DNA from: Paenibacillus bouchesdurhonensis
GTDB taxonomy: Bacteria; Bacillota; Bacilli; Paenibacillales; Paenibacillaceae
Assembly: GCF_900155685.1 (NCBI RefSeq)
Contig: NZ_LT732548.1
Location: 2,535,466 to 2,599,465, forward strand
DNA length: 64,000 bases
Direction: 5' to 3'
Shown here: positions 1-64,000 of the stretch, one piece after another
Layout: every line of letters starts with the position of its first letter
Numbering within the stretch: position 1 is the stretch's first letter
Notes under the pieces: generated by a model
The model's database searches: none
What the model was told of the DNA's origin: nothing
The model's input: the letters and a program-made list of their open reading frames with translations, nothing else
Program-made: the position numbers and the translations under genes

Positions 1-1
1 A

Positions 2-307
2 TTGCTGCCTGTTGTTCAGCATGTAGCGGATCAGCATGCCAAGAGGGTGCAAACGCACCTGCTGAACGACGTCGTTTCGGATGCGATTGCTATCAATCCG
101 CCGCCTACGGATAAAGGAAGAAGGCTGCGGATTAATTATGTCACGCAGGTGTCCGTTAAACCACCGACAATCGTCGTGTTCGTGAACGATCCTGAGCTGA
201 TGCATTTTTCCTATGAGCGTTACTTGGAAAACAGAATCAGAGCGGCTTTTGATTTCGAAGGTACCCCAATTCGGCTGTTCACGCGCCGGAAGTCTGATGA
301 AGGTTAG
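2..307 (+). CDS. der: GTPase Der (EngA), C-terminal fragment
   Basis: Der is the double-GTPase involved in 50S ribosome assembly. Only the last 101 residues are in the window; the gene enters from the left edge. The visible part is the C-terminal KH-like domain, with a stretch matching the usual Der end: a [11 protein letters not shown] segment, then [17 protein letters not shown], then [17 protein letters not shown]. Both G domains lie outside the window. plsY follows 12 bp after the stop, and der-plsY-gpsA is a common Firmicute gene order. Identification is from the conserved C-terminal signature and the neighbours. Confidence 0.93.
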
Positions 308-319
308 GAGAGGGAGAAT

Positions 320-931
320 GTGATTTTACCCGTGATTGCAGTAATTTTCAGCTATTTGTTGGGATCGGTCAGCTTCAGTGTCGTGCTGGCGAAGTCCTTG
401 AAAGGAATTGATATCCGTCAGCATGGAAGCGGCAACGCTGGAGCTACCAACACACTGAGAGTGCTCGGCAAGGGACCGGCGATCATGGTGCTTGCTCTAG
501 ATGTACTGAAGGGAATAGCTGCCGTCTGGATCGGCAGGTGGCTTGGCGGGGATTATGTATGGGTTCCTCTCCTATGCGGCCTCGCTGCCATCGTAGGCCA
601 CAATTGGCCAATCTATTTCCGCTTTCGCGGGGGCAAGGGAATTGCTACAACGATTGGCGTAATGGCCTCCTTGTTCTTCTTCCCTGCGCTCTATGCAGGA
701 ATCATCGCTATTGTATCTATCGTTTTTACGAGGTATGTATCTCTCGGATCTTTGCTGTTTGTTCTGCTGACTCCTCTATTTCTTGTGTTCTCCGGACAAA
801 TTGGTCCTTATCTGTGGACAAGTCTCATTATTTTCGCCTTTGCATTTTGGCGACATCGCACGAATATTGTGAAGCTGGTTCAGGGCAAAGAGAATAAACT
901 AGGCTCCAAGGGAGGTAAACGAGTTGTCTGA
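320..931 (+). CDS. plsY: Acyl-phosphate:glycerol-3-phosphate acyltransferase PlsY
   Basis: Membrane enzyme that moves an acyl chain from acyl-phosphate to glycerol-3-phosphate, giving lysophosphatidic acid, the first committed step of phospholipid synthesis. The 203-residue protein is very hydrophobic, with about five membrane spans. It carries the PlsY loop motifs: SGNAGATN near residues 35-42, a GHNWPIYFRFRGGKG segment around residues 93-107, and a late HRTNI motif. It starts at GTG 320, after a GGAG-rich site at 308-316; the ATG two bases upstream is followed at once by a stop. Its end overlaps gpsA by 8 bp, so glycerol-3-phosphate supply and use are translationally coupled. Confidence 0.95.
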   Translation: MILPVIAVIFSYLLGSVSFSVVLAKSLKGIDIRQHGSGNAGATNTLRVLGKGPAIMVLALDVLKGIAAVWIGRWLGGDYVWVPLLCGLAAIVGHNWPIYFRFRGGKGIATTIGVMASLFFFPALYAGIIAIVSIVFTRYVSLGSLLFVLLTPLFLVFSGQIGPYLWTSLIIFAFAFWRHRTNIVKLVQGKENKLGSKGGKRVV

Positions 932-1961
932 GAAAGCGGCCGTATTAGTGGCAGGAAGCTGGGGAACCGCATTAGCCAGCGTTCTGGCCGATAAAATGGA
1001 TGTGACGATCTGGACTCGTAACGAGGCGCAAAGAGATGAGATTAATGAGAAGCACCGAAATGAGCGGTTTTTACCCGGGATCGATTTATCGTCGCGCATC
1101 GTCGCCACGACCGATATGGGAGAGGCTGTCGCGGGTGCTAAAGCGGTCGTCATCGTAGCCCCGTCCTCCGCCATGCGGGAAGTGGCTCGGTCGTTGAAGG
1201 CGCATTGGAATGAGGGGATGACGATTGTTCATGCGACCAAAGGCTTCGAGACGGAGAGCCTCAAGCGCATGTCGGTCGTGATTGCCGAGGAGCTAGGCTG
1301 TGAGGAGGGGCGAATCGTCGTTCTGTCAGGCCCGAGCCATGCCGAAGAAGTCGTCAAACGCTGCCCAACGACTGTCGTTGTCGCTTCTATGGTTGAGGAG
1401 CAGGCGCAGCGGGCGCAGGACTTGTTCATGAATTCGTATTTCCGGGTTTACACGAACCGGGATATGGTTGGCGTAGAGCTTGCAGGTGCGCTCAAGAACA
1501 TTATTGCCCTTGGCGCTGGCATGTCCGATGGACTCGGCTATGGTGATAATGCCAAAGCGGCGCTGCTGACGCGTGGCCTTGCAGAGATTACGCGAATCGG
1601 GGTAGAGATGGGAGCGAACCCGCTCACTTTCGCCGGATTAGCTGGCGTAGGAGATCTAGTTGTGACGGCGACGAGCCGACACAGCCGGAATTGGCGTGCA
1701 GGATATATGCTTGGTGAGGGGAAATCGCTAGATACGGTCCTGGGTTCCATGGGGATGGTTGTTGAAGGGATTCGGACAACTAAAGCGGCGCGTACAATTT
1801 CGGAGAAGTACAAGGTACAGATGCCGATTGCTCAACAGTTGTATCACGTTCTGTTTGACGGCATCGAGCCGAGGGTCGCTGTGGAGGCTCTAATGGGACG
1901 GGATCGGAAAACCGAGATGGAAGTCATGTCATTGGAAACTTGGGAGCAGTGGCATAATTAA
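924..1961 (+). CDS. gpsA: NAD(P)H-dependent glycerol-3-phosphate dehydrogenase
   Basis: Cytosolic enzyme reducing dihydroxyacetone phosphate to sn-glycerol-3-phosphate for phospholipid synthesis. The 345-residue length is normal. The N-terminal Rossmann fold, an HATKGFE segment, a SGPSHAEEV segment and the catalytic-domain motifs ELAGALKNIIALGAG and GLAGVGDLVVTATS are all present. TTG 924 is the start, after an AGGGAGG site inside plsY. One oddity: the nucleotide-binding loop reads VAGSWG where the family normally has GAGSWG, and the segment just after it is shorter than usual, so the first glycine of GxGxxG is replaced by valine. The rest looks intact, so I call it functional. Confidence 0.94.
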   Translation: MSEKAAVLVAGSWGTALASVLADKMDVTIWTRNEAQRDEINEKHRNERFLPGIDLSSRIVATTDMGEAVAGAKAVVIVAPSSAMREVARSLKAHWNEGMTIVHATKGFETESLKRMSVVIAEELGCEEGRIVVLSGPSHAEEVVKRCPTTVVVASMVEEQAQRAQDLFMNSYFRVYTNRDMVGVELAGALKNIIALGAGMSDGLGYGDNAKAALLTRGLAEITRIGVEMGANPLTFAGLAGVGDLVVTATSRHSRNWRAGYMLGEGKSLDTVLGSMGMVVEGIRTTKAARTISEKYKVQMPIAQQLYHVLFDGIEPRVAVEALMGRDRKTEMEVMSLETWEQWHN

Positions 1962-2024
1962 AGGATAGGCGCGGGTAAACTTAGGTAGCTTGCCTCATGT
2001 GATACACCTTTTTCGCATGATCCT

Positions 2025-2032
2025 CATACACT
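2025..2032 (+). promoter_or_regulatory. Possible sporulation-type -10 element before the spoVIF-like gene
   Basis: The octamer CATACACT fits the mother-cell sigma-E -10 pattern CATACAnT and partly the sigma-K pattern CATAnnnTA. It lies 30 bp upstream of the chosen start. I find no convincing sigma-E -35 at 13-15 bp, though an ACACC at 2003-2007 could serve as a sigma-K-like -35. This is inference from short motifs. Confidence 0.3.
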
Positions 2033-2061
2033 GTGGGAGAGGAATGCGAAGGGGGGAGAAT

Positions 2062-2334
2062 ATGAGCAAAATTTCGAAAGATGCCCTGAACGCGATTAAC
2101 AAAAAAACCGGAAAGCATATTTCCGAAAACTCTGTCAAAAAACTGGCAGGTTCAGTGAAACCATCTACATTGCAAAGTGAAGCGGAGCTCCGAAAGCTGA
2201 TTAAGCAGGTATCGGCTATGGCTAAAGTGCCTGTTACGGAAAGCACGATCTCGGAAATTATCGGAGCCGTGAAGAAGAGCGGCATGAATCCGAACAATAT
2301 GGAAGCTCTGATGAAATTAATGCTCAAGAAATAA
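2062..2334 (+). CDS. spoVIF: Stage VI sporulation protein F-like protein (SpoVIF family)
   Basis: A 90-residue basic helical protein resembling the SpoVIF (B. subtilis YjcC) family, which is linked to spore coat assembly in the mother cell. The sequence is rich in Lys and Ser, has no signal peptide or membrane span, and ends in a MEALMKLMLKK helix, as I remember for this family. I chose ATG 2062 because GGGGGGAG sits 5-12 bp upstream; a longer frame to 1990 has no ribosome site. It stands alone between gpsA and a YphE-like gene and has its own terminator, in keeping with separate sporulation-stage expression. The family call is from memory of the sequence pattern. Confidence 0.75.
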   Translation: MSKISKDALNAINKKTGKHISENSVKKLAGSVKPSTLQSEAELRKLIKQVSAMAKVPVTESTISEIIGAVKKSGMNPNNMEALMKLMLKK

Positions 2335-2339
2335 ATAAA

Positions 2340-2371
2340 GAAGGCACCGTTAAGGTGCTTCTTTTATTTTT
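2340..2371 (+). terminator. Intrinsic terminator after spoVIF-like gene
   Basis: A GGCACC / GGTGCTT hairpin (arms about 2342-2348 and 2354-2360) followed by a T-rich run at 2362-2373, directly after the stop codon at 2334. Confidence 0.85.
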
Positions 2372-2472
2372 TTATTAAATTGCAGGCATTGCTTCGTTCT
2401 GCGTAGCCTGTTCGGACTCAAAATGCTATAATATTCATCATATCAATTATGGTCAATGGGAGAGTTACATTC

Positions 2473-2652
2473 ATGGATGCAATGACGAAGATGTGGTTAT
2501 CGATCGCGGCGATTCTCGTGATGGGTGTGTCTGTTTTTCTGGTAACCTTTGCCCGTACTAAGACGAAAGGCTTTGTGAAAGTAATTTTATCCTTGGTCGC
2601 CTTCATTATTATGCTGACTGGTTTTCTAATGGGGCTTGTATCGATAACCTAG
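2473..2652 (+). CDS. yphE: YphE-like small membrane protein (DUF2768 family)
   Basis: A 59-residue protein with two predicted membrane spans (about residues 7-25 and 34-55) separated by a basic loop, ARTKTKG. In B. subtilis the DUF2768 protein YphE lies between gpsA and yphF-spoIVA, and size, topology and position all match. No function is established to my knowledge. ATG 2473 follows GGGAG at 2458-2462; an upstream in-frame ATG at 2449 would add eight residues but has no ribosome site. Assignment rests mainly on synteny and topology. Confidence 0.7.
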   Translation: MDAMTKMWLSIAAILVMGVSVFLVTFARTKTKGFVKVILSLVAFIIMLTGFLMGLVSIT

Positions 2653-2720
2653 CAGCCGGCCCTGTAATAACCGGAATGGAAGGAAGCCCAAGTATAACGC
2701 AGCTTAGGAAGAGGTATTAA

Positions 2721-3362
2721 ATGAGTATGGGAATCGTAGAGGAAGGACAAGCCCCTTTAGTCTCGGCTTTAAAGGAGCTAAGCGCCCGGCTAGGTCAAGC
2801 TTCGGCAATCTGGCTGCTCGGCGGGAGCTGTGGTTTATGGCTGCAAGGCGTGTCGCTTGAACAGCCTCCTCGAGACATTGATGTATATTATGATAGAGCC
2901 GACGTGAATAATCTGCATGATCGTTTAACCGAATTGGCTTTGGATAAGCCGATATTGGATGAGAGCGGCCGCTATGCTTCCTTGCTAAGTCACTACCGGA
3001 TAGGCTCACTTACAATGGAGCTTGTCGGCGGTTTTGAAGTGCGGAAAGGCAGCTCCCAATACCGTACAGAGGTGGGCGGCATCTTGTCTGAATATTCCAG
3101 TTCTATCTTGCTGGAGGGTTCAACGATACGATTGATGCCTCTTGCACATGAGCTGCTCTTTAATGTGCTTCGAGAGCGCCCAGATCGTTACCATGCTATC
3201 GCTGAGGTGATCCGTCAGTCGCCGGAGCCGCACGTTGGCCTGTTGAAAATGCTGCTTGCTCGGAACGAATGGGAAGCAGAGATGGTTAAGAGCGTGGCAG
3301 AACTGCTAGATGCCCCGGAAATAGTTGAAGAATGGCTGCAGGAGCCAATGCGAAACCAATAG
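2721..3362 (+). CDS. Nucleotidyltransferase-fold protein of unknown substrate
   Basis: A 213-residue soluble protein. Near residues 33-53 it has a GGS motif followed about 20 residues later by RDIDVYYD, the layout of the nucleotidyltransferase superfamily active site (GS, then a DxD metal site). Beyond this I cannot place it in a named family; relatives could include minimal or DUF-type nucleotidyltransferases. The C-terminal 60 residues are helical. ATG 2721 follows AGGAAGAGG. The ferredoxin gene follows after 13 bp, so the two are probably co-transcribed. The gene is not part of the gpsA-spoIVA interval as I remember it from B. subtilis. Confidence 0.6.
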   Translation: MSMGIVEEGQAPLVSALKELSARLGQASAIWLLGGSCGLWLQGVSLEQPPRDIDVYYDRADVNNLHDRLTELALDKPILDESGRYASLLSHYRIGSLTMELVGGFEVRKGSSQYRTEVGGILSEYSSSILLEGSTIRLMPLAHELLFNVLRERPDRYHAIAEVIRQSPEPHVGLLKMLLARNEWEAEMVKSVAELLDAPEIVEEWLQEPMRNQ

Positions 3363-3375
3363 GAGGAACCCGTCA

Positions 3376-3723
3376 GTGGAGCTTAAAGTCAGATTTATGC
3401 CCCAGGATAAGGCCGTCAAAGTCCGTCCGGGGACTACTGTTCTCCGCGCGGCACGCGATGCCAGAGTTCATATTGCTACACGATGCGGGGGCAATGCAGG
3501 CTGCCTGATGTGTAAAGTGGAGGTTGAAGCCGAGCATAGAGGAGCTTTAGCCTCTCCGACCACTGCGGAGCAGCGCAAACTGGGCCCATTACTGGATCAG
3601 GGAATCCGTTTGGCCTGTCAAGCTGTAATTCGGGGTTCGGCTGAGGTACGTTTGCCTGAAGATCCCCTGAAGGCAGCTATCCGCAAGCAGCTTGAACGGC
3701 AGCAAGAGGATGATTTATGGTAA
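3376..3723 (+). CDS. 2Fe-2S ferredoxin-like protein
   Basis: A 115-residue protein with a beta-grasp 2Fe-2S ferredoxin layout. The likely cluster ligands are Cys37, Cys43 and Cys46 (C-x5-C-x2-C) and Cys81 in RLACQA. It is a small electron carrier; no reductase or oxygenase partner lies beside it. GTG 3376 is the start, 9 bp after a perfect AGGAGG at 3361-3366; an upstream in-frame ATG lies inside the previous gene and has no such site. The last 20 residues are a charged helix (KAAIRKQLERQQEDDLW) unlike a standard plant-type ferredoxin tail. The partner cannot be named from the sequence. Confidence 0.82.
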   Translation: MELKVRFMPQDKAVKVRPGTTVLRAARDARVHIATRCGGNAGCLMCKVEVEAEHRGALASPTTAEQRKLGPLLDQGIRLACQAVIRGSAEVRLPEDPLKAAIRKQLERQQEDDLW

Positions 3724-3765
3724 GAAAACTAGCTTGAGGTATGATATTGCAAAGGATGAAGAGCT

Positions 3766-4509
3766 TTGAACAAGACTTTAGTTCGGTATACGGTAAGTAT
3801 CCTTATATTTGTCGCAGGGATATCTCTACTGTCAGGCTGTATGTACCCGGGCGGCCGACAGCAAGAACAAGGGGTATCTTACCGCGAGAGCGTCGAGCGA
3901 ATCCAAAGCGCGATCGATGCTTTCCAGCAGGATAAAGGTATTTTACCGATTATTACAGCTGGTGAAGAGGTGCCGAGGTACGAGAAATTTCGAATTGATC
4001 TTGATAAGCTGAATAAGCAGGGATATATCGACCAAATACCGGCAACAGCTTTCGAGCAAGGAGGAAGCGCTTATTTTCTTGTCATAAATGAAGAGGTTGA
4101 TCCGGCGGTTAAAGTGATGGATCTGGTCACGATGCAGAAAGTAAACGATGTTCAAAGACTCGTGGATCAGTACGGGAGATCTCATTCGGGACAATGGCCG
4201 ATCTCTGGAGGGAATGAAGTGTATCCAGGTCTTCATGAGATCGATTTACAGAAGATTCGCGGGGAAGAGCATGCGCTTGCTAGTGTATATTCCAGACAGC
4301 CACTGCCTTATTTAATCGATGGGGAAGGGCGTGTTTACGTTGATTATGCCTGGGATATTATGCAGGCTGTCGATAAATCCGGCAAGTCAGTGAACGAAGA
4401 TCAATCCGATCTTAGAGTGCTGCTGACGGAGCAGTCCTACTTCGTCCCGGTGAAATCTCTGCCTTATGCTTGGAAGGGTGGCGTGCCCGTACCCCAACTC
4501 GAAAAGTGA
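3766..4509 (+). CDS. yphF: YphF-like lipoprotein
   Basis: A 247-residue exported protein with an N-terminal hydrophobic helix ending in a lipobox, LLSGC (Cys25), so it is probably lipid-anchored on the outer face of the membrane. It lies just before spoIVA, as does yphF in B. subtilis, a predicted lipoprotein of unknown function. I see no catalytic motif; two related halves, each beginning with a helix of the type VERIQSAIDAFQ / VNDVQRLVDQYG, suggest an internal duplication. TTG 3766 follows AGGATG at 3753-3758. The orthology call is by position and lipobox, not by alignment. Confidence 0.65.
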   Translation: MNKTLVRYTVSILIFVAGISLLSGCMYPGGRQQEQGVSYRESVERIQSAIDAFQQDKGILPIITAGEEVPRYEKFRIDLDKLNKQGYIDQIPATAFEQGGSAYFLVINEEVDPAVKVMDLVTMQKVNDVQRLVDQYGRSHSGQWPISGGNEVYPGLHEIDLQKIRGEEHALASVYSRQPLPYLIDGEGRVYVDYAWDIMQAVDKSGKSVNEDQSDLRVLLTEQSYFVPVKSLPYAWKGGVPVPQLEK

Positions 4510-4545
4510 GCCCCTAGCACAATAAGCTGTTTATTGTTGATTATG

Positions 4546-4579
4546 CCTTTCTATGATCCGTTCATAGGAAGGTATTTTT
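4546..4579 (+). terminator. Intrinsic terminator after yphF-like gene
   Basis: Hairpin with arms CCTTTCTATGA (4546-4556) and TCATAGGAAGG (4562-4572), one wobble pair, followed by TATTTTT. It separates yphF from the spoIVA promoter region. Confidence 0.8.
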
Positions 4580-4814
4580 CGTATGTCTAGAATTGAAATG
4601 ATGAACATACAATGGTGATATGGCGGAAACCGTGGTGCGGGAGGTCGCGGCTGAATCGTAAAAAAAAGTAGGCTCGGACGGTATAATCCGTCATAATAGT
4701 GCATTTGCTACATATGATGTTACTAGTCCAAATGAATGTACGAGTTGTTGTAAATAGCGAAGCGGATGCTCTCAAAGCATTTTTCCTTCGGCGAATTTTG
4801 AGGAGGGGATATCA
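4580..4814 (+). promoter_or_regulatory. spoIVA upstream region with sigma-E-like -10 motif
   Basis: No gene is supported here. CATACAAT at 4606-4613 matches the sigma-E -10 pattern CATACAnT exactly, and spoIVA is a known sigma-E target in B. subtilis. The -35 region at the right distance (about 4583-4590) is a poor match, and the motif is 200 bp from the start codon, so a second promoter nearer the gene is possible. The spoIVA ribosome site GAGGAGGGG is at 4799-4807. Confidence 0.35.
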
Positions 4815-6299
4815 TTGGTATTGGAGAAAGTGGACATTTACAAGGACATTGCCGAACGCACCGGAGGAGATATCTATCTTGGTGTGGTCGGAGCCGTCCG
4901 TACCGGAAAATCGACCTTTATTAAACGCTTCATGGAAACCGTTGTTCTTCCGAACATTTCCAGCGAAGCGGATCGGATCCGTGCAGTGGATGAACTTCCG
5001 CAAAGCGCAGCCGGCAAAACAATCATGACGACCGAGCCGAAATTTGTGCCAAATAATGCCGTGCAAATCAAAGTAGCAGAAGGACTGGAAGTGAATGTAC
5101 GGCTCGTTGATTGTGTTGGCTATGCCGTCGAAGGAGCTAAAGGCTATGAGGACGAGAATGGCCCGCGCATGATCTCTACCCCGTGGTTCGAGGAGCCGAT
5201 TCCTTTTCAGGAAGCAGCGGAGATCGGTACGCGCAAGGTCATTCAAGAGCATTCGACGTTAGGCGTTGTGGTGACCACGGACGGCACGATCGCGGACATT
5301 CCGCGCTATTCCTACGTGGAATCCGAAGAGCGCGTCATTGCTGAGTTGAAGGAAGTCGGCAAGCCGTTTGTCCTAGTCATTAATTCAACGCGACCGACGA
5401 GCGAGGAAGTGCAGCAGCTTCGCGGAGAATTGTCCGTTAAATATGACATTCCAGTGATCGCTTTAAGCGCAGCCTCGATGACGGAGGAGGACGTGACCGG
5501 CGTCCTGCGGGAAGTGTTGTATGAATTCCCGGTACATGAAGTCAATGTGAATCTACCGAGCTGGGTCATGGTGCTGAATGAGAATCACTGGCTGCGCAGC
5601 AATTACGAGAATTCGGTCCGTGATACGGTAAAAGATATCCGGCGCCTTCGCGACGTCGACCGGGTTGTGAGCAATTTCCTGGAGTATGAGTTCATCGACC
5701 GAGCCGGACTCAGCGGCCTGAATATGGGGCAAGGCGTAGCGGAAATTGATTTATACGCGCCGGATGAACTGTATGATCAAATCCTGATGGAGGTCGTCGG
5801 CGTTGAAATCAGAGGCAAGGATCATTTGCTGCAGCTGATGCAGGAGTTCACGCATGCGAAGAAGGAATATGACCGCTTTGCGGAAGCGCTGGAGATGGTC
5901 AAGACAACCGGCTATGGAATCGCCGCTCCATCCCTCGCGGAAATGGCGCTGGATGAGCCGGAGCTGATCCGCCAAGGCTCCAGGTTTGGGGTTCGCCTCA
6001 AAGCGACGGCTCCGTCGATTCATATGATCCGGGTGGACGTGGAGTCTGAATTCGCTCCGATCATCGGCACAGAGAAGCAAAGTGAGGAACTGGTTCGCTA
6101 CTTAATGCAGGACTTTGAGAATGACCCGATCAAAATTTGGGAATCCGATATTTTTGGCCGCTCCCTGCACTCCATCGTTAGAGAAGGAATCCAGGGTAAA
6201 ATCGCCATGATGCCAGATAATGCCCGCTATAAATTACAGGAGACGCTGGGACGGATTATCAACGAGGGCTCGGGCGGACTTATTGCCATAATTTTATAA
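4815..6299 (+). CDS. spoIVA: Stage IV sporulation protein A (spore coat morphogenetic ATPase)
   Basis: SpoIVA is the ATP-hydrolysing protein that polymerises on the forespore surface and anchors coat and cortex assembly. The 494-residue product matches the B. subtilis protein (about 492) nearly throughout, including the N-terminal DIAERTGGDIYLGVVG segment, the Walker A motif GAVRTGKS (about 26-33), a QSAAGKTIMTTEPKFVP segment and the C-terminal membrane-targeting end GGLIAIIL. TTG 4815 is placed 8 bp after GAGGAGG; a second TTG at 4821 gives the more usual MEKVDI start but at poorer spacing. It is monocistronic, between two terminators. Confidence 0.97.
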   Translation: MVLEKVDIYKDIAERTGGDIYLGVVGAVRTGKSTFIKRFMETVVLPNISSEADRIRAVDELPQSAAGKTIMTTEPKFVPNNAVQIKVAEGLEVNVRLVDCVGYAVEGAKGYEDENGPRMISTPWFEEPIPFQEAAEIGTRKVIQEHSTLGVVVTTDGTIADIPRYSYVESEERVIAELKEVGKPFVLVINSTRPTSEEVQQLRGELSVKYDIPVIALSAASMTEEDVTGVLREVLYEFPVHEVNVNLPSWVMVLNENHWLRSNYENSVRDTVKDIRRLRDVDRVVSNFLEYEFIDRAGLSGLNMGQGVAEIDLYAPDELYDQILMEVVGVEIRGKDHLLQLMQEFTHAKKEYDRFAEALEMVKTTGYGIAAPSLAEMALDEPELIRQGSRFGVRLKATAPSIHMIRVDVESEFAPIIGTEKQSEELVRYLMQDFENDPIKIWESDIFGRSLHSIVREGIQGKIAMMPDNARYKLQETLGRIINEGSGGLIAIIL

Positions 6300-6315
6300 A
6301 AGAATACTAATTCCC

Positions 6316-6360
6316 AACCGTGCACCAAGCTGAAATGGCTGTGTGCGGTTTTTTATTTTT
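6316..6360 (+). terminator. Intrinsic terminator after spoIVA
   Basis: Long hairpin with outer arms AACCGTGCAC (6316-6325) and GTGTGCGGTT (6341-6350), an inner AGC/GCT extension, and a T-rich tail at 6349-6360. Confidence 0.9.
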
Positions 6361-6368
6361 ATAAAATA

Positions 6369-6408
6369 GTAAAAACCGATTTACATACTTGGGATTAAGT
6401 TATATATT
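6369..6408 (+). promoter_or_regulatory. Promoter of the sugar ABC importer with an overlapping inverted repeat
   Basis: A -35 TTTACA (6380-6385) and a -10 TATATT (6403-6408) at 17 bp spacing lie 45 bp before the substrate-binding gene. The repeat GTAAA-6-TTTAC (6369-6384) overlaps the -35 and could be an operator. No regulator gene is adjacent. The promoter is a fair sigma-A match; the operator is speculative. Confidence 0.5.
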
Positions 6409-6452
6409 ATTCTATAATGAATTTTATAGATACATATCAAGGGGGAGAAACA

Positions 6453-7565
6453 ATGAATAAAATCACATTTTGGCAAAAAAGCTGGGCAACGGCGCTTATT
6501 CTATTGCTGGTGCTCGTTGTTAGCGCCTGCGGAATTAAGAAGGAGCCTGCGGCAGCTCCGGCAACGGAGTCGGCATCAGTGGCGGAGCAAGGCAATGAGG
6601 CTGTAGACGTTAGCGGTAAAGAGCTTGCAGGCAAGAAGGTAGCGCTGATTATGGAGTTCAATACAGGGACGTTCTCGCAGCAGTATGTGCAGGGCGTGAC
6701 GGAAGAAGTGAAGAAGTTTGGCGGGGAGCTGACTACCTTCGTAGCGGAAAATGATAAAGCGAAAATGTCCTCACTGCTTGAATCTGCGGTTAATCAAAAT
6801 TTTGACATAATTTTGACGGATCATGGTGCGGCAGAGTTTTTAGAGCCTGGCATCAAGAAAGCAGTTGAGAAGGGGATTGCGGTTGTCGTATTCGATGCGC
6901 TGGTTGAAGTGCCCGGTGTAACTGTATTGTCTCAGGACGATCAAAGCATGGCGGCATTGTCCCTGGAGCAACTGAAGCAGGATTCGGGAGGCAAAGGAAA
7001 TATCGTCAAGGTCTGGGTAGCCGGGTTTGCACCAATGGAACGCAGAGACGTGGAATACAAGAAGTTTTTAGAAGATAACCCGGAGATGAAGGAAATCGCC
7101 AGCTTTGGAACGGCTTCCAATCCAGCTCTTGATTCGCAGACACAAATGGAAGCCATTTTGAAGAGATATCCGAAAGGCGAAATTACGGCGGTATGGGCCG
7201 CTTGGGACGAGTTCGCCAAAGGAGCGGCCAGAGCGATTCAACTCGCCGGACGTGATGAGATTAAAGTATACGGTATTGATTTAAGCGACGAGGATTTGCA
7301 AATCATTCAAGACCCGGAGAGCCCGTGGGTAGCTTCCGCAGCTGTAGATCCAAAGGATATCGGCCGTGTGCAGGTCAGATATGCTTACCAGAAACTGCAT
7401 GGCGATGAGACCGAGGACAAAGTGGTTCTTCAGGCCGTGCTTGTCACGCGGGATGCGCTGCCTGATCAGCAGGTATCCACGGATGATCTATCCGAGTATG
7501 TAGAGGGCTGGGGAGGCTCCAAACAAGGCATTGAAGAGTGGATGAAAGAGTATGGCGTAGAATAA
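6453..7565 (+). CDS. Sugar ABC transporter substrate-binding lipoprotein (periplasmic-binding-protein type 1 fold)
   Basis: A 370-residue lipoprotein with lipobox VVSAC (Cys26), then a low-complexity Ala/Pro/Glu linker, then a two-lobed domain of the RbsB/LacI-like type. The start of that domain, KKVALIMEFNTGTFSQQYVQGV, and the later TAVWAAWDEFAKGAARA and VYGIDLSDEDLQII segments are typical of CUT2 carbohydrate binders. The ligand cannot be read from sequence; a pentose, hexose or related small molecule is the usual range. ATG 6453 follows AAGGGGGAG, and an upstream in-frame ATG at 6417 lacks a ribosome site. A hairpin after the gene probably keeps its transcript more abundant than the ATPase and permease messages. 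Confidence 0.85.
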   Translation: MNKITFWQKSWATALILLLVLVVSACGIKKEPAAAPATESASVAEQGNEAVDVSGKELAGKKVALIMEFNTGTFSQQYVQGVTEEVKKFGGELTTFVAENDKAKMSSLLESAVNQNFDIILTDHGAAEFLEPGIKKAVEKGIAVVVFDALVEVPGVTVLSQDDQSMAALSLEQLKQDSGGKGNIVKVWVAGFAPMERRDVEYKKFLEDNPEMKEIASFGTASNPALDSQTQMEAILKRYPKGEITAVWAAWDEFAKGAARAIQLAGRDEIKVYGIDLSDEDLQIIQDPESPWVASAAVDPKDIGRVQVRYAYQKLHGDETEDKVVLQAVLVTRDALPDQQVSTDDLSEYVEGWGGSKQGIEEWMKEYGVE

Positions 7566-7591
7566 GGAGCCGGAGGCTGTAAAATGCGAAG

Positions 7592-7615
7592 AGCGCGCCG
7601 AGAGGCGCGCTTTTT
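7592..7615 (+). terminator. Intercistronic hairpin (attenuating terminator) in the ABC operon
   Basis: Perfect 8-bp GC-rich stem AGCGCGCC / GGCGCGCT (7592-7599, 7604-7611) with a GAGA loop, followed by TTTTT. It lies between the binding-protein gene and the ATPase gene, where partial termination or 3' end protection would raise the binding protein over the membrane parts. Confidence 0.8.
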
Positions 7616-7634
7616 AAGTAGGGAGTGCTGTTAA

Positions 7635-9170
7635 GTGGCATTAGCAAAAAAAACGACTGAACAACAATATGTGCTGGAAATGACGAGGATCACGAAGTCG
7701 TTTGCCGGCGTTCCCGCCCTTCACGGCGTGGATTTCAGCTTAAGGAGCGGGGAGGTACATGCGCTGCTTGGGGCCAATGGGGCCGGCAAAAGCACATTAA
7801 TGAAGATCGTATCCGGAGCTTATGAATACGATGAAGGCACGATGCTGCTAGAGGGGCAGGCCGTTAGGCATAAATCGCCTGCAGATGCTAAGAAACGCGG
7901 CATCCACTGCGTCTATCAGGAAGTAGATGCAAGTCTTGTTCCTCAGCTGACGGTCGCCGAGAACGTCATGCTGGACGTGATCGGAGCTGCGGATGGCAGG
8001 GCATGGCTAAGCCCAAAACGCCAGGTCAGGGAGGCGGAGCAAATCCTTGCATCGCTGCAAGTGAACATTCCAGTCAAGAAGAAGGTTGCCGACTTAAGCA
8101 TCGCGGAGAAGCAGATGGTGCTGCTGGCGCGGATCGTCAGACAAGAAGCGAAGGTCATTATCTTTGACGAGCCAACGGCTCCGCTGAGCGGATCGGAGGC
8201 GGATACCTTTTTCCGTATTTTGAGTGAGCTCAAGCATCGGGGGACAGCATGCGTCTTTATTACCCACCGGTTGCCTGAAGTGATGGAGCATGCCGATTAT
8301 GTCACCGTGATGCGGGATGGGAGGAAGGTGCACTCCGGCACGGTAGAGGCATTAAGTATGGAGGGGCTTGTCGCACAAATGCTGGGCAAGACATTTGCCG
8401 AAGAGTTCCCCAAAATCCCGGCGAAGATCGGCGAAGTCATATTGAACGTTAACGGACTGCGGCAGGGACGGAAGGTCAAAGGCGTCGACCTTACAGTGCG
8501 CAGCGGACAAATCGTGGCGGTCGTCGGGCTGGTTGGCGCCGGAAAGACCGAAATCGCCAGAATGCTCGCGGGCGCGGAACGGCCGGATGGCGGCGAAATT
8601 TATGTGCACGGCAGGCGCATGCGGTTTAAGCAGCCGGCTGACGCGATTCAAGGAGGCATTGTCAGCGTACCCGAAGAACGGCGCAAGCAGGGAATCGTCA
8701 TCCAGGAGTCTGTGGAGCGCAATATCAGCCTGCCGCTGCTCGACCGCATCAGCAAATTCAGCTTTATTTCCGGTCGCCGGGAGCGGGGGCTGGCTGAGCG
8801 TACAATAGCCTCATTGGGCATTAAGACGGCTTCATCGAAGCTGCCAGTAAAATATTTAAGCGGCGGAAACCAGCAAAAGGTGGCAATTGGCAAGTGGCTG
8901 GAGAAAGAGGCGGATATATTCCTGTTCGATGAACCGACCAAAGGGGTGGATATCGGGGCGAAAAGCGATATTTTCCGTATTATTGGGCAATTGGCTGCCG
9001 CAGGCAAAGGGGTGCTGTACTTGACTAGCGAATTGGATGAGGGGTTGGGTATCGGGGACGTCATCGCCATATTGTACGATGGCAGTATTGCAGCCGTGCT
9101 GCCGCGCAGCGAGGCAACTTTGGAGAAGATTTTGTATTATGCAAGCGGCGGACAGGAGGAAAAATTGTGA
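7635..9170 (+). CDS. Sugar ABC transporter ATP-binding protein (RbsA/MglA type, two ABC domains)
   Basis: A 511-residue cytosolic ATPase with two nucleotide-binding domains, as in RbsA, MglA and XylG. Domain 1 has Walker A GANGAGKS and Walker B VIIFDEPTA, with a degenerate signature (LSIAEKQM). Domain 2 has a variant Walker A (GLVGAGKT), a full signature LSGGNQQK, and Walker B IFLFDEPTKGVDIG. The asymmetry is usual for this family. GTG 7635 follows GGGAGTG. The gene overlaps the permease start by 4 bp. The pairing with a PBP1-type binding protein and a single permease gene defines a CUT2 importer. Confidence 0.92.
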   Translation: MALAKKTTEQQYVLEMTRITKSFAGVPALHGVDFSLRSGEVHALLGANGAGKSTLMKIVSGAYEYDEGTMLLEGQAVRHKSPADAKKRGIHCVYQEVDASLVPQLTVAENVMLDVIGAADGRAWLSPKRQVREAEQILASLQVNIPVKKKVADLSIAEKQMVLLARIVRQEAKVIIFDEPTAPLSGSEADTFFRILSELKHRGTACVFITHRLPEVMEHADYVTVMRDGRKVHSGTVEALSMEGLVAQMLGKTFAEEFPKIPAKIGEVILNVNGLRQGRKVKGVDLTVRSGQIVAVVGLVGAGKTEIARMLAGAERPDGGEIYVHGRRMRFKQPADAIQGGIVSVPEERRKQGIVIQESVERNISLPLLDRISKFSFISGRRERGLAERTIASLGIKTASSKLPVKYLSGGNQQKVAIGKWLEKEADIFLFDEPTKGVDIGAKSDIFRIIGQLAAAGKGVLYLTSELDEGLGIGDVIAILYDGSIAAVLPRSEATLEKILYYASGGQEEKL

Positions 9171-10153
9171 AAGACAGATTGATGAATGTAACGTTCCGTT
9201 ATGGAACGATAACGGTTGTGCTGGCAGTCATCGCTTTTTTTTCGATCAAGCTGCCTTATTTTTTTACTTATAGCAATCTTAGCGATATTTTGAATTCGAT
9301 CGCAATTGTCACTTTTGTGGCAATCGGCGTTACGCTGTCGCTGGCAGTGGATGGCTTCGACTTATCCGTCGGCTCGACGGTTTCGCTGACCACCGTTGTC
9401 TCGGCATCGCTGATGATTTGGTATCAGATGCCGCTCTATGTCGTTATTATTTTTCCACTATTGATCGGTGCGCTAATCGGTTTGCTTAATGCTTTTTTGA
9501 TTATCAAAATGAGAATTCCGGATTTGCTGGCAACATTGGCGATGATGTATATTGTAGCAGGAATCCAGAAGACTTATGCCCAAGGATACACGATTTATAA
9601 CAATATGCAGTTCCCGGACGGCAGTAAAGCTGCGGGGAAAATGGATAAAACATTCCTGCTATTGGGTCAAGGAGAGGTACTTGGCATTCCGATCAGTGTT
9701 ATTCTCCTAATCTTCTTCGTTGCTATAGTGCACCTGTTTCTGACCCGGACGAAGTATGGACGGCAAATCTATATTACGGGCGGTAATGAAGAGGCGGCAA
9801 GACTGTCCGGGATCAAGGTGAAAAAAGTGCGGATGTTCGCCTATATGGCGTCCGGCGTCTTTGCAGCCATCGGCGGCTTGCTCTTCGCTTCCCGGGTGGG
9901 CTCCGGGCAAATCGATGCCGGTGCCCCTTTATTGATGGAGGCCGTCGCTGCAACTTTTGTTGGCTTCTCCGTCTTCGGTGCAGGCAAGCCGAACATTATC
10001 GGCACCTTTATCGGCTCCGTGCTCATCGGCGTGCTTGTCAATGGACTGACGATGATGAACGTGCAATATTTTGCGCATGACATCGTAAAGGGCTCGGTGC
10101 TGGTGCTGGCATTATCGATCACTTTTTACGTATTAAATCGATCTAGAACTTAA
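9167..10153 (+). CDS. Sugar ABC transporter permease (RbsC-like)
   Basis: A 328-residue integral membrane protein with roughly eight to ten spans, matching the BPD_transp_2 permeases RbsC/XylH/MglC. Diagnostic segments include VDGFDLSVGSTVSL near the first third and GKPNIIGTFIGSVLIGVLVNGLTM near the end, with a LSGIKVKKVRMFAYMASG segment between. GTG 9167 overlaps the ATPase stop. It probably forms a homodimer with the ATPase below. No terminator of the usual kind follows; the next strong signal is the hup promoter region. Confidence 0.92.
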   Translation: MKDRLMNVTFRYGTITVVLAVIAFFSIKLPYFFTYSNLSDILNSIAIVTFVAIGVTLSLAVDGFDLSVGSTVSLTTVVSASLMIWYQMPLYVVIIFPLLIGALIGLLNAFLIIKMRIPDLLATLAMMYIVAGIQKTYAQGYTIYNNMQFPDGSKAAGKMDKTFLLLGQGEVLGIPISVILLIFFVAIVHLFLTRTKYGRQIYITGGNEEAARLSGIKVKKVRMFAYMASGVFAAIGGLLFASRVGSGQIDAGAPLLMEAVAATFVGFSVFGAGKPNIIGTFIGSVLIGVLVNGLTMMNVQYFAHDIVKGSVLVLALSITFYVLNRSRT

Positions 10154-10334
10154 AAAACTTGAAATTATAGATGGGCTGTATTACTATAAGTTTGTTCCGC
10201 GATGTTGCTTGTCTCGGTAAATGAACTTTTTACTGGGCAAAATTCCAGTAATAATGTAGTATAACGTATATTCTGCGGTAAAACGGAAACACAGAATATC
10301 AGTGATGTAATTTTCTATGGGGAGGTGAATTTTA
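10154..10334 (+). promoter_or_regulatory. hup upstream region with two perfect inverted repeats
   Basis: No gene is supported in these 181 bp. They hold TTACTGG (10230-10236) facing CCAGTAA (10245-10251), and ATATTCTG (10268-10275) facing CAGAATAT (10292-10299), both perfect. Neither is followed by a T run. The second lies about 35-65 bp before the hup start and could be an operator or an mRNA 5' hairpin. I cannot place a clear -35/-10 pair. Confidence 0.4.
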
Positions 10335-10607
10335 ATGAATAAATCCGATTTGGTAAACCAAGTTGCTGAAAGCACCGAGCTTTCCAAGAAAGATGCAACT
10401 AAGGCAGTTGATGCTGTATTTGAAGCGATCTCCACAGCGCTGCAAAACGGTGACAAAGTTCAACTGGTTGGTTTTGGCAACTTTGAAGTTCGCGAACGTT
10501 CCGCCCGTAAAGGACGTAACCCGCAAACAGGAGAGGAAATCGAAATCCCTGCGAGCAAAATTCCTGCATTCAAACCAGGTAAAGCTCTCAAAGACGGAAT
10601 TAAATAA
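10335..10607 (+). CDS. hup: DNA-binding protein HU
   Basis: The 90-residue histone-like HU protein (Hbs in B. subtilis), which dimerises and bends DNA across the nucleoid. It has the canonical start [12 protein letters not shown], the [21 protein letters not shown] arm region and an [17 protein letters not shown] end. ATG 10335 follows GGGGAGGTG at 10320-10328. In B. subtilis hbs also follows spoIVA; here the sugar importer separates them. It is followed by its own terminator. Confidence 0.98.
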
Positions 10608-10636
10608 AGATTTCTACATATCTTCTCTGATATAAA

Positions 10637-10672
10637 AGTCCGTGGGCTATCGTTCACGGCCTTTTCTTTTAG
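10637..10672 (+). terminator. Intrinsic terminator after hup
   Basis: Hairpin GTCCGTG (10638-10644) with CACGGCC (10655-10661), one mismatch, followed by CTTTTCTTTT. Confidence 0.8.
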
Positions 10673-10719
10673 AAAAAAAGAATGTAGAGGTCATTTATCC
10701 GATGGGAGGAAGGCACAGG

Positions 10720-10980
10720 ATGGATCAGCACAATCAGAATGCCGGAAGCGGTGACGAGCGAAACGTAAATAACGGAGATTATTTCGTCGTCAAAGCGAAG
10801 GAGCAGGGTGTTCAGGTCATCGGGCTTACCCGCGGCAAGGACACGCGTTTCCATCATACGGAGAAGCTGGACAAGGGTGAGGTGCTCATCGCCCAATTTA
10901 CCGACCACACGTCGGCGGTGAAAATTAGAGGTAAAGCTGTCGTAATGACCAAGCACGGCAGAATCGATACGGAAGAATGA
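10720..10980 (+). CDS. mtrB: trp RNA-binding attenuation protein TRAP
   Basis: TRAP forms an 11-subunit ring that, with tryptophan bound, wraps RNA made of (G/U)AG repeats and causes trp operon termination. The 86-residue product aligns with B. subtilis MtrB with a 12-residue longer N-terminus: [20 protein letters not shown] and SAVKIRGKA segments are conserved. The RNA-contact residues Lys37, Lys56 and Arg58 of B. subtilis correspond to Lys49, Lys68 and Arg70 here. ATG 10720 follows GGGAGGAAGG; the frame is open further upstream, but without a ribosome site. Its obvious target is the triplet array at 21255-21318. The folE (mtrA) gene that precedes mtrB in B. subtilis is absent here. Confidence 0.96.
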
Positions 10981-10990
10981 TTTTGATTTT

Positions 10991-11012
10991 GCAGGCATAG
11001 CCTGCTTTTTTT
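10991..11012 (+). terminator. Intrinsic terminator after mtrB
   Basis: Perfect GCAGGC / GCCTGC stem (10991-10996, 11000-11005) with an ATA loop and seven T residues. Confidence 0.92.
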
Positions 11013-11081
11013 AATTGTACAATGGGGTATAGAGGTAATGGGCATAATAATACCAGGTCATAAACCAAGGGAGAATGCCTC

Positions 11082-11624
11082 ATGAAGCGAACCATTATTG
11101 TACAAACACTGTTCATTTCACTGGGTTGCATTGCTTTGCTGACCGCTTTATCCTGGCTTACCGGAAAAGTGGGCGAAGTGCGGCCTGTCCATGCCGCTTT
11201 ATCGGAGAAGCATGGGCAGCCTTCCGTGCTGAAGAATGATAACCTTGTCGATGAGCTCATCGCCTGGGAGCTGTATGTTCCCGTCGATAAAGTCGAACTG
11301 AGCGGAAGTATTCTAGCGATTGACTTCAAAGTGACTGAGGGAGCAGGCAATGCCGAATGGCTATACCAAGGTCTGGCGCAGGCCGTTGACCGTTCTTTTC
11401 AGAACACGAGCAACATTCAGCGGTTGCTGGTGAGGTTCATTGCAGAGGATCGGTGGCTCGGAAATAAGTATCTGCTGCTAGCCGCGGATGTCCGCAGGGG
11501 AGAGTGGCCGACCGATGCGCTGGAGGAGCTGCGAGCCTGGGGCGATCGCGAATTAAGCCATGAAATGAAAAGCTGGTTCAGAGTCACGGAAACGAATCTG
11601 TGGAAGACGATGATCCATAAGTAA
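11082..11624 (+). CDS. Conserved hypothetical protein with N-terminal membrane anchor
   Basis: I do not recognise this 180-residue protein. It starts with a basic segment and one hydrophobic helix (about residues 5-25), so it is probably exported or anchored with the rest outside. The outer part is a mixed alpha/beta domain with no cysteine pairs or catalytic motif that I can name; acidic and tryptophan-rich near the end (ELRAWGDRELSHEMKSWF). ATG 11082 follows AAGGGAG. It lies between mtrB and hepS, each side bounded by a terminator or promoter, so it is probably monocistronic. It is not in the B. subtilis order that I remember. Confidence 0.7.
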   Translation: MKRTIIVQTLFISLGCIALLTALSWLTGKVGEVRPVHAALSEKHGQPSVLKNDNLVDELIAWELYVPVDKVELSGSILAIDFKVTEGAGNAEWLYQGLAQAVDRSFQNTSNIQRLLVRFIAEDRWLGNKYLLLAADVRRGEWPTDALEELRAWGDRELSHEMKSWFRVTETNLWKTMIHK

Positions 11625-11674
11625 TTCGTGCATGGCTGCAAGCTAATATTTTATTGCGAAATAAGCGCCGCATC

Positions 11675-11705
11675 TTGTGCGCGGCGAAATAACATATGCT
11701 ATAAT
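11675..11705 (+). promoter_or_regulatory. Possible hepS operon promoter
   Basis: A perfect -10 TATAAT (11700-11705) with a weak TTGTGC -35 (11675-11680) at 19 bp. A perfect CGCCGC / GCGGCG repeat (11666-11671, 11681-11686) overlaps the -35 region. The -10 is convincing, the -35 less so. Confidence 0.45.
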
Positions 11706-11784
11706 AGACAGGATTGTGACATCTCCATGAATTTCTTCTGAAATTATGCAGAGATTGTCAGTATTAGCGGCTCGGAGGCAGAGG

Positions 11785-12651
11785 ATGAAACCTTATCGCA
11801 TAACTGAAATGGCACATAAATATGTCGGATACGACATGATTACCAACCACACGGCGCTTCCGGAATATCCGGTTGCCCGTGTTCGTTTGCTTTATATGTT
11901 TTTAAATCTTCGTGACAACGGCAAAATAGGGGCGCATGAGACATCGGCCTTAGCGGCGTTTCTTGTTCAGCTTGGACTCGATACCCATGATATGATCGAT
12001 GTGGATTCTACTTGCAAAGCAGAACGGAGCATGCGATCCCGCCAGCTGAAGGTACTGGCGGGCGACTATTTCAGCAGCCTGTTCTATGAATTGCTGGCGA
12101 AGGCGGGACAGATTGAACTGGTGTCTTCCATGAGCTCAGCGATTTGTGAAGTAAATCGGCTGAAGGTTGGACTGTATAACCGACTGAAGAAGCTGCTGTC
12201 TACGGAGGAGTATTTGAAGGAATGCACGCATATCAAAATGGGATTGTTCCAGTCCTTCTCCCACTTGCTGGACAAGTCGTTGCAAAACCTGTGGAGATTG
12301 CTGCTGGTTGAGCTCAGTCGCTGCGAGGTCGTACTGGGCGAGATGAAGGCGAGCGGCATGCTGCCGGAAGAACGCCAAGGCTATGCCTATTTGCGTATTA
12401 TGGAGACGGGAACCGTAGAAGACAAGGAAGTCCTATCGCGTCGTAAAATAGATAAGCGTGAATGGTCTTCGCTTCTCGCAAAATACGATGTGAATGAGCA
12501 GCTTGCTCACAAGCTTCACCAATCCGTTGAGCGGGTGCAGGCGCTGGTACACGAATTGAAGGGCGATAAAGAGCAGTCCGAGTTGACCGCCATTGTCGAA
12601 CCATTTCGTGCTGCGCTGGCCATGCAGCGACGTGCGATGCAGGAAGGGTAA
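11785..12651 (+). CDS. hepS: Heptaprenyl diphosphate synthase component I
   Basis: Non-catalytic small subunit that pairs with HepT to make the C35 isoprenoid side chain of menaquinone-7. The 288-residue product is all-helical, with the HepS-like segments YPVARVRLLYMFLN and SRQLKVLAGDYFSSLFYELLA, the latter facing the prenyl synthase partner. ATG 11785 follows GGAGG at 11774-11778; a 13-residue upstream extension lacks a ribosome site. It opens the menaquinone cluster hepS-menG-ubiA-ubiX-mqnA-hepT, with genes overlapping or a few bases apart. Somewhat longer than the B. subtilis protein (about 250), with the extra length at the C-terminus. Confidence 0.9.
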   Translation: MKPYRITEMAHKYVGYDMITNHTALPEYPVARVRLLYMFLNLRDNGKIGAHETSALAAFLVQLGLDTHDMIDVDSTCKAERSMRSRQLKVLAGDYFSSLFYELLAKAGQIELVSSMSSAICEVNRLKVGLYNRLKKLLSTEEYLKECTHIKMGLFQSFSHLLDKSLQNLWRLLLVELSRCEVVLGEMKASGMLPEERQGYAYLRIMETGTVEDKEVLSRRKIDKREWSSLLAKYDVNEQLAHKLHQSVERVQALVHELKGDKEQSELTAIVEPFRAALAMQRRAMQEG

Positions 12652-12665
12652 GGTGATTGACAATT

Positions 12666-13391
12666 ATGAATAATTCTACTTCTGGGCCGAAGGAGCAGTT
12701 TGTCCATTCGGTATTCGAGAGCATCGCTCCTAAGTATGACATGATGAATGATATCCTGAGCTTTAGACGGCATAAAGCCTGGCGCAAGTTTACGATGAAC
12801 AAGATGAAGATGTCGTCCGGGGATACAGCGATAGATCTTTGCTGCGGAACTTGCGATTGGACGATCAGCATGGCGGAAGCCAGCGGAGGGCAAATTACCG
12901 GCCTGGATTTCAGCGAGAATATGCTGCAATTCGGTCGGAACAAGGTGAATATGCGCGGGCTGGGGGAGCGCATTGCGCTGGTTCAAGGGAATGCGATGGC
13001 GCTTCCTTTTGAAGATAATACATTTGATTATGCCACTATTGGCTTCGGTCTTCGCAATGTGCCCGACTTGTATCAGGTGCTCCGCGAAATGCGGCGGGTT
13101 GTAAAGCCTGGGGGCATGGTTGTCTGTCTGGAATTGTCCAAGCCTACCTGGCAGCCGTTTAAAGGCCTCTATTATTTTTATTTCGAGAAAGTGCTGCCGC
13201 TGCTCGGCAAGCTGTTCGCCAAACGCTATGAGCAGTATAAATGGCTTCCCGATTCGCTCTCCGCGTTCCCAGGAAGGGCTGAGCTGGCGCAAATATTTCG
13301 GGAGACTGGACTTCAGAAGGTCGAAGCGTATCCTTTAACGGGTGGAATCGCCGCCTTACATATCGGAACGAAGGAGACGCCTTATGCTTAG
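12666..13391 (+). CDS. menG: Demethylmenaquinone methyltransferase (MenG/UbiE)
   Basis: SAM-dependent C-methyltransferase for the last step of menaquinone synthesis. The 241-residue protein has the UbiE-family start FVHSVFESIAPKYDMMNDILSFRRHKAWR, the SAM motif AIDLCCGTCDW (here Cys replaces the usual Gly in the loop), a GLDFSENML segment, the DYATIGFGLRN motif and the GMVVCLELSKP post-motif. The start is ATG 12666 with AAGGTG 10 bp before it; TTG 12657 is an alternative only 5 bp after hepS. Its end overlaps the prenyltransferase gene by 8 bp. Confidence 0.95.
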   Translation: MNNSTSGPKEQFVHSVFESIAPKYDMMNDILSFRRHKAWRKFTMNKMKMSSGDTAIDLCCGTCDWTISMAEASGGQITGLDFSENMLQFGRNKVNMRGLGERIALVQGNAMALPFEDNTFDYATIGFGLRNVPDLYQVLREMRRVVKPGGMVVCLELSKPTWQPFKGLYYFYFEKVLPLLGKLFAKRYEQYKWLPDSLSAFPGRAELAQIFRETGLQKVEAYPLTGGIAALHIGTKETPYA

Positions 13392-14256
13392 AAAAGCTGT
13401 TGTTTTTTTGCAAATGATTAAGTTCGAACATACTGTATTCGCTCTGCCCTTTGCCTTCATGGGCTCACTGCTCGGCTCGGTGATGATTCACCAGGCGCTT
13501 CCGTCCTGGGGGCAGATCGGCTGGGTGCTGTTGGCGATGTTTGGTGCCAGAAGCGCGGCCATGGGGCTGAACCGTCTCATTGACAGGGTGAGCGATAAGA
13601 AGAACCCCCGCACAGCAAACCGAGCAATACCGGCCGGGCTGCTGAAGATCGGTGAAGTCATCGTGTTTATCATCCTATCATTTGCCCTGCTGTTCTGGGC
13701 TGCGGCCGAGCTAGATCCCTTGGCGATGAAGCTGCTGCCGATTGCCGTCCTGATGCTTGTTCTGTACTCATACACTAAGCGTTTTACCTGGCTCTGCCAT
13801 GTCGTGCTCGGCTTGACGATCGCGTTGGCTCCGCTCGGCGGCTGGGTCGCCGTGACGGGCAAGGTGGATCTTACGGCGATGATTCTGTTTGCTACCGTGA
13901 CTTTTTGGGTTGCTGGTTTCGATATCGTATACGCTTGCCAGGATATGGAGTTCGATAAGAAGGAAGGGCTCTACTCCATCCCAGTGCGATTTGGGATTGC
14001 GGCTTCATTGAAAATAGCCCAAGCCTTCCACGTCGTGACCGCTATTGGATTTATCGCTCTACTGCTGCTTAGCGATCTGGGCTGGTGGTATATCGCTGGA
14101 ATGATAATCGCTTATCTAATTTTATTCTATGAGCATTATATCGTATCGCCAGGTGACCTTAGCCGCTTGCAGACCTCCTTCTTTCTGATGAATGGCGTAC
14201 TTAGCATTGTGGTATTTTCGTTTACCTTGATAGACTTGGTGGTGCGTCATACTTGA
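13384..14256 (+). CDS. mqnP: UbiA-family prenyltransferase, probable 1,4-dihydroxy-6-naphthoate polyprenyltransferase (MqnP)
   Basis: A 290-residue membrane enzyme with about eight or nine spans that attaches a polyprenyl chain to an aromatic acid. The first Asp-rich motif reads NRLIDRVSDKKNPRT and the second is DIVYACQDMEFDKKEG, both normal for UbiA. The acceptor is inferred from context: the gene is flanked by UbiX, MqnA and the heptaprenyl synthase genes, so the acceptor is probably the futalosine-pathway naphthoate and not 4-hydroxybenzoate. ATG 13384 follows AAGGAG and overlaps menG. Its last base is shared with the ubiX start. Confidence 0.88.
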   Translation: MLRKAVVFLQMIKFEHTVFALPFAFMGSLLGSVMIHQALPSWGQIGWVLLAMFGARSAAMGLNRLIDRVSDKKNPRTANRAIPAGLLKIGEVIVFIILSFALLFWAAAELDPLAMKLLPIAVLMLVLYSYTKRFTWLCHVVLGLTIALAPLGGWVAVTGKVDLTAMILFATVTFWVAGFDIVYACQDMEFDKKEGLYSIPVRFGIAASLKIAQAFHVVTAIGFIALLLLSDLGWWYIAGMIIAYLILFYEHYIVSPGDLSRLQTSFFLMNGVLSIVVFSFTLIDLVVRHT

Positions 14257-14885
14257 TGACGAGCAGCGAAGGAAAACGCAAAGGAATTGTTGTAGGGATT
14301 ACGGGTGCCAGCGGCTCGATTTACGGAGTGAAATTAATTCAATCCTTGCTGCAGCTGGGTTATACGGTGCATCTGGTCATTACGAATGCAGGCTGGAGAG
14401 TCATCAAAGAGGAGCTGGGCTGGAATACTTCAGATCGCGAAGCCGTGCTTCGCGAGCACTTTGCCGATTTTGCGGGGCAGTATGTCTATCACCCTATCGC
14501 TGATATCGGCGCTTCGATTGCCAGCGGTTCTTATTTAGTCGATAGTATGATCGTCATGCCGTGCTCCATGGGTACCTTGTCGGGGATCGCCCACGGGACA
14601 TCGGACAATCTGCTCACCCGCGCAGCGGACGTGATGCTTAAGGAAGGGCGCCCGCTCGTCCTTGTCCCACGCGAAACCCCGCTGCATGCGATCCATTTGG
14701 AGAACATGCTGAAGCTGGCCAGGCTTGGAGTACGGATCGTACCAGCCATGCCGGCCTTTTATTTCAGTCCGCAGAATATCGATGACCTGGTCTCTTTCTT
14801 GGTAGGTAAAGTACTCGACAGCCTAAGAATTGAACATAATCTGTTTACCAGATGGGGGGAGCAAAGTGAAGAGCAGGGACAATGA
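14256..14885 (+). CDS. ubiX: UbiX-family flavin prenyltransferase
   Basis: Flavoprotein that makes prenylated FMN, the cofactor of UbiD-type decarboxylases. The 209-residue product has the flavin-binding start GITGASGSIYGVKL, the PCSMGTLSGIAHG motif, the DNLLTRAADVMLKEGRPLVLVPRETPLHAIHLENM stretch (cited in pieces: DNLLTRAADV, RPLVLVPRETP) and an AMPAFY segment, all diagnostic for UbiX. In the futalosine route a UbiX/UbiD pair removes the carboxyl group after prenylation; no UbiD gene is in this window. ATG 14256 overlaps the previous stop by one base, with TTG 14253 in frame just before. It overlaps mqnA by 20 bp. Confidence 0.9.
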   Translation: MTSSEGKRKGIVVGITGASGSIYGVKLIQSLLQLGYTVHLVITNAGWRVIKEELGWNTSDREAVLREHFADFAGQYVYHPIADIGASIASGSYLVDSMIVMPCSMGTLSGIAHGTSDNLLTRAADVMLKEGRPLVLVPRETPLHAIHLENMLKLARLGVRIVPAMPAFYFSPQNIDDLVSFLVGKVLDSLRIEHNLFTRWGEQSEEQGQ

Positions 14886-15732
14886 CGACGTATTGATTGG
14901 ACGGATAAAATATAGCAACGTTTGGCCCGTATTTCATTATTTTAATCCGGATAGTCTGCCCGGCAGTCCTCGCCTGGTCACTGAAGTACCCTCGGTGCTG
15001 AACCGGGGAATGCTCAGTGGGTTGCTTGACATCGCACCGGTCTCCTCGTTTGCTTTCGGACTCGGCTGGGAACGTCTCTTGCTGTTGCCTGGGCTATCCG
15101 TAAGCTCGGACGGCCCCGTGAATTCGATTCTCTTATTTTCTCGGAAGCCACCGGAGGAGATTGGCAGTGGCGTCATCGCACTGACCAACACCTCCGCGAC
15201 CTCTGTTAACCTGCTTAAGATTATTATGGAGAAGGCTTATGGCGGGAAACCGTCGTACTGGGACAGCGCGCCGAACCTGGATGTTATGATGGAGAACAGC
15301 GATGCGGCACTCTTGATCGGCGACCATGCGATAGAGGCTTCATGGCGGAATCATGATTATATCGTGACGGATTTAGGGGAAGTCTGGAAGAGATGGACAG
15401 GTTACGGAATGACCTTTGCGGTATGGGCCGTGCAGAAGTCATTCGCCGAGGAGAGCTCGGTTTTACTATCGCGCATTTGCTCGGCCTTTGAAGAAAGCAA
15501 GCGCCGGAGCTTGAACGATTTAAGCCCGTTAGTGGAGCAGGCATGCCGGATCATCGGCGGGACACCCCAATATTGGCGCCATTATTTTAACAATCTATGT
15601 TATGATTTTAACGATGAGCAGCAGAATGGATTAGCATTATACTTCTCTTATGCTCGGGAGCTGGGACTTCTGGAGAACGAGGTAAGAATGAATATATGGA
15701 GTGACAATACGTTGATACGGGTGAAAGAATGA
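14866..15732 (+). CDS. mqnA: Chorismate dehydratase MqnA
   Basis: MqnA converts chorismate to 3-enolpyruvyl-benzoate, the entry step of the futalosine route to menaquinone. The 288-residue protein shows the family start GRIKYSNVWPVFHYF, the VTEVPSVLNRGMLSGLLDIAPVSSF region (two pieces: VPSVLNRGML and LDIAPVSSF), a LTNTSATSVNLLKII segment and an ALLIGDHAI motif. GTG 14866 sits 5 bp after GGGGGGAG. The gene overlaps ubiX upstream and hepT downstream, so it belongs to the quinone operon. This is the clearest evidence that the organism uses futalosine and not the MenFDHCEB route. Confidence 0.93.
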   Translation: MKSRDNDDVLIGRIKYSNVWPVFHYFNPDSLPGSPRLVTEVPSVLNRGMLSGLLDIAPVSSFAFGLGWERLLLLPGLSVSSDGPVNSILLFSRKPPEEIGSGVIALTNTSATSVNLLKIIMEKAYGGKPSYWDSAPNLDVMMENSDAALLIGDHAIEASWRNHDYIVTDLGEVWKRWTGYGMTFAVWAVQKSFAEESSVLLSRICSAFEESKRRSLNDLSPLVEQACRIIGGTPQYWRHYFNNLCYDFNDEQQNGLALYFSYARELGLLENEVRMNIWSDNTLIRVKE

Positions 15733-16703
15733 AACTAATGGATATTTTCGGTACATTGAAGAAAGATATGGACTTCATCGAACGGCAGTTGTACCGGAGC
15801 ATCGAAGGCGATGAGCAATTGCTGAAGGATACCTCGCTTCATCTACTGAAGGCGGGAGGCAAGCGATTGCGCCCGATTTTCGTGCTGCTGGGTGGTAAAT
15901 TCGGCACATATGATTTAAATCGGCTGCAGTATGTGGCCGTGCCGCTTGAACTGATCCACTCGGCTTCGCTCGTTCACGATGATGTGATCGATGATGCGGG
16001 AACGCGGCGAGGCAAGCCGACGGTAAAGGCGAAGTGGGACAATAAAATTGCAATGTATACGGGGGACTATATTTATGCCAAAGCATTAATGCTGGCCACT
16101 CAGTTGCCCAACCCGGAGGTACATCAAATTTTGTCCAAAGCACTGGTGCAAATGTCGATCGGCGAAATGGAGCAGATTCGGGATTTTTTCAATACGGAGC
16201 AATCCGTCCGCCATTATTTATTGCGGATTCGCCGCAAGACTGCTCTGCTGATCGCGATTAGCTGCCAACTCGGCGCGGTGGTCGCGGGAGCCTCTCCTCA
16301 AATCAGCTCGCTCTTGTATCGATATGGCTACAATATCGGCATGGCCTTTCAGATTCGCGATGATCTTCTCGACCTGTGCGGCACGGAGAAGAGTATCGGC
16401 AAGCCGCCGGGCAGCGATATGCGTCAAGGGAATATAACAATTCCGGTGATTTATACGCTTGAGTATCCAGAGCTGAGGAAACCTCTGCTTGAGGCGATTG
16501 ACGGGATACGCAGTGGAGATGGCGGTAATCATAGTTCCGAAGCGATAAGTATTATCAAGTCTGGCCCGGGCATAGCGCGAGCAGAGCAGCTGGCAGAGAC
16601 TTTTACCGATAAAGCATTGGCAGCTCTGGATCAGCTTCCAGAGAGCAAAGCGAGAACTCATTTGAAAGAGATCGCTCTATTTGTTAATAAACGTTCATAC
16701 TAG
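15729..16703 (+). CDS. hepT: Heptaprenyl diphosphate synthase component II
   Basis: Catalytic subunit of the trans-prenyl synthase making the menaquinone side chain. The 324-residue product carries both Asp-rich motifs: HDDVIDDAGTRRG near residue 85 and FQIRDDLLDLCG near residue 215, plus the LLKAGGKRLRPIFVLL segment that binds isopentenyl diphosphate. It starts at ATG 15729, overlapping the mqnA stop (ATGA), and closes the quinone cluster. HepS at 11785 is its partner. Confidence 0.95.
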   Translation: MKLMDIFGTLKKDMDFIERQLYRSIEGDEQLLKDTSLHLLKAGGKRLRPIFVLLGGKFGTYDLNRLQYVAVPLELIHSASLVHDDVIDDAGTRRGKPTVKAKWDNKIAMYTGDYIYAKALMLATQLPNPEVHQILSKALVQMSIGEMEQIRDFFNTEQSVRHYLLRIRRKTALLIAISCQLGAVVAGASPQISSLLYRYGYNIGMAFQIRDDLLDLCGTEKSIGKPPGSDMRQGNITIPVIYTLEYPELRKPLLEAIDGIRSGDGGNHSSEAISIIKSGPGIARAEQLAETFTDKALAALDQLPESKARTHLKEIALFVNKRSY

Positions 16704-16843
16704 GGAAGAAGCCGCCATTAGCATGTTAATTTTTGTGGTACCCACATTACCTTTTTTCTGGTAAAATACGCTGTAGTTCCAGCTTAAATGGATGGAATAA
16801 TTAGTCGAAGTAGTCAATGTGACAACATTATGGGAGGTTAACC

Positions 16844-17287
16844 ATGGAACGGACATTTTTAATGGTCAAGCCAGATGGAGTTCAGCGCGGTTTGGTGGGA
16901 AGAATCATTAGCCGCTTTGAAGACAAAGGATTGAAGTTGATTGCGGGCAAGCTCGTGCATGTCACGGAAGAGCAGGCCAAGCGTCATTATGCCGAGCATG
17001 AAGGTAAGCCTTTCTTTGAAAGCCTTGTACGCTTTATTACATCGGGTCCGGTGTTCGCAATGGTATGGCAGGGGGATGATGTTGTTACCTTATCTCGGAT
17101 GGTGATCGGTAAAACTCAGGTTACGGATGCTCTACCGGGTACGATTCGCGGAGACTTCGCCGCACATACGCCATTTAACCTTATTCATGGTTCTGACGGT
17201 TTGGAGAGCGCAGAACGGGAAATCGCCAATTTTTTTGAGCCTCACGAAATACTTAACTACTCCAGAAGCATAGATCCATGGATATGA
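16844..17287 (+). CDS. ndk: Nucleoside diphosphate kinase
   Basis: Balances nucleoside triphosphate pools by phosphate transfer through a histidine intermediate. The 147-residue protein is normal length, with [19 protein letters not shown] at the start, the catalytic-histidine segment [16 protein letters not shown] and a final WI. ATG 16844 follows GGGAGG. The 140 bp upstream hold two small inverted repeats (GTGG/CCAC at 16735-16745, TTACC/GGTAA around 16747-16764) and a TAAAAT that may be a -10. Its last 10 bp overlap cheR. The order hepT-ndk-cheR-aroC is that of B. subtilis. Confidence 0.97.
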
Positions 17288-18108
17288 GAGATTTGACTTC
17301 CGATCCGGTTCGCTTGAATCAGGAAGGTGCCCCCGATCCGGACTATATTGGCTTTATCAGCAATATCAAAAAGCTTACAGGAATTGATTTAGCGAAGTAC
17401 AAAGAGGCTCAGATGAAACGGCGCTTAACTACGCTTCGAAATAAGAACGGATATTCATCCTTTTCAACATTTTACTCCGCAATGACGACAGATAAGGCTC
17501 TATTCTACGAATTCCTGGACAAAATGACGATCAACGTATCCGAGTTTTGGCGAAATCCGAATCGCTGGGAGACGCTGAGAGATGTTGTCCTACCCGAGCT
17601 TGCGGCTGGAAAATCAAGGCTTCGGGTGTGGAGCGCTGCTTGTTCGACTGGAGAAGAACCGTATACGCTGGCTATGATCCTGAATGATCACGGTCTTCTG
17701 CAGAATACATATTTGCTGGCTACCGATATTGATGACGGTGCACTTGGTAAGGCGGCAGAAGGATTATATCTGGAGCGATCGCTTAAGGATGTTCCGCCCG
17801 ATGTGGCCAAGCGGTATTTTACACCGGAAGGTATGATGTATCGTTTTGACGGCAAGCTGAAGAAGGCGGTTACATTCAAGAAGCAAAATATGCTGCTCGA
17901 TGAGTTTGAAGAGGGTTTTGATCTTATCGTATGCCGCAACGTCATGATCTATTTCACGGAAGAAGCGAAGCAGCAGCTTTACCATCGATTTGCCAAGGCG
18001 CTTCGTCCGGGCGGCATATTGTTCGTAGGCAGCACGGAACAAATATTCTCTCCCGGAAATTATGGCTTGGAGGCTTCGGAAACTTTTTTCTACCGCAAGA
18101 AAGATTGA
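17278..18108 (+). CDS. cheR: Chemotaxis protein methyltransferase CheR
   Basis: Methylates glutamates on chemoreceptors using SAM. The 276-residue product has the N-terminal helical CheR domain ([17 protein letters not shown]), the [15 protein letters not shown] motif with the Arg used by the family, the SAM motif [18 protein letters not shown] and a [12 protein letters not shown] motif. It lacks a TPR tail. ATG 17278 lies inside the end of ndk and has a weak ribosome site, so it depends on coupling with ndk. The remaining chemotaxis genes are elsewhere, as in B. subtilis where cheR also sits between ndk and aroF. Confidence 0.95.
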
Positions 18109-18168
18109 TGTATATTCGTGGAAGTCTTGCCCGATACTTGGAATATCCAATGTCGTGGAGGGTTAGTC

Positions 18169-18339
18169 ATGGATAAGAGAAAAGTGATCGACGCTTATCG
18201 GAGAGGGTTCCTGACGCCACAGGAATGCGCGCAAGTGCTTGGCGTGGAACGCGGCCAGTTAAACGGACTGCTGGACTTGCAGGCTGATTCGTTGCGGATT
18301 GTCACGGCTTCGGCAAACAACCGTCCGGCTTCAAGCTAG
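18169..18339 (+). CDS. Small HTH-like protein of unknown function
   Basis: A 56-residue basic protein that I do not recognise. Its middle, AYRRGFLTPQECAQVLGVERGQLNGLL, has the helix-turn-helix layout of anti-sigma or sporulation-type small regulators, but it is too short to assign. ATG 18169 follows GGAGGG; the open frame upstream to 18118 has no ribosome site. It lies between cheR and a strong terminator at 18361, so it is the last gene of the ndk-cheR transcript. Confidence 0.6.
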   Translation: MDKRKVIDAYRRGFLTPQECAQVLGVERGQLNGLLDLQADSLRIVTASANNRPASS

Positions 18340-18360
18340 TCCAGTAGATATGATCCAGGC

Positions 18361-18401
18361 GCACCGTAGTTACTGTGAGGACAGTAACTACGGTGCGTTT
18401 T
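18361..18401 (+). terminator. Strong intrinsic terminator, 16-bp perfect stem
   Basis: Arms at 18361-18376 and 18381-18396 are perfectly complementary over 16 bp with a GAGG loop, followed by GTTTTT. It ends the ndk-cheR unit and insulates the aro promoter. Confidence 0.95.
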
Positions 18402-18450
18402 TAATAGCCATAGATGACTGCTGAATGATGGCCGCTCTGTAAAGGCTTCC

Positions 18451-18480
18451 TTGTCAAAAGGAAAGAACGTATACTATAAT
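18451..18480 (+). promoter_or_regulatory. Sigma-A promoter of the aroC-aroB-aroH operon
   Basis: TTGTCA (18451-18456) and a perfect TATAAT (18475-18480) with 18 bp spacing, 63 bp before the aroC start. Confidence 0.75.
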
Positions 18481-18542
18481 TAGCAAAGATATGTTCGGAT
18501 TTTAGCTCTTTACTGTTTAGAAGTTTAAAGGGGGAACGCATC

Positions 18543-19712
18543 ATGAGTTTGCGGTATTTGACAGCGGGAGAGACGCATGGCCCTCAGCTTACGGCGATTA
18601 TTGAAGGCATGCCGAGCAATCTCGATTTGGATTTCGATGCGCTTAATTTTGAACTTGCCCGACGCCAGAAGGGGTACGGAAGAGGTCGGCGGATGCAGAT
18701 CGAGAAGGATACCGCCCAAATCGTCGGCGGGGTACGCCATGGTTATACGACAGGTGCGCCGATAGCCCTCGTCGTGGAGAATAATGACTGGAAGCACTGG
18801 AAGAACATAATGAATATTGAGCCGATCGAAGGCACGGATGAAGAGAAGCGGCGGGTACACCGTCCTCGTCCTGGCCATGCGGATTTGAACGGTGGCCTTA
18901 AATACAGCCATAAGGATTTGCGTAACGTCCTGGAGCGCTCCAGCGCGCGTGAGACGGCAATTCGTGTCGCTTGCGGTGCGGTAGCCAAGCAGCTGCTAGG
19001 ACATTTCGGAATCAAGGTCGCCGGCCAAGTCATCCGGATCGGCGAGATTGAAGCGCCGGCACACAACCTGCCGATCGACGAATTGATTCGCGTGACGGAG
19101 GAATCGTCCGTCCGCGTCGCTGACCCGGAGATTGAGAAGCGGATGGAGGCTTACATTGATCAGATCAAAGCCGAAGGGGATTCCATCGGCGGAATCGTCG
19201 AATGTATCGTTGAAGGAGTGCCTGTTGGACTTGGCAGCCATGTTCAATACGATCGCAAGCTGGATGGCAGAATCGCTCAGGCTGTCATGTCGATTAATGC
19301 TTTCAAAGGGGTGGAAATCGGCATCGGTTTTGAAGCGGGCAGACTGCCTGGATCTCAAGTCCATGATGAAATCCTGTACAATTCTGAGCTTGGATACTAC
19401 CGTGCCAGCAATCGGCTTGGCGGCTTTGAGGGCGGGATGACGAATGGCATGCCTGTCGTCGTTCGAGGCGTAATGAAGCCGATTCCAACGTTATATAAAC
19501 CGCTGCAAAGCGTCGATATCGATACGAAAGAGCCGTTTACGGCTCAGGTTGAACGCTCTGACGCCTGTGCGGTTCCGGCGGCGAGCGTCGTTCTTGAGAA
19601 TGTCGTCGCTTGGGAAATTGCCAAGGCGTTCCTTGAAAAGTTCGGCGGCGACTCGATTGAAGAGATTGAACGCAATGTGCAAAATTACAAAAAACAGTTG
19701 GAGAGTTATTAA
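18543..19712 (+). CDS. aroC: Chorismate synthase
   Basis: FMN-dependent last step of the shikimate pathway, EPSP to chorismate (gene aroF in B. subtilis nomenclature). The 389-residue protein has the start [14 protein letters not shown], an [15 protein letters not shown] segment, a [15 protein letters not shown] motif, an ERSSARETA motif and the end region [16 protein letters not shown] 18543 follows AAAGGGGG. Its stop shares a base with the aroB start. It feeds TrpE, AroH and MqnA in this same window. Confidence 0.97.
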
Positions 19713-20815
19713 TGAGAACGTTAATGGTAGATTTGGGGGATCGTTCATATCCCATTTATATTGGCGAAGGTTTGCTGCATAAGTCCGGGGATTATTTCAA
19801 GCAGCACGAATTGACAACGAAAAGTCCAGTACTGATCGTTTCCGATGAGAATATCGCCCCGAAATATTTGCATGTCGTGGAGAGCTCGCTGCAGGCTAGC
19901 GGATATCGCACCGTCAGCTCCGTCGTCAAAGCCGGTGAGAAATCTAAATCGCTTGATGTCTTCGAAGAGGTAATGACTGCGGCCATTGAAGGCGGTCTCG
20001 ACCGTAAGTCGACCGTAGTAGCCTTAGGAGGCGGAGTTGTTGGCGACCTGGCGGGCTTTGTAGCGGCATCGTTCATGCGCGGAGTACACTTTGTGCAGAT
20101 GCCGACGACGATCTTGGCGCATGACAGCAGTGTAGGGGGGAAAGTGGCTGTCAATCATCGTTTAGCCAAAAATATGATTGGCGCATTCCATCAGCCCACG
20201 ATGGTGCTCTATGACGTAGATACGCTGAAGACTTTGCCGGAAAGAGATGTTCGATCCGGTCTGTCCGAAATGATCAAGCATGGCTTGATCTGGGACGAAA
20301 AATTCGCCGATTGGTGCCGGGATAATGCGGAGCAACTGCTGGCGCTTGATCGCGAAGCTCTCACTTATGGGCTGACAGAGGGCTGCTCCATTAAAGCGAA
20401 GGTGGTTTCCTCCGACGAAACGGAGCAGGGGCTCCGGGCGATCCTTAACCTGGGCCATACGATTGGCCATGCGCTTGAAGCTATCGGCGGATATGGCGAA
20501 TTCTTGCATGGCGAGGCCATTTCCATCGGTATGGCTGCTTCGGCCCTGCTTGCTGTGAACCGGGGCAGAGATCGTTCCATTTACTGGGAAACGACGGCCT
20601 TGCTGCGCAAATTCGGCTTGCCGACAACGATTCCAGGACATCTGAACGACGAGGATATCATTTCGGCGATGCTGCATGATAAGAAGTTTAAAGAAAACAA
20701 AATCGTCTTTGTATTGCCTGTCCGTATTGGAGAGGTAGAAATCGTATCCGACATGACGTTGGATGAAGTGCGTAGAGTGATCACTGAATTGAAGGGGGAA
20801 GGGCAGCATGTATAA
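19712..20815 (+). CDS. aroB: 3-dehydroquinate synthase
   Basis: NAD- and metal-dependent second step of the shikimate pathway. The 367-residue product has the GGGVVGDLAGFVAASFMRG motif in the nucleotide-binding domain, a MPTTILAHDSSVGGKVAVNH segment, SEMIKHGLIWD, and the metal-binding NLGHTIGHALE. ATG 19712 overlaps the aroC stop by one base and its end overlaps aroH by 8 bp. Confidence 0.97.
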   Translation: MRTLMVDLGDRSYPIYIGEGLLHKSGDYFKQHELTTKSPVLIVSDENIAPKYLHVVESSLQASGYRTVSSVVKAGEKSKSLDVFEEVMTAAIEGGLDRKSTVVALGGGVVGDLAGFVAASFMRGVHFVQMPTTILAHDSSVGGKVAVNHRLAKNMIGAFHQPTMVLYDVDTLKTLPERDVRSGLSEMIKHGLIWDEKFADWCRDNAEQLLALDREALTYGLTEGCSIKAKVVSSDETEQGLRAILNLGHTIGHALEAIGGYGEFLHGEAISIGMAASALLAVNRGRDRSIYWETTALLRKFGLPTTIPGHLNDEDIISAMLHDKKFKENKIVFVLPVRIGEVEIVSDMTLDEVRRVITELKGEGQHV

Positions 20816-21182
20816 TCGAGGTATTCGTGGAGCTACGACGGTCACCCGCAATGATGAGACAGAAATTTTGCAGGAAACGGCTGTTCTCCTGAAAGATATC
20901 GTCGCTCGAAATGAAATCGAGCCAGAGGACATTTGCAGTGTATGGATAACGGTGACGGCTGATTTGGATGCAACTTTTCCAGCTCGCGCCATTCGGGTGT
21001 TGAAGGGATGGGAGCTGGTTCCCCTTATGTGTTCGACAGAAATTCCGGTCAAAGGCAGCTTGCCGATGTGCATTAGGTTTCTCATTCAGGTGAATACAAA
21101 TAAGAGCCAGCGTGAGATGAAGCATGTGTATTTGAATGAAGCGAAGAGTTTACGTCCAGATTTGGCGGCGTCAGGTTCTTAG
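20808..21182 (+). CDS. aroH: Chorismate mutase, AroH type
   Basis: Trimeric AroH-class mutase converting chorismate to prephenate. The 124-residue product has the characteristic start RGIRGATTVTRND, the SVWITVTADLDATFPARAIR segment and the MCIRFLIQVNT segment with the active-site arginine. It works with TyrA (28886) in tyrosine synthesis. It overlaps aroB, so the three aro genes are coupled. No terminator separates it from the trp leader, though the trp promoter starts 20 bp after its stop. Confidence 0.95.
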   Translation: MYNRGIRGATTVTRNDETEILQETAVLLKDIVARNEIEPEDICSVWITVTADLDATFPARAIRVLKGWELVPLMCSTEIPVKGSLPMCIRFLIQVNTNKSQREMKHVYLNEAKSLRPDLAASGS

Positions 21183-21202
21183 AAAATTTTAGTTTTATAA
21201 GG

Positions 21203-21231
21203 TTGCCAACGAACATGGAATCATGTATATT
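21203..21231 (+). promoter_or_regulatory. trp operon promoter
   Basis: TTGCCA (21203-21208) and TATATT (21226-21231) at exactly 17 bp. The predicted start near 21238 precedes the first TRAP triplet by about 17 nt. Confidence 0.75.
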
Positions 21232-21254
21232 AAAAACAGTATTTAGTGTTTTAT

Positions 21255-21318
21255 GAGCTGAGTAGAGTTGAGATGAGCAGAGTTTAGCCGAGTTGCAGTA
21301 TTCCTGAGCACAGTATAG
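21255..21318 (+). promoter_or_regulatory. TRAP-binding (G/T)AG triplet array
   Basis: Triplets at 21255, 21260, 21265, 21270, 21275, 21280 (all GAG), 21285 (TAG) and 21290 (GAG) have an exact 5-nt period, meaning 2-nt spacers. After a 13-nt gap come GAG 21306, CAG 21311 and TAG 21316, again at 5-nt period. Eleven positions fit the eleven subunits of TRAP, with one imperfect triplet. Confidence 0.92.
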
Positions 21319-21474
21319 AAGGACGATAGTTATAGATTCGGATATTCTTATTAATGATGAGTAGGGGCATAGTGTCTCCAGCTGTCGTTATTTTGAGATA
21401 CCGTGGTCTATCGCTAATTTGTTTCTTGTATTCAAGGGATCTGCATAGCCGTATATAAACTTGTGAGTCTAACC

Positions 21475-21501
21475 AACCTCTACTTCGGTAGAGGTTTTTT
21501 T
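21475..21501 (+). terminator. trp attenuator terminator
   Basis: Perfect 9-bp stem AACCTCTAC / GTAGAGGTT (21475-21483, 21488-21496) with a TTCG tetraloop and a run of seven T. It lies upstream of trpE and can be disrupted by pairing with the GAG array. Confidence 0.93.
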
Positions 21502-21574
21502 ATTTATACAGCAACGAAGCTTTTTACCTAGAGCCTAATTGTTTGAAAGGATCATAAACGTTGAGGAGAAGGAA

Positions 21575-23137
21575 GTGAAGGACATGACAACCGCGCATGT
21601 AGAAGAGGTAATCAAACTGGCCAAGGAATATAATTTAATCCCCATTGTACGTCCACTGCTGGCTGATATGGAGACGCCGATCCGCATTTTTCGCCGGGTC
21701 GCTCAGCGAGACCAGGCATTTTTGCTGGAAAGTGTAGAGGGAGGAATTCAGTGGGCCAGATATTCCTTCATTGGAACGGATCCTTTCATGATGGTTAAAG
21801 CAAAGAAAGGCAAGGTGGTCATCGAGCGGGCGGGAGAGCAGACGGAATTAGCTGGCAAGCCGTTGGAAGAGTTAAAAGCGATTCTGCGGAAATACCGCAG
21901 CCCGAAGCTGCCGGAGATGCCTCCGTTTACAGGCGGTGCGATCGGATTTTTCGGTTACGATTTGCTGCAATATTACGAGAAGCTGCCAGCCCATCAAGTA
22001 GATGATATGAATTTGCAAGACATTCAGTTTATGTTCTGTGACCGTGTGATTGTGTTCGACCATGTCAAACAGCAAATTTTGCTCGTCTCGAATGTCCATG
22101 TTCAGGAAGGCGATAGCGACGAAGATATTCGCCAAACCTATGAGCAGGCACAGCGAGCATTGGATGAGATGGCAGATCTGCTGCTGGATGAGGGGCCGGG
22201 CGAACGATTGAACCGCAGACCGGTTCCCGGCGACGTGGAGCTTGGGGATATTCAATCCAACATGACCAAGCAGCAATACCTTGAAATGGTGGAGAAAGGC
22301 AAGGAATATATCCGGGCGGGTGATATTTTTCAAGTAGTGCTGTCACAGCGTTTCCATATCGAGACGGAGGTAGATCCGCTCCATGTTTACCGGGTTTTAC
22401 GCACGATGAATCCTTCCCCCTACATGTATTATTTGAAAATGGGCGAGGAAATCATTGTTGGAACTTCACCGGAGGCGCTCGTAAAGGTTGAAGGGGAGCG
22501 GGTTGAAACGCGCCCTATTGCTGGAACAAGGCCACGGGGAGCAACTGTCGAGGAAGACCAGGAGCTGGAGGCCGATTTGCTTCAGGATGAGAAGGAGCGG
22601 GCAGAGCATGTGATGCTCGTTGATTTAGGACGGAATGACCTGGGCCGTGTCTCCGAATTTGGCACCGTGAAATGCGAAAGCTACATGGACATCGAGCGGT
22701 ATTCCCATGTGATGCATATGGTATCCAAAGTATCCGGCAAGCTGCGGAGCGACAAGGATTTCTTCGATGCCTTCATCTCTTGCCTGCCGGCAGGCACAGT
22801 TTCCGGGGCTCCGAAGCTGCGGGCGATGGAGATCATCGCCGAGCTGGAGCGTGAAGCTCGTGGCACTTATGCAGGCGCAATCGGTTATTTAGGCTTCTCA
22901 GGGAATATGGATTCCTGTATTACGATTCGCACGATCGTCTTCAAGAACGGCAAAGCGTATGTGCAGGCTGGTGGCGGAGTCGTATGGGATTCGCTGCCGG
23001 AGAATGAATATCAGGAGTCGATGAACAAGGCGAAGGCGCTGTTGAAGGCGATCCGAACCGCTGAAGCGATGTTTCCACCAGAAACGGGCGACGAGGCGGT
23101 CATCAACCAAGATTATTTGTATGAATATACCCCGTAA
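21575..23137 (+). CDS. trpE: Anthranilate synthase component I
   Basis: Converts chorismate and ammonia or glutamine to anthranilate. About 520 residues, with the Trp feedback motif FLLESVEGG near the N-terminus, GDIFQVVLSQRF, the PIAGTRPRGAT segment, a LVDLGRNDLGRV motif and the PAGTVSGAPKLRAMEI and QAGGGVVWDS motifs of the chorismate-binding domain. No glutamine amidotransferase gene (trpG) follows, so, as in B. subtilis, the small subunit probably comes from the folate operon. I chose GTG 21575 because GAGGAG ends 6 bp upstream; ATG 21584 is a close alternative. Confidence 0.96.
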   Translation: MKDMTTAHVEEVIKLAKEYNLIPIVRPLLADMETPIRIFRRVAQRDQAFLLESVEGGIQWARYSFIGTDPFMMVKAKKGKVVIERAGEQTELAGKPLEELKAILRKYRSPKLPEMPPFTGGAIGFFGYDLLQYYEKLPAHQVDDMNLQDIQFMFCDRVIVFDHVKQQILLVSNVHVQEGDSDEDIRQTYEQAQRALDEMADLLLDEGPGERLNRRPVPGDVELGDIQSNMTKQQYLEMVEKGKEYIRAGDIFQVVLSQRFHIETEVDPLHVYRVLRTMNPSPYMYYLKMGEEIIVGTSPEALVKVEGERVETRPIAGTRPRGATVEEDQELEADLLQDEKERAEHVMLVDLGRNDLGRVSEFGTVKCESYMDIERYSHVMHMVSKVSGKLRSDKDFFDAFISCLPAGTVSGAPKLRAMEIIAELEREARGTYAGAIGYLGFSGNMDSCITIRTIVFKNGKAYVQAGGGVVWDSLPENEYQESMNKAKALLKAIRTAEAMFPPETGDEAVINQDYLYEYTP

Positions 23138-23165
23138 TGAAAATAAGGATGAGGAGGAAGGAACT

Positions 23166-24206
23166 ATGAGCGGACAGCAAATACTGCAAACGGTATTTAA
23201 CCGATTGATACAAGGTCAGAATTTAGAGCGGGAGGAAGCGCGCGGTGTGATGGAGATGCTGATGAACGGCGAACTGACCCATGCCCAGATCGGTGGGCTC
23301 TTGACGGCTCTTCGCATCAAAGGAGAGACGGTCGACGAGATCGCCGGGTTTGCTGAAGTGATGCGCAATCACGCCAATCGTCTGCATACGGAAACGAAAC
23401 AACTGCTGGATACTTGCGGTACTGGAGGCTCTGGCATTCATAAATTCAATATTTCTACGACATCGGCTATCGTTGCTTCATCGGTATCCGTCCGTGTCGC
23501 CAAGCATGGCAATCGTTCGGCCTCGGGCCGTGCCGGAAGTGCTGATGTGCTTGAAGCGCTCGGCGTGAACATTCATCTCAGTGCGGATCAGGCGAAGCAT
23601 TGCTTGGATGATATCGGCATTTGCTTCCTCTTCGCCCAGTTGTATCATCCGTCCATGAAATATGCCGCGGCTCCGCGTAAAGAGTTGGGCGTGCGCACGG
23701 TGTTCAATATGCTTGGGCCTTTGACGAATCCGGCAGGAGCGGATCGTCAGGTGCTGGGCATTTATGATCGGGATAAGACAGAGACTGTTGCTGAAGTATT
23801 AAAAGAGCTGGGGCTAAAGCGTGCTCTTGTTGTGACGAGTCACGAAGGACTGGATGAGATCAGCATCTCATCGGCAACGCGAATCTCGGAATTGAGAAAC
23901 GGAACCGTGACGACCTATGATGTGCATCCAAGCGAGCTTGGCCTTGGCACTTATCCGCTTAGCGAGATGATGGGTGGCGACCCGGCCACGAACGCGGACA
24001 TTATTCGCCGCGTACTGCAAGGAGAGAAGGGAGCTTATCGGGATGTTGTGCTCGCCAATGCTGGTGCATGCATTTACGTTTCGGGTCTAGCGGACAGTAT
24101 CCGCGAAGGAGTAGTTATCGCTGCGGAATCGATTGATTCTGGCAAAGCTTATGGTAAACTGGAGCAGCTAATTAAAACTACGGAGGCACTTAGCTATGTA
24201 TCTTGA
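23166..24206 (+). CDS. trpD: Anthranilate phosphoribosyltransferase
   Basis: Second step of tryptophan synthesis, joining anthranilate to PRPP. About 346 residues with the PRPP-binding DTCGTGGSGIHKFNIST motif, the KHGNRSASGRAGSADVLEALG segment (cited as KHGNRS and GSADVLE) and FNMLGPLTNPA. ATG 23166 follows GAGGAGGAAGG; the open frame to 23121 reaches into trpE and is not needed. Its last 11 bp overlap trpC. Confidence 0.97.
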   Translation: MSGQQILQTVFNRLIQGQNLEREEARGVMEMLMNGELTHAQIGGLLTALRIKGETVDEIAGFAEVMRNHANRLHTETKQLLDTCGTGGSGIHKFNISTTSAIVASSVSVRVAKHGNRSASGRAGSADVLEALGVNIHLSADQAKHCLDDIGICFLFAQLYHPSMKYAAAPRKELGVRTVFNMLGPLTNPAGADRQVLGIYDRDKTETVAEVLKELGLKRALVVTSHEGLDEISISSATRISELRNGTVTTYDVHPSELGLGTYPLSEMMGGDPATNADIIRRVLQGEKGAYRDVVLANAGACIYVSGLADSIREGVVIAAESIDSGKAYGKLEQLIKTTEALSYVS

Positions 24207-24999
24207 TAAAATTGTGGAAACGAAGCGTCAGGAAGTTGCTGCATTGGCAGCTGATTTCTCGCAAAATGAAGCCGAGCGGCTCATTGCCGGCATGAGCCCG
24301 GCTCGCGGCTTTCATCGGGCATTGACGGAAGGGCGTAAGCGGAAGCTGGGGCTAATTGCCGAAGTAAAGAAGGCCTCCCCATCCAAAGGCTTGATTCGTC
24401 CGGATTTCCATCCGGTGGAAATTGCCCGCAGCTATGAGGCTGCTGGAGCAGACTGCATTTCTGTTCTTACTGATGTAGCTTATTTTCAGGGCAGTGGTGA
24501 CTATTTGCAAGCCATTCGCGAGGCTGTCCAGCTGCCGTTATTACGGAAGGATTTTATTATCGATGAACGGCAAATTTATGAAGCAAGGCTGCTTGGGGCA
24601 GATGCGGTGCTGCTGATCGCGGCTATTCTAGACGATACACAGCTGCGGGATTATCTGCAGGTTGCAGCTTCGCTAGGGCTTGATTCCTTGGTGGAAGTTC
24701 ATGATCAAACTGAACTGGATCGTGTGCTCAGCCTCGGAACGGCTAAGCTGATCGGCATTAATAATCGTAATTTAAAGACGTTTGAGACGACGCTGCAAGT
24801 GACGGCGGATTTGGCGAAGCAGATCCCTGACGATGTTACGCTGATTAGCGAGAGCGGCATCCAAACGCCGGGGGATATTCAGTTTTTGGCGGATTGCGGG
24901 GCTAAAGGCGTGCTCATTGGCGAGACGTTCATGCGTCAGCCGGATGTGGAGCAGGCCGTGTATGATGTTATGGGTTCACGGAGCAAAATCGGACAATAA
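24196..24999 (+). CDS. trpC: Indole-3-glycerol phosphate synthase
   Basis: TIM-barrel enzyme closing the indole ring. The 267-residue product has IAEVKKASPSKGLIR with the catalytic Lys and Glu, an YEAAGADCISVLTD segment, LLRKDFIID, a VEVHDQTEL motif and IGINNRNLKTF. It starts at ATG 24196 inside trpD. As in bacilli, it is separate from trpF and not fused to it. Confidence 0.97.
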   Translation: MYLDKIVETKRQEVAALAADFSQNEAERLIAGMSPARGFHRALTEGRKRKLGLIAEVKKASPSKGLIRPDFHPVEIARSYEAAGADCISVLTDVAYFQGSGDYLQAIREAVQLPLLRKDFIIDERQIYEARLLGADAVLLIAAILDDTQLRDYLQVAASLGLDSLVEVHDQTELDRVLSLGTAKLIGINNRNLKTFETTLQVTADLAKQIPDDVTLISESGIQTPGDIQFLADCGAKGVLIGETFMRQPDVEQAVYDVMGSRSKIGQ

Positions 25000-25027
25000 T
25001 CTTATAGGTGAAGGGAGCCCTTAGAAA

Positions 25028-25696
25028 ATGAGCAGTACAGCGGTAAAAATTTGTGGACTTCAATCCGTTGAAGTGCTAAAATCTATGGTACACTTACCTA
25101 TAGATTATATTGGCTTTGTGTTCGCCAAGAGCAAGCGTCAGGTAAGCGGGGCTCAGGCTGCTGAACTAATTCCTATACTTCAGGAATGGATAGCGGGAAC
25201 CGCTCCAGCAAGCGTGGGCGTGTTCGTTAATCCGACTCTACCGGAGCTTTCGCGAATTTTAGCGGAGGCTCCTCTCGATATAATACAGCTGCATGGTTTG
25301 GAAACGCCTGAGTTTTGCCGAGAGGTGAAGCAGGCGTTCGGGATGAAGATTTTTAAGGCTTTGTCAGTTAAAGAAGATGGCTCGATTCATCACGAACGTC
25401 CGTTGGCCGGATATGAAGGCGTAATTGACGGTCTGCTATTGGACACGTACGATCCGTTATATGGCGGAGGCTCAGGCAAGACCTTTGCTTGGGAACGAGC
25501 GGAGCCCTACAAGGCATGGGCGAAGCAGCATAAGATAGAGTTCCTTGCTGCAGGCGGTCTTCATCCCGGTAATGTGGAGGAACTGATTAGTTGCCTCTCG
25601 CCGGATGGGGTAGACGTATCCAGCGGTGTAGAGACGGACGGAGTAAAGGATATTACTAAAGTAAGAGCATTCGTGGAGAGGGTGAAAGGGAAATGA
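25028..25696 (+). CDS. trpF: Phosphoribosylanthranilate isomerase
   Basis: Amadori rearrangement step of tryptophan synthesis. The 222-residue TIM-barrel protein has [11 protein letters not shown] with the catalytic Cys, [41 protein letters not shown] with the general acid Asp, and the phosphate-binding [13 protein letters not shown] 25028 follows GAAGGGAG and a short spacer after trpC. Overlaps trpB by 4 bp. Confidence 0.96.
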
Positions 25697-26892
25697 CGCA
25701 AGTACCTGACGAACAGGGGCGATTTGGTCCCTTTGGCGGCCGTTATGTGCCGGAGACATTAATGAACGCGCTCATCGAACTGGAGGAATCATACCGTAAA
25801 TACGAGGATGATCCAGAATTTTTGGAGGATATCCGCTATTTATTGAAGCAATATTCGGGCAGGGAAACTCCGCTCTATTATGCGAAGCGATTGACGGAAC
25901 ATCTGGGCGGAGCCAAGATATATTTGAAGCGCGAGGATTTGAACCATACCGGAGCGCATAAAATCAATAACGCGATCGGGCAAGCCTTGCTGGCCAAGCG
26001 GATGGGCAAGAACAAGGTCATTGCGGAGACCGGCGCCGGACAGCATGGTGTAGCGACTGCAACGGTAGCCGCCTTGCTTGGGCTGGAATGCAAGGTGTTC
26101 ATGGGCGAGGAGGACACGAAGCGCCAGCAGCTTAACGTATTTCGAATGAAACTGCTTGGAGCCGAGGTTGTGCCTGTTATGTCCGGGACGCGCACATTGA
26201 AGGATGCGTGCAACGAAGCGCTTCGCTATTGGGTGAGCAACGTTCAGGACACCTTCTACATTCTTGGGTCAGCGACAGGGCCGCATCCATACCCGATGAT
26301 GGTGCGTAACTTCCAGCGTGTTATCGGCGATGAGACGCGCCGGCAAATCATAGAGGCGGAGGGGCGGCTGCCTGATATGCTCGTTGCTGCGGTCGGCGGG
26401 GGCAGCAATGCGATCGGCATGTTCTATCCTTTCGTAGAGGACACATCCGTTCAACTGATCGGTGTAGAGGCTGCGGGCAGAGGGGTGGATACCGAGTATC
26501 ACGCGGCAACGATGACCAAGGGGACAAAAGGGGTATTCCAAGGATCGATGAGCTATTTGCTTCAGGATGATCACGGGCAAGTGCTGCCGGCGCATTCCAT
26601 TTCGGCGGGACTCGATTATCCCGGCGTCGGGCCCGAGCATTCGTATTTGAAGGATATTAAGCGAGCGAAGTATGTGCCGATTACGGATGCAGAGGCCCTG
26701 GAAGCGCTTGGAATGCTAAGCCGTACGGAAGGCATTATTCCTGCGCTGGAGTCCGCGCATGCCGTGGCACAGGTTACGAAGCTTGCTCCTTCGATGAACA
26801 GGGATGAAATTATCGTCATTTGCCTATCGGGGCGCGGGGATAAAGATGTCGAGTCGATCATGGCTTATACGGAAGGAGCGGAGCACTCATGA
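25693..26892 (+). CDS. trpB: Tryptophan synthase beta chain
   Basis: PLP enzyme condensing indole with serine. The 399-residue protein begins with a family-typical [14 protein letters not shown], has the PLP lysine in [25 protein letters not shown], the phosphate-binding loop [11 protein letters not shown] and a CLSGRGDKD end. ATG 25693 overlaps trpF, and the gene overlaps trpA by 4 bp, as expected for the alpha2beta2 complex. Confidence 0.98.
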
Positions 26893-27710
26893 ATGCAGCG
26901 GCATTAAATGAATTGGATTTGACTTTTGAACGGCTTAAAGCCGAGGGAAAAACAGCGCTTATGCCGTTTATCACCGTCGGCGATCCGGATCCAGATACAA
27001 CCGTAGATATTCTCGTGACTCTACAGGACGCCGGTGCTGATATTGTGGAGCTTGGCGTTCCGTATTCTGATCCATTAGCTGACGGCCCCGTCATTCAGCG
27101 TGCTTCCGAGCGGGCCCTTGTGCGCCAAATAACAATCCAGACTTGTCTGGATACCGCGCGCAAGGCTAAGGAGCGCGGTGTGACGATGCCGTTCGTGCTG
27201 TTTACTTACTATAATCCTGCCCTGCAAATCGGGCTTGAGCGATTCTTCGCCATGCTGCAGGAGACGGGGATTAGCGGTCTTATTATTCCTGACCTACCTT
27301 TTGAGGAATCGCCGGAGGTACTTGCGCTTGCTGATGCGGCTAACATTAGGCTCGTTCCGCTTGTCGCTCCAACCTCCAACGACCGGATTGCCCGGATCAT
27401 GTCCTCTGCAAGAGGGTTTATTTACTGCGTCTCGTCCCTTGGCGTTACTGGGGAAAGGACTTCGTTCTATGATGGCGTGGAGCAGTTCATAAATACTGTT
27501 AGAGCCCAAACCGACTTGCCTGTAGCGATCGGCTTCGGAATTTCCAGCAAAGAGCAGGTACGCCGCTTCTCGGAAATTTGTGACGGTGTCGTAATCGGCA
27601 GTGCGATTGTACGTAAAATTGAGGAATCTATTCCTTTATTACAAAATAAAGATACGAAATCACAGGGCTTATTGCAAATCCGTAACTTTGTGGCACAATT
27701 AAAATCATAG
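26889..27710 (+). CDS. trpA: Tryptophan synthase alpha chain
   Basis: TIM-barrel subunit that cleaves indole-3-glycerol phosphate. The 273-residue product has [32 protein letters not shown] with the catalytic Asp, [24 protein letters not shown] and the phosphate loop [10 protein letters not shown]. It is the last trp gene; hisC follows after 24 bp, so the transcript runs on. Confidence 0.97.
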
Positions 27711-27734
27711 TCGTTATTGAAGGAGGAGCTTCAG

Positions 27735-28832
27735 ATGCTGCCAAAATCCCGAATAGTCAACCTTCCTGTTTACCAGCCAGGCAAGCCTGCTGAGGAAGTG
27801 AGAAAGGAACTAGGCTTGGAGGAAGTCATTAAACTGGCCTCCAATGAAAACCCATATGGCTGCTCTCCGCGTGCCCGCGCGGCCATTGAAGCAGAATTCA
27901 CCAACATCACGCAATACCCGGACGGCAGCGCGGCGGAACTAACAGAAATGCTTGCCGAGCATTTGGGTGTGAAGCGGGAACAAATTATTTTTGGCTGCGG
28001 CTCAGATGAAGTTATCGCGTTGATCTGCCGGGCGTTTTTGCTGCCTGGGGACGAAACGGTTATGGCTGACCAGACCTTTTCGGTCTACGATACGAATTCG
28101 CAGATCGAAGGAGCGGCCGTTATTGAAGTCCCGCTGCAGGACGGGACGCATGATTTAGAGGGGATGCTTGCTAAAGTCGGAGAGAAGACAAAGATTGTCT
28201 GGATTTGCAATCCAAACAACCCGACGGGTACTATCGTTTCAGATGATGCTTTGAGATCTTTCCTTGACCGCGTTCCAGATCATGTTCTCGTTGTACTTGA
28301 TGAGGCTTATGCGGAATACGTCACCGACGATTCTTATCCAAACGGAATCAGTCTGCTAAGCAAGTATCCTAACGTCATTGTACTGCGTACGTTCTCCAAA
28401 ATTTATGGGCTTGCTTCCTTGCGGATTGGTTATGGTGTTGGACTGCCGGAGGTTATTCAGTTAATTAATCGGGTACGAGAACCGTTTAATACTTCCCGCT
28501 TCGGTCAAGCGGCTGCCAAGGCCTCGATTGCTGATCAAGAGTTCGTACAGGAGTGCCGCGAGAAGAACGCCGAAGGCATTCAATTTTTAAGCGCAGAGTT
28601 CGATCGTCTTGGCTTGGCTTATTTTCCAGCGCATGGCAACTTCATGATGGTTAAGGTTAATAAGCCGGGCGGGGAAGTGTTCCAGGCGATCATGAAGCTT
28701 GGCATTATCGTTCGTTCCGGTTTTGGCAAGTACCCGGACTATATCCGTGTGACTGTAGGAAGCAAAGAACAGAATGCGAAGTTTATCGCTGCTTTAGAGC
28801 AAGTATTGAACAAAGATCAAGTCCAAGTCTAG
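27735..28832 (+). CDS. hisC: Histidinol-phosphate / aromatic aminotransferase
   Basis: PLP aminotransferase of fold type I serving histidine synthesis and, in bacilli, phenylalanine and tyrosine synthesis. About 365 residues with KLASNENPYGCSP, the NPNNPTGT motif, VVLDEAYAEYV and the PLP-lysine segment TFSKIYGLASLRIGYG. ATG 27735 follows AAGGAGGA; an upstream TTG at 27717 is not needed. Its place between trpA and tyrA is as in B. subtilis and fits the dual role. Confidence 0.95.
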   Translation: MLPKSRIVNLPVYQPGKPAEEVRKELGLEEVIKLASNENPYGCSPRARAAIEAEFTNITQYPDGSAAELTEMLAEHLGVKREQIIFGCGSDEVIALICRAFLLPGDETVMADQTFSVYDTNSQIEGAAVIEVPLQDGTHDLEGMLAKVGEKTKIVWICNPNNPTGTIVSDDALRSFLDRVPDHVLVVLDEAYAEYVTDDSYPNGISLLSKYPNVIVLRTFSKIYGLASLRIGYGVGLPEVIQLINRVREPFNTSRFGQAAAKASIADQEFVQECREKNAEGIQFLSAEFDRLGLAYFPAHGNFMMVKVNKPGGEVFQAIMKLGIIVRSGFGKYPDYIRVTVGSKEQNAKFIAALEQVLNKDQVQV

Positions 28833-28885
28833 CTTGGAACAAAAGTGTGTTGTAAATCCAAATCGTAGAAATCGAGTGAGAATTC

Positions 28886-29986
28886 ATGTCAATCAAAGTA
28901 GCTATTTTCGGAGTAGGATTGATCGGCGGCTCACTGGCGCTTTGCCTGAAGGGCAAGCCCGGCATAACTGTTGTCGGGCATAGCCATCGCCGGGAGTCTC
29001 AACAAAGAATTATGGAGCGCGGCGTCGTAGACGCCGTGACCTTATCTATGGAAGAAGCGGCGTCAGACGCCGACTTCATTTTTTTGTGTGTGCCAGTAGG
29101 AAAGCTAGAGCCGTATTTGCATAAGCTGAGCGAGCTGCCGCTGAAAGAAGGATGTATTATTACGGATGTAGGCAGCACGAAAGCCTCGGTAGCTGCTTGT
29201 GCGGCAACGTTCAACCGTTCGGGGGTTCATTTCATCGGCGGCCATCCGATGGCCGGATCGGAGCGCTCTGGGGTGGAGGCGGCCTCTTCGCTGCTATTTG
29301 AAAATGCGTATTATGTGTTGACACCTTCAGAGGATGTCCCAGAGGAGTCCTATGAGCAACTGGAGAAGCTCCTATCGCATACGAAAGCGCAGATCGTCCG
29401 GGTGGATCCGGTGCTGCATGATGAAATTGTCGGTGCGATCAGCCATTTGCCGCATATTATTGCGGTAGCTCTTGTGAATCAAATTCGCGGTTACAACGAT
29501 GCAGACGCCAATAGCTTGTATCGCAGGCTGGCCGCTGGCGGGTTTCGGGATATCACGCGGATCGCTTCAAGTGATCCCGTTATATGGCGCGACATTCTCC
29601 TCAGCAATCGGAAGATTCTGCTTACTTTGCTGAAAGATTGGAACTATGAAATCGAGGGCTTCATTCAATTGCTGGAATCGCAAGATGGAGAGGGCATTGA
29701 GGCAGCGTTCAAAACCGCCAACCAATTCCGCAGCGAGCTGCCGGAGCGGCGCAAAGGCGCGATTACTTCGCTGTATGATATTTATATCGACGTCCCGGAT
29801 CACCCTGGTATTATCGGACAGATTGCAACGCTGCTCGGCGATCAGCACATTAACCTCAGCAATATGCAAATTATTGAGAGCCGTGAGGACGTACCTGGGG
29901 TCATGCGCTTGTCATTTCGCCAGGAGCCGGAGATGGAGCGGGCGAAGCAGCTGCTGCAATCTTTGAATTATAAAGTGTATGTTTAA
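28886..29986 (+). CDS. tyrA: Prephenate dehydrogenase with C-terminal ACT domain
   Basis: NAD-dependent oxidative decarboxylation of prephenate to 4-hydroxyphenylpyruvate. The 366-residue protein has the Rossmann start VAIFGVGLIGGSLALCLKG, a HFIGGHPMAGSERSGVEAA motif, a SHLPHIIAVALVNQI segment and, from about residue 295, an ACT domain (YDIYIDVPDHPGIIGQIATLL), probably for tyrosine feedback. ATG 28886. In B. subtilis the EPSP synthase gene follows tyrA; here it does not. Confidence 0.95.
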   Translation: MSIKVAIFGVGLIGGSLALCLKGKPGITVVGHSHRRESQQRIMERGVVDAVTLSMEEAASDADFIFLCVPVGKLEPYLHKLSELPLKEGCIITDVGSTKASVAACAATFNRSGVHFIGGHPMAGSERSGVEAASSLLFENAYYVLTPSEDVPEESYEQLEKLLSHTKAQIVRVDPVLHDEIVGAISHLPHIIAVALVNQIRGYNDADANSLYRRLAAGGFRDITRIASSDPVIWRDILLSNRKILLTLLKDWNYEIEGFIQLLESQDGEGIEAAFKTANQFRSELPERRKGAITSLYDIYIDVPDHPGIIGQIATLLGDQHINLSNMQIIESREDVPGVMRLSFRQEPEMERAKQLLQSLNYKVYV

Positions 29987-29991
29987 GCGGC

Positions 29992-30010
29992 GAAGGTGCT
30001 CGGCACCTTC
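29992..30010 (+). terminator. Hairpin after tyrA, possible weak terminator
   Basis: Perfect GAAGGTGC / GCACCTTC repeat (29992-29999, 30003-30010) directly after the tyrA stop. There is no T run, so it may be a 3' stabilising structure and not an efficient terminator. Confidence 0.5.
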
Positions 30011-30022
30011 TGCTAAATGTAA

Positions 30023-30037
30023 ATGTAAGCGATTTTA
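30023..30037 (+). promoter_or_regulatory. Candidate cre (CcpA) site upstream of the sRNA promoter
   Basis: The 15-mer ATGTAAGCGATTTTA matches the cre pattern WTGNAARCGNWWWCA at 14 of 15 positions (T for C at position 14). Its centre lies about 53 bp before the predicted start, the distance seen at CcpA-activated genes such as B. subtilis ackA and pta. Confidence 0.55.
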
Positions 30038-30046
30038 AAAATAGTG

Positions 30047-30076
30047 TTGACAGAATGAAAACGTATACAATATAAT
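30047..30076 (+). promoter_or_regulatory. Consensus sigma-A promoter of the orphan small RNA
   Basis: Both hexamers are perfect: TTGACA (30047-30052) and TATAAT (30071-30076), with 18 bp between. It is the best sigma-A match I found in the window. Confidence 0.85.
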
Positions 30077-30082
30077 AGAACT

Positions 30083-30167
30083 ACAGTATGGTTTCTCTCC
30101 ACTCCTATCCAATAACTGTTGCTCTAAATTGAGCAGTGACCACTTTGCGAAGTGGTCTTTTTTTTTT
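30083..30167 (+). ncRNA. Candidate orphan small RNA, about 85 nt, with C-rich loop
   Basis: A unit with a consensus promoter, about 85 nt of non-coding sequence and a strong terminator, and no gene of convincing kind inside. The 5' part can form a hairpin (CAGT/ACTG and TGG/CCA pairs) whose 17-nt loop is CT-rich and includes TCTCTCC and CACTCCT, complementary to Shine-Dalgarno sequences. A second small hairpin GCTC/GAGC follows, then the terminator. C-rich loops of this type are known in Firmicute regulators such as RsaE/RoxS and FsrA; I do not recognise this one. A 14-codon frame starting at ATG 30088 exists but has no ribosome site. Confidence 0.6.
30138..30167 (+). terminator. Intrinsic terminator of the small RNA
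   Basis: Perfect 8-bp stem GACCACTT / AAGTGGTC (30138-30145, 30150-30157), TGCG loop, ten consecutive T residues. Confidence 0.95.
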
Positions 30168-30252
30168 GCTTTCTGAATTGAATAGAAAATTTATGCAACC
30201 TTATGCCGGCGGCTTGCGTCTAGTCATTAGAAGTAGGCTACATAGCTTTTAT

Positions 30253-30280
30253 TTTTCAAATCAAAATTCTATGGTATAAT
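30253..30280 (+). promoter_or_regulatory. Promoter of the ECF sigma factor operon
   Basis: Extended -10 TGGTATAAT (30272-30280) with a weak TTTTCA (30253-30258) at 16 bp. The untranslated leader to the start codon is about 150 nt and has no structure I can name. No clear ECF autoregulatory -35 (AAC motif) is visible. Confidence 0.5.
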
Positions 30281-30435
30281 ATTCAAGGAATGTATGACTG
30301 CCTGTAGTACAGAAATAATTTGGTTTTTAAAATATTTTGTTTAGAAACCGCAACTTTTTGGATCCTGTTCGGTAATAAAGAGGAGAGAGTCGAACGGGAA
30401 GAAGCACATGGATGGGCGAGGAGGATCGCACTCAA

Positions 30436-31029
30436 ATGACGGATTCCCAAATGATTCGTGAAATTAAGGAAGGCAATACGGAGCTGTATTCGGAATTAAT
30501 GCGAAGATATCAACGTAAAATTTTGGCCTTCATCTACCACATGTTAAAGAGTGCTCATTTAGAGCTGATGGCAGAAGATTTATGCTCGGAAACGTTCTAT
30601 AAAGCATTTCGGAGTTTGCACTCCTTCCGTGAAGTGGATGCATCATTTTCAACATGGCTGTATACGATCGCTAGGAATACCGTGCTTAGCGAGCTCCGCA
30701 AGCAGCGCGCTGGAAGCGTTCCGCTGGAAGAAAGCGGCGTTGTGCCGGTAGCGCCAAGCGAGCTTGTGCCAGAGCAAGCGATACTAAGAAGCGAGAAAGT
30801 TGGAATGGTGCGCGAAGCGATTAACAACCTTCCGGAAAAGCAAAGGTCGGCGTTAATTCTCCGCGAGTACGACCAATTGGACTATCAAGAGATCGCGAAC
30901 GTGCTAGGACAAAGTGTGAGCGCGGTGAAATCCTTGTTGTTCCGTGCACGCAGCAGCGTGAAAAGTCAGCTTGAACCCTACTTTTATGAACAGATTTACG
31001 AGCCGTATGAAGGGATGAAAAGCAGATGA
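30436..31029 (+). CDS. ECF-type RNA polymerase sigma factor (SigW-like)
   Basis: A two-domain extracytoplasmic-function sigma factor of about 197 residues. Region 2 (EDLCSETFYKAFRSLHSFREV, cited as EDLCSETFYKAF and the downstream FSTWLYTIARN) and region 4 (LPEKQRSALILREYDQLDYQEIA, cited as LPEKQRSALIL and DYQEIANVLG, then SAVKSLLFRAR) are clear. I place the start at ATG 30436, 11 bp after a perfect GAGGAGG; ATG 30412 with a weak site would add eight residues. The gene overlaps its anti-sigma gene by 4 bp (ATGA). The stimulus is not known. Confidence 0.9.
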   Translation: MTDSQMIREIKEGNTELYSELMRRYQRKILAFIYHMLKSAHLELMAEDLCSETFYKAFRSLHSFREVDASFSTWLYTIARNTVLSELRKQRAGSVPLEESGVVPVAPSELVPEQAILRSEKVGMVREAINNLPEKQRSALILREYDQLDYQEIANVLGQSVSAVKSLLFRARSSVKSQLEPYFYEQIYEPYEGMKSR

Positions 31030-31628
31030 ATTGTAGAGAGGCCCAAGAGCTGTTCGGCTTAATGCCCGACTTACCGGACAATCACCCCCAGCGTAAAATG
31101 CTGGAGTGGCATGTTTTGGGCTGCGAATACTGTGCAGCTGAATATTCTGCGTGGCAGGAAAGTATGGAAATGATCCATGAACTGCCAGCGGAGGTGTCAG
31201 CTGAGGAAGCCGAGCGAATTAACCGCATAGTTATGGATCGAATCTATGCGGAATCTCCTTGGCTCGCGCCTGGCGGTGAGCATAGCAGAGTGACCAATCG
31301 CCTTAGAAAACGTGTGTCGATATGGTCAGCCTGTTTTTTGGCAGTATTCTTGTGCAGCTTTCTCGTTTTTATCATTGGCGGGTATGGCCAGAACAATCAA
31401 TCAATCAAGCCAGCAACAGGCGTTTTGCAGCCTGCAGTGGTGACGGCGGATCGGAGCAACGCTTCCGAGTTGCCTATATTTGACCTGTCGAGCGTATCAA
31501 GAGGAATTGTTGAGCCATTTGTTGTGCAAATGGGCCCTGCATATCCACAGTACTGGATGATTTTATCGATGGCTGGAATGGTGCTGGCGTTGATCTCTTT
31601 CAAGGGCATACGCCGGGTAAGAAGATAA
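31026..31628 (+). CDS. Membrane anti-sigma factor with zinc-binding HxxxCxxC motif
   Basis: A 200-residue protein with a cytosolic N-terminal ZAS-type domain: His29, Cys33 and Cys36 form H-x3-C-x2-C. A transmembrane span runs about 98-117 and a second hydrophobic stretch about 175-193, giving an outer loop of some 55 residues. It should hold the preceding sigma factor until a signal releases it. Translationally coupled to the sigma gene. The loop has no recognised sensor domain. Confidence 0.88.
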   Translation: MNCREAQELFGLMPDLPDNHPQRKMLEWHVLGCEYCAAEYSAWQESMEMIHELPAEVSAEEAERINRIVMDRIYAESPWLAPGGEHSRVTNRLRKRVSIWSACFLAVFLCSFLVFIIGGYGQNNQSIKPATGVLQPAVVTADRSNASELPIFDLSSVSRGIVEPFVVQMGPAYPQYWMILSMAGMVLALISFKGIRRVRR

Positions 31629-31648
31629 TTGAAATAGCAATCCCCAGC

Positions 31649-31685
31649 GCTTCTTCACCTCTATCGGGAAGGAGCGTTTGTTTTA
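31649..31685 (+). terminator. Intrinsic terminator after the sigma/anti-sigma pair
   Basis: Nine-bp stem CGCTTCTTC (31649-31657) with GAAGGAGCG (31669-31677), one G-T pair, then TTTGTTTT. Confidence 0.85.
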
Positions 31686-31746
31686 AAAAAAATGAACCAA
31701 CCATATATATTGCCCATCAACATAGCAAACTAGGCGGAGGTACTAC

Positions 31747-32349
31747 ATGATTGTCGGATTAATTCGTCATGGACTAACAGATTGGAACGCGGCAGGCAAA
31801 ATTCAAGGACAGAGTGATATACCGCTCAACGATGAGGGGCGGAAGCAAGCTGTCAGGCTAGCGGAAAGGCTTAAATACGAAAGTGATACGCAGCCTTGGG
31901 ATTTTATCATTACTAGCGGTTTATCGCGCGCTCAGGAAACGGGGTTGATCATTGCCGATATATTGGGCATCCCAGTATATGATCCCGATTCGAGATTAAT
32001 GGAGCGGGCATTCGGTCAAATCGAAGGCTTAACCTCTGAGGAGCGGGAATCGTTATGGGGCAAAGATTGGAACACGCTTGATCTTGGTCAAGAGAAGGAC
32101 GAGGATATTCGCAAGCGTGCCCTTGAATTTATGGAAGAGCTGAATGGGCGCTATCCTGATAAGCATATTCTTGTTGTATCTCACGGCGCGCTGCTGGCTC
32201 AACTTTATATCGCCTTGTATGACAACAAATACACGGAGCGGATCGGCAACCTGTCGCTGACAATCGTGGAGAAGAAGGAACGGGATTGGAATTTGCTGCT
32301 GTATAATTGTACTCGGCATTTAGAGGGAAATTTGAAAGGAACGAAATAA
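31747..32349 (+). CDS. Histidine phosphatase family protein (phosphoglycerate mutase-like)
   Basis: A 200-residue soluble phosphatase of the dPGM/PhoE/CobC superfamily. The catalytic RHG motif is in GLIRHGLTDWNAAGKIQGQSD, the second Arg/His set in SGLSRAQET, the acid in ERAFGQIEG, and the second histidine in VVSHGALLA. Substrate is not predictable; a broad-specificity sugar-phosphate or alpha-ribazole phosphatase is possible. ATG 31747 follows GGCGGAGG. It is monocistronic between two terminators. Confidence 0.88.
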   Translation: MIVGLIRHGLTDWNAAGKIQGQSDIPLNDEGRKQAVRLAERLKYESDTQPWDFIITSGLSRAQETGLIIADILGIPVYDPDSRLMERAFGQIEGLTSEERESLWGKDWNTLDLGQEKDEDIRKRALEFMEELNGRYPDKHILVVSHGALLAQLYIALYDNKYTERIGNLSLTIVEKKERDWNLLLYNCTRHLEGNLKGTK

Positions 32350-32378
32350 TCCGGCAGACCAGCCGGGTTATTTTTTTT
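32348..32378 (+). terminator. Intrinsic terminator after histidine phosphatase gene
   Basis: Stem AATCCGGC / GCCGGGTT (32348-32355, 32362-32369) with a 6-nt loop and eight T at 32371-32378. The left arm overlaps the stop codon. Confidence 0.92.
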
Positions 32379-32443
32379 GCGAATTTCGGAATAAAAGCTG
32401 CAAATATTCCCATAATGGTAGTAAAACAGCGAGGCGGTAAAAT

Positions 32444-33532
32444 ATGAACTTGGCGGAAATGCTCACTTTTGCCGATATCGGACAGCTTAGTAGAATAGCG
32501 GATCATTACCAATGCGAATGCAACGGAAATTCCAAGCGCGATTTGATACAGTCGATCCTTCAAACGATTGGGCGAAGAGAGTTTATAGAACAACATATCG
32601 ATCAATTAAGCCTGGAAGACTTACGCTTTCTGAATATGCTGCTCTTCGACGGTAGACGCCAGTTCAGTTTGGAAGAATTAATCGCCTGTGCTCAGCAGTC
32701 GCGTTTCACCCAGGACGCAAAAGACCGCGAGAGCCCCAGGGATGTCATCACTAGATTCAGGCAGCGAGGATGGCTGTTTAACGGTTCAACGGCAAGGACG
32801 ATGTACCTGTTCGAGGTTCCCGAGGATTTGAAACGGCGCTTCAAAGAGACGCTGGAGACCCGCTTTAAATCGTCGATCAAAAAAGCGGACACGGAGCCTA
32901 CAGTCTACAGGGAGGAGTACGACCTGCTCCCAAAGGATTTAACAGAGCTGCTCGGTTATGTGAATCATCATGACATTCCCTTGAATGCGGAAGGTGTCAT
33001 GTATCGCAGAAACCAAATGCAGCTTATGGAGAAGCTTCATGTTGCCGAACCGCTGGTAGGGAGAGGCTGGAGGTTTGGTTATGGACGCAGGTTCAAGGAT
33101 TATCCGAGCCGCCTTGCGTTATTGTACGACTACGCTTATCACATGAGGTGGATTCGCGAGGAAGGTGGATTATTGGTTTTGACCGCTAACGGAAGCGAGT
33201 ATCTTGCGGAGAATAAACATGAACCGATGATACAGTTTGTTAGCTTTTGGTTAAGACTTTATAAAGGGCCTATCCCTAACTTGCTATCTCTGATGTATTG
33301 GATAGAGCGTTGTTCCGCCGAATGGGTGACAGTAGCTTCGCTGTTCGAGAGAATGGAGCTATTGATCAAACCGTTTTTCTACGATACTCCGGAGTCGATT
33401 TTTGAAGAACGCATTTTGCGGATGATGCTGCATCTGGGAATGCTGCGGATCGGTGAAGACGATTCGCGCGAAAGATTTGTACAGACGACGCCCTTCGGGA
33501 AACACTGTGTTCAGCAGCTTCAAAAACGTTGA
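32444..33532 (+). CDS. Unrecognised 362-residue protein, possibly with winged-helix segments
   Basis: I cannot name this protein. It is soluble, basic and helical. The N-terminal 60 residues (MLTFADIGQLSRIADHY ... SKRDLIQSIL) recall the SAP-like or helicase-associated helical hairpin that reads an 'L-x-IA-xx' pattern, and two later stretches (DVITRFRQRGWLFNGS and RILRMMLHLGMLRIGE) have winged-helix character. A helicase-associated or DNA-binding role is a guess. ATG 32444 follows GCGAGGCGG. It lies alone between a terminator and the gamma-carbonic anhydrase gene, with no equivalent in the B. subtilis order I remember. Confidence 0.6.
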   Translation: MNLAEMLTFADIGQLSRIADHYQCECNGNSKRDLIQSILQTIGRREFIEQHIDQLSLEDLRFLNMLLFDGRRQFSLEELIACAQQSRFTQDAKDRESPRDVITRFRQRGWLFNGSTARTMYLFEVPEDLKRRFKETLETRFKSSIKKADTEPTVYREEYDLLPKDLTELLGYVNHHDIPLNAEGVMYRRNQMQLMEKLHVAEPLVGRGWRFGYGRRFKDYPSRLALLYDYAYHMRWIREEGGLLVLTANGSEYLAENKHEPMIQFVSFWLRLYKGPIPNLLSLMYWIERCSAEWVTVASLFERMELLIKPFFYDTPESIFEERILRMMLHLGMLRIGEDDSRERFVQTTPFGKHCVQQLQKR

Positions 33533-33624
33533 GTTCTCATGAAGAATAGGCTTCCTTACATCATTGACAACGGCAAATCGTACTGTTACAATCACTCCCA
33601 ATCAATTGCGGAGGAGTGGCTATC

Positions 33625-34128
33625 ATGTTACTGGAATACGGTGGAAAACGACCTGTTGTGGACGCTTCAGTATTTGTCGCAGAGGGTGCAAAGCTTATCG
33701 GTGACATAACCATGGGTAAGGATAGTAGTGTTTGGTTTAACGCTGTACTTAGAGGAGATTTAGCGGAGATCGTCATTGGCGAGAGAACCAATCTTCAAGA
33801 TGGGGTTGTTGGCCATGTGAATACCGGCCAGCCCTTGATCGTTGGAGATAATGTCTCTGTCGGCCACGCCGCGATTATCCACGGCTGTCATATAGGCAAA
33901 GGCACTTTAATTGGGATGGGGGCTATCATCTTAAACGGAGCTGCTATTGGTGAATATGCTTTAATAGGAGCAGGTTCTTTAGTCACGGAAAACACAGTTA
34001 TCCCCCCATATACGCTTGCTTTGGGTTCACCCGCAAGGGTTGTCCGCGAGCTTACGGAAGCCGATTTGCGGCGGATGAAGCTTACAACCGACAGTTATGT
34101 AGTGAAAGGAAAAGAATACAGGATCTAG
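33625..34128 (+). CDS. Gamma-carbonic anhydrase family protein
   Basis: A 167-residue left-handed beta-helix trimer protein of the YrdA/PaaY/Cam type. The hexapeptide repeats are visible throughout, and the three zinc-type histidines fit VGHVN, VGHAAIIHG and HIGKG; the Arg and Asp of the conserved RGD in LRGDLAEI are also present. Carbonic anhydrase activity varies in this family, so catalysis is not certain. ATG 33625 sits 8 bp after GGAGGAG; GTG 33616 overlaps that site and is less likely. Confidence 0.85.
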   Translation: MLLEYGGKRPVVDASVFVAEGAKLIGDITMGKDSSVWFNAVLRGDLAEIVIGERTNLQDGVVGHVNTGQPLIVGDNVSVGHAAIIHGCHIGKGTLIGMGAIILNGAAIGEYALIGAGSLVTENTVIPPYTLALGSPARVVRELTEADLRRMKLTTDSYVVKGKEYRI

Positions 34129-34143
34129 TTGGAGGTGCATCCT

Positions 34144-34341
34144 ATGGATCAAATGAAGGTAACTTACGAAGTGATGCTTGGCCTTGCTGCGGAGATGATA
34201 TGGGATGAAGCTCTGCGTAAACATCGTTCCGAGCAAATTTACAGTGAAATTGATTCCGCTTTGGCCAAGGGTGACGAGGAAGCTTTTCGAGCTTTGACAG
34301 AAGAGCTGAAGGCGCTGGAGGACTTGAAGGAATGCCGCTGA
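34144..34341 (+). CDS. IDEAL-domain protein
   Basis: A 65-residue protein made almost wholly of an IDEAL domain: the helix DEALRKHRSEQIYSEIDSALAKGDEEAF, cited as RSEQIYSEIDSALAKGDEE, matches the family signature. In B. subtilis an IDEAL domain forms the end of YpiB, which lies just before ypiF-qcrABC; here only that part is present, in the same place. Function is unknown. ATG 34144 follows TTGGAGGTG. The terminator stem begins inside the last codons. Confidence 0.82.
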   Translation: MDQMKVTYEVMLGLAAEMIWDEALRKHRSEQIYSEIDSALAKGDEEAFRALTEELKALEDLKECR

Positions 34342-34355
34342 CGGCATTCCTTTTT
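34329..34355 (+). terminator. Intrinsic terminator overlapping the end of the IDEAL gene
   Basis: Perfect 9-bp stem GGAATGCCG / CGGCATTCC (34329-34337, 34342-34350), CTGA loop containing the stop, then TTTTTC. Confidence 0.92.
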
Positions 34356-34420
34356 CTTCGTTCTTTTAATTCATGGCATCCCTGTATATAATGTTTACAG
34401 AATTAAGGAAGGGGATAATT

Positions 34421-34843
34421 ATGAAATTCAGTGAAATAGAAGCAGACACATGGGAAGAATTGCGTCCGTATTTAGACACATGCCTTATACCGGTTACTGG
34501 GCTAAGCGGGAGCGAGCAGCCCTATGAAGTAACGGCAGCGTTGGAGAGATTGAGAGACGTGATGGACTGGATCGAGCTACCTTTCAAAGGTAGAGTAGTT
34601 ACTTATCCTTCTTTTCAATATGGTAGGGAAAATATTTTGTCGCAAATAAATGAAATATGTCATAATGTCAAGTTATCCGGATTTGCCTATATTATTGTCG
34701 TATCTGCTGATATGAACCTGCCTTCGGAAAGGATTACGAATGCCGATCTAATCGTTGACCCAAGCTGGGTTGAGGGGATTGGCAGCCAGGAAGCGGGAGC
34801 CGTCTTGGGAAGGCAAATTCAACAAATGTGGATAGAGAGCTAA
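34421..34843 (+). CDS. ypiF: YpiF-like protein (DUF2487)
   Basis: A 140-residue soluble protein of unknown function. The start MKFSEIEADTWEELRPYLDT and the LPVTGLSG-like stretch (here IPVTGLSGSEQP) fit the DUF2487/YpiF family, and it lies directly before qcrA as in B. subtilis. No motif suggests catalysis. ATG 34421 follows AAGGAAGGGG; the open frame reaches 34373 without a ribosome site. Confidence 0.78.
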   Translation: MKFSEIEADTWEELRPYLDTCLIPVTGLSGSEQPYEVTAALERLRDVMDWIELPFKGRVVTYPSFQYGRENILSQINEICHNVKLSGFAYIIVVSADMNLPSERITNADLIVDPSWVEGIGSQEAGAVLGRQIQQMWIES

Positions 34844-34852
34844 AAATGCTAA

Positions 34853-34949
34853 TTGTGACAAATTATCAACATTTTATAGACTCCTTAAGCGTCGGGAGCG
34901 TAAAAAGACGACGGATATTCTTGACGCTCTCAGAACCCTAATATATTAT
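34853..34949 (+). promoter_or_regulatory. qcrABC promoter region
   Basis: TTGACG (34921-34926) and TATTAT (34944-34949) at 17 bp form a good sigma-A promoter 81 bp before qcrA. Upstream, TTGTGA at 34853-34858 followed by AATTATCAACA resembles half of a Rex or ResD site. GAGCGT (34896-34901) faces ACGCTC (34924-34929), the latter overlapping the -35. Confidence 0.6.
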
Positions 34950-35029
34950 TAATATGTCTTACCAAAACATGTGATATTTATCATTGAAACGGGAGAGAGA
35001 ATTGGCTTGCAAAGGGGGTTGAAGAGAGT

Positions 35030-35572
35030 ATGAGCATTCATAACGACGAGCATGAATCATCGCATAAACCGCCTACACGTAAGGAAATGTCCCGTCGGCA
35101 GTTTCTTACATATACGCTGGGAGGCGCTACCGCTTTCATGGTAGGGGGTGCAGCGCTGCCAATGGTACGTTTTGCTGTAGATCCGATTCTGCAGAAGAAA
35201 GGCGAGGGCACTTTTGTTAAGGTGGTTGAAGCCAGTAAGATAACCAATGAACCGCAGGAGTTCACGTTCGAACTGCAGCAGCAGGATGGCTGGTACTTGA
35301 GTACAGCGTCACTCGTCGCTTGGATCCGCAAAGATGACAGCGGCAAAATTTATGCGCTTTCACCGATCTGTAAGCATTTGGGTTGTACGGTCGGCTGGAA
35401 TAGCAACGCGAATTTCCCTGACGAGTATCATTGTCCTTGTCATGGCGCGCACTATACGAAAGAAGGCAAGCAGTTGGCTGTTGCATCCGCTCCGCTTGAC
35501 GAATACAAAGTCATGCTGAAGGATGATTGGGTCTATTTGGGAGATATCATCCCGAATAGTATCGTGAAATAA
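35030..35572 (+). CDS. qcrA: Menaquinol:cytochrome c reductase, Rieske iron-sulfur subunit
   Basis: Rieske subunit of the bc-type complex oxidising menaquinol. The 180-residue protein starts with a twin-arginine-like signal anchor (SRRQFL at residues 21-26, then a hydrophobic helix) and carries the cluster boxes CKHLGC (Cys114, His116, Cys119) and CPCHG (Cys135, Cys137, His138). ATG 35030 follows AAGGGGGTTGAAGAG. First gene of qcrABC. Confidence 0.96.
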   Translation: MSIHNDEHESSHKPPTRKEMSRRQFLTYTLGGATAFMVGGAALPMVRFAVDPILQKKGEGTFVKVVEASKITNEPQEFTFELQQQDGWYLSTASLVAWIRKDDSGKIYALSPICKHLGCTVGWNSNANFPDEYHCPCHGAHYTKEGKQLAVASAPLDEYKVMLKDDWVYLGDIIPNSIVK

Positions 35573-35588
35573 GGAGGCGTAGATTCGG

Positions 35589-36260
35589 ATGTTTAAAAAT
35601 GTGTACAACTGGATTGATGAACGTCTTGATATCACGCCGATTTGGAGAGATGTTGCAGACCATGAGGTTCCGGAGCACGTTAACCCTGCGCATCATTTCT
35701 CCGCTTTCGTGTACTGTTTCGGCGGCTTGACGTTCTTTATTACTGTAATCCAGATTCTGTCGGGAATGTTCCTTACAATGTATTACGTTCCTGATATTAT
35801 TAATGCTTATGCCAGTGTCGAGTATTTGCAGACTCAGGTCGCATTCGGCCAAATCGTCCGCGGTATGCATCACTGGGGAGCAAGCTTGGTTATCGTCATG
35901 ATGTTCCTCCACACCCTGCGTGTATTCTTCACAGGCTCGTATAAAGCGCCGCGGGAGATGAACTGGGTTGTGGGCATGCTCATATTCTTCGTCATGATCG
36001 GACTTGGTCTGACCGGATATCTGCTGCCATGGGACAACAAAGCCTATTTCGCAACAAAAGTTACATTGGAAATTGCTAACTCTGTACCTGTTCTCGGACC
36101 TGTCATCAAAGAACTGCTTCAAGGCGGTTCCATTGTAGGGGCTGAGACGCTTACTCGGTTCTTCGCTATTCACGTGTTCTTCCTTCCGGCCGTGCTGCTT
36201 ATCCTTCTGGTAGGACACTTTATTATGATCCGCAGACAGGGTATTTCCGGTCCGCTATAA
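35589..36260 (+). CDS. qcrB: Menaquinol:cytochrome c reductase, cytochrome b subunit
   Basis: A 223-residue membrane protein equivalent to cytochrome b6 with four spans and the haem histidines in HHWGASLVIVMMFLHTLRVF (cited as HHWGAS and FLHTLRVF) and near AIHVFFLP and LVGHFIMIRRQG. A Cys near the second quinone site, seen in b6-type proteins, is found only at position YCFGGL. ATG 35589 follows AAGGAGG. The Qo-side half of a full cytochrome b is supplied by QcrC. Confidence 0.96.
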   Translation: MFKNVYNWIDERLDITPIWRDVADHEVPEHVNPAHHFSAFVYCFGGLTFFITVIQILSGMFLTMYYVPDIINAYASVEYLQTQVAFGQIVRGMHHWGASLVIVMMFLHTLRVFFTGSYKAPREMNWVVGMLIFFVMIGLGLTGYLLPWDNKAYFATKVTLEIANSVPVLGPVIKELLQGGSIVGAETLTRFFAIHVFFLPAVLLILLVGHFIMIRRQGISGPL

Positions 36261-36282
36261 AATTGAGAAGGGAGGCATTAAC

Positions 36283-37155
36283 ATGGCTAACGTAGACAAA
36301 TCGAAGGAAAAAGTCGTATTTGTCGGCGATTCGCGCGTACGAAAGGGCAACGGATTTATCACTCCTCCCGATTATACGGCATATCCAGGCAAATCGGAGG
36401 CATTTATTCCGAACTTTTTGTTAAAAGAATGGATGGTTGGCGTAGTTGTACTTGTTGGCTTCCTAGTACTAACCATTTCGGAGCCAGCGCCGCTCGGTTA
36501 TCCAGCCAACCCAAGCGCGTCGGTCATCCCGATGCCGGACTGGTACTTCCTGTTCCTCTATCAGTACTTGAAGTATCCGTACGCTTCAGGAGATTGGGTA
36601 GTACTTGGAACATTGGGTATTCCCGGCGTAGCTTTTGGCGGCTTAATGCTCGCTCCGTTTCTGGATCGGGGGAAGGAACGCCGCTTCTATCGCCGTCCGA
36701 TTGCTTCCTCGTTGATGTTCCTGTCTCTTGCAGCGGTCGTTTACTTGACGAACGTAGCCTGGACGCATTACAAGCATGAGCTTGAAGCGTCGGGAGCGCA
36801 GCCTGAGCACATTCAACGCGAAGAAGAGGCTAGGGAGAAACGGGAACAAGGCTTGCCTACCTCAAATGCGGTAAGGCAAAAAGAAGTTGCCATTGTAGAT
36901 AAGGACGATCCTGCCATGGAATTCTACAAGAAGGCGACCTGTATCAACTGCCACGCCGCTGATTTGAAGGGAACAGCCGCTCCTTCATTGCGCGGGATCG
37001 GAGACAAGCATAGCAAGGATGAGATCCTAACAATCATCAAAGATGGATACAAGTCGATGCCGCCGATGTATGATGCTGCTACTACTGCGGGTCTTACGGA
37101 TGAGGATATCGACCACTTGGCTGAATGGCTTGCGAAACAAAAAGCCGAGCAGTAA
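36283..37155 (+). CDS. qcrC: Menaquinol:cytochrome c reductase, cytochrome b/c subunit
   Basis: A fusion of a subunit IV-like domain (three spans, residues about 45-160, with the PDWYFLFLYQYLKY motif) to a C-terminal cytochrome c domain. The haem c site is CINCH (Cys220, Cys223, His224), with a Met ligand likely in KSMPPMY. The linker is charged (EEEAREKREQG). ATG 36283 follows GGGAGG. This two-part QcrC is characteristic of the Bacillus-type menaquinol complex. Confidence 0.96.
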   Translation: MANVDKSKEKVVFVGDSRVRKGNGFITPPDYTAYPGKSEAFIPNFLLKEWMVGVVVLVGFLVLTISEPAPLGYPANPSASVIPMPDWYFLFLYQYLKYPYASGDWVVLGTLGIPGVAFGGLMLAPFLDRGKERRFYRRPIASSLMFLSLAAVVYLTNVAWTHYKHELEASGAQPEHIQREEEAREKREQGLPTSNAVRQKEVAIVDKDDPAMEFYKKATCINCHAADLKGTAAPSLRGIGDKHSKDEILTIIKDGYKSMPPMYDAATTAGLTDEDIDHLAEWLAKQKAEQ

Positions 37156-37164
37156 AATAGATAT

Positions 37165-37210
37165 GAAACAAAAACCTGATCGTTATTATGCGATCAGGTT
37201 TTTGTTTCAT
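37165..37210 (+). terminator. Strong intrinsic terminator after qcrABC
   Basis: Arms at 37165-37182 and 37191-37208 pair over about 18 bp (core ACCTGATCG / CGATCAGGT), with a short AT loop and T-rich 3' arm. The A-rich left arm means it could also work on the other strand. Confidence 0.92.
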
Positions 37211-37256
37211 GGAATCCAGGGTTGCCAAGCGAAACCAAGGTATGGAAGGGGCATGT

Positions 37257-37886
37257 GTGTTGAGACTGTCTTTGTTATGGAGCCGGGAATTTCTTTCGAG
37301 CCGATTCATATTATGGGCTCTATTTATTAGTAATCTTCTAGGCACGATTTATGGATACATATGGTATGGCGAGCAGCTGCAGGAGACATGGGCCAACTAT
37401 CCGCGTTGGTTAATTCCATTTGTTCCGGACAGCCCGACGGCGAGTCTGTTTTTTACGTTAGCACTGCTATTTCTAATGTTTCCTAACCCCTTATCGAAGT
37501 ATCATAGAGTTCGGACACTAATAGAAGCGCTGGCGGTCGTGACGAGCGTCAAATACGGTGTCTGGGCAGTAAGCATCATATTTGCCGGAGCCTATCAAGG
37601 TAATGCGCTGGTATGGCAGGATTGGATGCTAGTCGCTTCTCATTTAGCTATGGCCGTGGAAGCGTTATTGTTCGTGCGTCTATTTAAATACGGAACGATC
37701 ATGCTGCTTGTAGCTGGCGCCTGGACCTTCCTCAATGACTTCGTGGATTATTCATTTGGCGTATATCCTTGGCTGCCGCAGGTGCTTTGGGATAATGTCG
37801 GCGCAGTTATGATCTTTACCGTAGCGTTAACAGGTGTCAGTATAGTTGCCGGCTGGATTGCAATGAGAGCGGCCCAAAGAATATAA
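37257..37886 (+). CDS. ypjA: YpjA-like membrane protein (DUF1405)
   Basis: A membrane protein of about 209 residues with five or six spans and an NLLGTIYGYIWYGEQLQ segment typical of DUF1405, a family of unknown function placed after qcrC in B. subtilis too. The start is uncertain: GGAAGGGG at 37244-37251 favours GTG 37257 or TTG 37260 over the ATG at 37242, and the frame opens as far back as 37188 inside the qcr terminator, which cannot be coding. A link to the cytochrome complex is suggested only by position. Confidence 0.78.
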   Translation: MLRLSLLWSREFLSSRFILWALFISNLLGTIYGYIWYGEQLQETWANYPRWLIPFVPDSPTASLFFTLALLFLMFPNPLSKYHRVRTLIEALAVVTSVKYGVWAVSIIFAGAYQGNALVWQDWMLVASHLAMAVEALLFVRLFKYGTIMLLVAGAWTFLNDFVDYSFGVYPWLPQVLWDNVGAVMIFTVALTGVSIVAGWIAMRAAQRI

Positions 37887-37944
37887 CTCTGTTCTAACGA
37901 GGGACAGCCTGCCATACCATGATTGGTAAGGGGGGATGTCCGTG

Positions 37945-38838
37945 ATGCGGGGAAAGAATAGACGGGCGCTGCTGGTGCTGTTGTCTGTACTGCTATTTGT
38001 AGGCTGGACTGTACAGCTCCCGGGTATGGTCGCTGCCATGGGAACGGATTCTGCAGTGCTTTCCGCTAAAGAGCGGGATGAGAGATTGAGGAGCTTCGAG
38101 GCGGTGACGGAGCGATTGTACAATGCGATGCAGCAGATGGATACATCTACAGTTCATCGTGAAATGGATCAATTAATTCAGGCGCTGGAGGGGCTCTCTT
38201 TTAAAGGCTTGACATCGGTAGACGGAATTCATGCTTTGGCTGAATGTATTATAGACACGCGCGAGTCGATAAATCGGGTGAAGCTGTCCCCGGAAGCGTG
38301 GATGGAGACCTCTGCGAGGTTAAGATTGGCTGTAAACAGCTTGACGCATAAACAGGATGCCTTGTGGCGGCAATACTACAAAGTGATGTCCAGCAGTTTG
38401 CAGGATATGGGTAAAGCGCGCTCGGGCGGTAACCGAACGGAATTTAAGGAGGCGCTGCAGTCTTTGCAGGCAAATTATGACTTGATCAGACCGGCAGCGA
38501 TTATTCAAAGAGAACCTTGGGATATTCATAAATTCGATTCATGGCTTTCGTATATCGCGCGGGTCGGCAGCGAAGCCTCCTGGGACGAAGCGGCGTTGAA
38601 GGAGGCGATCAACCAGGGAGCTCCGTTGCTGCAGGAGCTGTTCGGGCGCAAGGGTCATGAGCCTGTGTTTATGCCTCTTATCGGCTCAGGAAGCCCATGG
38701 TATTGGAGCGGCCTGATTGGCGGCTGGATTATGCTCGCCCTGACCTATACCGGAATGCGCAAATATCAAGCCGAACAAGCCGTTTCTTCTGTGCGCAGAC
38801 CCAAGGGGAATGGCGGTTTGTTCAACAAGCGAGAATGA
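37945..38838 (+). CDS. ypjB: YpjB-like sporulation protein
   Basis: A 297-residue protein with an N-terminal signal anchor (about 8-27), a long helical outer domain and a C-terminal span (about 255-275, WYWSGLIGGWIMLALTYTG). This two-anchor plan and the place between ypjA and a YitT-family gene fit YpjB, a sporulation-associated protein of unknown biochemical role. GGGGGG ends directly before ATG 37936, so that ATG is too close; GTG 37942 or ATG 37945 is likely. Helical-repeat character is visible but no catalytic motif. Confidence 0.75.
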   Translation: MRGKNRRALLVLLSVLLFVGWTVQLPGMVAAMGTDSAVLSAKERDERLRSFEAVTERLYNAMQQMDTSTVHREMDQLIQALEGLSFKGLTSVDGIHALAECIIDTRESINRVKLSPEAWMETSARLRLAVNSLTHKQDALWRQYYKVMSSSLQDMGKARSGGNRTEFKEALQSLQANYDLIRPAAIIQREPWDIHKFDSWLSYIARVGSEASWDEAALKEAINQGAPLLQELFGRKGHEPVFMPLIGSGSPWYWSGLIGGWIMLALTYTGMRKYQAEQAVSSVRRPKGNGGLFNKRE

Positions 38839-38865
38839 AGCCGCGACTAATGATGATTTTTCCGT

Positions 38866-38903
38866 TTAGCCCTGCCGATGCCAAACAGCAGGGCTAATCC
38901 TCT
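38866..38903 (+). terminator. Hairpin between convergent ypjB and yitT
   Basis: Perfect 10-bp stem TTAGCCCTGC / GCAGGGCTAA (38866-38875, 38888-38897) with a 12-nt loop, then TCCTCTTT on the + strand. It overlaps the last codons of the minus-strand gene. The T tract is modest. Confidence 0.7.
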
Positions 38904-39763
38904 TTAAAACCCTCTCCGTGTACGTCATGAACATCGCTAATAATAATGAAGGCTCTTGGGTCTACGGATTTGGCGATGGTTCGAAGCCGCCTCATCTCCT
39001 GTCTGGACACGACGCAATAAGCCACATGCTTAGCTTGTTTGGAATATGCGCCGACCGCTGGTATTAGCGTGACGCCTCGTTCCATTTCCTTCGTAATGAT
39101 ATCGGCGATTTCAGGGGCGAAGTCGCTAATAATGGTGAATGCCCTGGCTGAATAGGCACCCTCTTGAATGAAGTCGATGACCTTGGAGGCGATGAAGACG
39201 GCAACTAGCGTATACAGTATATTCTCCTCTCGGATATAGAAGAGCGAAAGGCCGATAATGATAACGTCCAGGCTTAGGATAACCTGTCCCATACTCCAGC
39301 CATATTTGCGGCCGAGAATTCTGGCGATGATGTCTGAGCCTCCAGTCGTGCCGCCGAAGCGGAAGACGAGGCCAAGACCCGCTCCAAGCGTAACGCCCGC
39401 GTATAGGGAAGCGAGGATGTAATCATTTTGGGTCGTGAATGGATTGATCCAGCCGGTACGAATCATACTTTCGAACATCCACAGGAAAAAGGACAAGGAA
39501 GCGATGCCCAGACCCGTATAAACGATCGAGCGCCCACCTAATATTTTCCAACCCAATAAAAATAGAGGTATATTCAGCACAAGGTTTGAAATGGAGGGGG
39601 AAATCCCGAACGCATAATTTAGAAGGATGGTTACGCCTGTAACCCCGCCTTCCATCAATTGATTGGGAATAATGAAGTAGAGCAGTCCAAAAGCGTAGAT
39701 CGCCGTTCCAAGCATGATGGGAAGTATCGTGCGCAGATAGCTTGTAAGCTTGAATGTTCTCAT
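38894..39763 (-). CDS. YitT family membrane protein (YpjC-like)
   Basis: The only minus-strand gene with support. The 289-residue product has five to six spans with the repeated YitT pattern (GTAIYAFGLLYFIIPN and GLVFRFGGTTGGSDIIARIL), then a cytosolic DUF2179 domain from about residue 205 (RAFTIISDFAPEIADII). Function is unknown. B. subtilis has a YitT paralogue, ypjC, in this interval, which I recall on the same strand as its neighbours; here it faces them. The start is at 39763 on the minus strand, after an AGGTGAGGG site. Confidence 0.85.
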   Translation of the reverse strand: MRTFKLTSYLRTILPIMLGTAIYAFGLLYFIIPNQLMEGGVTGVTILLNYAFGISPSISNLVLNIPLFLLGWKILGGRSIVYTGLGIASLSFFLWMFESMIRTGWINPFTTQNDYILASLYAGVTLGAGLGLVFRFGGTTGGSDIIARILGRKYGWSMGQVILSLDVIIIGLSLFYIREENILYTLVAVFIASKVIDFIQEGAYSARAFTIISDFAPEIADIITKEMERGVTLIPAVGAYSKQAKHVAYCVVSRQEMRRLRTIAKSVDPRAFIIISDVHDVHGEGFKED

Positions 39764-39942
39764 GAATATCCCTCACCTGTTAAAAATATTGATCGCCTTT
39801 TTTCTGATTTTTCCCTAATTTCAGTAGAAGCCAACTCATATAGTATACCTTTTTATTCGGGGATTAAAAAATGATTTGTTTTCAAAACGTCTTTACGATA
39901 ACATAGGGTTAAAACCTGAGTAAAGACGGGGAGGCCTAGGCA

Positions 39943-40275
39943 TTGCAAGAGAAAACACTATTAGAAATGCAGCGCGAAGTGGACGAATACATATCGCAGT
40001 TTAAGGAAGGCTACTTCAGTCCGCTCAGTATGCTTGCCCGGATGAGTGAAGAGGTTGGTGAACTGGCTCGGGAAGTTAATCATCAATATGGTGAAAAGCC
40101 GAAGAAGCCGGAGGAAGCAGATAATTCCATTGAATTGGAGCTTGGCGATATATTATTCATTACGATTTGTTTTGCTAATTCACTAGGGATCGATTTGACC
40201 GAGGCCCATAATAAGGTGATGCATAAATTTAATACCCGCGATGCGGATCGCTGGACTAAAAAGGACACCGATTAA
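39943..40275 (+). CDS. ypjD: MazG-family nucleotide pyrophosphohydrolase (YpjD-like)
   Basis: A 110-residue all-helical NTP pyrophosphatase with the metal-binding pattern EEVGELAREVN near residues 36-46 and ELELGDILF near 65-73 (the EExxE and ExxD sites). It removes non-canonical nucleotides in general; the substrate here is unknown. TTG 39943 sits 8 bp after GGGGAGG. It starts the ypjD-dapB-mgsA-bsh run and is transcribed divergently from yitT. Confidence 0.92.
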   Translation: MQEKTLLEMQREVDEYISQFKEGYFSPLSMLARMSEEVGELAREVNHQYGEKPKKPEEADNSIELELGDILFITICFANSLGIDLTEAHNKVMHKFNTRDADRWTKKDTD

Positions 40276-40330
40276 CCTGCTTTTTCATATGCTGTAGTAA
40301 TATCAGCCCATAATCGTGGGGGGACAGCAT

Positions 40331-40852
40331 ATGCAGGTTGAACGAAATTTGAAGAAAGCCTATCGCAGCATCTTCGATAATGATTTTGAAGGAGCGATTC
40401 ACTGGTTTGAGCAGGCGCTAGCCGATGGCCCGGACAATGCTGACATTCATTATCGTCTGTCTATTACTTGTGCGCGCAGTGACCGACTGGAGAAGGCAAT
40501 TCATCATGCGCGTTTGGCTGCAACATTGGAGCCCGCCCATCTGGAATATAGATCACATTATGATCGGCTGCAGTCCAAGGAATTGACAGTCATGGCGAAA
40601 AAACAGCTGGAGCAGTCCGATGCTCGTCATAGAGGTTTGATTAAATCCGCGGTTACACTGCTTGAGCGGGCGGTTCACTTAGATCCGCTGTCCGTGATCG
40701 CTCAATTATGGCTTGCGATAGCTTATGGCGAGTTGCAGCAATACTCACTGGCTTTACAGGCGGTTCAGGAAGCTAAGCAGCTTCCTCAGGACGAGGCCAT
40801 TACAAAGCAGCTTCAAAGGTTAGAACAGCGGTTTAAATCCGAGATCAATTAA
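40331..40852 (+). CDS. Tetratricopeptide-repeat protein
   Basis: A 173-residue soluble protein of about four TPR-like helical repeats (for example ALADGPDNADIHYRLSITCARSDRLEKAI, cited as DNADIHYRLSITCARS and AAVHLDP-like GRAVHLDPLSVIAQLWLAIA, here ERAVHLDPLSVIAQLWL). TPRs mediate protein contacts; partner unknown. ATG 40331 follows GGGGGGAC; the frame to 40316 overlaps the ribosome site. It sits between ypjD and dapB, where I recall no equivalent in B. subtilis. Confidence 0.75.
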   Translation: MQVERNLKKAYRSIFDNDFEGAIHWFEQALADGPDNADIHYRLSITCARSDRLEKAIHHARLAATLEPAHLEYRSHYDRLQSKELTVMAKKQLEQSDARHRGLIKSAVTLLERAVHLDPLSVIAQLWLAIAYGELQQYSLALQAVQEAKQLPQDEAITKQLQRLEQRFKSEIN

Positions 40853-40885
40853 TCATCATCCTAGGAAATGTGAGGTAATCATGAA

Positions 40886-41689
40886 ATGACTGAACAAATA
40901 AGAGTAGCTGTTGCTGGAGCAGGCGGCAGAATGGGTAAAGAAGTAATAAAGATGGTTCTGGAAGATCCCGATTTTCGTCTTGTAGCCGCCGTGAACTTAT
41001 CGGATGAAGGCGTAGATGCTGGAGCATTAGTAGGTCTTCCTGCTTGCGGCGTGACATTAAGCAAAGACCTGGAGCTGGCTTTGGTAGAAGGTAAGCCTCA
41101 GGTATTGGTCGATTTTACTACGCCGCAATCGGCGTATTCCAATACGATGCTTGCGATCAAGCACGGGGTACGTCCGGTCATCGGTACGACAGGGTTCACT
41201 CCGGAGCAAATCGAGGATTTGGACAAGCAGTGTCAGGAGCGAGGAATCGGCGGGCTGATAGCTCCAAACTTCTCCATTGGAGCTATTCTAATGATGAAAT
41301 TCGCAGCGCAGGCGGCCAAATACTTTCCTCACCTCGAAATTATTGAATACCACGGGGATCAGAAGCTTGATGCTCCTTCTGGAACCGCGGTGAAGACGGC
41401 GGAGTTGATCGCCATGAACCGCGAGGAATTACGTCAAGGCAATCCGAATGAAGAGGAGACGATTGATGGATCGAGGGGCGGCTATTACAACGGCTTCCGT
41501 ATTCACAGCGTCCGCCTTCCGGGAGTATTTGCCCAACAGGAAGTCATATTCGGAGGATTTGGCCAGACCTTGAAAATTCGCCACGATTCATACGAACGTG
41601 CAGGCTATATGCCGGGGGTTAACCTGGCAATTAAGAAAGTACTTGAATATGAAGGCTTAATCTACGGCTTCGAACATTTTGTGGACTGA
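40886..41689 (+). CDS. dapB: 4-hydroxy-tetrahydrodipicolinate reductase
   Basis: NAD(P)H-dependent reduction step of lysine and meso-diaminopimelate synthesis; the product is also used for spore dipicolinate. The 267-residue protein has the Rossmann GAGGRMGKEV motif, the VLVDFTTPQSA segment, GTTGFTPEQ, APNFSIGAILMMK and the catalytic EYHGDQKLDAPSGTA region. ATG 40886. The order dapB-mgsA-bshB1-bshA-cca-birA is as in B. subtilis. Confidence 0.97.
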   Translation: MTEQIRVAVAGAGGRMGKEVIKMVLEDPDFRLVAAVNLSDEGVDAGALVGLPACGVTLSKDLELALVEGKPQVLVDFTTPQSAYSNTMLAIKHGVRPVIGTTGFTPEQIEDLDKQCQERGIGGLIAPNFSIGAILMMKFAAQAAKYFPHLEIIEYHGDQKLDAPSGTAVKTAELIAMNREELRQGNPNEEETIDGSRGGYYNGFRIHSVRLPGVFAQQEVIFGGFGQTLKIRHDSYERAGYMPGVNLAIKKVLEYEGLIYGFEHFVD

Positions 41690-41722
41690 GATCAGACGCT
41701 GCTCAAAAAGGAGATAACGGAC

Positions 41723-42145
41723 ATGATGAACATCGCATTTATTGCTCACGATCGTAAAAAAGAAGATATCGTTAACTTAGCTATCGCCTATGAACATGTA
41801 TTTAAGGATAAAAAACTGTTCTCCACGGGAACGACAGGCGCGCGGATTATGGAGAGCACGGAGCTGAAAATTCACCGTTTCCTATCCGGCCCACTGGGCG
41901 GCGACCAGCAAATCGGCTCGTTGATCGCCCAAAATGAGATGGATCTCGTTATCTTTTTGCGCGATCCGCTCCTGGCTCAGCCGCATGAGCCGGACATTAC
42001 AGCCCTGCTCCGTCTTTGCGATGTGCATGGCATTCCGGTGGCTACGAATATGGCTACAGCTGAAATACTGATCCGTGCCCTAGATCGGGGCGACTTTGCA
42101 TGGCGTGAACTAGTAGAACAGAACAAGCCGGGATTAACCCAATGA
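41723..42145 (+). CDS. mgsA: Methylglyoxal synthase
   Basis: Converts dihydroxyacetone phosphate to methylglyoxal, a glycolytic overflow route. The 140-residue protein has the start [23 protein letters not shown] (phosphate loop), [15 protein letters not shown] and FLRDPL with the catalytic Asp. ATG 41723 follows AAAGGAG. Its stop overlaps bshB1 by 4 bp; bacillithiol, made by the next genes, detoxifies methylglyoxal, which gives the pairing sense. Confidence 0.96.
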
Positions 42146-42855
42146 GCATTAAGCTGGATATTCTGGTCATTGGCGCCCATGCCGACGACGCGGAAATCGG
42201 TATGTCCGGTACGATCGCTAAGCAGGCTGCGGCAGGATATAAGGTTGGAATCATTGATTTGACGGAAGCGGAGTTATCGTCCAACGGTAATGTCCAGCTG
42301 CGGCAAGAGGAGGCTGCAGCTGCTTCGCGGGTACTGGGGCTGTCGCATCGGAGCAATCTGGGATTACCGGATCGATCGCTGCATGCCTCGCCTGAGAATA
42401 TTGCTGCTGTAACCGAGGCGATTAGGTCACTGTCGCCGGACATCGTATTTGCTCCATACTGGGAGGATCGTCATCCGGATCATGTCGCAGCGAGCAAGCT
42501 TGTGGAAGAAGCTGTCTTTAATGCCAAGTTGCGCCGGTATATGCCGAATATTTCAGCGATTCCGGCACCCGATTTATATTACTATTTCATCAACGATTGG
42601 AGAACGCCTGATTTGCTTGTTGACGTGACCGCGTTCTATCCGCTGAAAGAACAGGCCTTAGAATGCTACCGCTCACAATTCGGACAGGCCGTTGCTGGAG
42701 AGGATGTGGCTCTTACGCCTTTGAATCAGGGTTATGTGGAGCGGGTTAAAGCGAGGGATGCCTTGCTGGGACAGCGGAAGCTAATACCTTATGCCGAAGG
42801 CTTTGCAGTCAAGTCACCGTATTTAATAGAACTATTCGGATCCAGCAGCACATAA
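42142..42855 (+). CDS. bshB1: Bacillithiol biosynthesis deacetylase BshB1
   Basis: Zinc hydrolase removing the acetyl group from GlcNAc-malate in bacillithiol synthesis. The 237-residue protein belongs to the LmbE/PIG-L family with the metal motif [13 protein letters not shown] near the N-terminus, and [10 protein letters not shown] later. ATG 42142 overlaps mgsA. It is followed by bshA, the preceding enzyme in the pathway. Confidence 0.95.
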
Positions 42856-42900
42856 GTTCAGAAGGTAAGGCACAAGACAATGAAGGAGGTCCCTGACTAT

Positions 42901-44061
42901 ATGGACCCATTTCTAAAAATCGGCATAACCTGCTATCCGACACTTGGCGGTTCCGGGGTTGTGGCAACCGAACTTGGCAAGCTGTTGGCAGAGAAAGGGC
43001 ATGAGGTTCACTTTATTGCGCACAGTGTTCCTTTTCGCTTGGGAAGTTATCACAAGAATATTTTTTATCACGAAGTGGAAGTAAGTGATTATTATGTGTT
43101 CCGGTATCCGCCCTATGATTTGTCCTTGGCCACGAAGATGGCGCAAGTAGCGAAGCAGCAGGATCTTGATATTTTGCATGTGCATTATGCGGTGCCTCAC
43201 GCGGTTTGCGCTTTTTTGGCCAAACAGATGGTGGGGGATAAGCTGAAGATAGTTACTACTCTGCATGGTACGGACATTACCGTGCTTGCCCAGGATGAAT
43301 CATTGAAAGATTTAATTCGGCTTGCTATTAATGAGAGTGATGCCGTAACCTCGGTCTCCCGCGACCTGATGAGAGAGACAAGAGATGTGCTGGACATTGC
43401 GAGAGATATAGAACTCACCTATAATTTTGTGGATGAGCGGGTGTATTACCCGCGTGATACGAAATCATGCCGGAGTGAATTTGCTGCTCCCGGTGAGAAG
43501 GTGCTAATGCATATTTCTAATTTCCGTCCGGTTAAGCGGGTTGGCGATGTTGTCGATGTGTTTAACATGGTGAATGCCGAGGTTCCATCCCAGCTTCTAT
43601 TTGTAGGGGAGGGGCCGGATCTTCCGAAGATTCAATGGAAGGTAAAAGAATTAGGAATTGCCGATCGCGTTCATTTTCTCGGCAAGCAGGATGATATCGC
43701 TCATGTCATTTCAATGGCTGACGTTCTGCTTCTGCCATCTGAGAAAGAGAGCTTCGGACTCGTGGCTCTTGAGGCTATGGCCTGCGGAATTCCTACGATC
43801 GGTTCGCTTGCCGGTGGAATCCCTGAGCTAGTCGCCCACGGAGAGACCGGGTTCCTCTCGCCGATTGGCGATACGCGGCGAATGGCCGATGACACGCTCA
43901 CGCTGCTTAGAGATGAGCAGCTTGCGAATAAGATGCGAGAAGCTTGCTTGGCCAGGGCGACAGGTGAATTTAGCAGCGAGCTTATAACGCTGAGGTACGA
44001 GAGTATTTACTATAAAGTGCTTGGACGCAAGATGCCCGTATTGAAGCCGCTTTGCGGATAA
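42901..44061 (+). CDS. bshA: N-acetyl-alpha-D-glucosaminyl L-malate synthase BshA
   Basis: First step of bacillithiol synthesis: GlcNAc transfer from UDP-GlcNAc to L-malate. About 386 residues, GT4 fold, with GITCYPTLGGSGVVATELG at the start and the GT-B donor motif ESFGLVALEAMACGIPTIGS near residue 280. ATG 42901 follows AAGGAGGT; an upstream ATG at 42880 overlaps that site and is not needed. BshC, the last enzyme, is outside the window. Confidence 0.95.
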   Translation: MDPFLKIGITCYPTLGGSGVVATELGKLLAEKGHEVHFIAHSVPFRLGSYHKNIFYHEVEVSDYYVFRYPPYDLSLATKMAQVAKQQDLDILHVHYAVPHAVCAFLAKQMVGDKLKIVTTLHGTDITVLAQDESLKDLIRLAINESDAVTSVSRDLMRETRDVLDIARDIELTYNFVDERVYYPRDTKSCRSEFAAPGEKVLMHISNFRPVKRVGDVVDVFNMVNAEVPSQLLFVGEGPDLPKIQWKVKELGIADRVHFLGKQDDIAHVISMADVLLLPSEKESFGLVALEAMACGIPTIGSLAGGIPELVAHGETGFLSPIGDTRRMADDTLTLLRDEQLANKMREACLARATGEFSSELITLRYESIYYKVLGRKMPVLKPLCG

Positions 44062-44145
44062 TCTTATTGCTGAAGGCCGAAATCGGCATAAGGGGTTAAG
44101 CTGGCGAAGAACGCAAAGAGGGATAACCTCTGGAGGTTATAGATC

Positions 44146-45453
44146 ATGTATCTATGGAAGCAGGTAGACCCCCTGATGCAGCATCAGGGGGAAAAGGTGC
44201 TTAAAGCACTGCTGGACTCTGGTCACAGCGCTTATTTCGTTGGAGGCTGTGTGCGTGACGAACTGATGGATCGTCCGGTTCATGATATGGATATCGCGAC
44301 CTCAGCGAAGCCTGAGATGGTGATGGATTTGTTCGAACGAACGATTCCGACCGGCTTGCAGCATGGTACGGTCACAGTGTTGATGGGGGATTATCCATTC
44401 GAGGTCACCACCTTTCGTAAGGAATCCCATTATGAAGACCATAGGCATCCTTCGGCTGTTGAATTTGTAAGCGGCATTGTAGAAGACTTGCAGCGGCGCG
44501 ACTTCACAATGAATGCGATTGCCCGCAGCCTGGACGGTGAGCTGACGGATCCGTTTCTAGGGCTGGAGGACATACGTAAAGGAATCATCCGCTGTGTAGG
44601 AAAGGCGGAGGAGCGGTTCAATGAGGACGCGCTTCGCATGATGCGAGCAATTCGTTTTGCCTCGGTGTTCGGTTTCCGGCCTGTAAAGAGCCTGTGGCGC
44701 GCTTTGACAAACGGAAGGGATAAACTATCCTTCGTAGCGATGGAGCGCATTAGAGCGGAACTGGAGCGACTAGTGCTGGGTTCCCATCCGCTCCGAGGGC
44801 TGGAGCTGCTTCGACGCAGCCGGCTGCTGCATTACGCCAAGATTCCCTTTAAAGAGCCGGGAGAGCTGACTCGGGAGCAGCATCAACGGCTTCAAGCGCT
44901 GAATCATTTGCCGGCCGAGCCCCAGGGGCTTAGGTGGTCCATGCTGCTTCAAGGATTAGCGGTTTCTGGATCTGAAGCGGAAGCTTTGATGAAGGAATGG
45001 ACTTTCTCGAATCAGGTTGCCGAGACAACGGCAGAAATCATGAGGTTCGATGCGTCTTGGCGCGAGATAAGAAGTAGCTTGGAAGTGGAAGAAACCGAGC
45101 GCCTTCGTCGCAGTTGGGTGTCGCAGCAGTTGCTGTACGGACAAACTATCAGTGGATTATGGTTGGAGCGTGAGAGCCAATGGCTGGCTTATACAGGAGG
45201 AGAAGGACGGGAAGCGCGGCTCCGTCTTCATGAGGAAGAGATGCAGTGGCATCTTGCTGTGCCTGTTCATGATTTGAAAGAGCTGGCCATACGCGGCGGA
45301 GATGTGCTCGCTGCGTTAGACTTAAAGGGCGGGCCTTGGCTTGGTGAGCTGATGAAGCAGGTTTTGCTGCTTGTGGCTGTCGGCGATGCCCCGAATGAGA
45401 AGAAAGCGTTGCTTGAATATGTGAAAGCTGTGGTGAGGCAAAATGAGTCATAG
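44146..45453 (+). CDS. cca: CCA tRNA nucleotidyltransferase
   Basis: Adds or repairs the 3' CCA end of tRNAs. The 435-residue protein has the nucleotidyltransferase head YFVGGCVRDELMDRPVHDMDIATSA, the TVLMGDYPFEVTTFR segment, RRDFTMNAIAR and the EDALRMMRAIRFASVFGF region. The C-terminal half is divergent and helical. ATG 44146. Overlaps birA by 11 bp. Confidence 0.95.
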   Translation: MYLWKQVDPLMQHQGEKVLKALLDSGHSAYFVGGCVRDELMDRPVHDMDIATSAKPEMVMDLFERTIPTGLQHGTVTVLMGDYPFEVTTFRKESHYEDHRHPSAVEFVSGIVEDLQRRDFTMNAIARSLDGELTDPFLGLEDIRKGIIRCVGKAEERFNEDALRMMRAIRFASVFGFRPVKSLWRALTNGRDKLSFVAMERIRAELERLVLGSHPLRGLELLRRSRLLHYAKIPFKEPGELTREQHQRLQALNHLPAEPQGLRWSMLLQGLAVSGSEAEALMKEWTFSNQVAETTAEIMRFDASWREIRSSLEVEETERLRRSWVSQQLLYGQTISGLWLERESQWLAYTGGEGREARLRLHEEEMQWHLAVPVHDLKELAIRGGDVLAALDLKGGPWLGELMKQVLLLVAVGDAPNEKKALLEYVKAVVRQNES

Positions 45454-46426
45454 TCGCTTGCTCGATCTGCTGCTGTCCCAGCCGGGGCAGTATGTGTCCG
45501 GAGAAGAGATAAGTCGAAAGTTGTCGATCAGTCGGACTGCGGTTTGGAAGCAGATCAATAAGCTCCGTGAGGAAGGCTATGAATTTGAAGCGGTGTCCCG
45601 CAAGGGGTATCGGCTTATCAGCAAGCCAGAACGATTAGAATATAGCGGCCTGCTGCAGGCGATGAACACGAAGTCCTTTGGGCGGAGATTGAAGCTGTTA
45701 GATGTAACGACCTCCACCCAGGAGGAGGTTCGCCTGCTAGCAGAGCAGGGGGCTGACGAGGGAACGCTTGTCATTGCTGAGGAACAGACGATAGGCAGAG
45801 GCCGCCAGGGCCGGAAATGGCACTCCCCTGCCGGCAAGGGGATATGGATGAGCTTGCTGCTTCGCCCTCAGCTCCCCCTATCATCGGCGCCGCAGCTTAC
45901 ATTGCTGAGCGCCGTCGCAGTATGTCGTGCGGTTCGAGCGGTAACGGGAGTAGATGTCGGCATTAAATGGCCAAATGATCTGCTGGCTAATGGCCGGAAA
46001 GTATGCGGGATTTTGTTGGAGTCGGTCGGAGAGGATGAAATGATCCGGTACTGTATTGCAGGCATCGGCATCGATGTGAATCTCGAATCCAGTGACCTGC
46101 CGCCTGAGCTTGTGCCTATTGCGACTTCGCTGCAAATTGAAAGCGGCCAGAAGGTCGATCGAGCCGTGCTGGTCGGTTTGATTCTGGCGGAGATGGAGAA
46201 GCTCTATGGGCTATATTTGGAAGAAGGATTCGCCCCGATAGGTCATTTATGGGAGGCGTTGTCGATCACGACGGGTCAAGATATTACTGTAAAGACAGCT
46301 CAGGGAGAAGTGAGCGGGCGGGCAATGGGTCTGGATGAGAATGGCGGACTTCTCGTCATACAGGAAGATAAACGGCAAACCACTATTTTCTCTGGAGAAG
46401 TACAATTTGTAGGATGTAATCCGTAA
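45443..46426 (+). CDS. birA: Bifunctional biotin protein ligase / biotin operon repressor
   Basis: The 327-residue BirA has an N-terminal winged helix (about 1-60: YVSGEEISRKLSISRTAVWKQINKLREEGY, cited as ISRKLSISRTAVWKQ), the biotinyl-adenylate loop GRGRQGRKWHSP, the catalytic IKWPNDLLANGRKVCGIL segment and a C-terminal SH3-like domain. It biotinylates acyl carboxylases and represses biotin genes. ATG 45443 overlaps cca. No biotin operator-like sequence (TTGTTAACC type) is seen near it. Confidence 0.95.
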   Translation: MSHSRLLDLLLSQPGQYVSGEEISRKLSISRTAVWKQINKLREEGYEFEAVSRKGYRLISKPERLEYSGLLQAMNTKSFGRRLKLLDVTTSTQEEVRLLAEQGADEGTLVIAEEQTIGRGRQGRKWHSPAGKGIWMSLLLRPQLPLSSAPQLTLLSAVAVCRAVRAVTGVDVGIKWPNDLLANGRKVCGILLESVGEDEMIRYCIAGIGIDVNLESSDLPPELVPIATSLQIESGQKVDRAVLVGLILAEMEKLYGLYLEEGFAPIGHLWEALSITTGQDITVKTAQGEVSGRAMGLDENGGLLVIQEDKRQTTIFSGEVQFVGCNP

Positions 46427-46433
46427 AAAACTT

Positions 46434-46489
46434 TGCTATACTGTCCACATAAGGCGGTATCGATGATTCGAGCTGCACTTATGTGGACA
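46434..46489 (+). promoter_or_regulatory. panBCD promoter with an 11-bp perfect inverted repeat
   Basis: An extended -10 TGCTATACT (46434-46442) precedes a perfect repeat TGTCCACATAA (46442-46452) facing TTATGTGGACA (46479-46489). The left arm starts at the last base of the -10, so it could be an operator covering the start site, or a 5' hairpin if transcription begins further upstream. No T run follows, so it is not a usual terminator. Confidence 0.5.
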
Positions 46490-46728
46490 TTGTAATGAGG
46501 AAGTGAATAACCGTCATGACCGTAAATTTATTCGGTTGCGTCGGATTCTGCTCTGAGCCGAGAAGGACCGAGACAGAAGGGACGAACGAGAAAGTGACTC
46601 TTCTTTGGATTCGGACCTTTTTAGCGCTGCGACGATTGCGACGATAAAAGGTTTATTTGTCGTTGGCGCGAGAATTGATGAGTAGTAACCAATCTGCGGG
46701 CTTCGAAAAACCAAAGGAGATGAAGAGA
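46490..46728 (+). ncRNA. Structured leader of panBCD, possible pan motif with attenuator
   Basis: Untranslated leader of about 240 nt. Hairpin 1: TCTG (46547-46550) with CAGA (46574-46577), CTC with GAG, then GCC with GG-A-C, leaving adenines 46567 and 46573 bulged, as described for the pan RNA motif that precedes panB in Firmicutes. The 3' half of hairpin 1 (GGACCGA, 46565-46571, and AGAAG, 46575-46579) can instead pair with TTCGGACC (46610-46617) and CTTCT, followed by TTTTT: a terminator-like alternative. A third stem CGACGATAAA / TTTATTTGTCG lies at about 46630-46661. A 43-codon frame from ATG 46516 crosses all this without a good ribosome site. The pan name is from memory. Confidence 0.45.
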
Positions 46729-47598
46729 ATGGCTGCGAAACACGCTCTGAACATTGTTAAAATGAAGAAGATGAAACAGGAACAAATTCCGCTCACGATG
46801 ATTACCGCATACGATTATCCCTCTGCCAGCCTGGCGGAGGAAGCGGGGGTCGATATGATCCTGGTCGGGGACTCTCTCGGCAATGTGGTGCTTGGCTATG
46901 AGACGACGATTCCGGTAACGGTCGAGGATATGGTTTACCATACTCGTGCCGTAGCCCGCGGAGCTCAGCACACTTTTATCGTTACGGATTTGCCGTTCAT
47001 GACTTATCATGGCAGCATTGATGAGACGCTGCGGGAGGTCAGAAGAGTGATGCAGGAGGGCCATGCCCACGCTGTTAAGCTGGAGGGCGGCGCCGAGATC
47101 GCTCACACGGTTCAAGCTGTCGTACAGTCAGGCGTCCCTGTGCTGGGGCATATTGGCCTAACGCCGCAATCCGTCAATCAAATCGGCGGGTATCGCATCC
47201 AGGGCAAAGACGAGCAGGATGCTAGACGCCTGCTGGAGGATGCCAAAGCTCTAGAGCAGGCAGGAGCGTTTGGGATCGTTCTCGAGTTGGTGACCGAAGA
47301 GGTCGCTGCAGCGATTTCCAAGGAACTCGCCATTCCGACGATCGGGATTGGTGCCGGACGAGGATGTGACGGACAGGTGCTCGTGTTCCATGATGTGCTA
47401 AAATATACCCCGGAATATCGGGAGAAGAGATTTGTGAAAACTTATGCCGATATCGGAGAACAAATCCGCAGCGGCATTTCAGAATATGTAAACGAAGTGA
47501 AGACTCGTGCTTTCCCTGGGGAGCAGCATGTTTTTGCCGCCGATGAGAAAGTATTGGATGGTCTGTACGGAAAAGGGAAGGTGGACACTCAGTCATGA
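46729..47598 (+). CDS. panB: 3-methyl-2-oxobutanoate hydroxymethyltransferase
   Basis: First committed step to pantothenate. About 289 residues with the start LTMITAYDYPSASLAEEAG, VGDSLGNVVLGYETT, the DLPFMTYHGS segment, AVKLEGG, GHIGLTPQSVNQIGG and TIGIGAGRGCDGQVLV. ATG 46729 is 9 bp after AAAGGAG; ATG 46720 overlaps that site, and the open frame to 46657 runs into the leader. Overlaps panC by 4 bp. Confidence 0.96.
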   Translation: MAAKHALNIVKMKKMKQEQIPLTMITAYDYPSASLAEEAGVDMILVGDSLGNVVLGYETTIPVTVEDMVYHTRAVARGAQHTFIVTDLPFMTYHGSIDETLREVRRVMQEGHAHAVKLEGGAEIAHTVQAVVQSGVPVLGHIGLTPQSVNQIGGYRIQGKDEQDARRLLEDAKALEQAGAFGIVLELVTEEVAAAISKELAIPTIGIGAGRGCDGQVLVFHDVLKYTPEYREKRFVKTYADIGEQIRSGISEYVNEVKTRAFPGEQHVFAADEKVLDGLYGKGKVDTQS

Positions 47599-48491
47599 TT
47601 GTTTTGACACAAATAGAGGATGTAAGGGCGCATTTGCGGGCTGAACGTCTTGCTGCTGCCAAGGAGGGGAAGGAGCTGCAGGTCGGCTTCGTTCCCACGA
47701 TGGGATATTTGCACGATGGACATGCCAGCCTGCTGCGAAGTGCCCGGATGGACAATGATCTCGTCGTATTAAGTATTTTTGTGAATCCAATCCAATTCGG
47801 GCCCAATGAAGACTTAGACCGTTATCCGCGCGACCGGGACAAGGATATGGCTCTTGCCAAGCGCGAGGGGGTAGATATTGTATTTCTGCCAACGGTGGAA
47901 GAAATGTATCCGGAGCCGACAAAGACCAAGGTTCTCGTCTCCGAGCTGACGGATCATTTGTGCGGTGCGACGCGTCCGGGCCATTTTGACGGAGTGACGA
48001 CGGTAGTTAGTAAGCTTCTGCACATCGTCGTACCGAACCGGGCCTATTTTGGACAAAAGGATGCGCAGCAGCTTGCGGTTATCACGCAAATGGTGAAGGA
48101 TCTTAATATGGATCTCGAGATTATCCCGTGTCCGATCGTGCGAGAAGAGGACGGCCTCGCTCTTAGCTCCCGCAATGTATACTTATCGCCAGAGGAACGG
48201 CAGGCTGCACTCGTGTTATCCCGCTCCTTGCGCCAAGCTGAGCAGTTGGCCAGGCAGAGCGAGGGTGCTACGGCTGAGGACATTTTTCAGGAACTGGTTC
48301 GAACCATTGAGACTGAGCGGGCGGCGCAAATCGATTATGCGGAAATCCGCCGTTTTCCTTCTTTGGCACCTGTGTCCGGCTCCTTGCCTGTTAAGGAAAT
48401 AGAAGGGAAAATTTTGATCGCTATTGCCGTTAAATTCGGAGCAACGCGACTGATCGATAATGTTATTTTAACGATGGAGGGAGATAAATAG
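47595..48491 (+). CDS. panC: Pantothenate synthetase
   Basis: ATP-dependent condensation of pantoate with beta-alanine. The 298-residue protein has [64 protein letters not shown] and LALSSRN. ATG 47595 overlaps panB, so the operon is coupled. Contains the nucleotidyltransferase HIGH-like motif DGHASL. Confidence 0.97.
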
Positions 48492-48493
48492 CC

Positions 48494-48877
48494 ATGTTTA
48501 GAACTATGATGAAATCCAAAATTCATCGGGCCACAGTTACCGAAGCGAATTTGAATTATATCGGAAGCGTCACAATCGATGAGGATTTGATGGAGACGGC
48601 AGATTTGCTTGAGAACGAGAAGGTTCAAATCGTGAATAATAATAATGGCGCGCGCTTGGAGACTTATGTCATTCCGGGGCCGCGCGGCAGCGGGGTCATT
48701 TGCTTGAACGGGGCAGCCGCCCGTTTGGTTCAGCCGGGAGATAATGTCATCATCATCTCCTATGCGCAAATGTCTGCGGAAGAACTGAGAAGCCACAAAC
48801 CGACAGTCGTGTTTGTCGATGAGAACAATCGCCCCGTGGAGATTGCGAAGGAAGAAATCCACGCCACGGTTCGTTAA
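48494..48877 (+). CDS. panD: Aspartate 1-decarboxylase
   Basis: Pyruvoyl enzyme making beta-alanine. The 127-residue proenzyme has the self-cleavage site in [10 protein letters not shown], between Gly24 and Ser25, the [22 protein letters not shown] region and [12 protein letters not shown] 48494 lies 2 bp after panC. No obvious terminator follows; the 120 bp after it hold no supported element. Confidence 0.97.
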
Positions 48878-49001
48878 GACGAAAGCTTCTTGCTGCCTCT
48901 GTCATGCAATTTATGCCTTCGGGAATGAAAAGCCCGCCGGAAACAAAAAATGAACGTAAGGCCTCGCACTGATTTCATTTTCGTTAAAGGGTGGGTTGCG
49001 G

Positions 49002-49634
49002 ATGATGTTTCAACATGTATTTGCGGAAATGAATGAAATGTTGGATGAGATTGCCCGGCATTACCCGATCGTCCAAGGCGCTCACAAGCATGAGCTTGCC
49101 AGGAAGTGGCGTCTTCTGCGGCAAATGAGCGACAGCATGATTGAAGAGTGGCTTAATTTTGAGGAGAAGATGGGGGTCTTGCGCCAGAGCGGTATTAATT
49201 TGGAAGAGAAATACGAGTTGGACTATCCGGAAATGAGCGTCGAGGCCTTTGTAAAAGGACAGGGTTATTACAAGCTGCTGATGTTCCCCCAGTCCCTGAA
49301 GCAATTTCAGGCTGTGCTGGAGGAGTATCCGGAAAGTTTGATCGGCCGCACTTATTTGGCGATGTGCCATCTACATTTGGAACAAAGCGATGAGGCAGTG
49401 GATTATTTTGAAGAAGTTCTCAAGGCTGCGGCTAATAAGCGGCTGCGCTCCATTATATACAATGCGCTCGGTTGCATCGAGGCGAAACGGGGAGTCCGCA
49501 GCAAAGCAAGGGAGTATTTCACCCTGGCTTATCATAGCGATCCCACCTTGCCGGAGCCGTTAGCAAATTGGGAAGCCTGTCTACACAGCACAGGAAAGCT
49601 TCAATATGGCACCCAGCTTACATCGCTGCTGTAG
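49002..49634 (+). CDS. Tetratricopeptide-repeat protein
   Basis: A protein of about 210 residues: a helical N-terminal half with a long charged helix, then about three TPR units (YYKLLMFPQSLKQFQAVLEEYP, GRTYLAMCHLHLEQSDEA, YNALGCIEAKRG). Unknown partner. ATG 49002 follows AAAGGGTGGG; ATG 49005 or TTG 48996 are possible. It lies between panD and dinG, where I do not recall a B. subtilis counterpart, and has its own terminator. Confidence 0.75.
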   Translation: MMFQHVFAEMNEMLDEIARHYPIVQGAHKHELARKWRLLRQMSDSMIEEWLNFEEKMGVLRQSGINLEEKYELDYPEMSVEAFVKGQGYYKLLMFPQSLKQFQAVLEEYPESLIGRTYLAMCHLHLEQSDEAVDYFEEVLKAAANKRLRSIIYNALGCIEAKRGVRSKAREYFTLAYHSDPTLPEPLANWEACLHSTGKLQYGTQLTSLL

Positions 49635-49650
49635 GCTGGAGCCGACTTTC

Positions 49651-49697
49651 AGAAGCGATGCGGGATTCCGTTATTTTGCGGCGCATCGCTTCTTTTG
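49651..49697 (+). terminator. Intrinsic terminator before dinG
   Basis: Perfect 12-bp stem AGAAGCGATGCG / CGCATCGCTTCT (49651-49662, 49682-49693) with a T tail. Confidence 0.93.
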
Positions 49698-49776
49698 TAT
49701 TTATCTGTATTAATTTTCAAAACGTCCATCTTCTGTTATGCTGTTAAGAGAAATAGAGACTGGAACGAAAGGGACC

Positions 49777-52665
49777 ATGGAACAAAAAATGAAATATGCT
49801 GTACTTGACTTTGAGACAACAGGCAATCAGTCCTCAGATGAGATCATTCAAGTTGGACTTGCCATTATAGATCATAATTTGGCCGTATCCCAGGTATATC
49901 ATTCATTTATCAAGCCGACGATACCGATTCCTCCATTTATTACGGGGTTAACGGGGATTACCAAGGATGACGTCAAAGATGCACCGGACCTGGATGAAGT
50001 CATGATGGAAATGGTCCCCCTTCTGAACGATGTTGTGCTCGTGGGGCACAACGTGGCTTTCGATTTTAACTTTTTGCAAAGCGCATTGGACAAGACGGGA
50101 TATCTTCCATTTACGGGACGCATTCTGGACACGATGGATTTCTTGAAAATATTCTATCCTTCGCTCAGCTCTTATCAGTTAGGCCTCGTTGCCGCCGAGT
50201 TCGGCGTTGAACATGATCGGCCCCATCAAGCTGACAGCGATGCGCTGGCCACGGCTTATGTGTTCTTGAAATGCTTGGAAGAAATGGCCGGTCTGCCGCT
50301 GCTGACCATACAGCGGTTGGCTGACTTGTTCGCGGGAGAGGACAATGATTTGGGCTGGTTCTTTGATGCGGCATTGCAGGAAAGAGAGCTTCAGGGCGAG
50401 CAGGACACGGACGGATTTGCTTACTACCGTCAATATGCGCTGCAAATCGAGGATTGGATGGATATCGTTCCGGCCAGAGATCATATGGTTGACAACCCGC
50501 TAGAAAACATCAGCTTCGAGCAGTTTATGGAGCAGGTGAGAGAACGGCTGCGCGCTAATCTGCCTCAGTATGAGGAGCGTGAAGCGCAGAATATGATGCT
50601 TGAGGAAGTGATGCGGGCATTCGATGAAGATAAGCACCTCCTTGTGGAAGCGGGTACGGGTACGGGAAAATCGCTCGGCTACTTATTGCCAGCTATATAT
50701 CATGGTGTTAAGCATAATGAGAAGGTTATGGTAAGCACGCACACGATCAACCTGCAGGAGCAGCTTCGAGAACGCGATGTCCCGCTGCTGACGGAGGCCG
50801 TGCCTTTTCCTTTTCGCGCTGCGGTGTTTAAGGGAAGGAATCATTATTTGTGTCTGCGCAAATTTGAACATAAAATAAGTAGAAAAGACTTTGCATCTCC
50901 CAAAGAAGAAGTGATGATCGCGGCGCAAATGGTCGTATGGCTTACGCAAACCGAGACAGGGGATGATGAGGAGCTTAATCTTGGCAATCGCGGCGGAGAT
51001 TTCTGGGAGACCGTGGCCAGCGATTCCGATTCATGCCTCGGCCGCTCCTGCCCTTGGTTTAGGAAATGCTACTACCACAGAGCCAAACATGAAGCAGGCG
51101 TAGCCGATGTCGTGATTACGAACCATTCGAAGCTGTTTACGGACATCCAGGCGGGGCATCAGCTCCTGCCGGGCTATGAGCGGCTCGTCATCGATGAAGC
51201 GCATCATTTGGAAGATGTCGCAGGCAAGCATCTTGGCCTTCACATGAAATACTTCACGGTTGTGCATACACTGACCCGTTTGTTCAAGGATAGTAAGACT
51301 GGGCAATTGCCTAATCTGAGAATTTTGCTGCAGAATGCGCCAAGTGAAAAATCGACGGACTGGTGCGGCGTCATCGATGGCATTTATCCGGCGCTTGTAG
51401 ACGTGAGAGAGAGCTGGGATAAGCTCAGCGAGATGTTATTCTCCTTGATGCCTGAACGCAGCGACGCGGCTCCGGGCGATCCCGGACAGTTCGTCCTCCG
51501 TCTGCTCCCGCATAAGAAGCCGAAGGATTGGGATACGCTCTGCACGCTTGAGAATCATATTTACGTCTTGCTTGGCGATGTTGTCCGCAAGGGTGAACGG
51601 CTGATGAACGATATCCGGGAAGAGCAGGAGGATTATGGGGCGGACAGCTTGCTGACCGATATTAGCGGTCTGTTCAAGGATTTGGCGACGGAGCGGGAGG
51701 CGATTCGCTCGTTCATGAAGCTGGATGACGAGGAAACCGTGTATTGGATCGAGGGGAATGGAAATTATCGCAGCCGCTCCCTGCAGATTTATGCGGTACC
51801 GATCGATGTCAGTGAACAGCTCCAAAATTACTTCTTCGACAAAAAGAAGAGCGTGGTCATGACCTCGGCTACTTTGTCCGTTGATAAGTCGTTCCAGTAT
51901 ATGATTGATCAACTGGGGCTCCGGGAGGCCGCCGATACGGATCGGCTGCTTACGTCGATGCTTCCTTCCCCGTTCAATTACCGGAATCAGGCTCTGCTTG
52001 TAATTCCGCGGGATTTTCCGAGCGTAAAGGGAAGTGTGGGTGACGAGCATTTTGTAAGCATGCTGGTGCAGTCGCTGGCAGACACGGCAGTGGCCACGCG
52101 CGGACGCATGCTGGTGCTGTTTACGTCTTACCGGATGCTGCGGCAGGTCTATGATCCCCTTAAGGAGCAATTATCCTCTGAGGGAATTACGGTCATTGGC
52201 CAAGGCATGGACAGCGGCAGCCGCACGAAGCTGACTCGCAGATTCCAGGGCCAGGAAGCCTCCGTATTGCTCGGTACGAGCAGCTTCTGGGAAGGTGTCG
52301 ACATTCCCGGGGAGGCGCTGACAAGCCTGGCGATCGTCCGCTTGCCCTTCCAGCCGCCGAATCATCCGCTCGTCGAGGCGAAGAGCGAACGGCTGCAGAA
52401 GGAGAAGAAGAATCCGTTTATGAAGCTGTCCGTACCGCAGGCCGTTATCCGCTTCAAACAGGGATTTGGACGTTTAGTGCGCTCTTCACGGGATCGCGGC
52501 ATAGTTGTTGTGTACGATACACGCATCTTGGAATCCTACTACGGAAAGTATTTCTTATATTCACTGCCTGGGCCAAAAATGGAACATATGCCGACCGAGC
52601 AAATGGTACCGAGAATTTCCGAGTGGCTTGACGTTGACGAGGTCCAGGACGTAAAGGAGCAATAA
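49777..52665 (+). CDS. dinG: DinG-type helicase with N-terminal 3'-5' exonuclease domain
   Basis: About 962 residues. The N-terminus is a DEDD exonuclease of the DNA polymerase III epsilon type (LDFETTG at the start, VGHNVAFDFNFL, then HQADSDALATA). The C-terminal part is an XPD-like superfamily 2 helicase with Walker A AGTGTGKSLGYLLPA, DEAH box VIDEAHH, VMTSATLS, GTSSFWEGVDIPG and RLVRSSRDRG. Iron-sulfur type cysteines are present: Cys359, then Cys420-x4-Cys425-x5-Cys431, the spacing of E. coli DinG. ATG 49777 follows AAAGGGA; ATG 49738 has no ribosome site. Confidence 0.93.
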   Translation: MEQKMKYAVLDFETTGNQSSDEIIQVGLAIIDHNLAVSQVYHSFIKPTIPIPPFITGLTGITKDDVKDAPDLDEVMMEMVPLLNDVVLVGHNVAFDFNFLQSALDKTGYLPFTGRILDTMDFLKIFYPSLSSYQLGLVAAEFGVEHDRPHQADSDALATAYVFLKCLEEMAGLPLLTIQRLADLFAGEDNDLGWFFDAALQERELQGEQDTDGFAYYRQYALQIEDWMDIVPARDHMVDNPLENISFEQFMEQVRERLRANLPQYEEREAQNMMLEEVMRAFDEDKHLLVEAGTGTGKSLGYLLPAIYHGVKHNEKVMVSTHTINLQEQLRERDVPLLTEAVPFPFRAAVFKGRNHYLCLRKFEHKISRKDFASPKEEVMIAAQMVVWLTQTETGDDEELNLGNRGGDFWETVASDSDSCLGRSCPWFRKCYYHRAKHEAGVADVVITNHSKLFTDIQAGHQLLPGYERLVIDEAHHLEDVAGKHLGLHMKYFTVVHTLTRLFKDSKTGQLPNLRILLQNAPSEKSTDWCGVIDGIYPALVDVRESWDKLSEMLFSLMPERSDAAPGDPGQFVLRLLPHKKPKDWDTLCTLENHIYVLLGDVVRKGERLMNDIREEQEDYGADSLLTDISGLFKDLATEREAIRSFMKLDDEETVYWIEGNGNYRSRSLQIYAVPIDVSEQLQNYFFDKKKSVVMTSATLSVDKSFQYMIDQLGLREAADTDRLLTSMLPSPFNYRNQALLVIPRDFPSVKGSVGDEHFVSMLVQSLADTAVATRGRMLVLFTSYRMLRQVYDPLKEQLSSEGITVIGQGMDSGSRTKLTRRFQGQEASVLLGTSSFWEGVDIPGEALTSLAIVRLPFQPPNHPLVEAKSERLQKEKKNPFMKLSVPQAVIRFKQGFGRLVRSSRDRGIVVVYDTRILESYYGKYFLYSLPGPKMEHMPTEQMVPRISEWLDVDEVQDVKEQ

Positions 52666-52704
52666 CTGTTATTCATATCGCGCCATTATAAGGGGAGAAA
52701 AGCT

Positions 52705-53355
52705 ATGAAATCAGAAAAAATTTCCGATGCGGTAGTACGCAGATTACCCGTATATTTGCGTTTCCTTAATGAGCTGAGCCTTCGTGAAGTACCGACGGTG
52801 TCCTCTCAGGAATTAGGCCAGAAACTTGACCTAAATCCTGCGCAAATTCGTAAAGACCTTGCTTATTTTGGGGATTTTGGCCGCAAAGGCATCGGGTACG
52901 ATGTATCTTATCTCATTGAGAAAATAAGACAAATTCTAAATCTGGATCAACAAATCAACGTAGCTCTCGTCGGAGCTGGTAATTTAGGGCAAGCATTATC
53001 GAACTATAATGCATATTTGAAGGATAATATGAAAATCGTGGCGGTATTCGATGCAGCGCCGTCCAAAATCGGCAGCAAAATCAACAACATTGTTGTACAG
53101 CCGATTGATGAGCTCGTTGAAACGGTAAGGGCTTTGGGCATTCGAATTGGGATTATTACCGTTCCTCACTTTGAAGCTCAACGGGTTGCCGATCAGCTCG
53201 TTGCCGCTGGCATCGGGGCAATTCTTAACTTTGCGCCCACCATTTTGAAGGTTCCGCCAGAGGTGAGAATTCATGCGGCTGACTTCACGACGGATTTGCT
53301 AAGTCTAGCTTATTATTTGCATGACGGAAAGGAACTAACTTCTAATGAGTCGTAA
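52705..53355 (+). CDS. rex: Redox-sensing transcriptional repressor Rex
   Basis: NADH/NAD-responsive repressor of fermentation and respiration genes. The 216-residue protein has a winged-helix N-terminus (VSSQELGQKLDLNPAQIRKDLAYFGDFGRKGIGYDV, cited as LDLNPAQIRKDL and GRKGIGYDV) and a Rossmann NAD domain (VALVGAGNLGQALSNY). ATG 52705 follows AAGGGGAG. It overlaps the MtaD-like gene by 11 bp. Candidate targets in this window are the qcr promoter region and the hbd-ackA unit. Confidence 0.96.
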   Translation: MKSEKISDAVVRRLPVYLRFLNELSLREVPTVSSQELGQKLDLNPAQIRKDLAYFGDFGRKGIGYDVSYLIEKIRQILNLDQQINVALVGAGNLGQALSNYNAYLKDNMKIVAVFDAAPSKIGSKINNIVVQPIDELVETVRALGIRIGIITVPHFEAQRVADQLVAAGIGAILNFAPTILKVPPEVRIHAADFTTDLLSLAYYLHDGKELTSNES

Positions 53356-54643
53356 ATTGTTAATTAAGAACGGCACGTTTGCCGTTTTGGAGCAGGATCA
53401 GTCCGTCGTTAGCGGCTTTATGCTCGTCGAGGATGATTTAATTACCTATATCGGGCCTGAACGTCCGGATCACTGTGAAGATGCCGAAGTGCTGGACGGC
53501 AAAGGACTCCTGTTTCTACCGGGTTTAATCAATACCCATGGCCATGCGGCTATGTCGCTGCTTCGCGGCTACGGGGATGACATGGTGCTGCAAAAATGGC
53601 TGCAGGAGAAAATGTGGCCGATGGAAGCGAAATTTACCGGTAGCGATGTATACTGGGGGACGGCGCTGTCCGTACTGGAAATGATCAAGGGGGGGACAAC
53701 GACCTTCTTGGATATGTATGACCATATGGATCAGGTTGCACAGGTAACGGAGCAATCGGGTATTCGCGGAGTGCTTATGCGTGGAGCGATCGGCCTATGT
53801 CCGCCAGACGTTCAGAAGCAGAAACTGGATGAAGCTGTTGCCTTTGCTCGGAACTGGCACGGAAAGGCCAACGGCCGGATAACGACGATGTTATCGCCGC
53901 ACGCGCCTTATACTTGCCCGCCGGATTATATCGAGCAGTTCGTGCAAGCAGCGCATGAGCTCGATTTGCCTATGCATACCCATATGTCGGAGACACAGGC
54001 TGAGGTAGAGCAAAATGTAGCCGATTACGGGGCAAGGCCGGTAGAGCACTTGCTTAAGTTGGGGATGTTCTCCCGTCCGACCTTGCTTGCGCACGGCGTT
54101 CATTTAACGGATGAAGAAATTGAAGTGCTAGCCGCCCACAAAGTAGCCATTTCCCATAACCCGGGAAGCAACTTGAAGTTAGCCAGCGGCGTGGCTCGAG
54201 TTCCCGAACTGCTAAAGGCGGGAGTTACGGTTTCCTTGGGGACTGACGGTGCAGCGAGCAATAACAACCTGGATATGTTGGAGGAAATTCGCCTTGCCGC
54301 ACTGATTCACAAAGGGGTGTCAGGCGACCCAACGGCCGTGCCGGCGCTGGAAGCATTGCGCATGGGCACGGAATATGGCGCGCAATCTTTGTTCCTGAAT
54401 AATACGGGCAGGCTTGCCGCGGGAATGAAGGCGGATTTTATCGCTCTCAATACTGAGCAGGCGCATTTTATACCTAGAACCGATTATGTGTCTCATGTCG
54501 TATATTCTGCCGGACCGAAAGACGTTGAGCACGTATGGGTCGATGGGAAGCAAATCGTGAAGCATCGTGCTTGTCTCACATTGGATGAAGAGCGGATTCG
54601 CCACGAAGCTCAAATAGCATTTGAAGGCTTGCTATCTAGATAA
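53345..54643 (+). CDS. mtaD: Amidohydrolase, probable 5-methylthioadenosine/S-adenosylhomocysteine deaminase (MtaD-like)
   Basis: A 432-residue metal-dependent deaminase of the amidohydrolase superfamily. Metal ligands fit THGHAAMSLLRG, the HTHMSE motif, AHGVHL and GTDGAASNNNLDM. The LLRGYGDDMVLQKWLQEKMWP segment (cited as LLRGYGDD and KWLQEKMWP) is typical of the MtaD/TrzN-AtzB group. The exact substrate is inferred from the family. ATG 53345 overlaps rex, so the two are co-expressed. Confidence 0.85.
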   Translation: MSRKLLIKNGTFAVLEQDQSVVSGFMLVEDDLITYIGPERPDHCEDAEVLDGKGLLFLPGLINTHGHAAMSLLRGYGDDMVLQKWLQEKMWPMEAKFTGSDVYWGTALSVLEMIKGGTTTFLDMYDHMDQVAQVTEQSGIRGVLMRGAIGLCPPDVQKQKLDEAVAFARNWHGKANGRITTMLSPHAPYTCPPDYIEQFVQAAHELDLPMHTHMSETQAEVEQNVADYGARPVEHLLKLGMFSRPTLLAHGVHLTDEEIEVLAAHKVAISHNPGSNLKLASGVARVPELLKAGVTVSLGTDGAASNNNLDMLEEIRLAALIHKGVSGDPTAVPALEALRMGTEYGAQSLFLNNTGRLAAGMKADFIALNTEQAHFIPRTDYVSHVVYSAGPKDVEHVWVDGKQIVKHRACLTLDEERIRHEAQIAFEGLLSR

Positions 54644-54694
54644 TCGAAGCAAGCAATCAGCGATTTAAGCTTTATATAGGAAAGGAAGAGAAGG

Positions 54695-55180
54695 TTGAAG
54701 AAGAGAACCAAATGGATCCTGCTCTCTATTCTCATTCTGCTGCTCGTGCTCTTCGGCCTTCATCGTTTCTATGTTTATATTCAGCAGGATACTTGGAGTG
54801 AAGAGAAGTCGGCGATTCAGTCGGCTAAACAGCAAACGGGTATCATATCGGTCGACAAGACTTGGAAATCGGTTTGGGACGAGGTTTGCTGGGTCATCCA
54901 AGGGAAAAACGAGAATGGCGAGGAGCTGATGGTCTGGCTGCCGGCGAGCGGAGAGGCTCATGAAGAGCTTCTATCCAGCGGAAAGTCGGAGCAGCAAATC
55001 AGAAGTATCATCAACGAATCGCTGCCTGGGATCAGAATCGTCAGACTCATGCCTGGCATCTATGAGAACGAATATGTATGGCAACTGTTTTACAAGGAGA
55101 AGGAGCATCATTATTACCAATTTTTCCGGTTCAGCGATGGTTCGGCTCTGCCTGATAAATTCACGTTGCCTAATCGCTGA
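54695..55180 (+). CDS. ypmB: YpmB/TseB-like cell-wall regulator (DUF5590)
   Basis: A 161-residue bitopic membrane protein with one N-terminal span (about 6-25) and an outer domain of two cystatin-like units, ending with the segment YYQFFRFSDGSAL. In B. subtilis YpmB (TseB), encoded after dinG, assists PBP2A in wall elongation. Position (dinG side, before asnS) and plan both fit. TTG 54695 follows AAAGGAAGAG. Confidence 0.8.
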   Translation: MKKRTKWILLSILILLLVLFGLHRFYVYIQQDTWSEEKSAIQSAKQQTGIISVDKTWKSVWDEVCWVIQGKNENGEELMVWLPASGEAHEELLSSGKSEQQIRSIINESLPGIRIVRLMPGIYENEYVWQLFYKEKEHHYYQFFRFSDGSALPDKFTLPNR

Positions 55181-55238
55181 TAAGGAAGAGTTTAGAATGA
55201 CTGTCATGCCAAACTATCCTGTACTTAAGTAGAGGAAA

Positions 55239-55278
55239 AATAAGAACCTCGCTCGTAAGAGCAGGTTCTTATTTTTTT
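55239..55278 (+). terminator. Intrinsic terminator after ypmB
   Basis: Stem AATAAGAACCT with AGGTTCTTATT, extended by GCTC/GAGC with one bulged C, then seven T. Arms at about 55239-55256 and 55259-55273. Confidence 0.92.
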
Positions 55279-55418
55279 CTAAAAATTTTAAATATATTCA
55301 TACTTTGGCTTCGATATTGAATGCACTATATGTTATACTCTTATTTGTAACTTGTGATAGATCGGAGTATATCAATTCATGCAAGTATTTATATATATTA
55401 GATAGGAGGAGACCGCGA

Positions 55419-55952
55419 ATGAAATTACGTATTGGACAAACTGTCGCGATCGCAGCAGTCTCTGCCGTATTGTTGTTTGGAGGATGGTTTGGCTATAGTC
55501 AATGGGCGATCGAGGCCCCATTCCAGAAGCTGGTCAAGCAATATGAGGGCGTAAATCATGTTCAATTCAATATTACCCCTAAAGAGGTGGGTTTGAAACT
55601 TGATCTCGAAGCTGGAACAGATATAGGCGGACTCGTGCGTCATATTGAGAAGGACGGCAGGAAACTGCTGGGCAAACGTTCTTTGAAGCTGGAAGTGACG
55701 GATCATTCGACACCGGATTTGGATCAAATTTGGAGCGAAGCACTGTTCTCTGTTGCTCAGGCGATGGAGAATAAACAATATACGGAAATACAGGACACAT
55801 TGGATCAAATGGAGCGACAGTATGGTGCGCTGCAGGCAACAGCGGCTATGGACGATGACAACGTCTATGTGACTCTAACCGATGGAACTGCGAGCAAATA
55901 CGTTATTTTACCACGCGTTCCACAAAAATTGGGGGTGTGGCCGAATGCGTAA
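55419..55952 (+). CDS. Unrecognised anchored protein before the FtsH-like protease
   Basis: A 177-residue protein with an N-terminal span (about 8-27) and an acidic outer domain. I do not recognise the fold; the second half (ALFSVAQAMENKQYTEIQDTLDQM, cited as VAQAMENKQYTEIQ) is helical and the last 40 residues are beta. ATG 55419 follows AGGAGGAGA; the open frame to 55305 has no ribosome site. The last 8 bp overlap the protease gene, so it may be a substrate adaptor or regulator, which is inference. Confidence 0.65.
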   Translation: MKLRIGQTVAIAAVSAVLLFGGWFGYSQWAIEAPFQKLVKQYEGVNHVQFNITPKEVGLKLDLEAGTDIGGLVRHIEKDGRKLLGKRSLKLEVTDHSTPDLDQIWSEALFSVAQAMENKQYTEIQDTLDQMERQYGALQATAAMDDDNVYVTLTDGTASKYVILPRVPQKLGVWPNA

Positions 55953-57447
55953 ATGGATGTGGGAAGCCATTGTAGGGTTTGTTCCTGTACTGTTGATTTT
56001 TATGGCCTTTATGGGTCTTAATGTAGTTCCGCTTATATTCGGTCTGTTGATGGCAGGCGCTGTATTTGCTGCGCTTAAAATGCGCGGAGGTATCGCGATC
56101 GGTGCTGCACAGGAACGAAAGCGGAAGAAGGCGGGCCCTGCGAAGCTTACGTTTGAAGAAATCGGAGGCCAGGAGAGCGCGAAACAAGAGCTGCAGGAAG
56201 CGCTGGATTTCATGGTTCGTCATGAGGAAATTAAACAATTTGGGATCAGACCGATCAAAGGGATTCTGCTCACCGGCCCTCCGGGAACAGGTAAGACACT
56301 GATGGCTAAAGCAGCTGCCCATTATACGAACTCCGTCTTTGTTGCGGCTTCCGGCAGCGAGTTCGTGGAAATGTACGTCGGGGTCGGGGCAGGACGGATA
56401 CGCGAATTGTTCAAGGAGGCGCGGACGCGTGCCGCTAAAGAGAACAAGGAGAATGCGATTATTTTTATTGATGAGATCGATGTAATTGGCGGCAAAAGAG
56501 AAGGCGGTCAGCAACGCGAATACGACCAAACGCTCAATCAATTGCTAACGGAGATGGATGGCATCTATTCGGCGGAAACGCCGCGCATTCTGCTGATGGC
56601 GGCAACGAACCGCAAGGAGATGCTGGATGCAGCATTGCTGCGCCCAGGACGGTTTGACCGCCATATCCAGGTTGATTTGCCGGATAAGAAAGGCCGCATG
56701 CATATATTGGAGCTGCATGCCAAGAATAAACCGCTGCAGGAGAGTGTTAGCCTTGAGAAGGTCGCGGAGGAGTCCTTCGGATTCTCGGGGGCGCAGCTGG
56801 AAAGCATCATGAATGAGGCGGCGATTTATGCGATGAGAGAGGATAAGCAGGAAATCGAGCAGCGGCATCTATCGATGGCGATCGATAAGGTGATGCTGGG
56901 TGAACGGACAGACCGGGAATCCACAGAGGAAGAAAAGCGTCGCGTGGCGATTCATGAGCTCGGTCATGCGATAGCTGCTGAGGTGGTAGCTCCGGGCAGC
57001 GTTAATCAGGTTGCGCTTAGTCCGCGCGGAAGAGCGCTTGGCTACGTAAGACATAACCCGCAGGAAGATAAATATTTATATACAAAGGCCTATTTAGAAG
57101 GCCAAATTATTATTGCTCTGGCTGGAGCAGCCGCCGAGGAGATCTATTACGGCGAGCGCAGCACCGGTTCCAGCAACGACTTCGAGCAGGCGATCAACAT
57201 CGTGCATACGATGATGACCTCCGGGCTAACTTCCCTAGGCATCGTCAACATGGAGATGATGACCAAAGAAGTGCTCATGAAGGAGAATTCCGCGATATTG
57301 GATGAGCTCGCGGCCAGATCGAAACAGATACTGATCGATCATTCCGCAGTGTTCGACAAGTCGTTGGAAATTCTTTTGCGGGAGGAACGCCTCTCTGGAG
57401 AGCAATTTAGATGTCAATTTGGTGACAGTGTCCTTTTACCGGCATAA
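55945..57447 (+). CDS. FtsH-like AAA+ zinc protease (M41) with compact membrane anchor
   Basis: A 500-residue membrane protease related to FtsH but shorter than the usual 640. The AAA+ module has Walker A GPPGTGKT (111-118), IIFIDEIDVIG and ALLRPGRFDRHI. The peptidase has HELGH (His337, Glu338, His341) and the third ligand Asp412 in SSNDFEQA, so it looks active. The two spans (about 8-24 and 27-45) are nearly continuous: the 75-residue outer domain of FtsH is missing. ATG 55945 follows GGGGGTG and overlaps the preceding gene. A housekeeping FtsH is presumably elsewhere. Confidence 0.88.
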   Translation: MRKWMWEAIVGFVPVLLIFMAFMGLNVVPLIFGLLMAGAVFAALKMRGGIAIGAAQERKRKKAGPAKLTFEEIGGQESAKQELQEALDFMVRHEEIKQFGIRPIKGILLTGPPGTGKTLMAKAAAHYTNSVFVAASGSEFVEMYVGVGAGRIRELFKEARTRAAKENKENAIIFIDEIDVIGGKREGGQQREYDQTLNQLLTEMDGIYSAETPRILLMAATNRKEMLDAALLRPGRFDRHIQVDLPDKKGRMHILELHAKNKPLQESVSLEKVAEESFGFSGAQLESIMNEAAIYAMREDKQEIEQRHLSMAIDKVMLGERTDRESTEEEKRRVAIHELGHAIAAEVVAPGSVNQVALSPRGRALGYVRHNPQEDKYLYTKAYLEGQIIIALAGAAAEEIYYGERSTGSSNDFEQAINIVHTMMTSGLTSLGIVNMEMMTKEVLMKENSAILDELAARSKQILIDHSAVFDKSLEILLREERLSGEQFRCQFGDSVLLPA

Positions 57448-57470
57448 ATCTTGTGCCGGTTATTTTTTTT
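57438..57470 (+). terminator. Intrinsic terminator after the FtsH-like gene
   Basis: Stem ACCGGCA / TGCCGGT (57438-57444, 57454-57460) and eight T at 57463-57470. The stop codon lies in the loop. Confidence 0.9.
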
Positions 57471-57516
57471 ACTTTTTGTCCGTGCTAAGATATTATTATA
57501 TGTTGGGTATAAAAAA

Positions 57517-57544
57517 TTGTATTATTCGACATGAAGGGTACAAT
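57517..57544 (+). promoter_or_regulatory. Possible hbd-ackA promoter
   Basis: TTGTAT (57517-57522) and TACAAT (57539-57544) at 16 bp, 39 bp before the start codon. No clear cre or Rex site is seen. Confidence 0.4.
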
Positions 57545-57582
57545 ATTATGTGTAGACGATGAAAGGATGGAGCGAGAGAACC

Positions 57583-58455
57583 ATGAACTTCAAAAGAATA
57601 GGTGTCATTGGCGGCGGCACGATGGGTCAGGGCATCAGTGAAATGCTGGCAGCCAAAGGACTCGATGTGCTTCTCGTAGAGGAAACGCCTGAGAAATTAG
57701 ACCACGCTTATAATATGATAGAAACGAGCTTGGATAAGCAGCTTGAGAAATGGGCCATTACCAAGGCCGAGAAGAAGCTGATTTTGTCCAAAGTCCATAA
57801 AGTAACTCATCTTGCCGAACTCGGTACCTGCGATATGGTTATCGAGACCATTTCGGAGGATTTGGATGCCAAAAAAGAGGTGTTTAAGCAACTGGATCAT
57901 GTCTGCCCGAGCAACATCATTCTAGCTAGCAACACTTCGACGCTCAGCCTGACAGAAATTGCCGGTTCGACAATGTATCCAGAGCGCGTTATTGGCATGC
58001 ATTTTATTTATCCCGTTTCCAAAATCAACCTTGTGGAGATTATCCGCGGACTTAAAACATCGGATACAACATTTGAAGAAACCAAGCACTTCGTGGAGGA
58101 GGTTGTCGATAAACGCGGCATCATGGTGTATGAGTCGCCAGGATTCGTCACTTCCCGCATTATTTGCGTTATGATTAATGAAGCACTGCACGTGCTTGGT
58201 GAAGGCGTTGCAACTGCCGAAGATATCGACGATGCCATGCGTGTAGGATATCAGTTCCAATACGGGCCTCTCGAAATGGCCGATCGTTTTGGTTTGGACT
58301 CTGTATTGGCCGCATTGGAGCGCATGTTCCGTGAATTCGGCGATCTGAAATATCGCCCTTCCTTCGTATTGAAAAAGATGGTCCGCGCTGGCAGCTTAGG
58401 TGTGAAGACGGGCGAAGGATTTTTCAAATACGACAAGGATGGTGACCGGTTATGA
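57583..58455 (+). CDS. hbd: 3-hydroxyacyl-CoA (3-hydroxybutyryl-CoA) dehydrogenase
   Basis: A 290-residue NAD-dependent dehydrogenase with the Rossmann IGVIGGGTMGQGISEMLAAKG, ILASNTSTLSLTEIA, MHFIYPVSKINLVEIIRG (cited as MHFIYPVSKI) and the YQFQYGPLEMADRFGLD segment in the C-terminal domain. The catalytic His is in GMHF. ATG 57583 follows GGAGCGAGAG. It overlaps ackA by 4 bp, a close link between beta-oxidation or butyrate-type reduction and acetate production. The exact chain length is not predictable. Confidence 0.9.
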   Translation: MNFKRIGVIGGGTMGQGISEMLAAKGLDVLLVEETPEKLDHAYNMIETSLDKQLEKWAITKAEKKLILSKVHKVTHLAELGTCDMVIETISEDLDAKKEVFKQLDHVCPSNIILASNTSTLSLTEIAGSTMYPERVIGMHFIYPVSKINLVEIIRGLKTSDTTFEETKHFVEEVVDKRGIMVYESPGFVTSRIICVMINEALHVLGEGVATAEDIDDAMRVGYQFQYGPLEMADRFGLDSVLAALERMFREFGDLKYRPSFVLKKMVRAGSLGVKTGEGFFKYDKDGDRL

Positions 58456-59657
58456 AAGTTCTTGTAATTAACGCGGGAAGCTCTTCCCTAAAATACCAAC
58501 TGTATGACATGACGGATGAATCCGTATTGGCTAAAGGTCTAGTTGAGCGGATTGGCATGGATTCCTCGATTCTTACTCATAAGCCGACAGGCAAAGAAGA
58601 GGTAACCGAAGTTAGCGAAATTCTAGAGCATACGACAGCGATTCGTAAGGTGCTGGAGAAGCTGACCGATAAGGAGCACGGCGTGTTGGAATCGGTGGAG
58701 GAAATTCAAGCCGTAGGACACCGCGTCGTTCATGGAGGAGAATTCTTTAAGGGCTCTGCTCTCGTCACCGGAGAAGTTAAATCGGAAATTCGCCGCTTGT
58801 TTGATCTGGCGCCGCTCCACAATCCGCCTGCGATCATGGGGATTAACGCTGCTGAGAAGAACATGCCGGGCGTTCCTCAGGTCGTAGCTTTCGATACGGC
58901 GTTTCATCAAACGATGGAGGAGAAGGTGTATTTATACCCGATCCCTAAAGTATTATATAAGAAGCATCGCGTACGCCGCTACGGAGCCCATGGCACATCC
59001 CACGACTACGTGAGCAAGGCTGCAGCTTCCTTCCTGGAGCGTCCGATCGAAGATCTGAAGATCATTACATGCCATATCGGTAACGGTGCCAGCTTGACGG
59101 CCGTTCAAGACGGTGTATCGGTCGATACCTCGATGGGGCTAACCCCGCTTGAAGGTCTTATGATGGGGACGCGCAGCGGCGACCTGGATCCTGCAGTCGT
59201 CACGTTCGTGATGAACAAGGAGGAACTGTCCCTCAGCGAAGTGAATTCCATGCTTAACAAGCACAGTGGACTATTAGCGATTTCCGGCAGCAGCAGCGAC
59301 ATGCGGGATATTACCGATGGGCTGGAAGCCGGCGAGCCGAACGAGACGCTTGCCTTCGAAATGTATGAGTATCGTTTGCGCAAATACATTGGCTCTTATG
59401 CTGCAGCAATGAACGGTGTTGATGTGATTGTATTTACAGCAGGAGTGGGCGAGAACTCGGCGATTGTACGCGAGAAGGTATGCGAGAACCTGACTTATCT
59501 GGGCGTTGAAATTGACCCTGAGCTGAACAAGATCCGTTCCGGAGATCCGCGTCGTATTTCCACGCCGAACTCCAAGATAGAGGTGCTTGTCATTCCTACG
59601 AACGAGGAACTCGTCATTGCTCGGGATACGCATCGTATCGTTAAAGAAGGGCAATAA
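58452..59657 (+). CDS. ackA: Acetate kinase
   Basis: Makes ATP and acetate from acetyl-phosphate. The 401-residue protein has the ASKHA start VLVINAGSSSLKYQLYDM, a HRVVHGGEFF motif, the FDTAFHQTME segment, GAHGTSHDYV, TCHIGNGASLTAV and the GLMMGTRSGDLDP motif. ATG 58452 overlaps hbd. No pta gene is in the window. Confidence 0.97.
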   Translation: MKVLVINAGSSSLKYQLYDMTDESVLAKGLVERIGMDSSILTHKPTGKEEVTEVSEILEHTTAIRKVLEKLTDKEHGVLESVEEIQAVGHRVVHGGEFFKGSALVTGEVKSEIRRLFDLAPLHNPPAIMGINAAEKNMPGVPQVVAFDTAFHQTMEEKVYLYPIPKVLYKKHRVRRYGAHGTSHDYVSKAAASFLERPIEDLKIITCHIGNGASLTAVQDGVSVDTSMGLTPLEGLMMGTRSGDLDPAVVTFVMNKEELSLSEVNSMLNKHSGLLAISGSSSDMRDITDGLEAGEPNETLAFEMYEYRLRKYIGSYAAAMNGVDVIVFTAGVGENSAIVREKVCENLTYLGVEIDPELNKIRSGDPRRISTPNSKIEVLVIPTNEELVIARDTHRIVKEGQ

Positions 59658-59695
59658 AACGCATAAATCAGCACAGATAGAGGAGATGTTCATGC

Positions 59696-60991
59696 ATGGC
59701 GAACAAAACGGTGATTCGTCAGGTTAACGAGCATGTCGGTGAAACGGTTGTCATCGGCAGCTGGTTAAACAATAAACGCTCAAGCGGTAAAATTCAATTT
59801 CTGCAGCTGCGCGACGGCACGGGCTATATCCAAGCTGTCGTCGTTAAGAGCGAAGTATCCGAAGAGACATGGAATGCGGCCAAAAGCTTGACGCAGGAAT
59901 CATCACTTTACGTGACAGGCGTCATTCGGGAGGAGCCGCGCAGCCAATCTGGCTACGAAATGACGGTTACGGAACTTGAAATCATTCACTTGACAGAAAA
60001 TTATCCGATTACACCAAAAGAGCATGGCGTCGATTTTCTGATGGATCATCGCCATTTGTGGCTGCGATCCCAGAAGCAGCGGGCGATCATGGTCATCCGT
60101 GCGGAAATTATCAGAGCGATTCAAGAGTTTTTCGATCAGAACAACTTTACGCTCGTAGACCCGCCGATTCTGACCCCTACCTCAGCGGAAGGAACAACGA
60201 ACCTGTTCCATACGAAATATTTCGATGAGGATGCTTATCTGACTCAAAGCGGTCAGCTCTACATGGAGGCTGCAGCGATGGCGCTGGGCAAGGTGTATTC
60301 CTTCGGCCCAACGTTCCGGGCGGAGAAATCCAAGACACGCCGTCACTTGATCGAATTCTGGATGATTGAGCCGGAAATGGCTTTTACCGATCATGAGGAG
60401 AGCCTTGTCGTTCAGGAGCAGTTCGTTACGCATGTTGTCCAGTCCGTATTGAAAAATTGTCGAGCCGAGCTAGAGGCGGTAGGCCGCGATATTTCCAAGC
60501 TGGAAAGCATCCAGGCTCCATTCCCGCGGATTACTTATGATGAAGCTATCGAGTTTCTGCATAGCAAGGACTTCGATATTCCTTGGGGAGAAGACTTCGG
60601 TGCGCCTCATGAGACGGCGATTGCCGAGCAATATGATAAACCAGTGTTTATAACGCATTATCCCGCTGGAATTAAGGCCTTCTATATGAAGCCTGATCCT
60701 AATCGTCCAGAGGTCGTGCTTTGCGCGGACATGATCGCTCCTGAAGGCTACGGAGAGATCATTGGCGGTTCGCAGCGGATTGACGATCCGGAGTTGATGG
60801 AAGCCCGCTTTAAAGAGCACGAGCTATCGCCGGAAACGTACCAATGGTACCTTGATCTGCGCAAGTATGGTTCAGTCCCGCATTCCGGCTTTGGACTCGG
60901 GCTGGAACGGACTGTAGCTTGGATTTGCGGACTCGATCACGTTCGCGAGACGATTCCGTTCCCACGGATGTTGTACCGTCTTTATCCGTAA
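59696..60991 (+). CDS. asnS: Asparaginyl-tRNA synthetase
   Basis: Class IIb aminoacyl-tRNA synthetase. The 431-residue protein has an N-terminal OB-fold anticodon domain ([24 protein letters not shown], cited as [15 protein letters not shown]), motif 2 ([21 protein letters not shown], cited as [16 protein letters not shown]) and motif 3 [18 protein letters not shown] 59696 follows AGAGGAG. Its neighbours are ackA and dnaD; in B. subtilis aspB precedes asnS, but that gene is absent here. Confidence 0.97.
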
Positions 60992-61070
60992 AAGGACTCT
61001 AGCCCGGAAGTCATTCATCGTTATACAATATTAGTACGGGTTGGCAAGAGGATAGGAAAGGTGAGGACGT

Positions 61071-61769
61071 ATGGCATTAACCGAAGGCTGGAAGGTGTGG
61101 GCCAAAGGAGTCGCTTATAGTATGGAAACCGGCGTTGTTCATGTGCCGGTTTCTCTGCTGACCCATTACCGGAAACTCGGTTTAAGTGATTCAGAAGTTA
61201 TGCTTCTTCTGCAATTGGTCGCCTATAAGCAGATGGAGCATAATGATTTTCCTTCGATAGATCAGCTTGAGGAGCGGATGGGAGGAGCGCCTGGAGAGGT
61301 CTCCTCCGTCATCCAGCGTCTGATGAAGGATCACTTCATCAGCATTGATGTTGAGCTTGATGAGCGAACTGGCATCCAATTTGAAAGCTATAACCTGACG
61401 GGGATGTATGAACGTCTTGCCCATTGCATTGCTGAAGAACGCGCAGCAATGCGGCAGCGCACAAGTCAACGGGAGCGTGAGAATGCTGCTGCTCAGCAGG
61501 AGGTAAACGAGCGGAATTTATTCGTCATTTTTGAGAAGGAATTCGCGAGACCCCTGTCACCGATGGAATGCGAGACGATTTCCGGCTGGGTAGATCAGGA
61601 CGGATATCCAGAGGAGCTTATTTTGCTCGCATTAAAAGAAGCCGTCTTTGCTGGTAAGGTGCATTTTCGCTATATCGATCGAATTTTGCTAGAATGGAGC
61701 CGCAACCGTGTACAGACGGTTGAGGATGCGAAGGCATATGCTCAGAAATTCCGGAGCATGGGGCGCTAG
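61071..61769 (+). CDS. dnaD: DNA replication initiation protein DnaD
   Basis: Primosome component for DnaA-dependent initiation and restart. The 232-residue protein has the DDBH1 domain (VPVSLLTHYRKLGLSDSEVMLLLQL, cited as YRKLGLSDSEVMLLL) and the C-terminal DDBH2 domain with FEKEFARPLSPMECETI and the YxxxIL-type end RYIDRILLEWSRN. ATG 61071 follows AAGGTGAGG. In B. subtilis nth follows dnaD; here an ATP-grasp gene does. Confidence 0.94.
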   Translation: MALTEGWKVWAKGVAYSMETGVVHVPVSLLTHYRKLGLSDSEVMLLLQLVAYKQMEHNDFPSIDQLEERMGGAPGEVSSVIQRLMKDHFISIDVELDERTGIQFESYNLTGMYERLAHCIAEERAAMRQRTSQRERENAAAQQEVNERNLFVIFEKEFARPLSPMECETISGWVDQDGYPEELILLALKEAVFAGKVHFRYIDRILLEWSRNRVQTVEDAKAYAQKFRSMGR

Positions 61770-61803
61770 GCTCCTTATGCTGTCTAATATGTTTCAAGCA
61801 AAG

Positions 61804-61873
61804 AACCTCTTCTTAAGAGAGTGGCAACGAGTTGTTTTCAGAGCTGCCAAATCTCTCCAAGGAGAGGTTTTTC
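61804..61873 (+). terminator. Terminator with alternative pairings between dnaD and the ATP-grasp gene
   Basis: A terminator hairpin CTCTCC / GGAGAG (61853-61858, 61861-61866) is followed by TTTTT. Upstream, AGAGAG-TGGCA (61816-61826) can pair with TGCCA-aa-TCTCT (61845-61856), using the terminator's 5' arm, and AACCTCT (61804-61810) can pair with AGAGGTT (61863-61869), using its 3' arm. The region could be an attenuator or just a nested terminator. Confidence 0.7.
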
Positions 61874-61907
61874 TTTCTCACTCACTATGAAATATGTTAT
61901 GTTTTAA

Positions 61908-61936
61908 TTGCTTCACTAGGACATATAGACCATATT
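61908..61936 (+). promoter_or_regulatory. Promoter of the ATP-grasp gene
   Basis: TTGCTT (61908-61913) and CATATT (61931-61936) at 17 bp, 41 bp before the start codon. Moderate match. Confidence 0.45.
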
Positions 61937-61976
61937 AATTCAGTGTATGTATTTAGAAGATCGGGAGGAAAATGTC

Positions 61977-62885
61977 ATGAAAGGCTGGATCATATACAAG
62001 AATGCATCCAATGAAGTGAAGCCCGAAACATTTGAACTGATGCGTCTGCTGCAAGAGGCAGGGAAGCACAATATGGAAGTGCGTGTTTTTTCTCCGGAGC
62101 AGTTCGAGCTCGTCGTAACCCGTGATGACCGCAAGAGCGTGATGGTCGACGGTGAAGTGCTGCAATTACCGGATTTTGTGCTGCCGCGCATGGGGGCTGG
62201 AACGAATTATTTCGGTCTCGCGTTGATCCGGCATCTGGAAAGATTGGGTGTAAAAACATTTAATTCTTCGCAGAGCATCGAGACTGTAAAAGATAAAATG
62301 TACACTCTGCAAATCTTAGCGGAACACAATCTACCGGTTCCAAAGACAATGCTTATTCGTTCAAAGGTCGATGTGGAGCTTGTGGACAAGCATTTAGGAT
62401 TTCCTGTAGTCGTGAAGACCATTTCCGGCTCTCAGGGCTGCGGGGTGTTCTTAGCTGAGACCAAGAATAAGTTTATCGATTTGCTCGAAATGATCAGTGC
62501 ATATAAAGAGGACGCTACGATGATTCTGCAGGAGTTCGTCGAGACGAGCAGGGGGAAAGATCTGCGGGTGCTTACGATCGGAGGACGAGCAGTAGCCGCG
62601 ATGAAACGTCATTCCGGCAGCGACAGCTTTAAGGCGAATTTTTCGCGAGGCGGGCTAGTGGAGCCCTATGAAATTACGCCGGAAATCGAGTGGCTGGCGT
62701 TGGAAACGTCACGGATACTGAATTTGGATATCGCTGGGATTGATCTTCTATTCGACGGCGACCACTATAAAATATGCGAAGCCAATTCTTCACCAGGTTT
62801 TGAAGGATTGGAATCCTGCTGTAATGTGAATATCGCCGAGGAAATCTATAATTTTCTCAGAGTGCGTATTCATCGCTATAACTAG
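61977..62885 (+). CDS. ATP-grasp ligase, RimK-like
   Basis: A protein of about 302 residues with the ATP-grasp fold of the RimK family (amino-acid ligases such as glutamate ligases). The lid and ATP site are seen in FPVVVKTISGSQGCGVFLAE, MILQEFVETSRGKDLRVL and FSRGGLVEPYEI; metal ligands in AGIDLLFDG and ICEANSSPGFEGLE. The substrate is unknown; peptide tail or small-molecule ligation is typical. ATG 61977 follows TCGGGAGGAA. The gene is monocistronic. Confidence 0.85.
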   Translation: MKGWIIYKNASNEVKPETFELMRLLQEAGKHNMEVRVFSPEQFELVVTRDDRKSVMVDGEVLQLPDFVLPRMGAGTNYFGLALIRHLERLGVKTFNSSQSIETVKDKMYTLQILAEHNLPVPKTMLIRSKVDVELVDKHLGFPVVVKTISGSQGCGVFLAETKNKFIDLLEMISAYKEDATMILQEFVETSRGKDLRVLTIGGRAVAAMKRHSGSDSFKANFSRGGLVEPYEITPEIEWLALETSRILNLDIAGIDLLFDGDHYKICEANSSPGFEGLESCCNVNIAEEIYNFLRVRIHRYN

Positions 62886-63008
62886 CTTTAAATGGTTAAA
62901 CGGTTGCTACGCTGCAAGGGCGGGCAAGACCGAATACGAAGTTGATGCAGCAGTGGCATGATAACAATAACATAGCAATACCGAGCGGTTGCATTGCAAG
63001 GGGATAAA

Positions 63009-63045
63009 GACGCTAGCGATTACCGAAATCGTCAGCGTCTTTTTT
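63009..63045 (+). terminator. Intrinsic terminator before the second ECF sigma gene
   Basis: Stem GACGCT-x-GCGATT / AATCGT-x-AGCGTC (63009-63021, 63027-63039), one mismatch, then six T at 63040-63045. A TTG overlapping the T run cannot be the start of the next gene. Confidence 0.92.
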
Positions 63046-63136
63046 GCGAATAAGAAGTTTCAAATCTTTTTTTATAAAATATGCAGGGGCTGTGCAAGGC
63101 GGCTTCGTCTATATATATGGGAAGGAGGGGAGAGTC

Positions 63137-63685
63137 ATTGAGGAAAAAGCGCTTATTCTAAAAATACAGCAGGGCGATCGCGGAGCATTTCGCGATTTGG
63201 TGAAGGAATACGGCACGTATATATACCGGATTGCTTATTCTGTTCTTCATGATGCGAAGGAAGCCGAGGACGCTTCTCAGGAAATATTTTTGCAAATTTA
63301 CAAATCTCTCCCCGGATATCGCTATGAAGGCTTTAAAACCTGGTTGACGCGCATTGCAATTCATAAATCGATCGATTTGAAGCGGAAGCGGGATCGCCGC
63401 AAAGAGGAGCAATGGGATCCTGCGGAAGTATTACATATTGCGCCAGTTCAAGAGGACGTTACTTTACAGAAATTATTGGATGAGGAGCGTAAGGTTCGGC
63501 TTCGAATCCGGATCAGGGAGCTGCCTCCAGGGCATCGTGACATTATTACAGCATTTTATTTAGAAGGAAAAAGCTATGACGATATTGCTGCAGAACAGTC
63601 TATTGCTGTGAAATCAGTAGAATCGAGGCTGTACCGGGCGAGGTCTTGGATTCGAGAGCATTGGAAGGAGGAGGAATGGCGATGA
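63137..63685 (+). CDS. ECF-type RNA polymerase sigma factor, possible AUU start
   Basis: A sigma factor of about 182 residues. Region 2: FRDLVKEYGTYIYRIAYS, AEDASQEIFLQIYKSLP and FKTWLTRIAIHKSIDLKR. Region 4: LPPGHRDIITAFYLEGKSYDDIA and VKSVESRLYRARSW. No ATG, GTG or TTG lies at a good place in frame. The strong site GAAGGAGGGG (63121-63130) has ATT at 63137 with 6 bp spacing, and starting there gives the usual ECF beginning (EEKALILKIQQGD). The alternative is GTG 63092 with a weak site. It overlaps its anti-sigma partner by 4 bp. Confidence 0.85.
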   Translation: MEEKALILKIQQGDRGAFRDLVKEYGTYIYRIAYSVLHDAKEAEDASQEIFLQIYKSLPGYRYEGFKTWLTRIAIHKSIDLKRKRDRRKEEQWDPAEVLHIAPVQEDVTLQKLLDEERKVRLRIRIRELPPGHRDIITAFYLEGKSYDDIAAEQSIAVKSVESRLYRARSWIREHWKEEEWR

Positions 63686-64000
63686 ATGAAAGAGAGCTGC
63701 ACAAAGATAAAGACAGAGTTGAAGATAAAGATAGAGATGGAGATAGATACGGCGGTAAAGCTGATCGCATTATGGATCAACAATGTATCTGGGACAAATA
63801 CATCCTTGGTGAGCTGGATGAGCAGCAGACAAAGCACGCCGAGTCATTACTTGTACATGATCTCTGTGCACTCGAAGCATACATGACTGCGCTATCCAGC
63901 CTCGAAGAGACGCTACCGGAGCTGCAGGAGGAGGATGCATTCATCGAAGCGTTGATGCTTAAGCTGCCTGCTCCAAGTGAAGTGCAGCAAGCGAAGGGAG
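63682..64000 (+). CDS. Probable anti-sigma factor, N-terminal part, cut by window edge
   Basis: The frame from ATG 63682 stays open to the last base of the window, giving 106 residues so far. It overlaps the sigma gene stop (ATGA) after GGAGGAGGAATGG. The first 30 residues are an unusually charged stretch of Lys/Asp/Arg repeats, mirrored in a low-complexity DNA run (63705-63755). From about residue 35 the pattern W-x-x-Y-x-x-GEL followed by SLLVHDLCALEAYM resembles the zinc-finger anti-sigma head, but the HxxxCxxC set is reduced to H-x2-C, so zinc binding is doubtful. The membrane part, if any, lies outside. Confidence 0.7.
   Translation, partial: MNERELHKDKDRVEDKDRDGDRYGGKADRIMDQQCIWDKYILGELDEQQTKHAESLLVHDLCALEAYMTALSSLEETLPELQEEDAFIEALMLKLPAPSEVQQAKG

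Follow-up and report, generated by a model that had tools for sequence, protein, structure and literature searches.

The window, a 64,000-nucleotide stretch of Paenibacillus bouchesdurhonensis DNA, contains a predicted RNA gene of about 85 nt, with a perfect promoter at 30047-30076 on one side and, on the other, a terminator made of an 8-bp stem and T10 (Table 1). Its flanking genes, as named from their sequences, are tyrA (28886-29986, +) and an ECF sigma factor gene (30412-31029, +). The promoter, TTGACA-18-TATAAT, matches the sigma-A type at 12 of 12 positions; shuffled sequences yielded 3.5 promoter-like sites per 2.5 kb scanned at a threshold of only 9/12. An ATG frame inside the RNA runs for 14 codons without coding conservation, and no gene is evident. 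The predicted fold of positions 30082-30170 (-23 kcal/mol, z -3.6) leaves the CU-rich stretch unpaired, including TCTCTCC and ACTCCT, a C-rich motif complementary to the Shine-Dalgarno (SD) sequence of the kind found in RsaE/RoxS. A sequence-only reading of this DNA had described the promoter, 85 nt without a supported gene, a terminator with ten T and a CT-rich anti-SD sequence; all are present, the last of them unpaired in the fold.

Table 1. Features of the predicted RNA gene and its promoter, in window coordinates
Feature	Position	Strand	Basis
Upstream cre-like site ATGTAAGCGATTTTA	30023..30037	+	14/15 positions of WTGNAANCGNWNNCW
-35 hexamer TTGACA	30047..30052	+	TTGACA in 52/53 distinct order loci
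Perfect cre TGAAAACGTATACA in promoter spacer, predicted CcpA operator	30056..30069	+	Variation in 59 order loci limited to consensus-free positions
-10 hexamer TATAAT	30071..30076	+	Promoter match
Predicted sRNA, ~85 nt	30083..30167	+	Start inferred from promoter spacing
24-nt ultraconserved seed TATGGTTTCTCTCCACTCCTATCC	30087..30110	+	Alignment of order and further loci
Middle hairpin TGCTC-GAGCA	30120..30135	+	Compensatory changes in relatives
Intrinsic terminator, 8-bp stem + T10	30138..30167	+	Stem 30138-30157 (8 pairs), T 30158-30167

Conservation and genomic setting

A DNA search detected the RNA gene in all 59 order genomes searched (own genome included), representing 17 of 17 genera. 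Promoter, spacer and the 24 nt starting about 10 nt past the -10 hexamer were nearly constant in these loci, the remainder keeping a hairpin and a terminator, and the 24-nt core was complete (24/24) in 51 of the 53 distinct order loci. A covariance model built from 54 distinct sequences matched 153 of 398 class genomes with a best E of 5e-20, the matches falling in 64 of 145 genera. In a phylum sample it matched 5 of 299 genomes, every one of them a member of the own family (among 20 unmatched genomes listed, 6 were of the same class and 14 of other classes; 274 more were unmatched). For both searches Infernal was set to its stricter filters, at which weak matches are lost. Forty further loci found with the model came from 39 genomes, 38 of the loci lying outside the own family and two inside it. 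The core was complete in 22 of these loci, matched at 22 or more of its 24 positions in 37 and at 21 in the lowest; column identity to the window was 0.97 in the core versus 0.29 to 0.34 in the ungapped flanks. Five or more consecutive T followed the core in all 93 distinct loci, and pairing of the middle helix was kept through changes on both sides (30 cells versus 9.9 in shuffles). The closing stem (ACAGU/ACUGU) of what had been called the first hairpin was, by eye, not general among relatives; the conserved feature, as the alignments indicate, is the sequence and not this hairpin.

At least 118 stretches were obtained in a scan of named genomes; among the matches listed, most were from Paenibacillus, with Brevibacillus, Aneurinibacillus, Cohnella, Shouchella, Fictibacillus, Halalkalibacter, Melghirimyces, Thermoactinomyces, Ammoniphilus and others also represented. 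No match to the RNA was found in plasmids or phages, and mobile spread of the gene was rejected on this ground. Conservation extends to the 5' core and the promoter and is not confined to the terminator, the outcome that had been named beforehand as counting against the proposal. The independent sRNA gene proposed in the sequence-only reading is backed by its anatomy as well as by its conservation. By all sequence evidence, this is a real and deeply conserved sRNA gene.

In genomes of the order, the RNA gene sits by tyrA, and 32 of the 40 further loci adjoin hisC, tyrA or aroA; most of the loci therefore appear to be orthologs at one old site. The end of aroA lies no more than 320 bp upstream of the RNA in 23 of the 40. 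The RNA is not tied to its neighbours, since it runs antiparallel to tyrA in 6 of 59 order loci and is followed by a same-strand sigma gene in 33 of the 59 stretches read, some of which span only 1.6 kb. Because position and orientation are not fixed and no Rfam attenuator family reaches threshold at the locus, we rejected a cis attenuator of the downstream sigma gene, an alternative that had been raised along with the original proposal. At L104 (G297), L109, L110 and L128, the core occurs elsewhere or in duplicate in the genome; of these four copies and that of L133, most lie away from the hisC-tyrA-aroA site, and some of the five differ in their 5' leader (AACACCTTAACTAGCAG) and have a cre overlapping the -35 hexamer. 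They are perhaps a paralogous form.

The 5' core and its candidate targets

Within the core, AUGGUUUCUCUCC is exactly antisense to GGAG-7nt-AU(G), the layout of an SD sequence, a spacer and a start codon. ACUCCU forms a second anti-SD element, and UAUGGUUUCUCUCC is the antisense of GGAGAGAAACCAUA, with the spacing of an SD sequence and start codon. We consider it probable that the gene encodes a CcpA-repressed, trans-acting sRNA with a 5' seed antisense to the ribosome site and start codon of its targets.

Complementarity to the core was assessed in the 59 genomes. Exact complements of a 12-mer were found 142 times (control, 57), one match being the sRNA itself in most genomes, and complements of a 19-mer with up to three mismatches were found 116 times, including 59 at the sRNA (control, 46). 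With one mismatch allowed, GGAGAGAAACCATG had 226 matches, including up to 57 sRNA genes; a ribosome site with scrambled spacer, the one such control used, had 132, and the reversed pattern had 36. Genome-wide complementarity was not clearly enriched: the 19-mer stayed close to its control, and GGAGAGAAACCATG exceeded the scrambled one modestly. No target common to several families was present among 40 hand-picked 12-mer match contexts, which included a transposon-like repeat, an ABC transporter start shared by five close relatives and a NagZ-like start seen in two genomes from a single genus. L284, L291, L293 and L305, whose genomes belong to two families, share one stretch that contains AGGAGTGGAGAG inside a long reading frame; this stretch is probably a mobile element. 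Several sugar hydrolase or permease starts and seven Cof-type HAD phosphatase starts were found in 20 hand-picked GGAGAGAAACCATG contexts among the matches listed; the names given to such start sites (GH32, GH130, GH125, sugar-permease-like and Cof-type HAD phosphatase) are presumptive and were taken from the sequence.

Pairing of the HAD phosphatase start with the seed was assessed in the best matches from 30 of the 59 genomes, among which 25 starts were readable (none in 5/30). Pairing at -20 kcal/mol or lower was predicted in 15 of these 25 orthologs versus 5.4% of 186 other starts, and at -24 kcal/mol in 10 orthologs versus 1.6% of the other starts, in a set of related genomes that are not independent and for a candidate chosen after its exact matches had been seen. 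Pairing of this candidate is poor in the clade to which the window belongs (-13.8 in the own genome, G000). Given the post hoc choice, the kinship of the genomes and the value for the own copy, we regard the mode of action as likely and any given target as unproven. The anti-SD sequence described in the sequence-only reading is supported; a target common to several families did not emerge.

It is unlikely, in our estimate, that the 24-nt core instead acts as a sponge or decoy for a purine-rich partner RNA or a part of the translation machinery and not on mRNA starts. Such a role would agree with the scant enrichment of long mRNA complementarity and with invariance over all 24 nt, which exceeds the need of a short SD seed, and RosA of B. 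subtilis is a CcpA-repressed sponge (PMC8216469). RosA is G-rich, however, whereas the present RNA is CU-rich; no conserved partner was found with the complement patterns searched, and the GGAG-7nt-AUG geometry suits start sites.

cre sites and other readings of the core

The perfect cre between the -35 and -10 hexamers was absent from the sequence-only reading. Two perfect cre matches occur in the window, versus about 2.5 expected by chance, and the force of the spacer site therefore comes from its conservation and not from the single match. The spacer motif TG[AGT]AA[AG]CG[TGC]AT[AT]CA was present in 59 of 59 order loci, with changes only where the cre consensus allows them, and 52 of 53 distinct order promoters matched all 15 cre letters, one carrying a mismatch (shuffles, 0.0 perfect). 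A perfect cre occurs in 11 of the 40 further loci (6 upstream and 5 downstream of the core; shuffles, 0.025) and a cre with at most one mismatch in 23 (shuffles, about 2). By eye, four of the five downstream sites lie inside the terminator hairpin and that of L108 lies just after it. Loci of Brevibacillus, Fictibacillus, Pseudalkalibacillus, Halalkalibacter and Alkalihalobacterium have a terminator-region cre, perfect or with one mismatch. The remaining 17 of the 40 were without a cre within one mismatch, and another regulator may act in some lineages of this kind. A CcpA site that moves and yet is retained is good evidence for CcpA control, and the positions observed (in the spacer, overlapping the -35 hexamer and within the gene) fit a block, which points to repression by CcpA.

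CcpA had previously been proposed to activate the promoter in glucose from about position -53, which we now regard as quite improbable. The cre-like ATGTAAGCGATTTTA, scored against WTGNAANCGNWNNCW as the cre consensus, does have its centre some 53 bp ahead of the expected start (about 30083), as had been reported, and by eye similar half-sites precede the -35 hexamer in many order loci. The better cre, however, is located between the -35 and -10 hexamers in all 59 order loci, where it is expected to block polymerase, and several other families have a cre inside the terminator hairpin. Repression of the sRNA by CcpA, as predicted from these positions, is therefore likelier than activation.

Other sequence elements were observed around the promoter. 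L096, L111, L113, L123, L124 and L205, which are without a near-perfect upstream cre, have a common CAGAAAATT upstream of the -35 hexamer; it resembles half of a CodY box. The promoter spacers of L100, L114 and L127 contain GGAGTGGAGAG, which repeats part of the RNA core as its reverse complement, and L143 has GCAGTGGAGAG in its place, likewise a reverse complement of part of the core. In L127, the spacer copy and the core copy differ together (GGGGTGGG / CCACCCC). These copies may serve as an operator, a read-through trap or an element of self-control.

It is very improbable that the core serves as a DNA operator lying downstream of the promoter, with the RNA being incidental: the inverted copy of part of the core in the spacers of L100 and L114 would be in keeping with it, but the cre operator is degenerate here and the core hardly so, the core is not palindromic, and the RNA itself shows the invariable T run after the core and the covarying middle helix. 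A leaderless micropeptide (MVSLHSY...) overlapping the core is scarcely credible and was rejected, since, although an ATG at 30088 opens the core and the few first-base changes still give GTG, TTG or CTG, across 16 core variants codon positions 1, 2 and 3 show 13, 9 and 7 differences, so that third positions change least and the core does not look code-like, and in addition the frame is lost after the core, one variant has an in-core stop and no SD sequence precedes the ATG.

A CcpA-repressed sRNA acting in trans would work as follows. The gene, at the 3' end of the hisC-tyrA-aroA region and apparently old enough to span much of the class Bacilli, would be driven by its sigma-A-type promoter. 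When preferred sugars are present, CcpA on the spacer cre would block the sRNA, as the position of the site suggests. Once sugars are exhausted, an RNA of about 85 nt would be made, its 5' extremity formed by the 24-nt CU-rich seed and the hairpin and terminator following behind, and the seed would then pair with the ribosome sites of several mRNAs and stop their translation.

Relation to known small RNAs

An Infernal search of Rfam with the region, one of the checks suggested at the outset, gave no family at gathering score. At E values up to 5, six sub-threshold matches were obtained, RsaE/RoxS not among them; the best, ncS025 (27.2 bits; threshold, 46) and isrD (20.5 bits; threshold, 37), rest on the terminator, and known Rfam families were rejected. 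No description of the RNA was found in searches of the open literature, the sequence itself included among the queries. The earlier statement that no described sRNA between tyrA and a sigma gene was known agrees with these searches, and the family is apparently unnamed. The ylbH model (RF00516), which we take to be the CsfG locus, has its one match in the own genome at another place (C7:3469211-3469344, L369; 71 bits) and reaches only a sub-threshold 15.7 bits in the region, on the other strand; identity with CsfG/ylbH was rejected on this account. Elsewhere in the window, positions 46451-46580 match the Rfam pan motif (RF01749) at 39.5 bits (gathering score, 36.2).

The RsaE/RoxS model (RF01820) had no match in the own genome and did match the B. 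subtilis control; the RsaI model (RF01775) had no match in the own genome or in any control genome. In the class sample, RF01820 matched 112 of 398 genomes, none of which was among the 153 with the present RNA (43 expected if independent), and the families of the two RNAs (27 for the present RNA and 17 for RsaE/RoxS, of 59) had none in common (7.8 expected), these families being clades, so that neither the genome nor the family trials are independent. Neither RNA was found by the two model searches in 133 of the 398. The present RNA and RsaE/RoxS do not co-occur in the class sample, and by the model tests the present RNA is not RoxS or CsfG. It is found in more genomes of the sample than RsaE, and in those where RsaE does not occur.

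These observations might be explained, tentatively, by a carbon starvation master sRNA of Bacilli without RoxS/RsaE: an ancient orthologous RNA, its 24-nt seed nearly frozen by many targets and its CcpA operator moved repeatedly (spacer, -35 overlap and terminator-hairpin roadblock), with RoxS as an alternative solution to the same job. In Paenibacillus, Brevibacillus and alkaliphilic bacilli, the present RNA would add a testable post-transcriptional arm to carbon catabolite control. Its seed varies so little that a single probe or seed-mutant design serves across genera.

RNA sequencing of Paenibacillus riograndensis yielded 27 intergenic small RNAs (PMC5670726). A 2015 abstract singles out RsaE: apart from 6S, no other trans-acting sRNA was then known to be conserved in both S. 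aureus and B. subtilis (PMC4409812). C-rich regions, as in the present RNA, also occur in FsrA and CsfG of B. subtilis (PMC8216469). RosA of B. subtilis, an sRNA that is repressed by CcpA and has a cre predicted at the 5' end, agrees with the control predicted here, and differs in being a sponge of C-rich sRNAs with G-rich regions, whereas the present RNA is CU-rich (PMC8216469). RsaE/RoxS, a conserved sRNA of Firmicutes, also has C-rich stretches able to pair with ribosome sites (PMC4409812), which indicates a similar way of working and not membership; RoxS differs in being under ResD (PMC4409812) and Rex (PMC8216469), whereas the present RNA carries cre sites. RsaI (RsaOG) of Staphylococcus aureus, described as conserved in Staphylococcus and not in Bacilli (PMC8216469), is repressed by CcpA in glucose and released in starvation, and it represses translation by pairing with the SD sequences of two targets (PMC9266662). 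The likeness to RsaI would lie both in CcpA repression, predicted here from the spacer cre of all 59 order loci, and in SD pairing, and by analogy the present RNA may work most like RsaI or RoxS.
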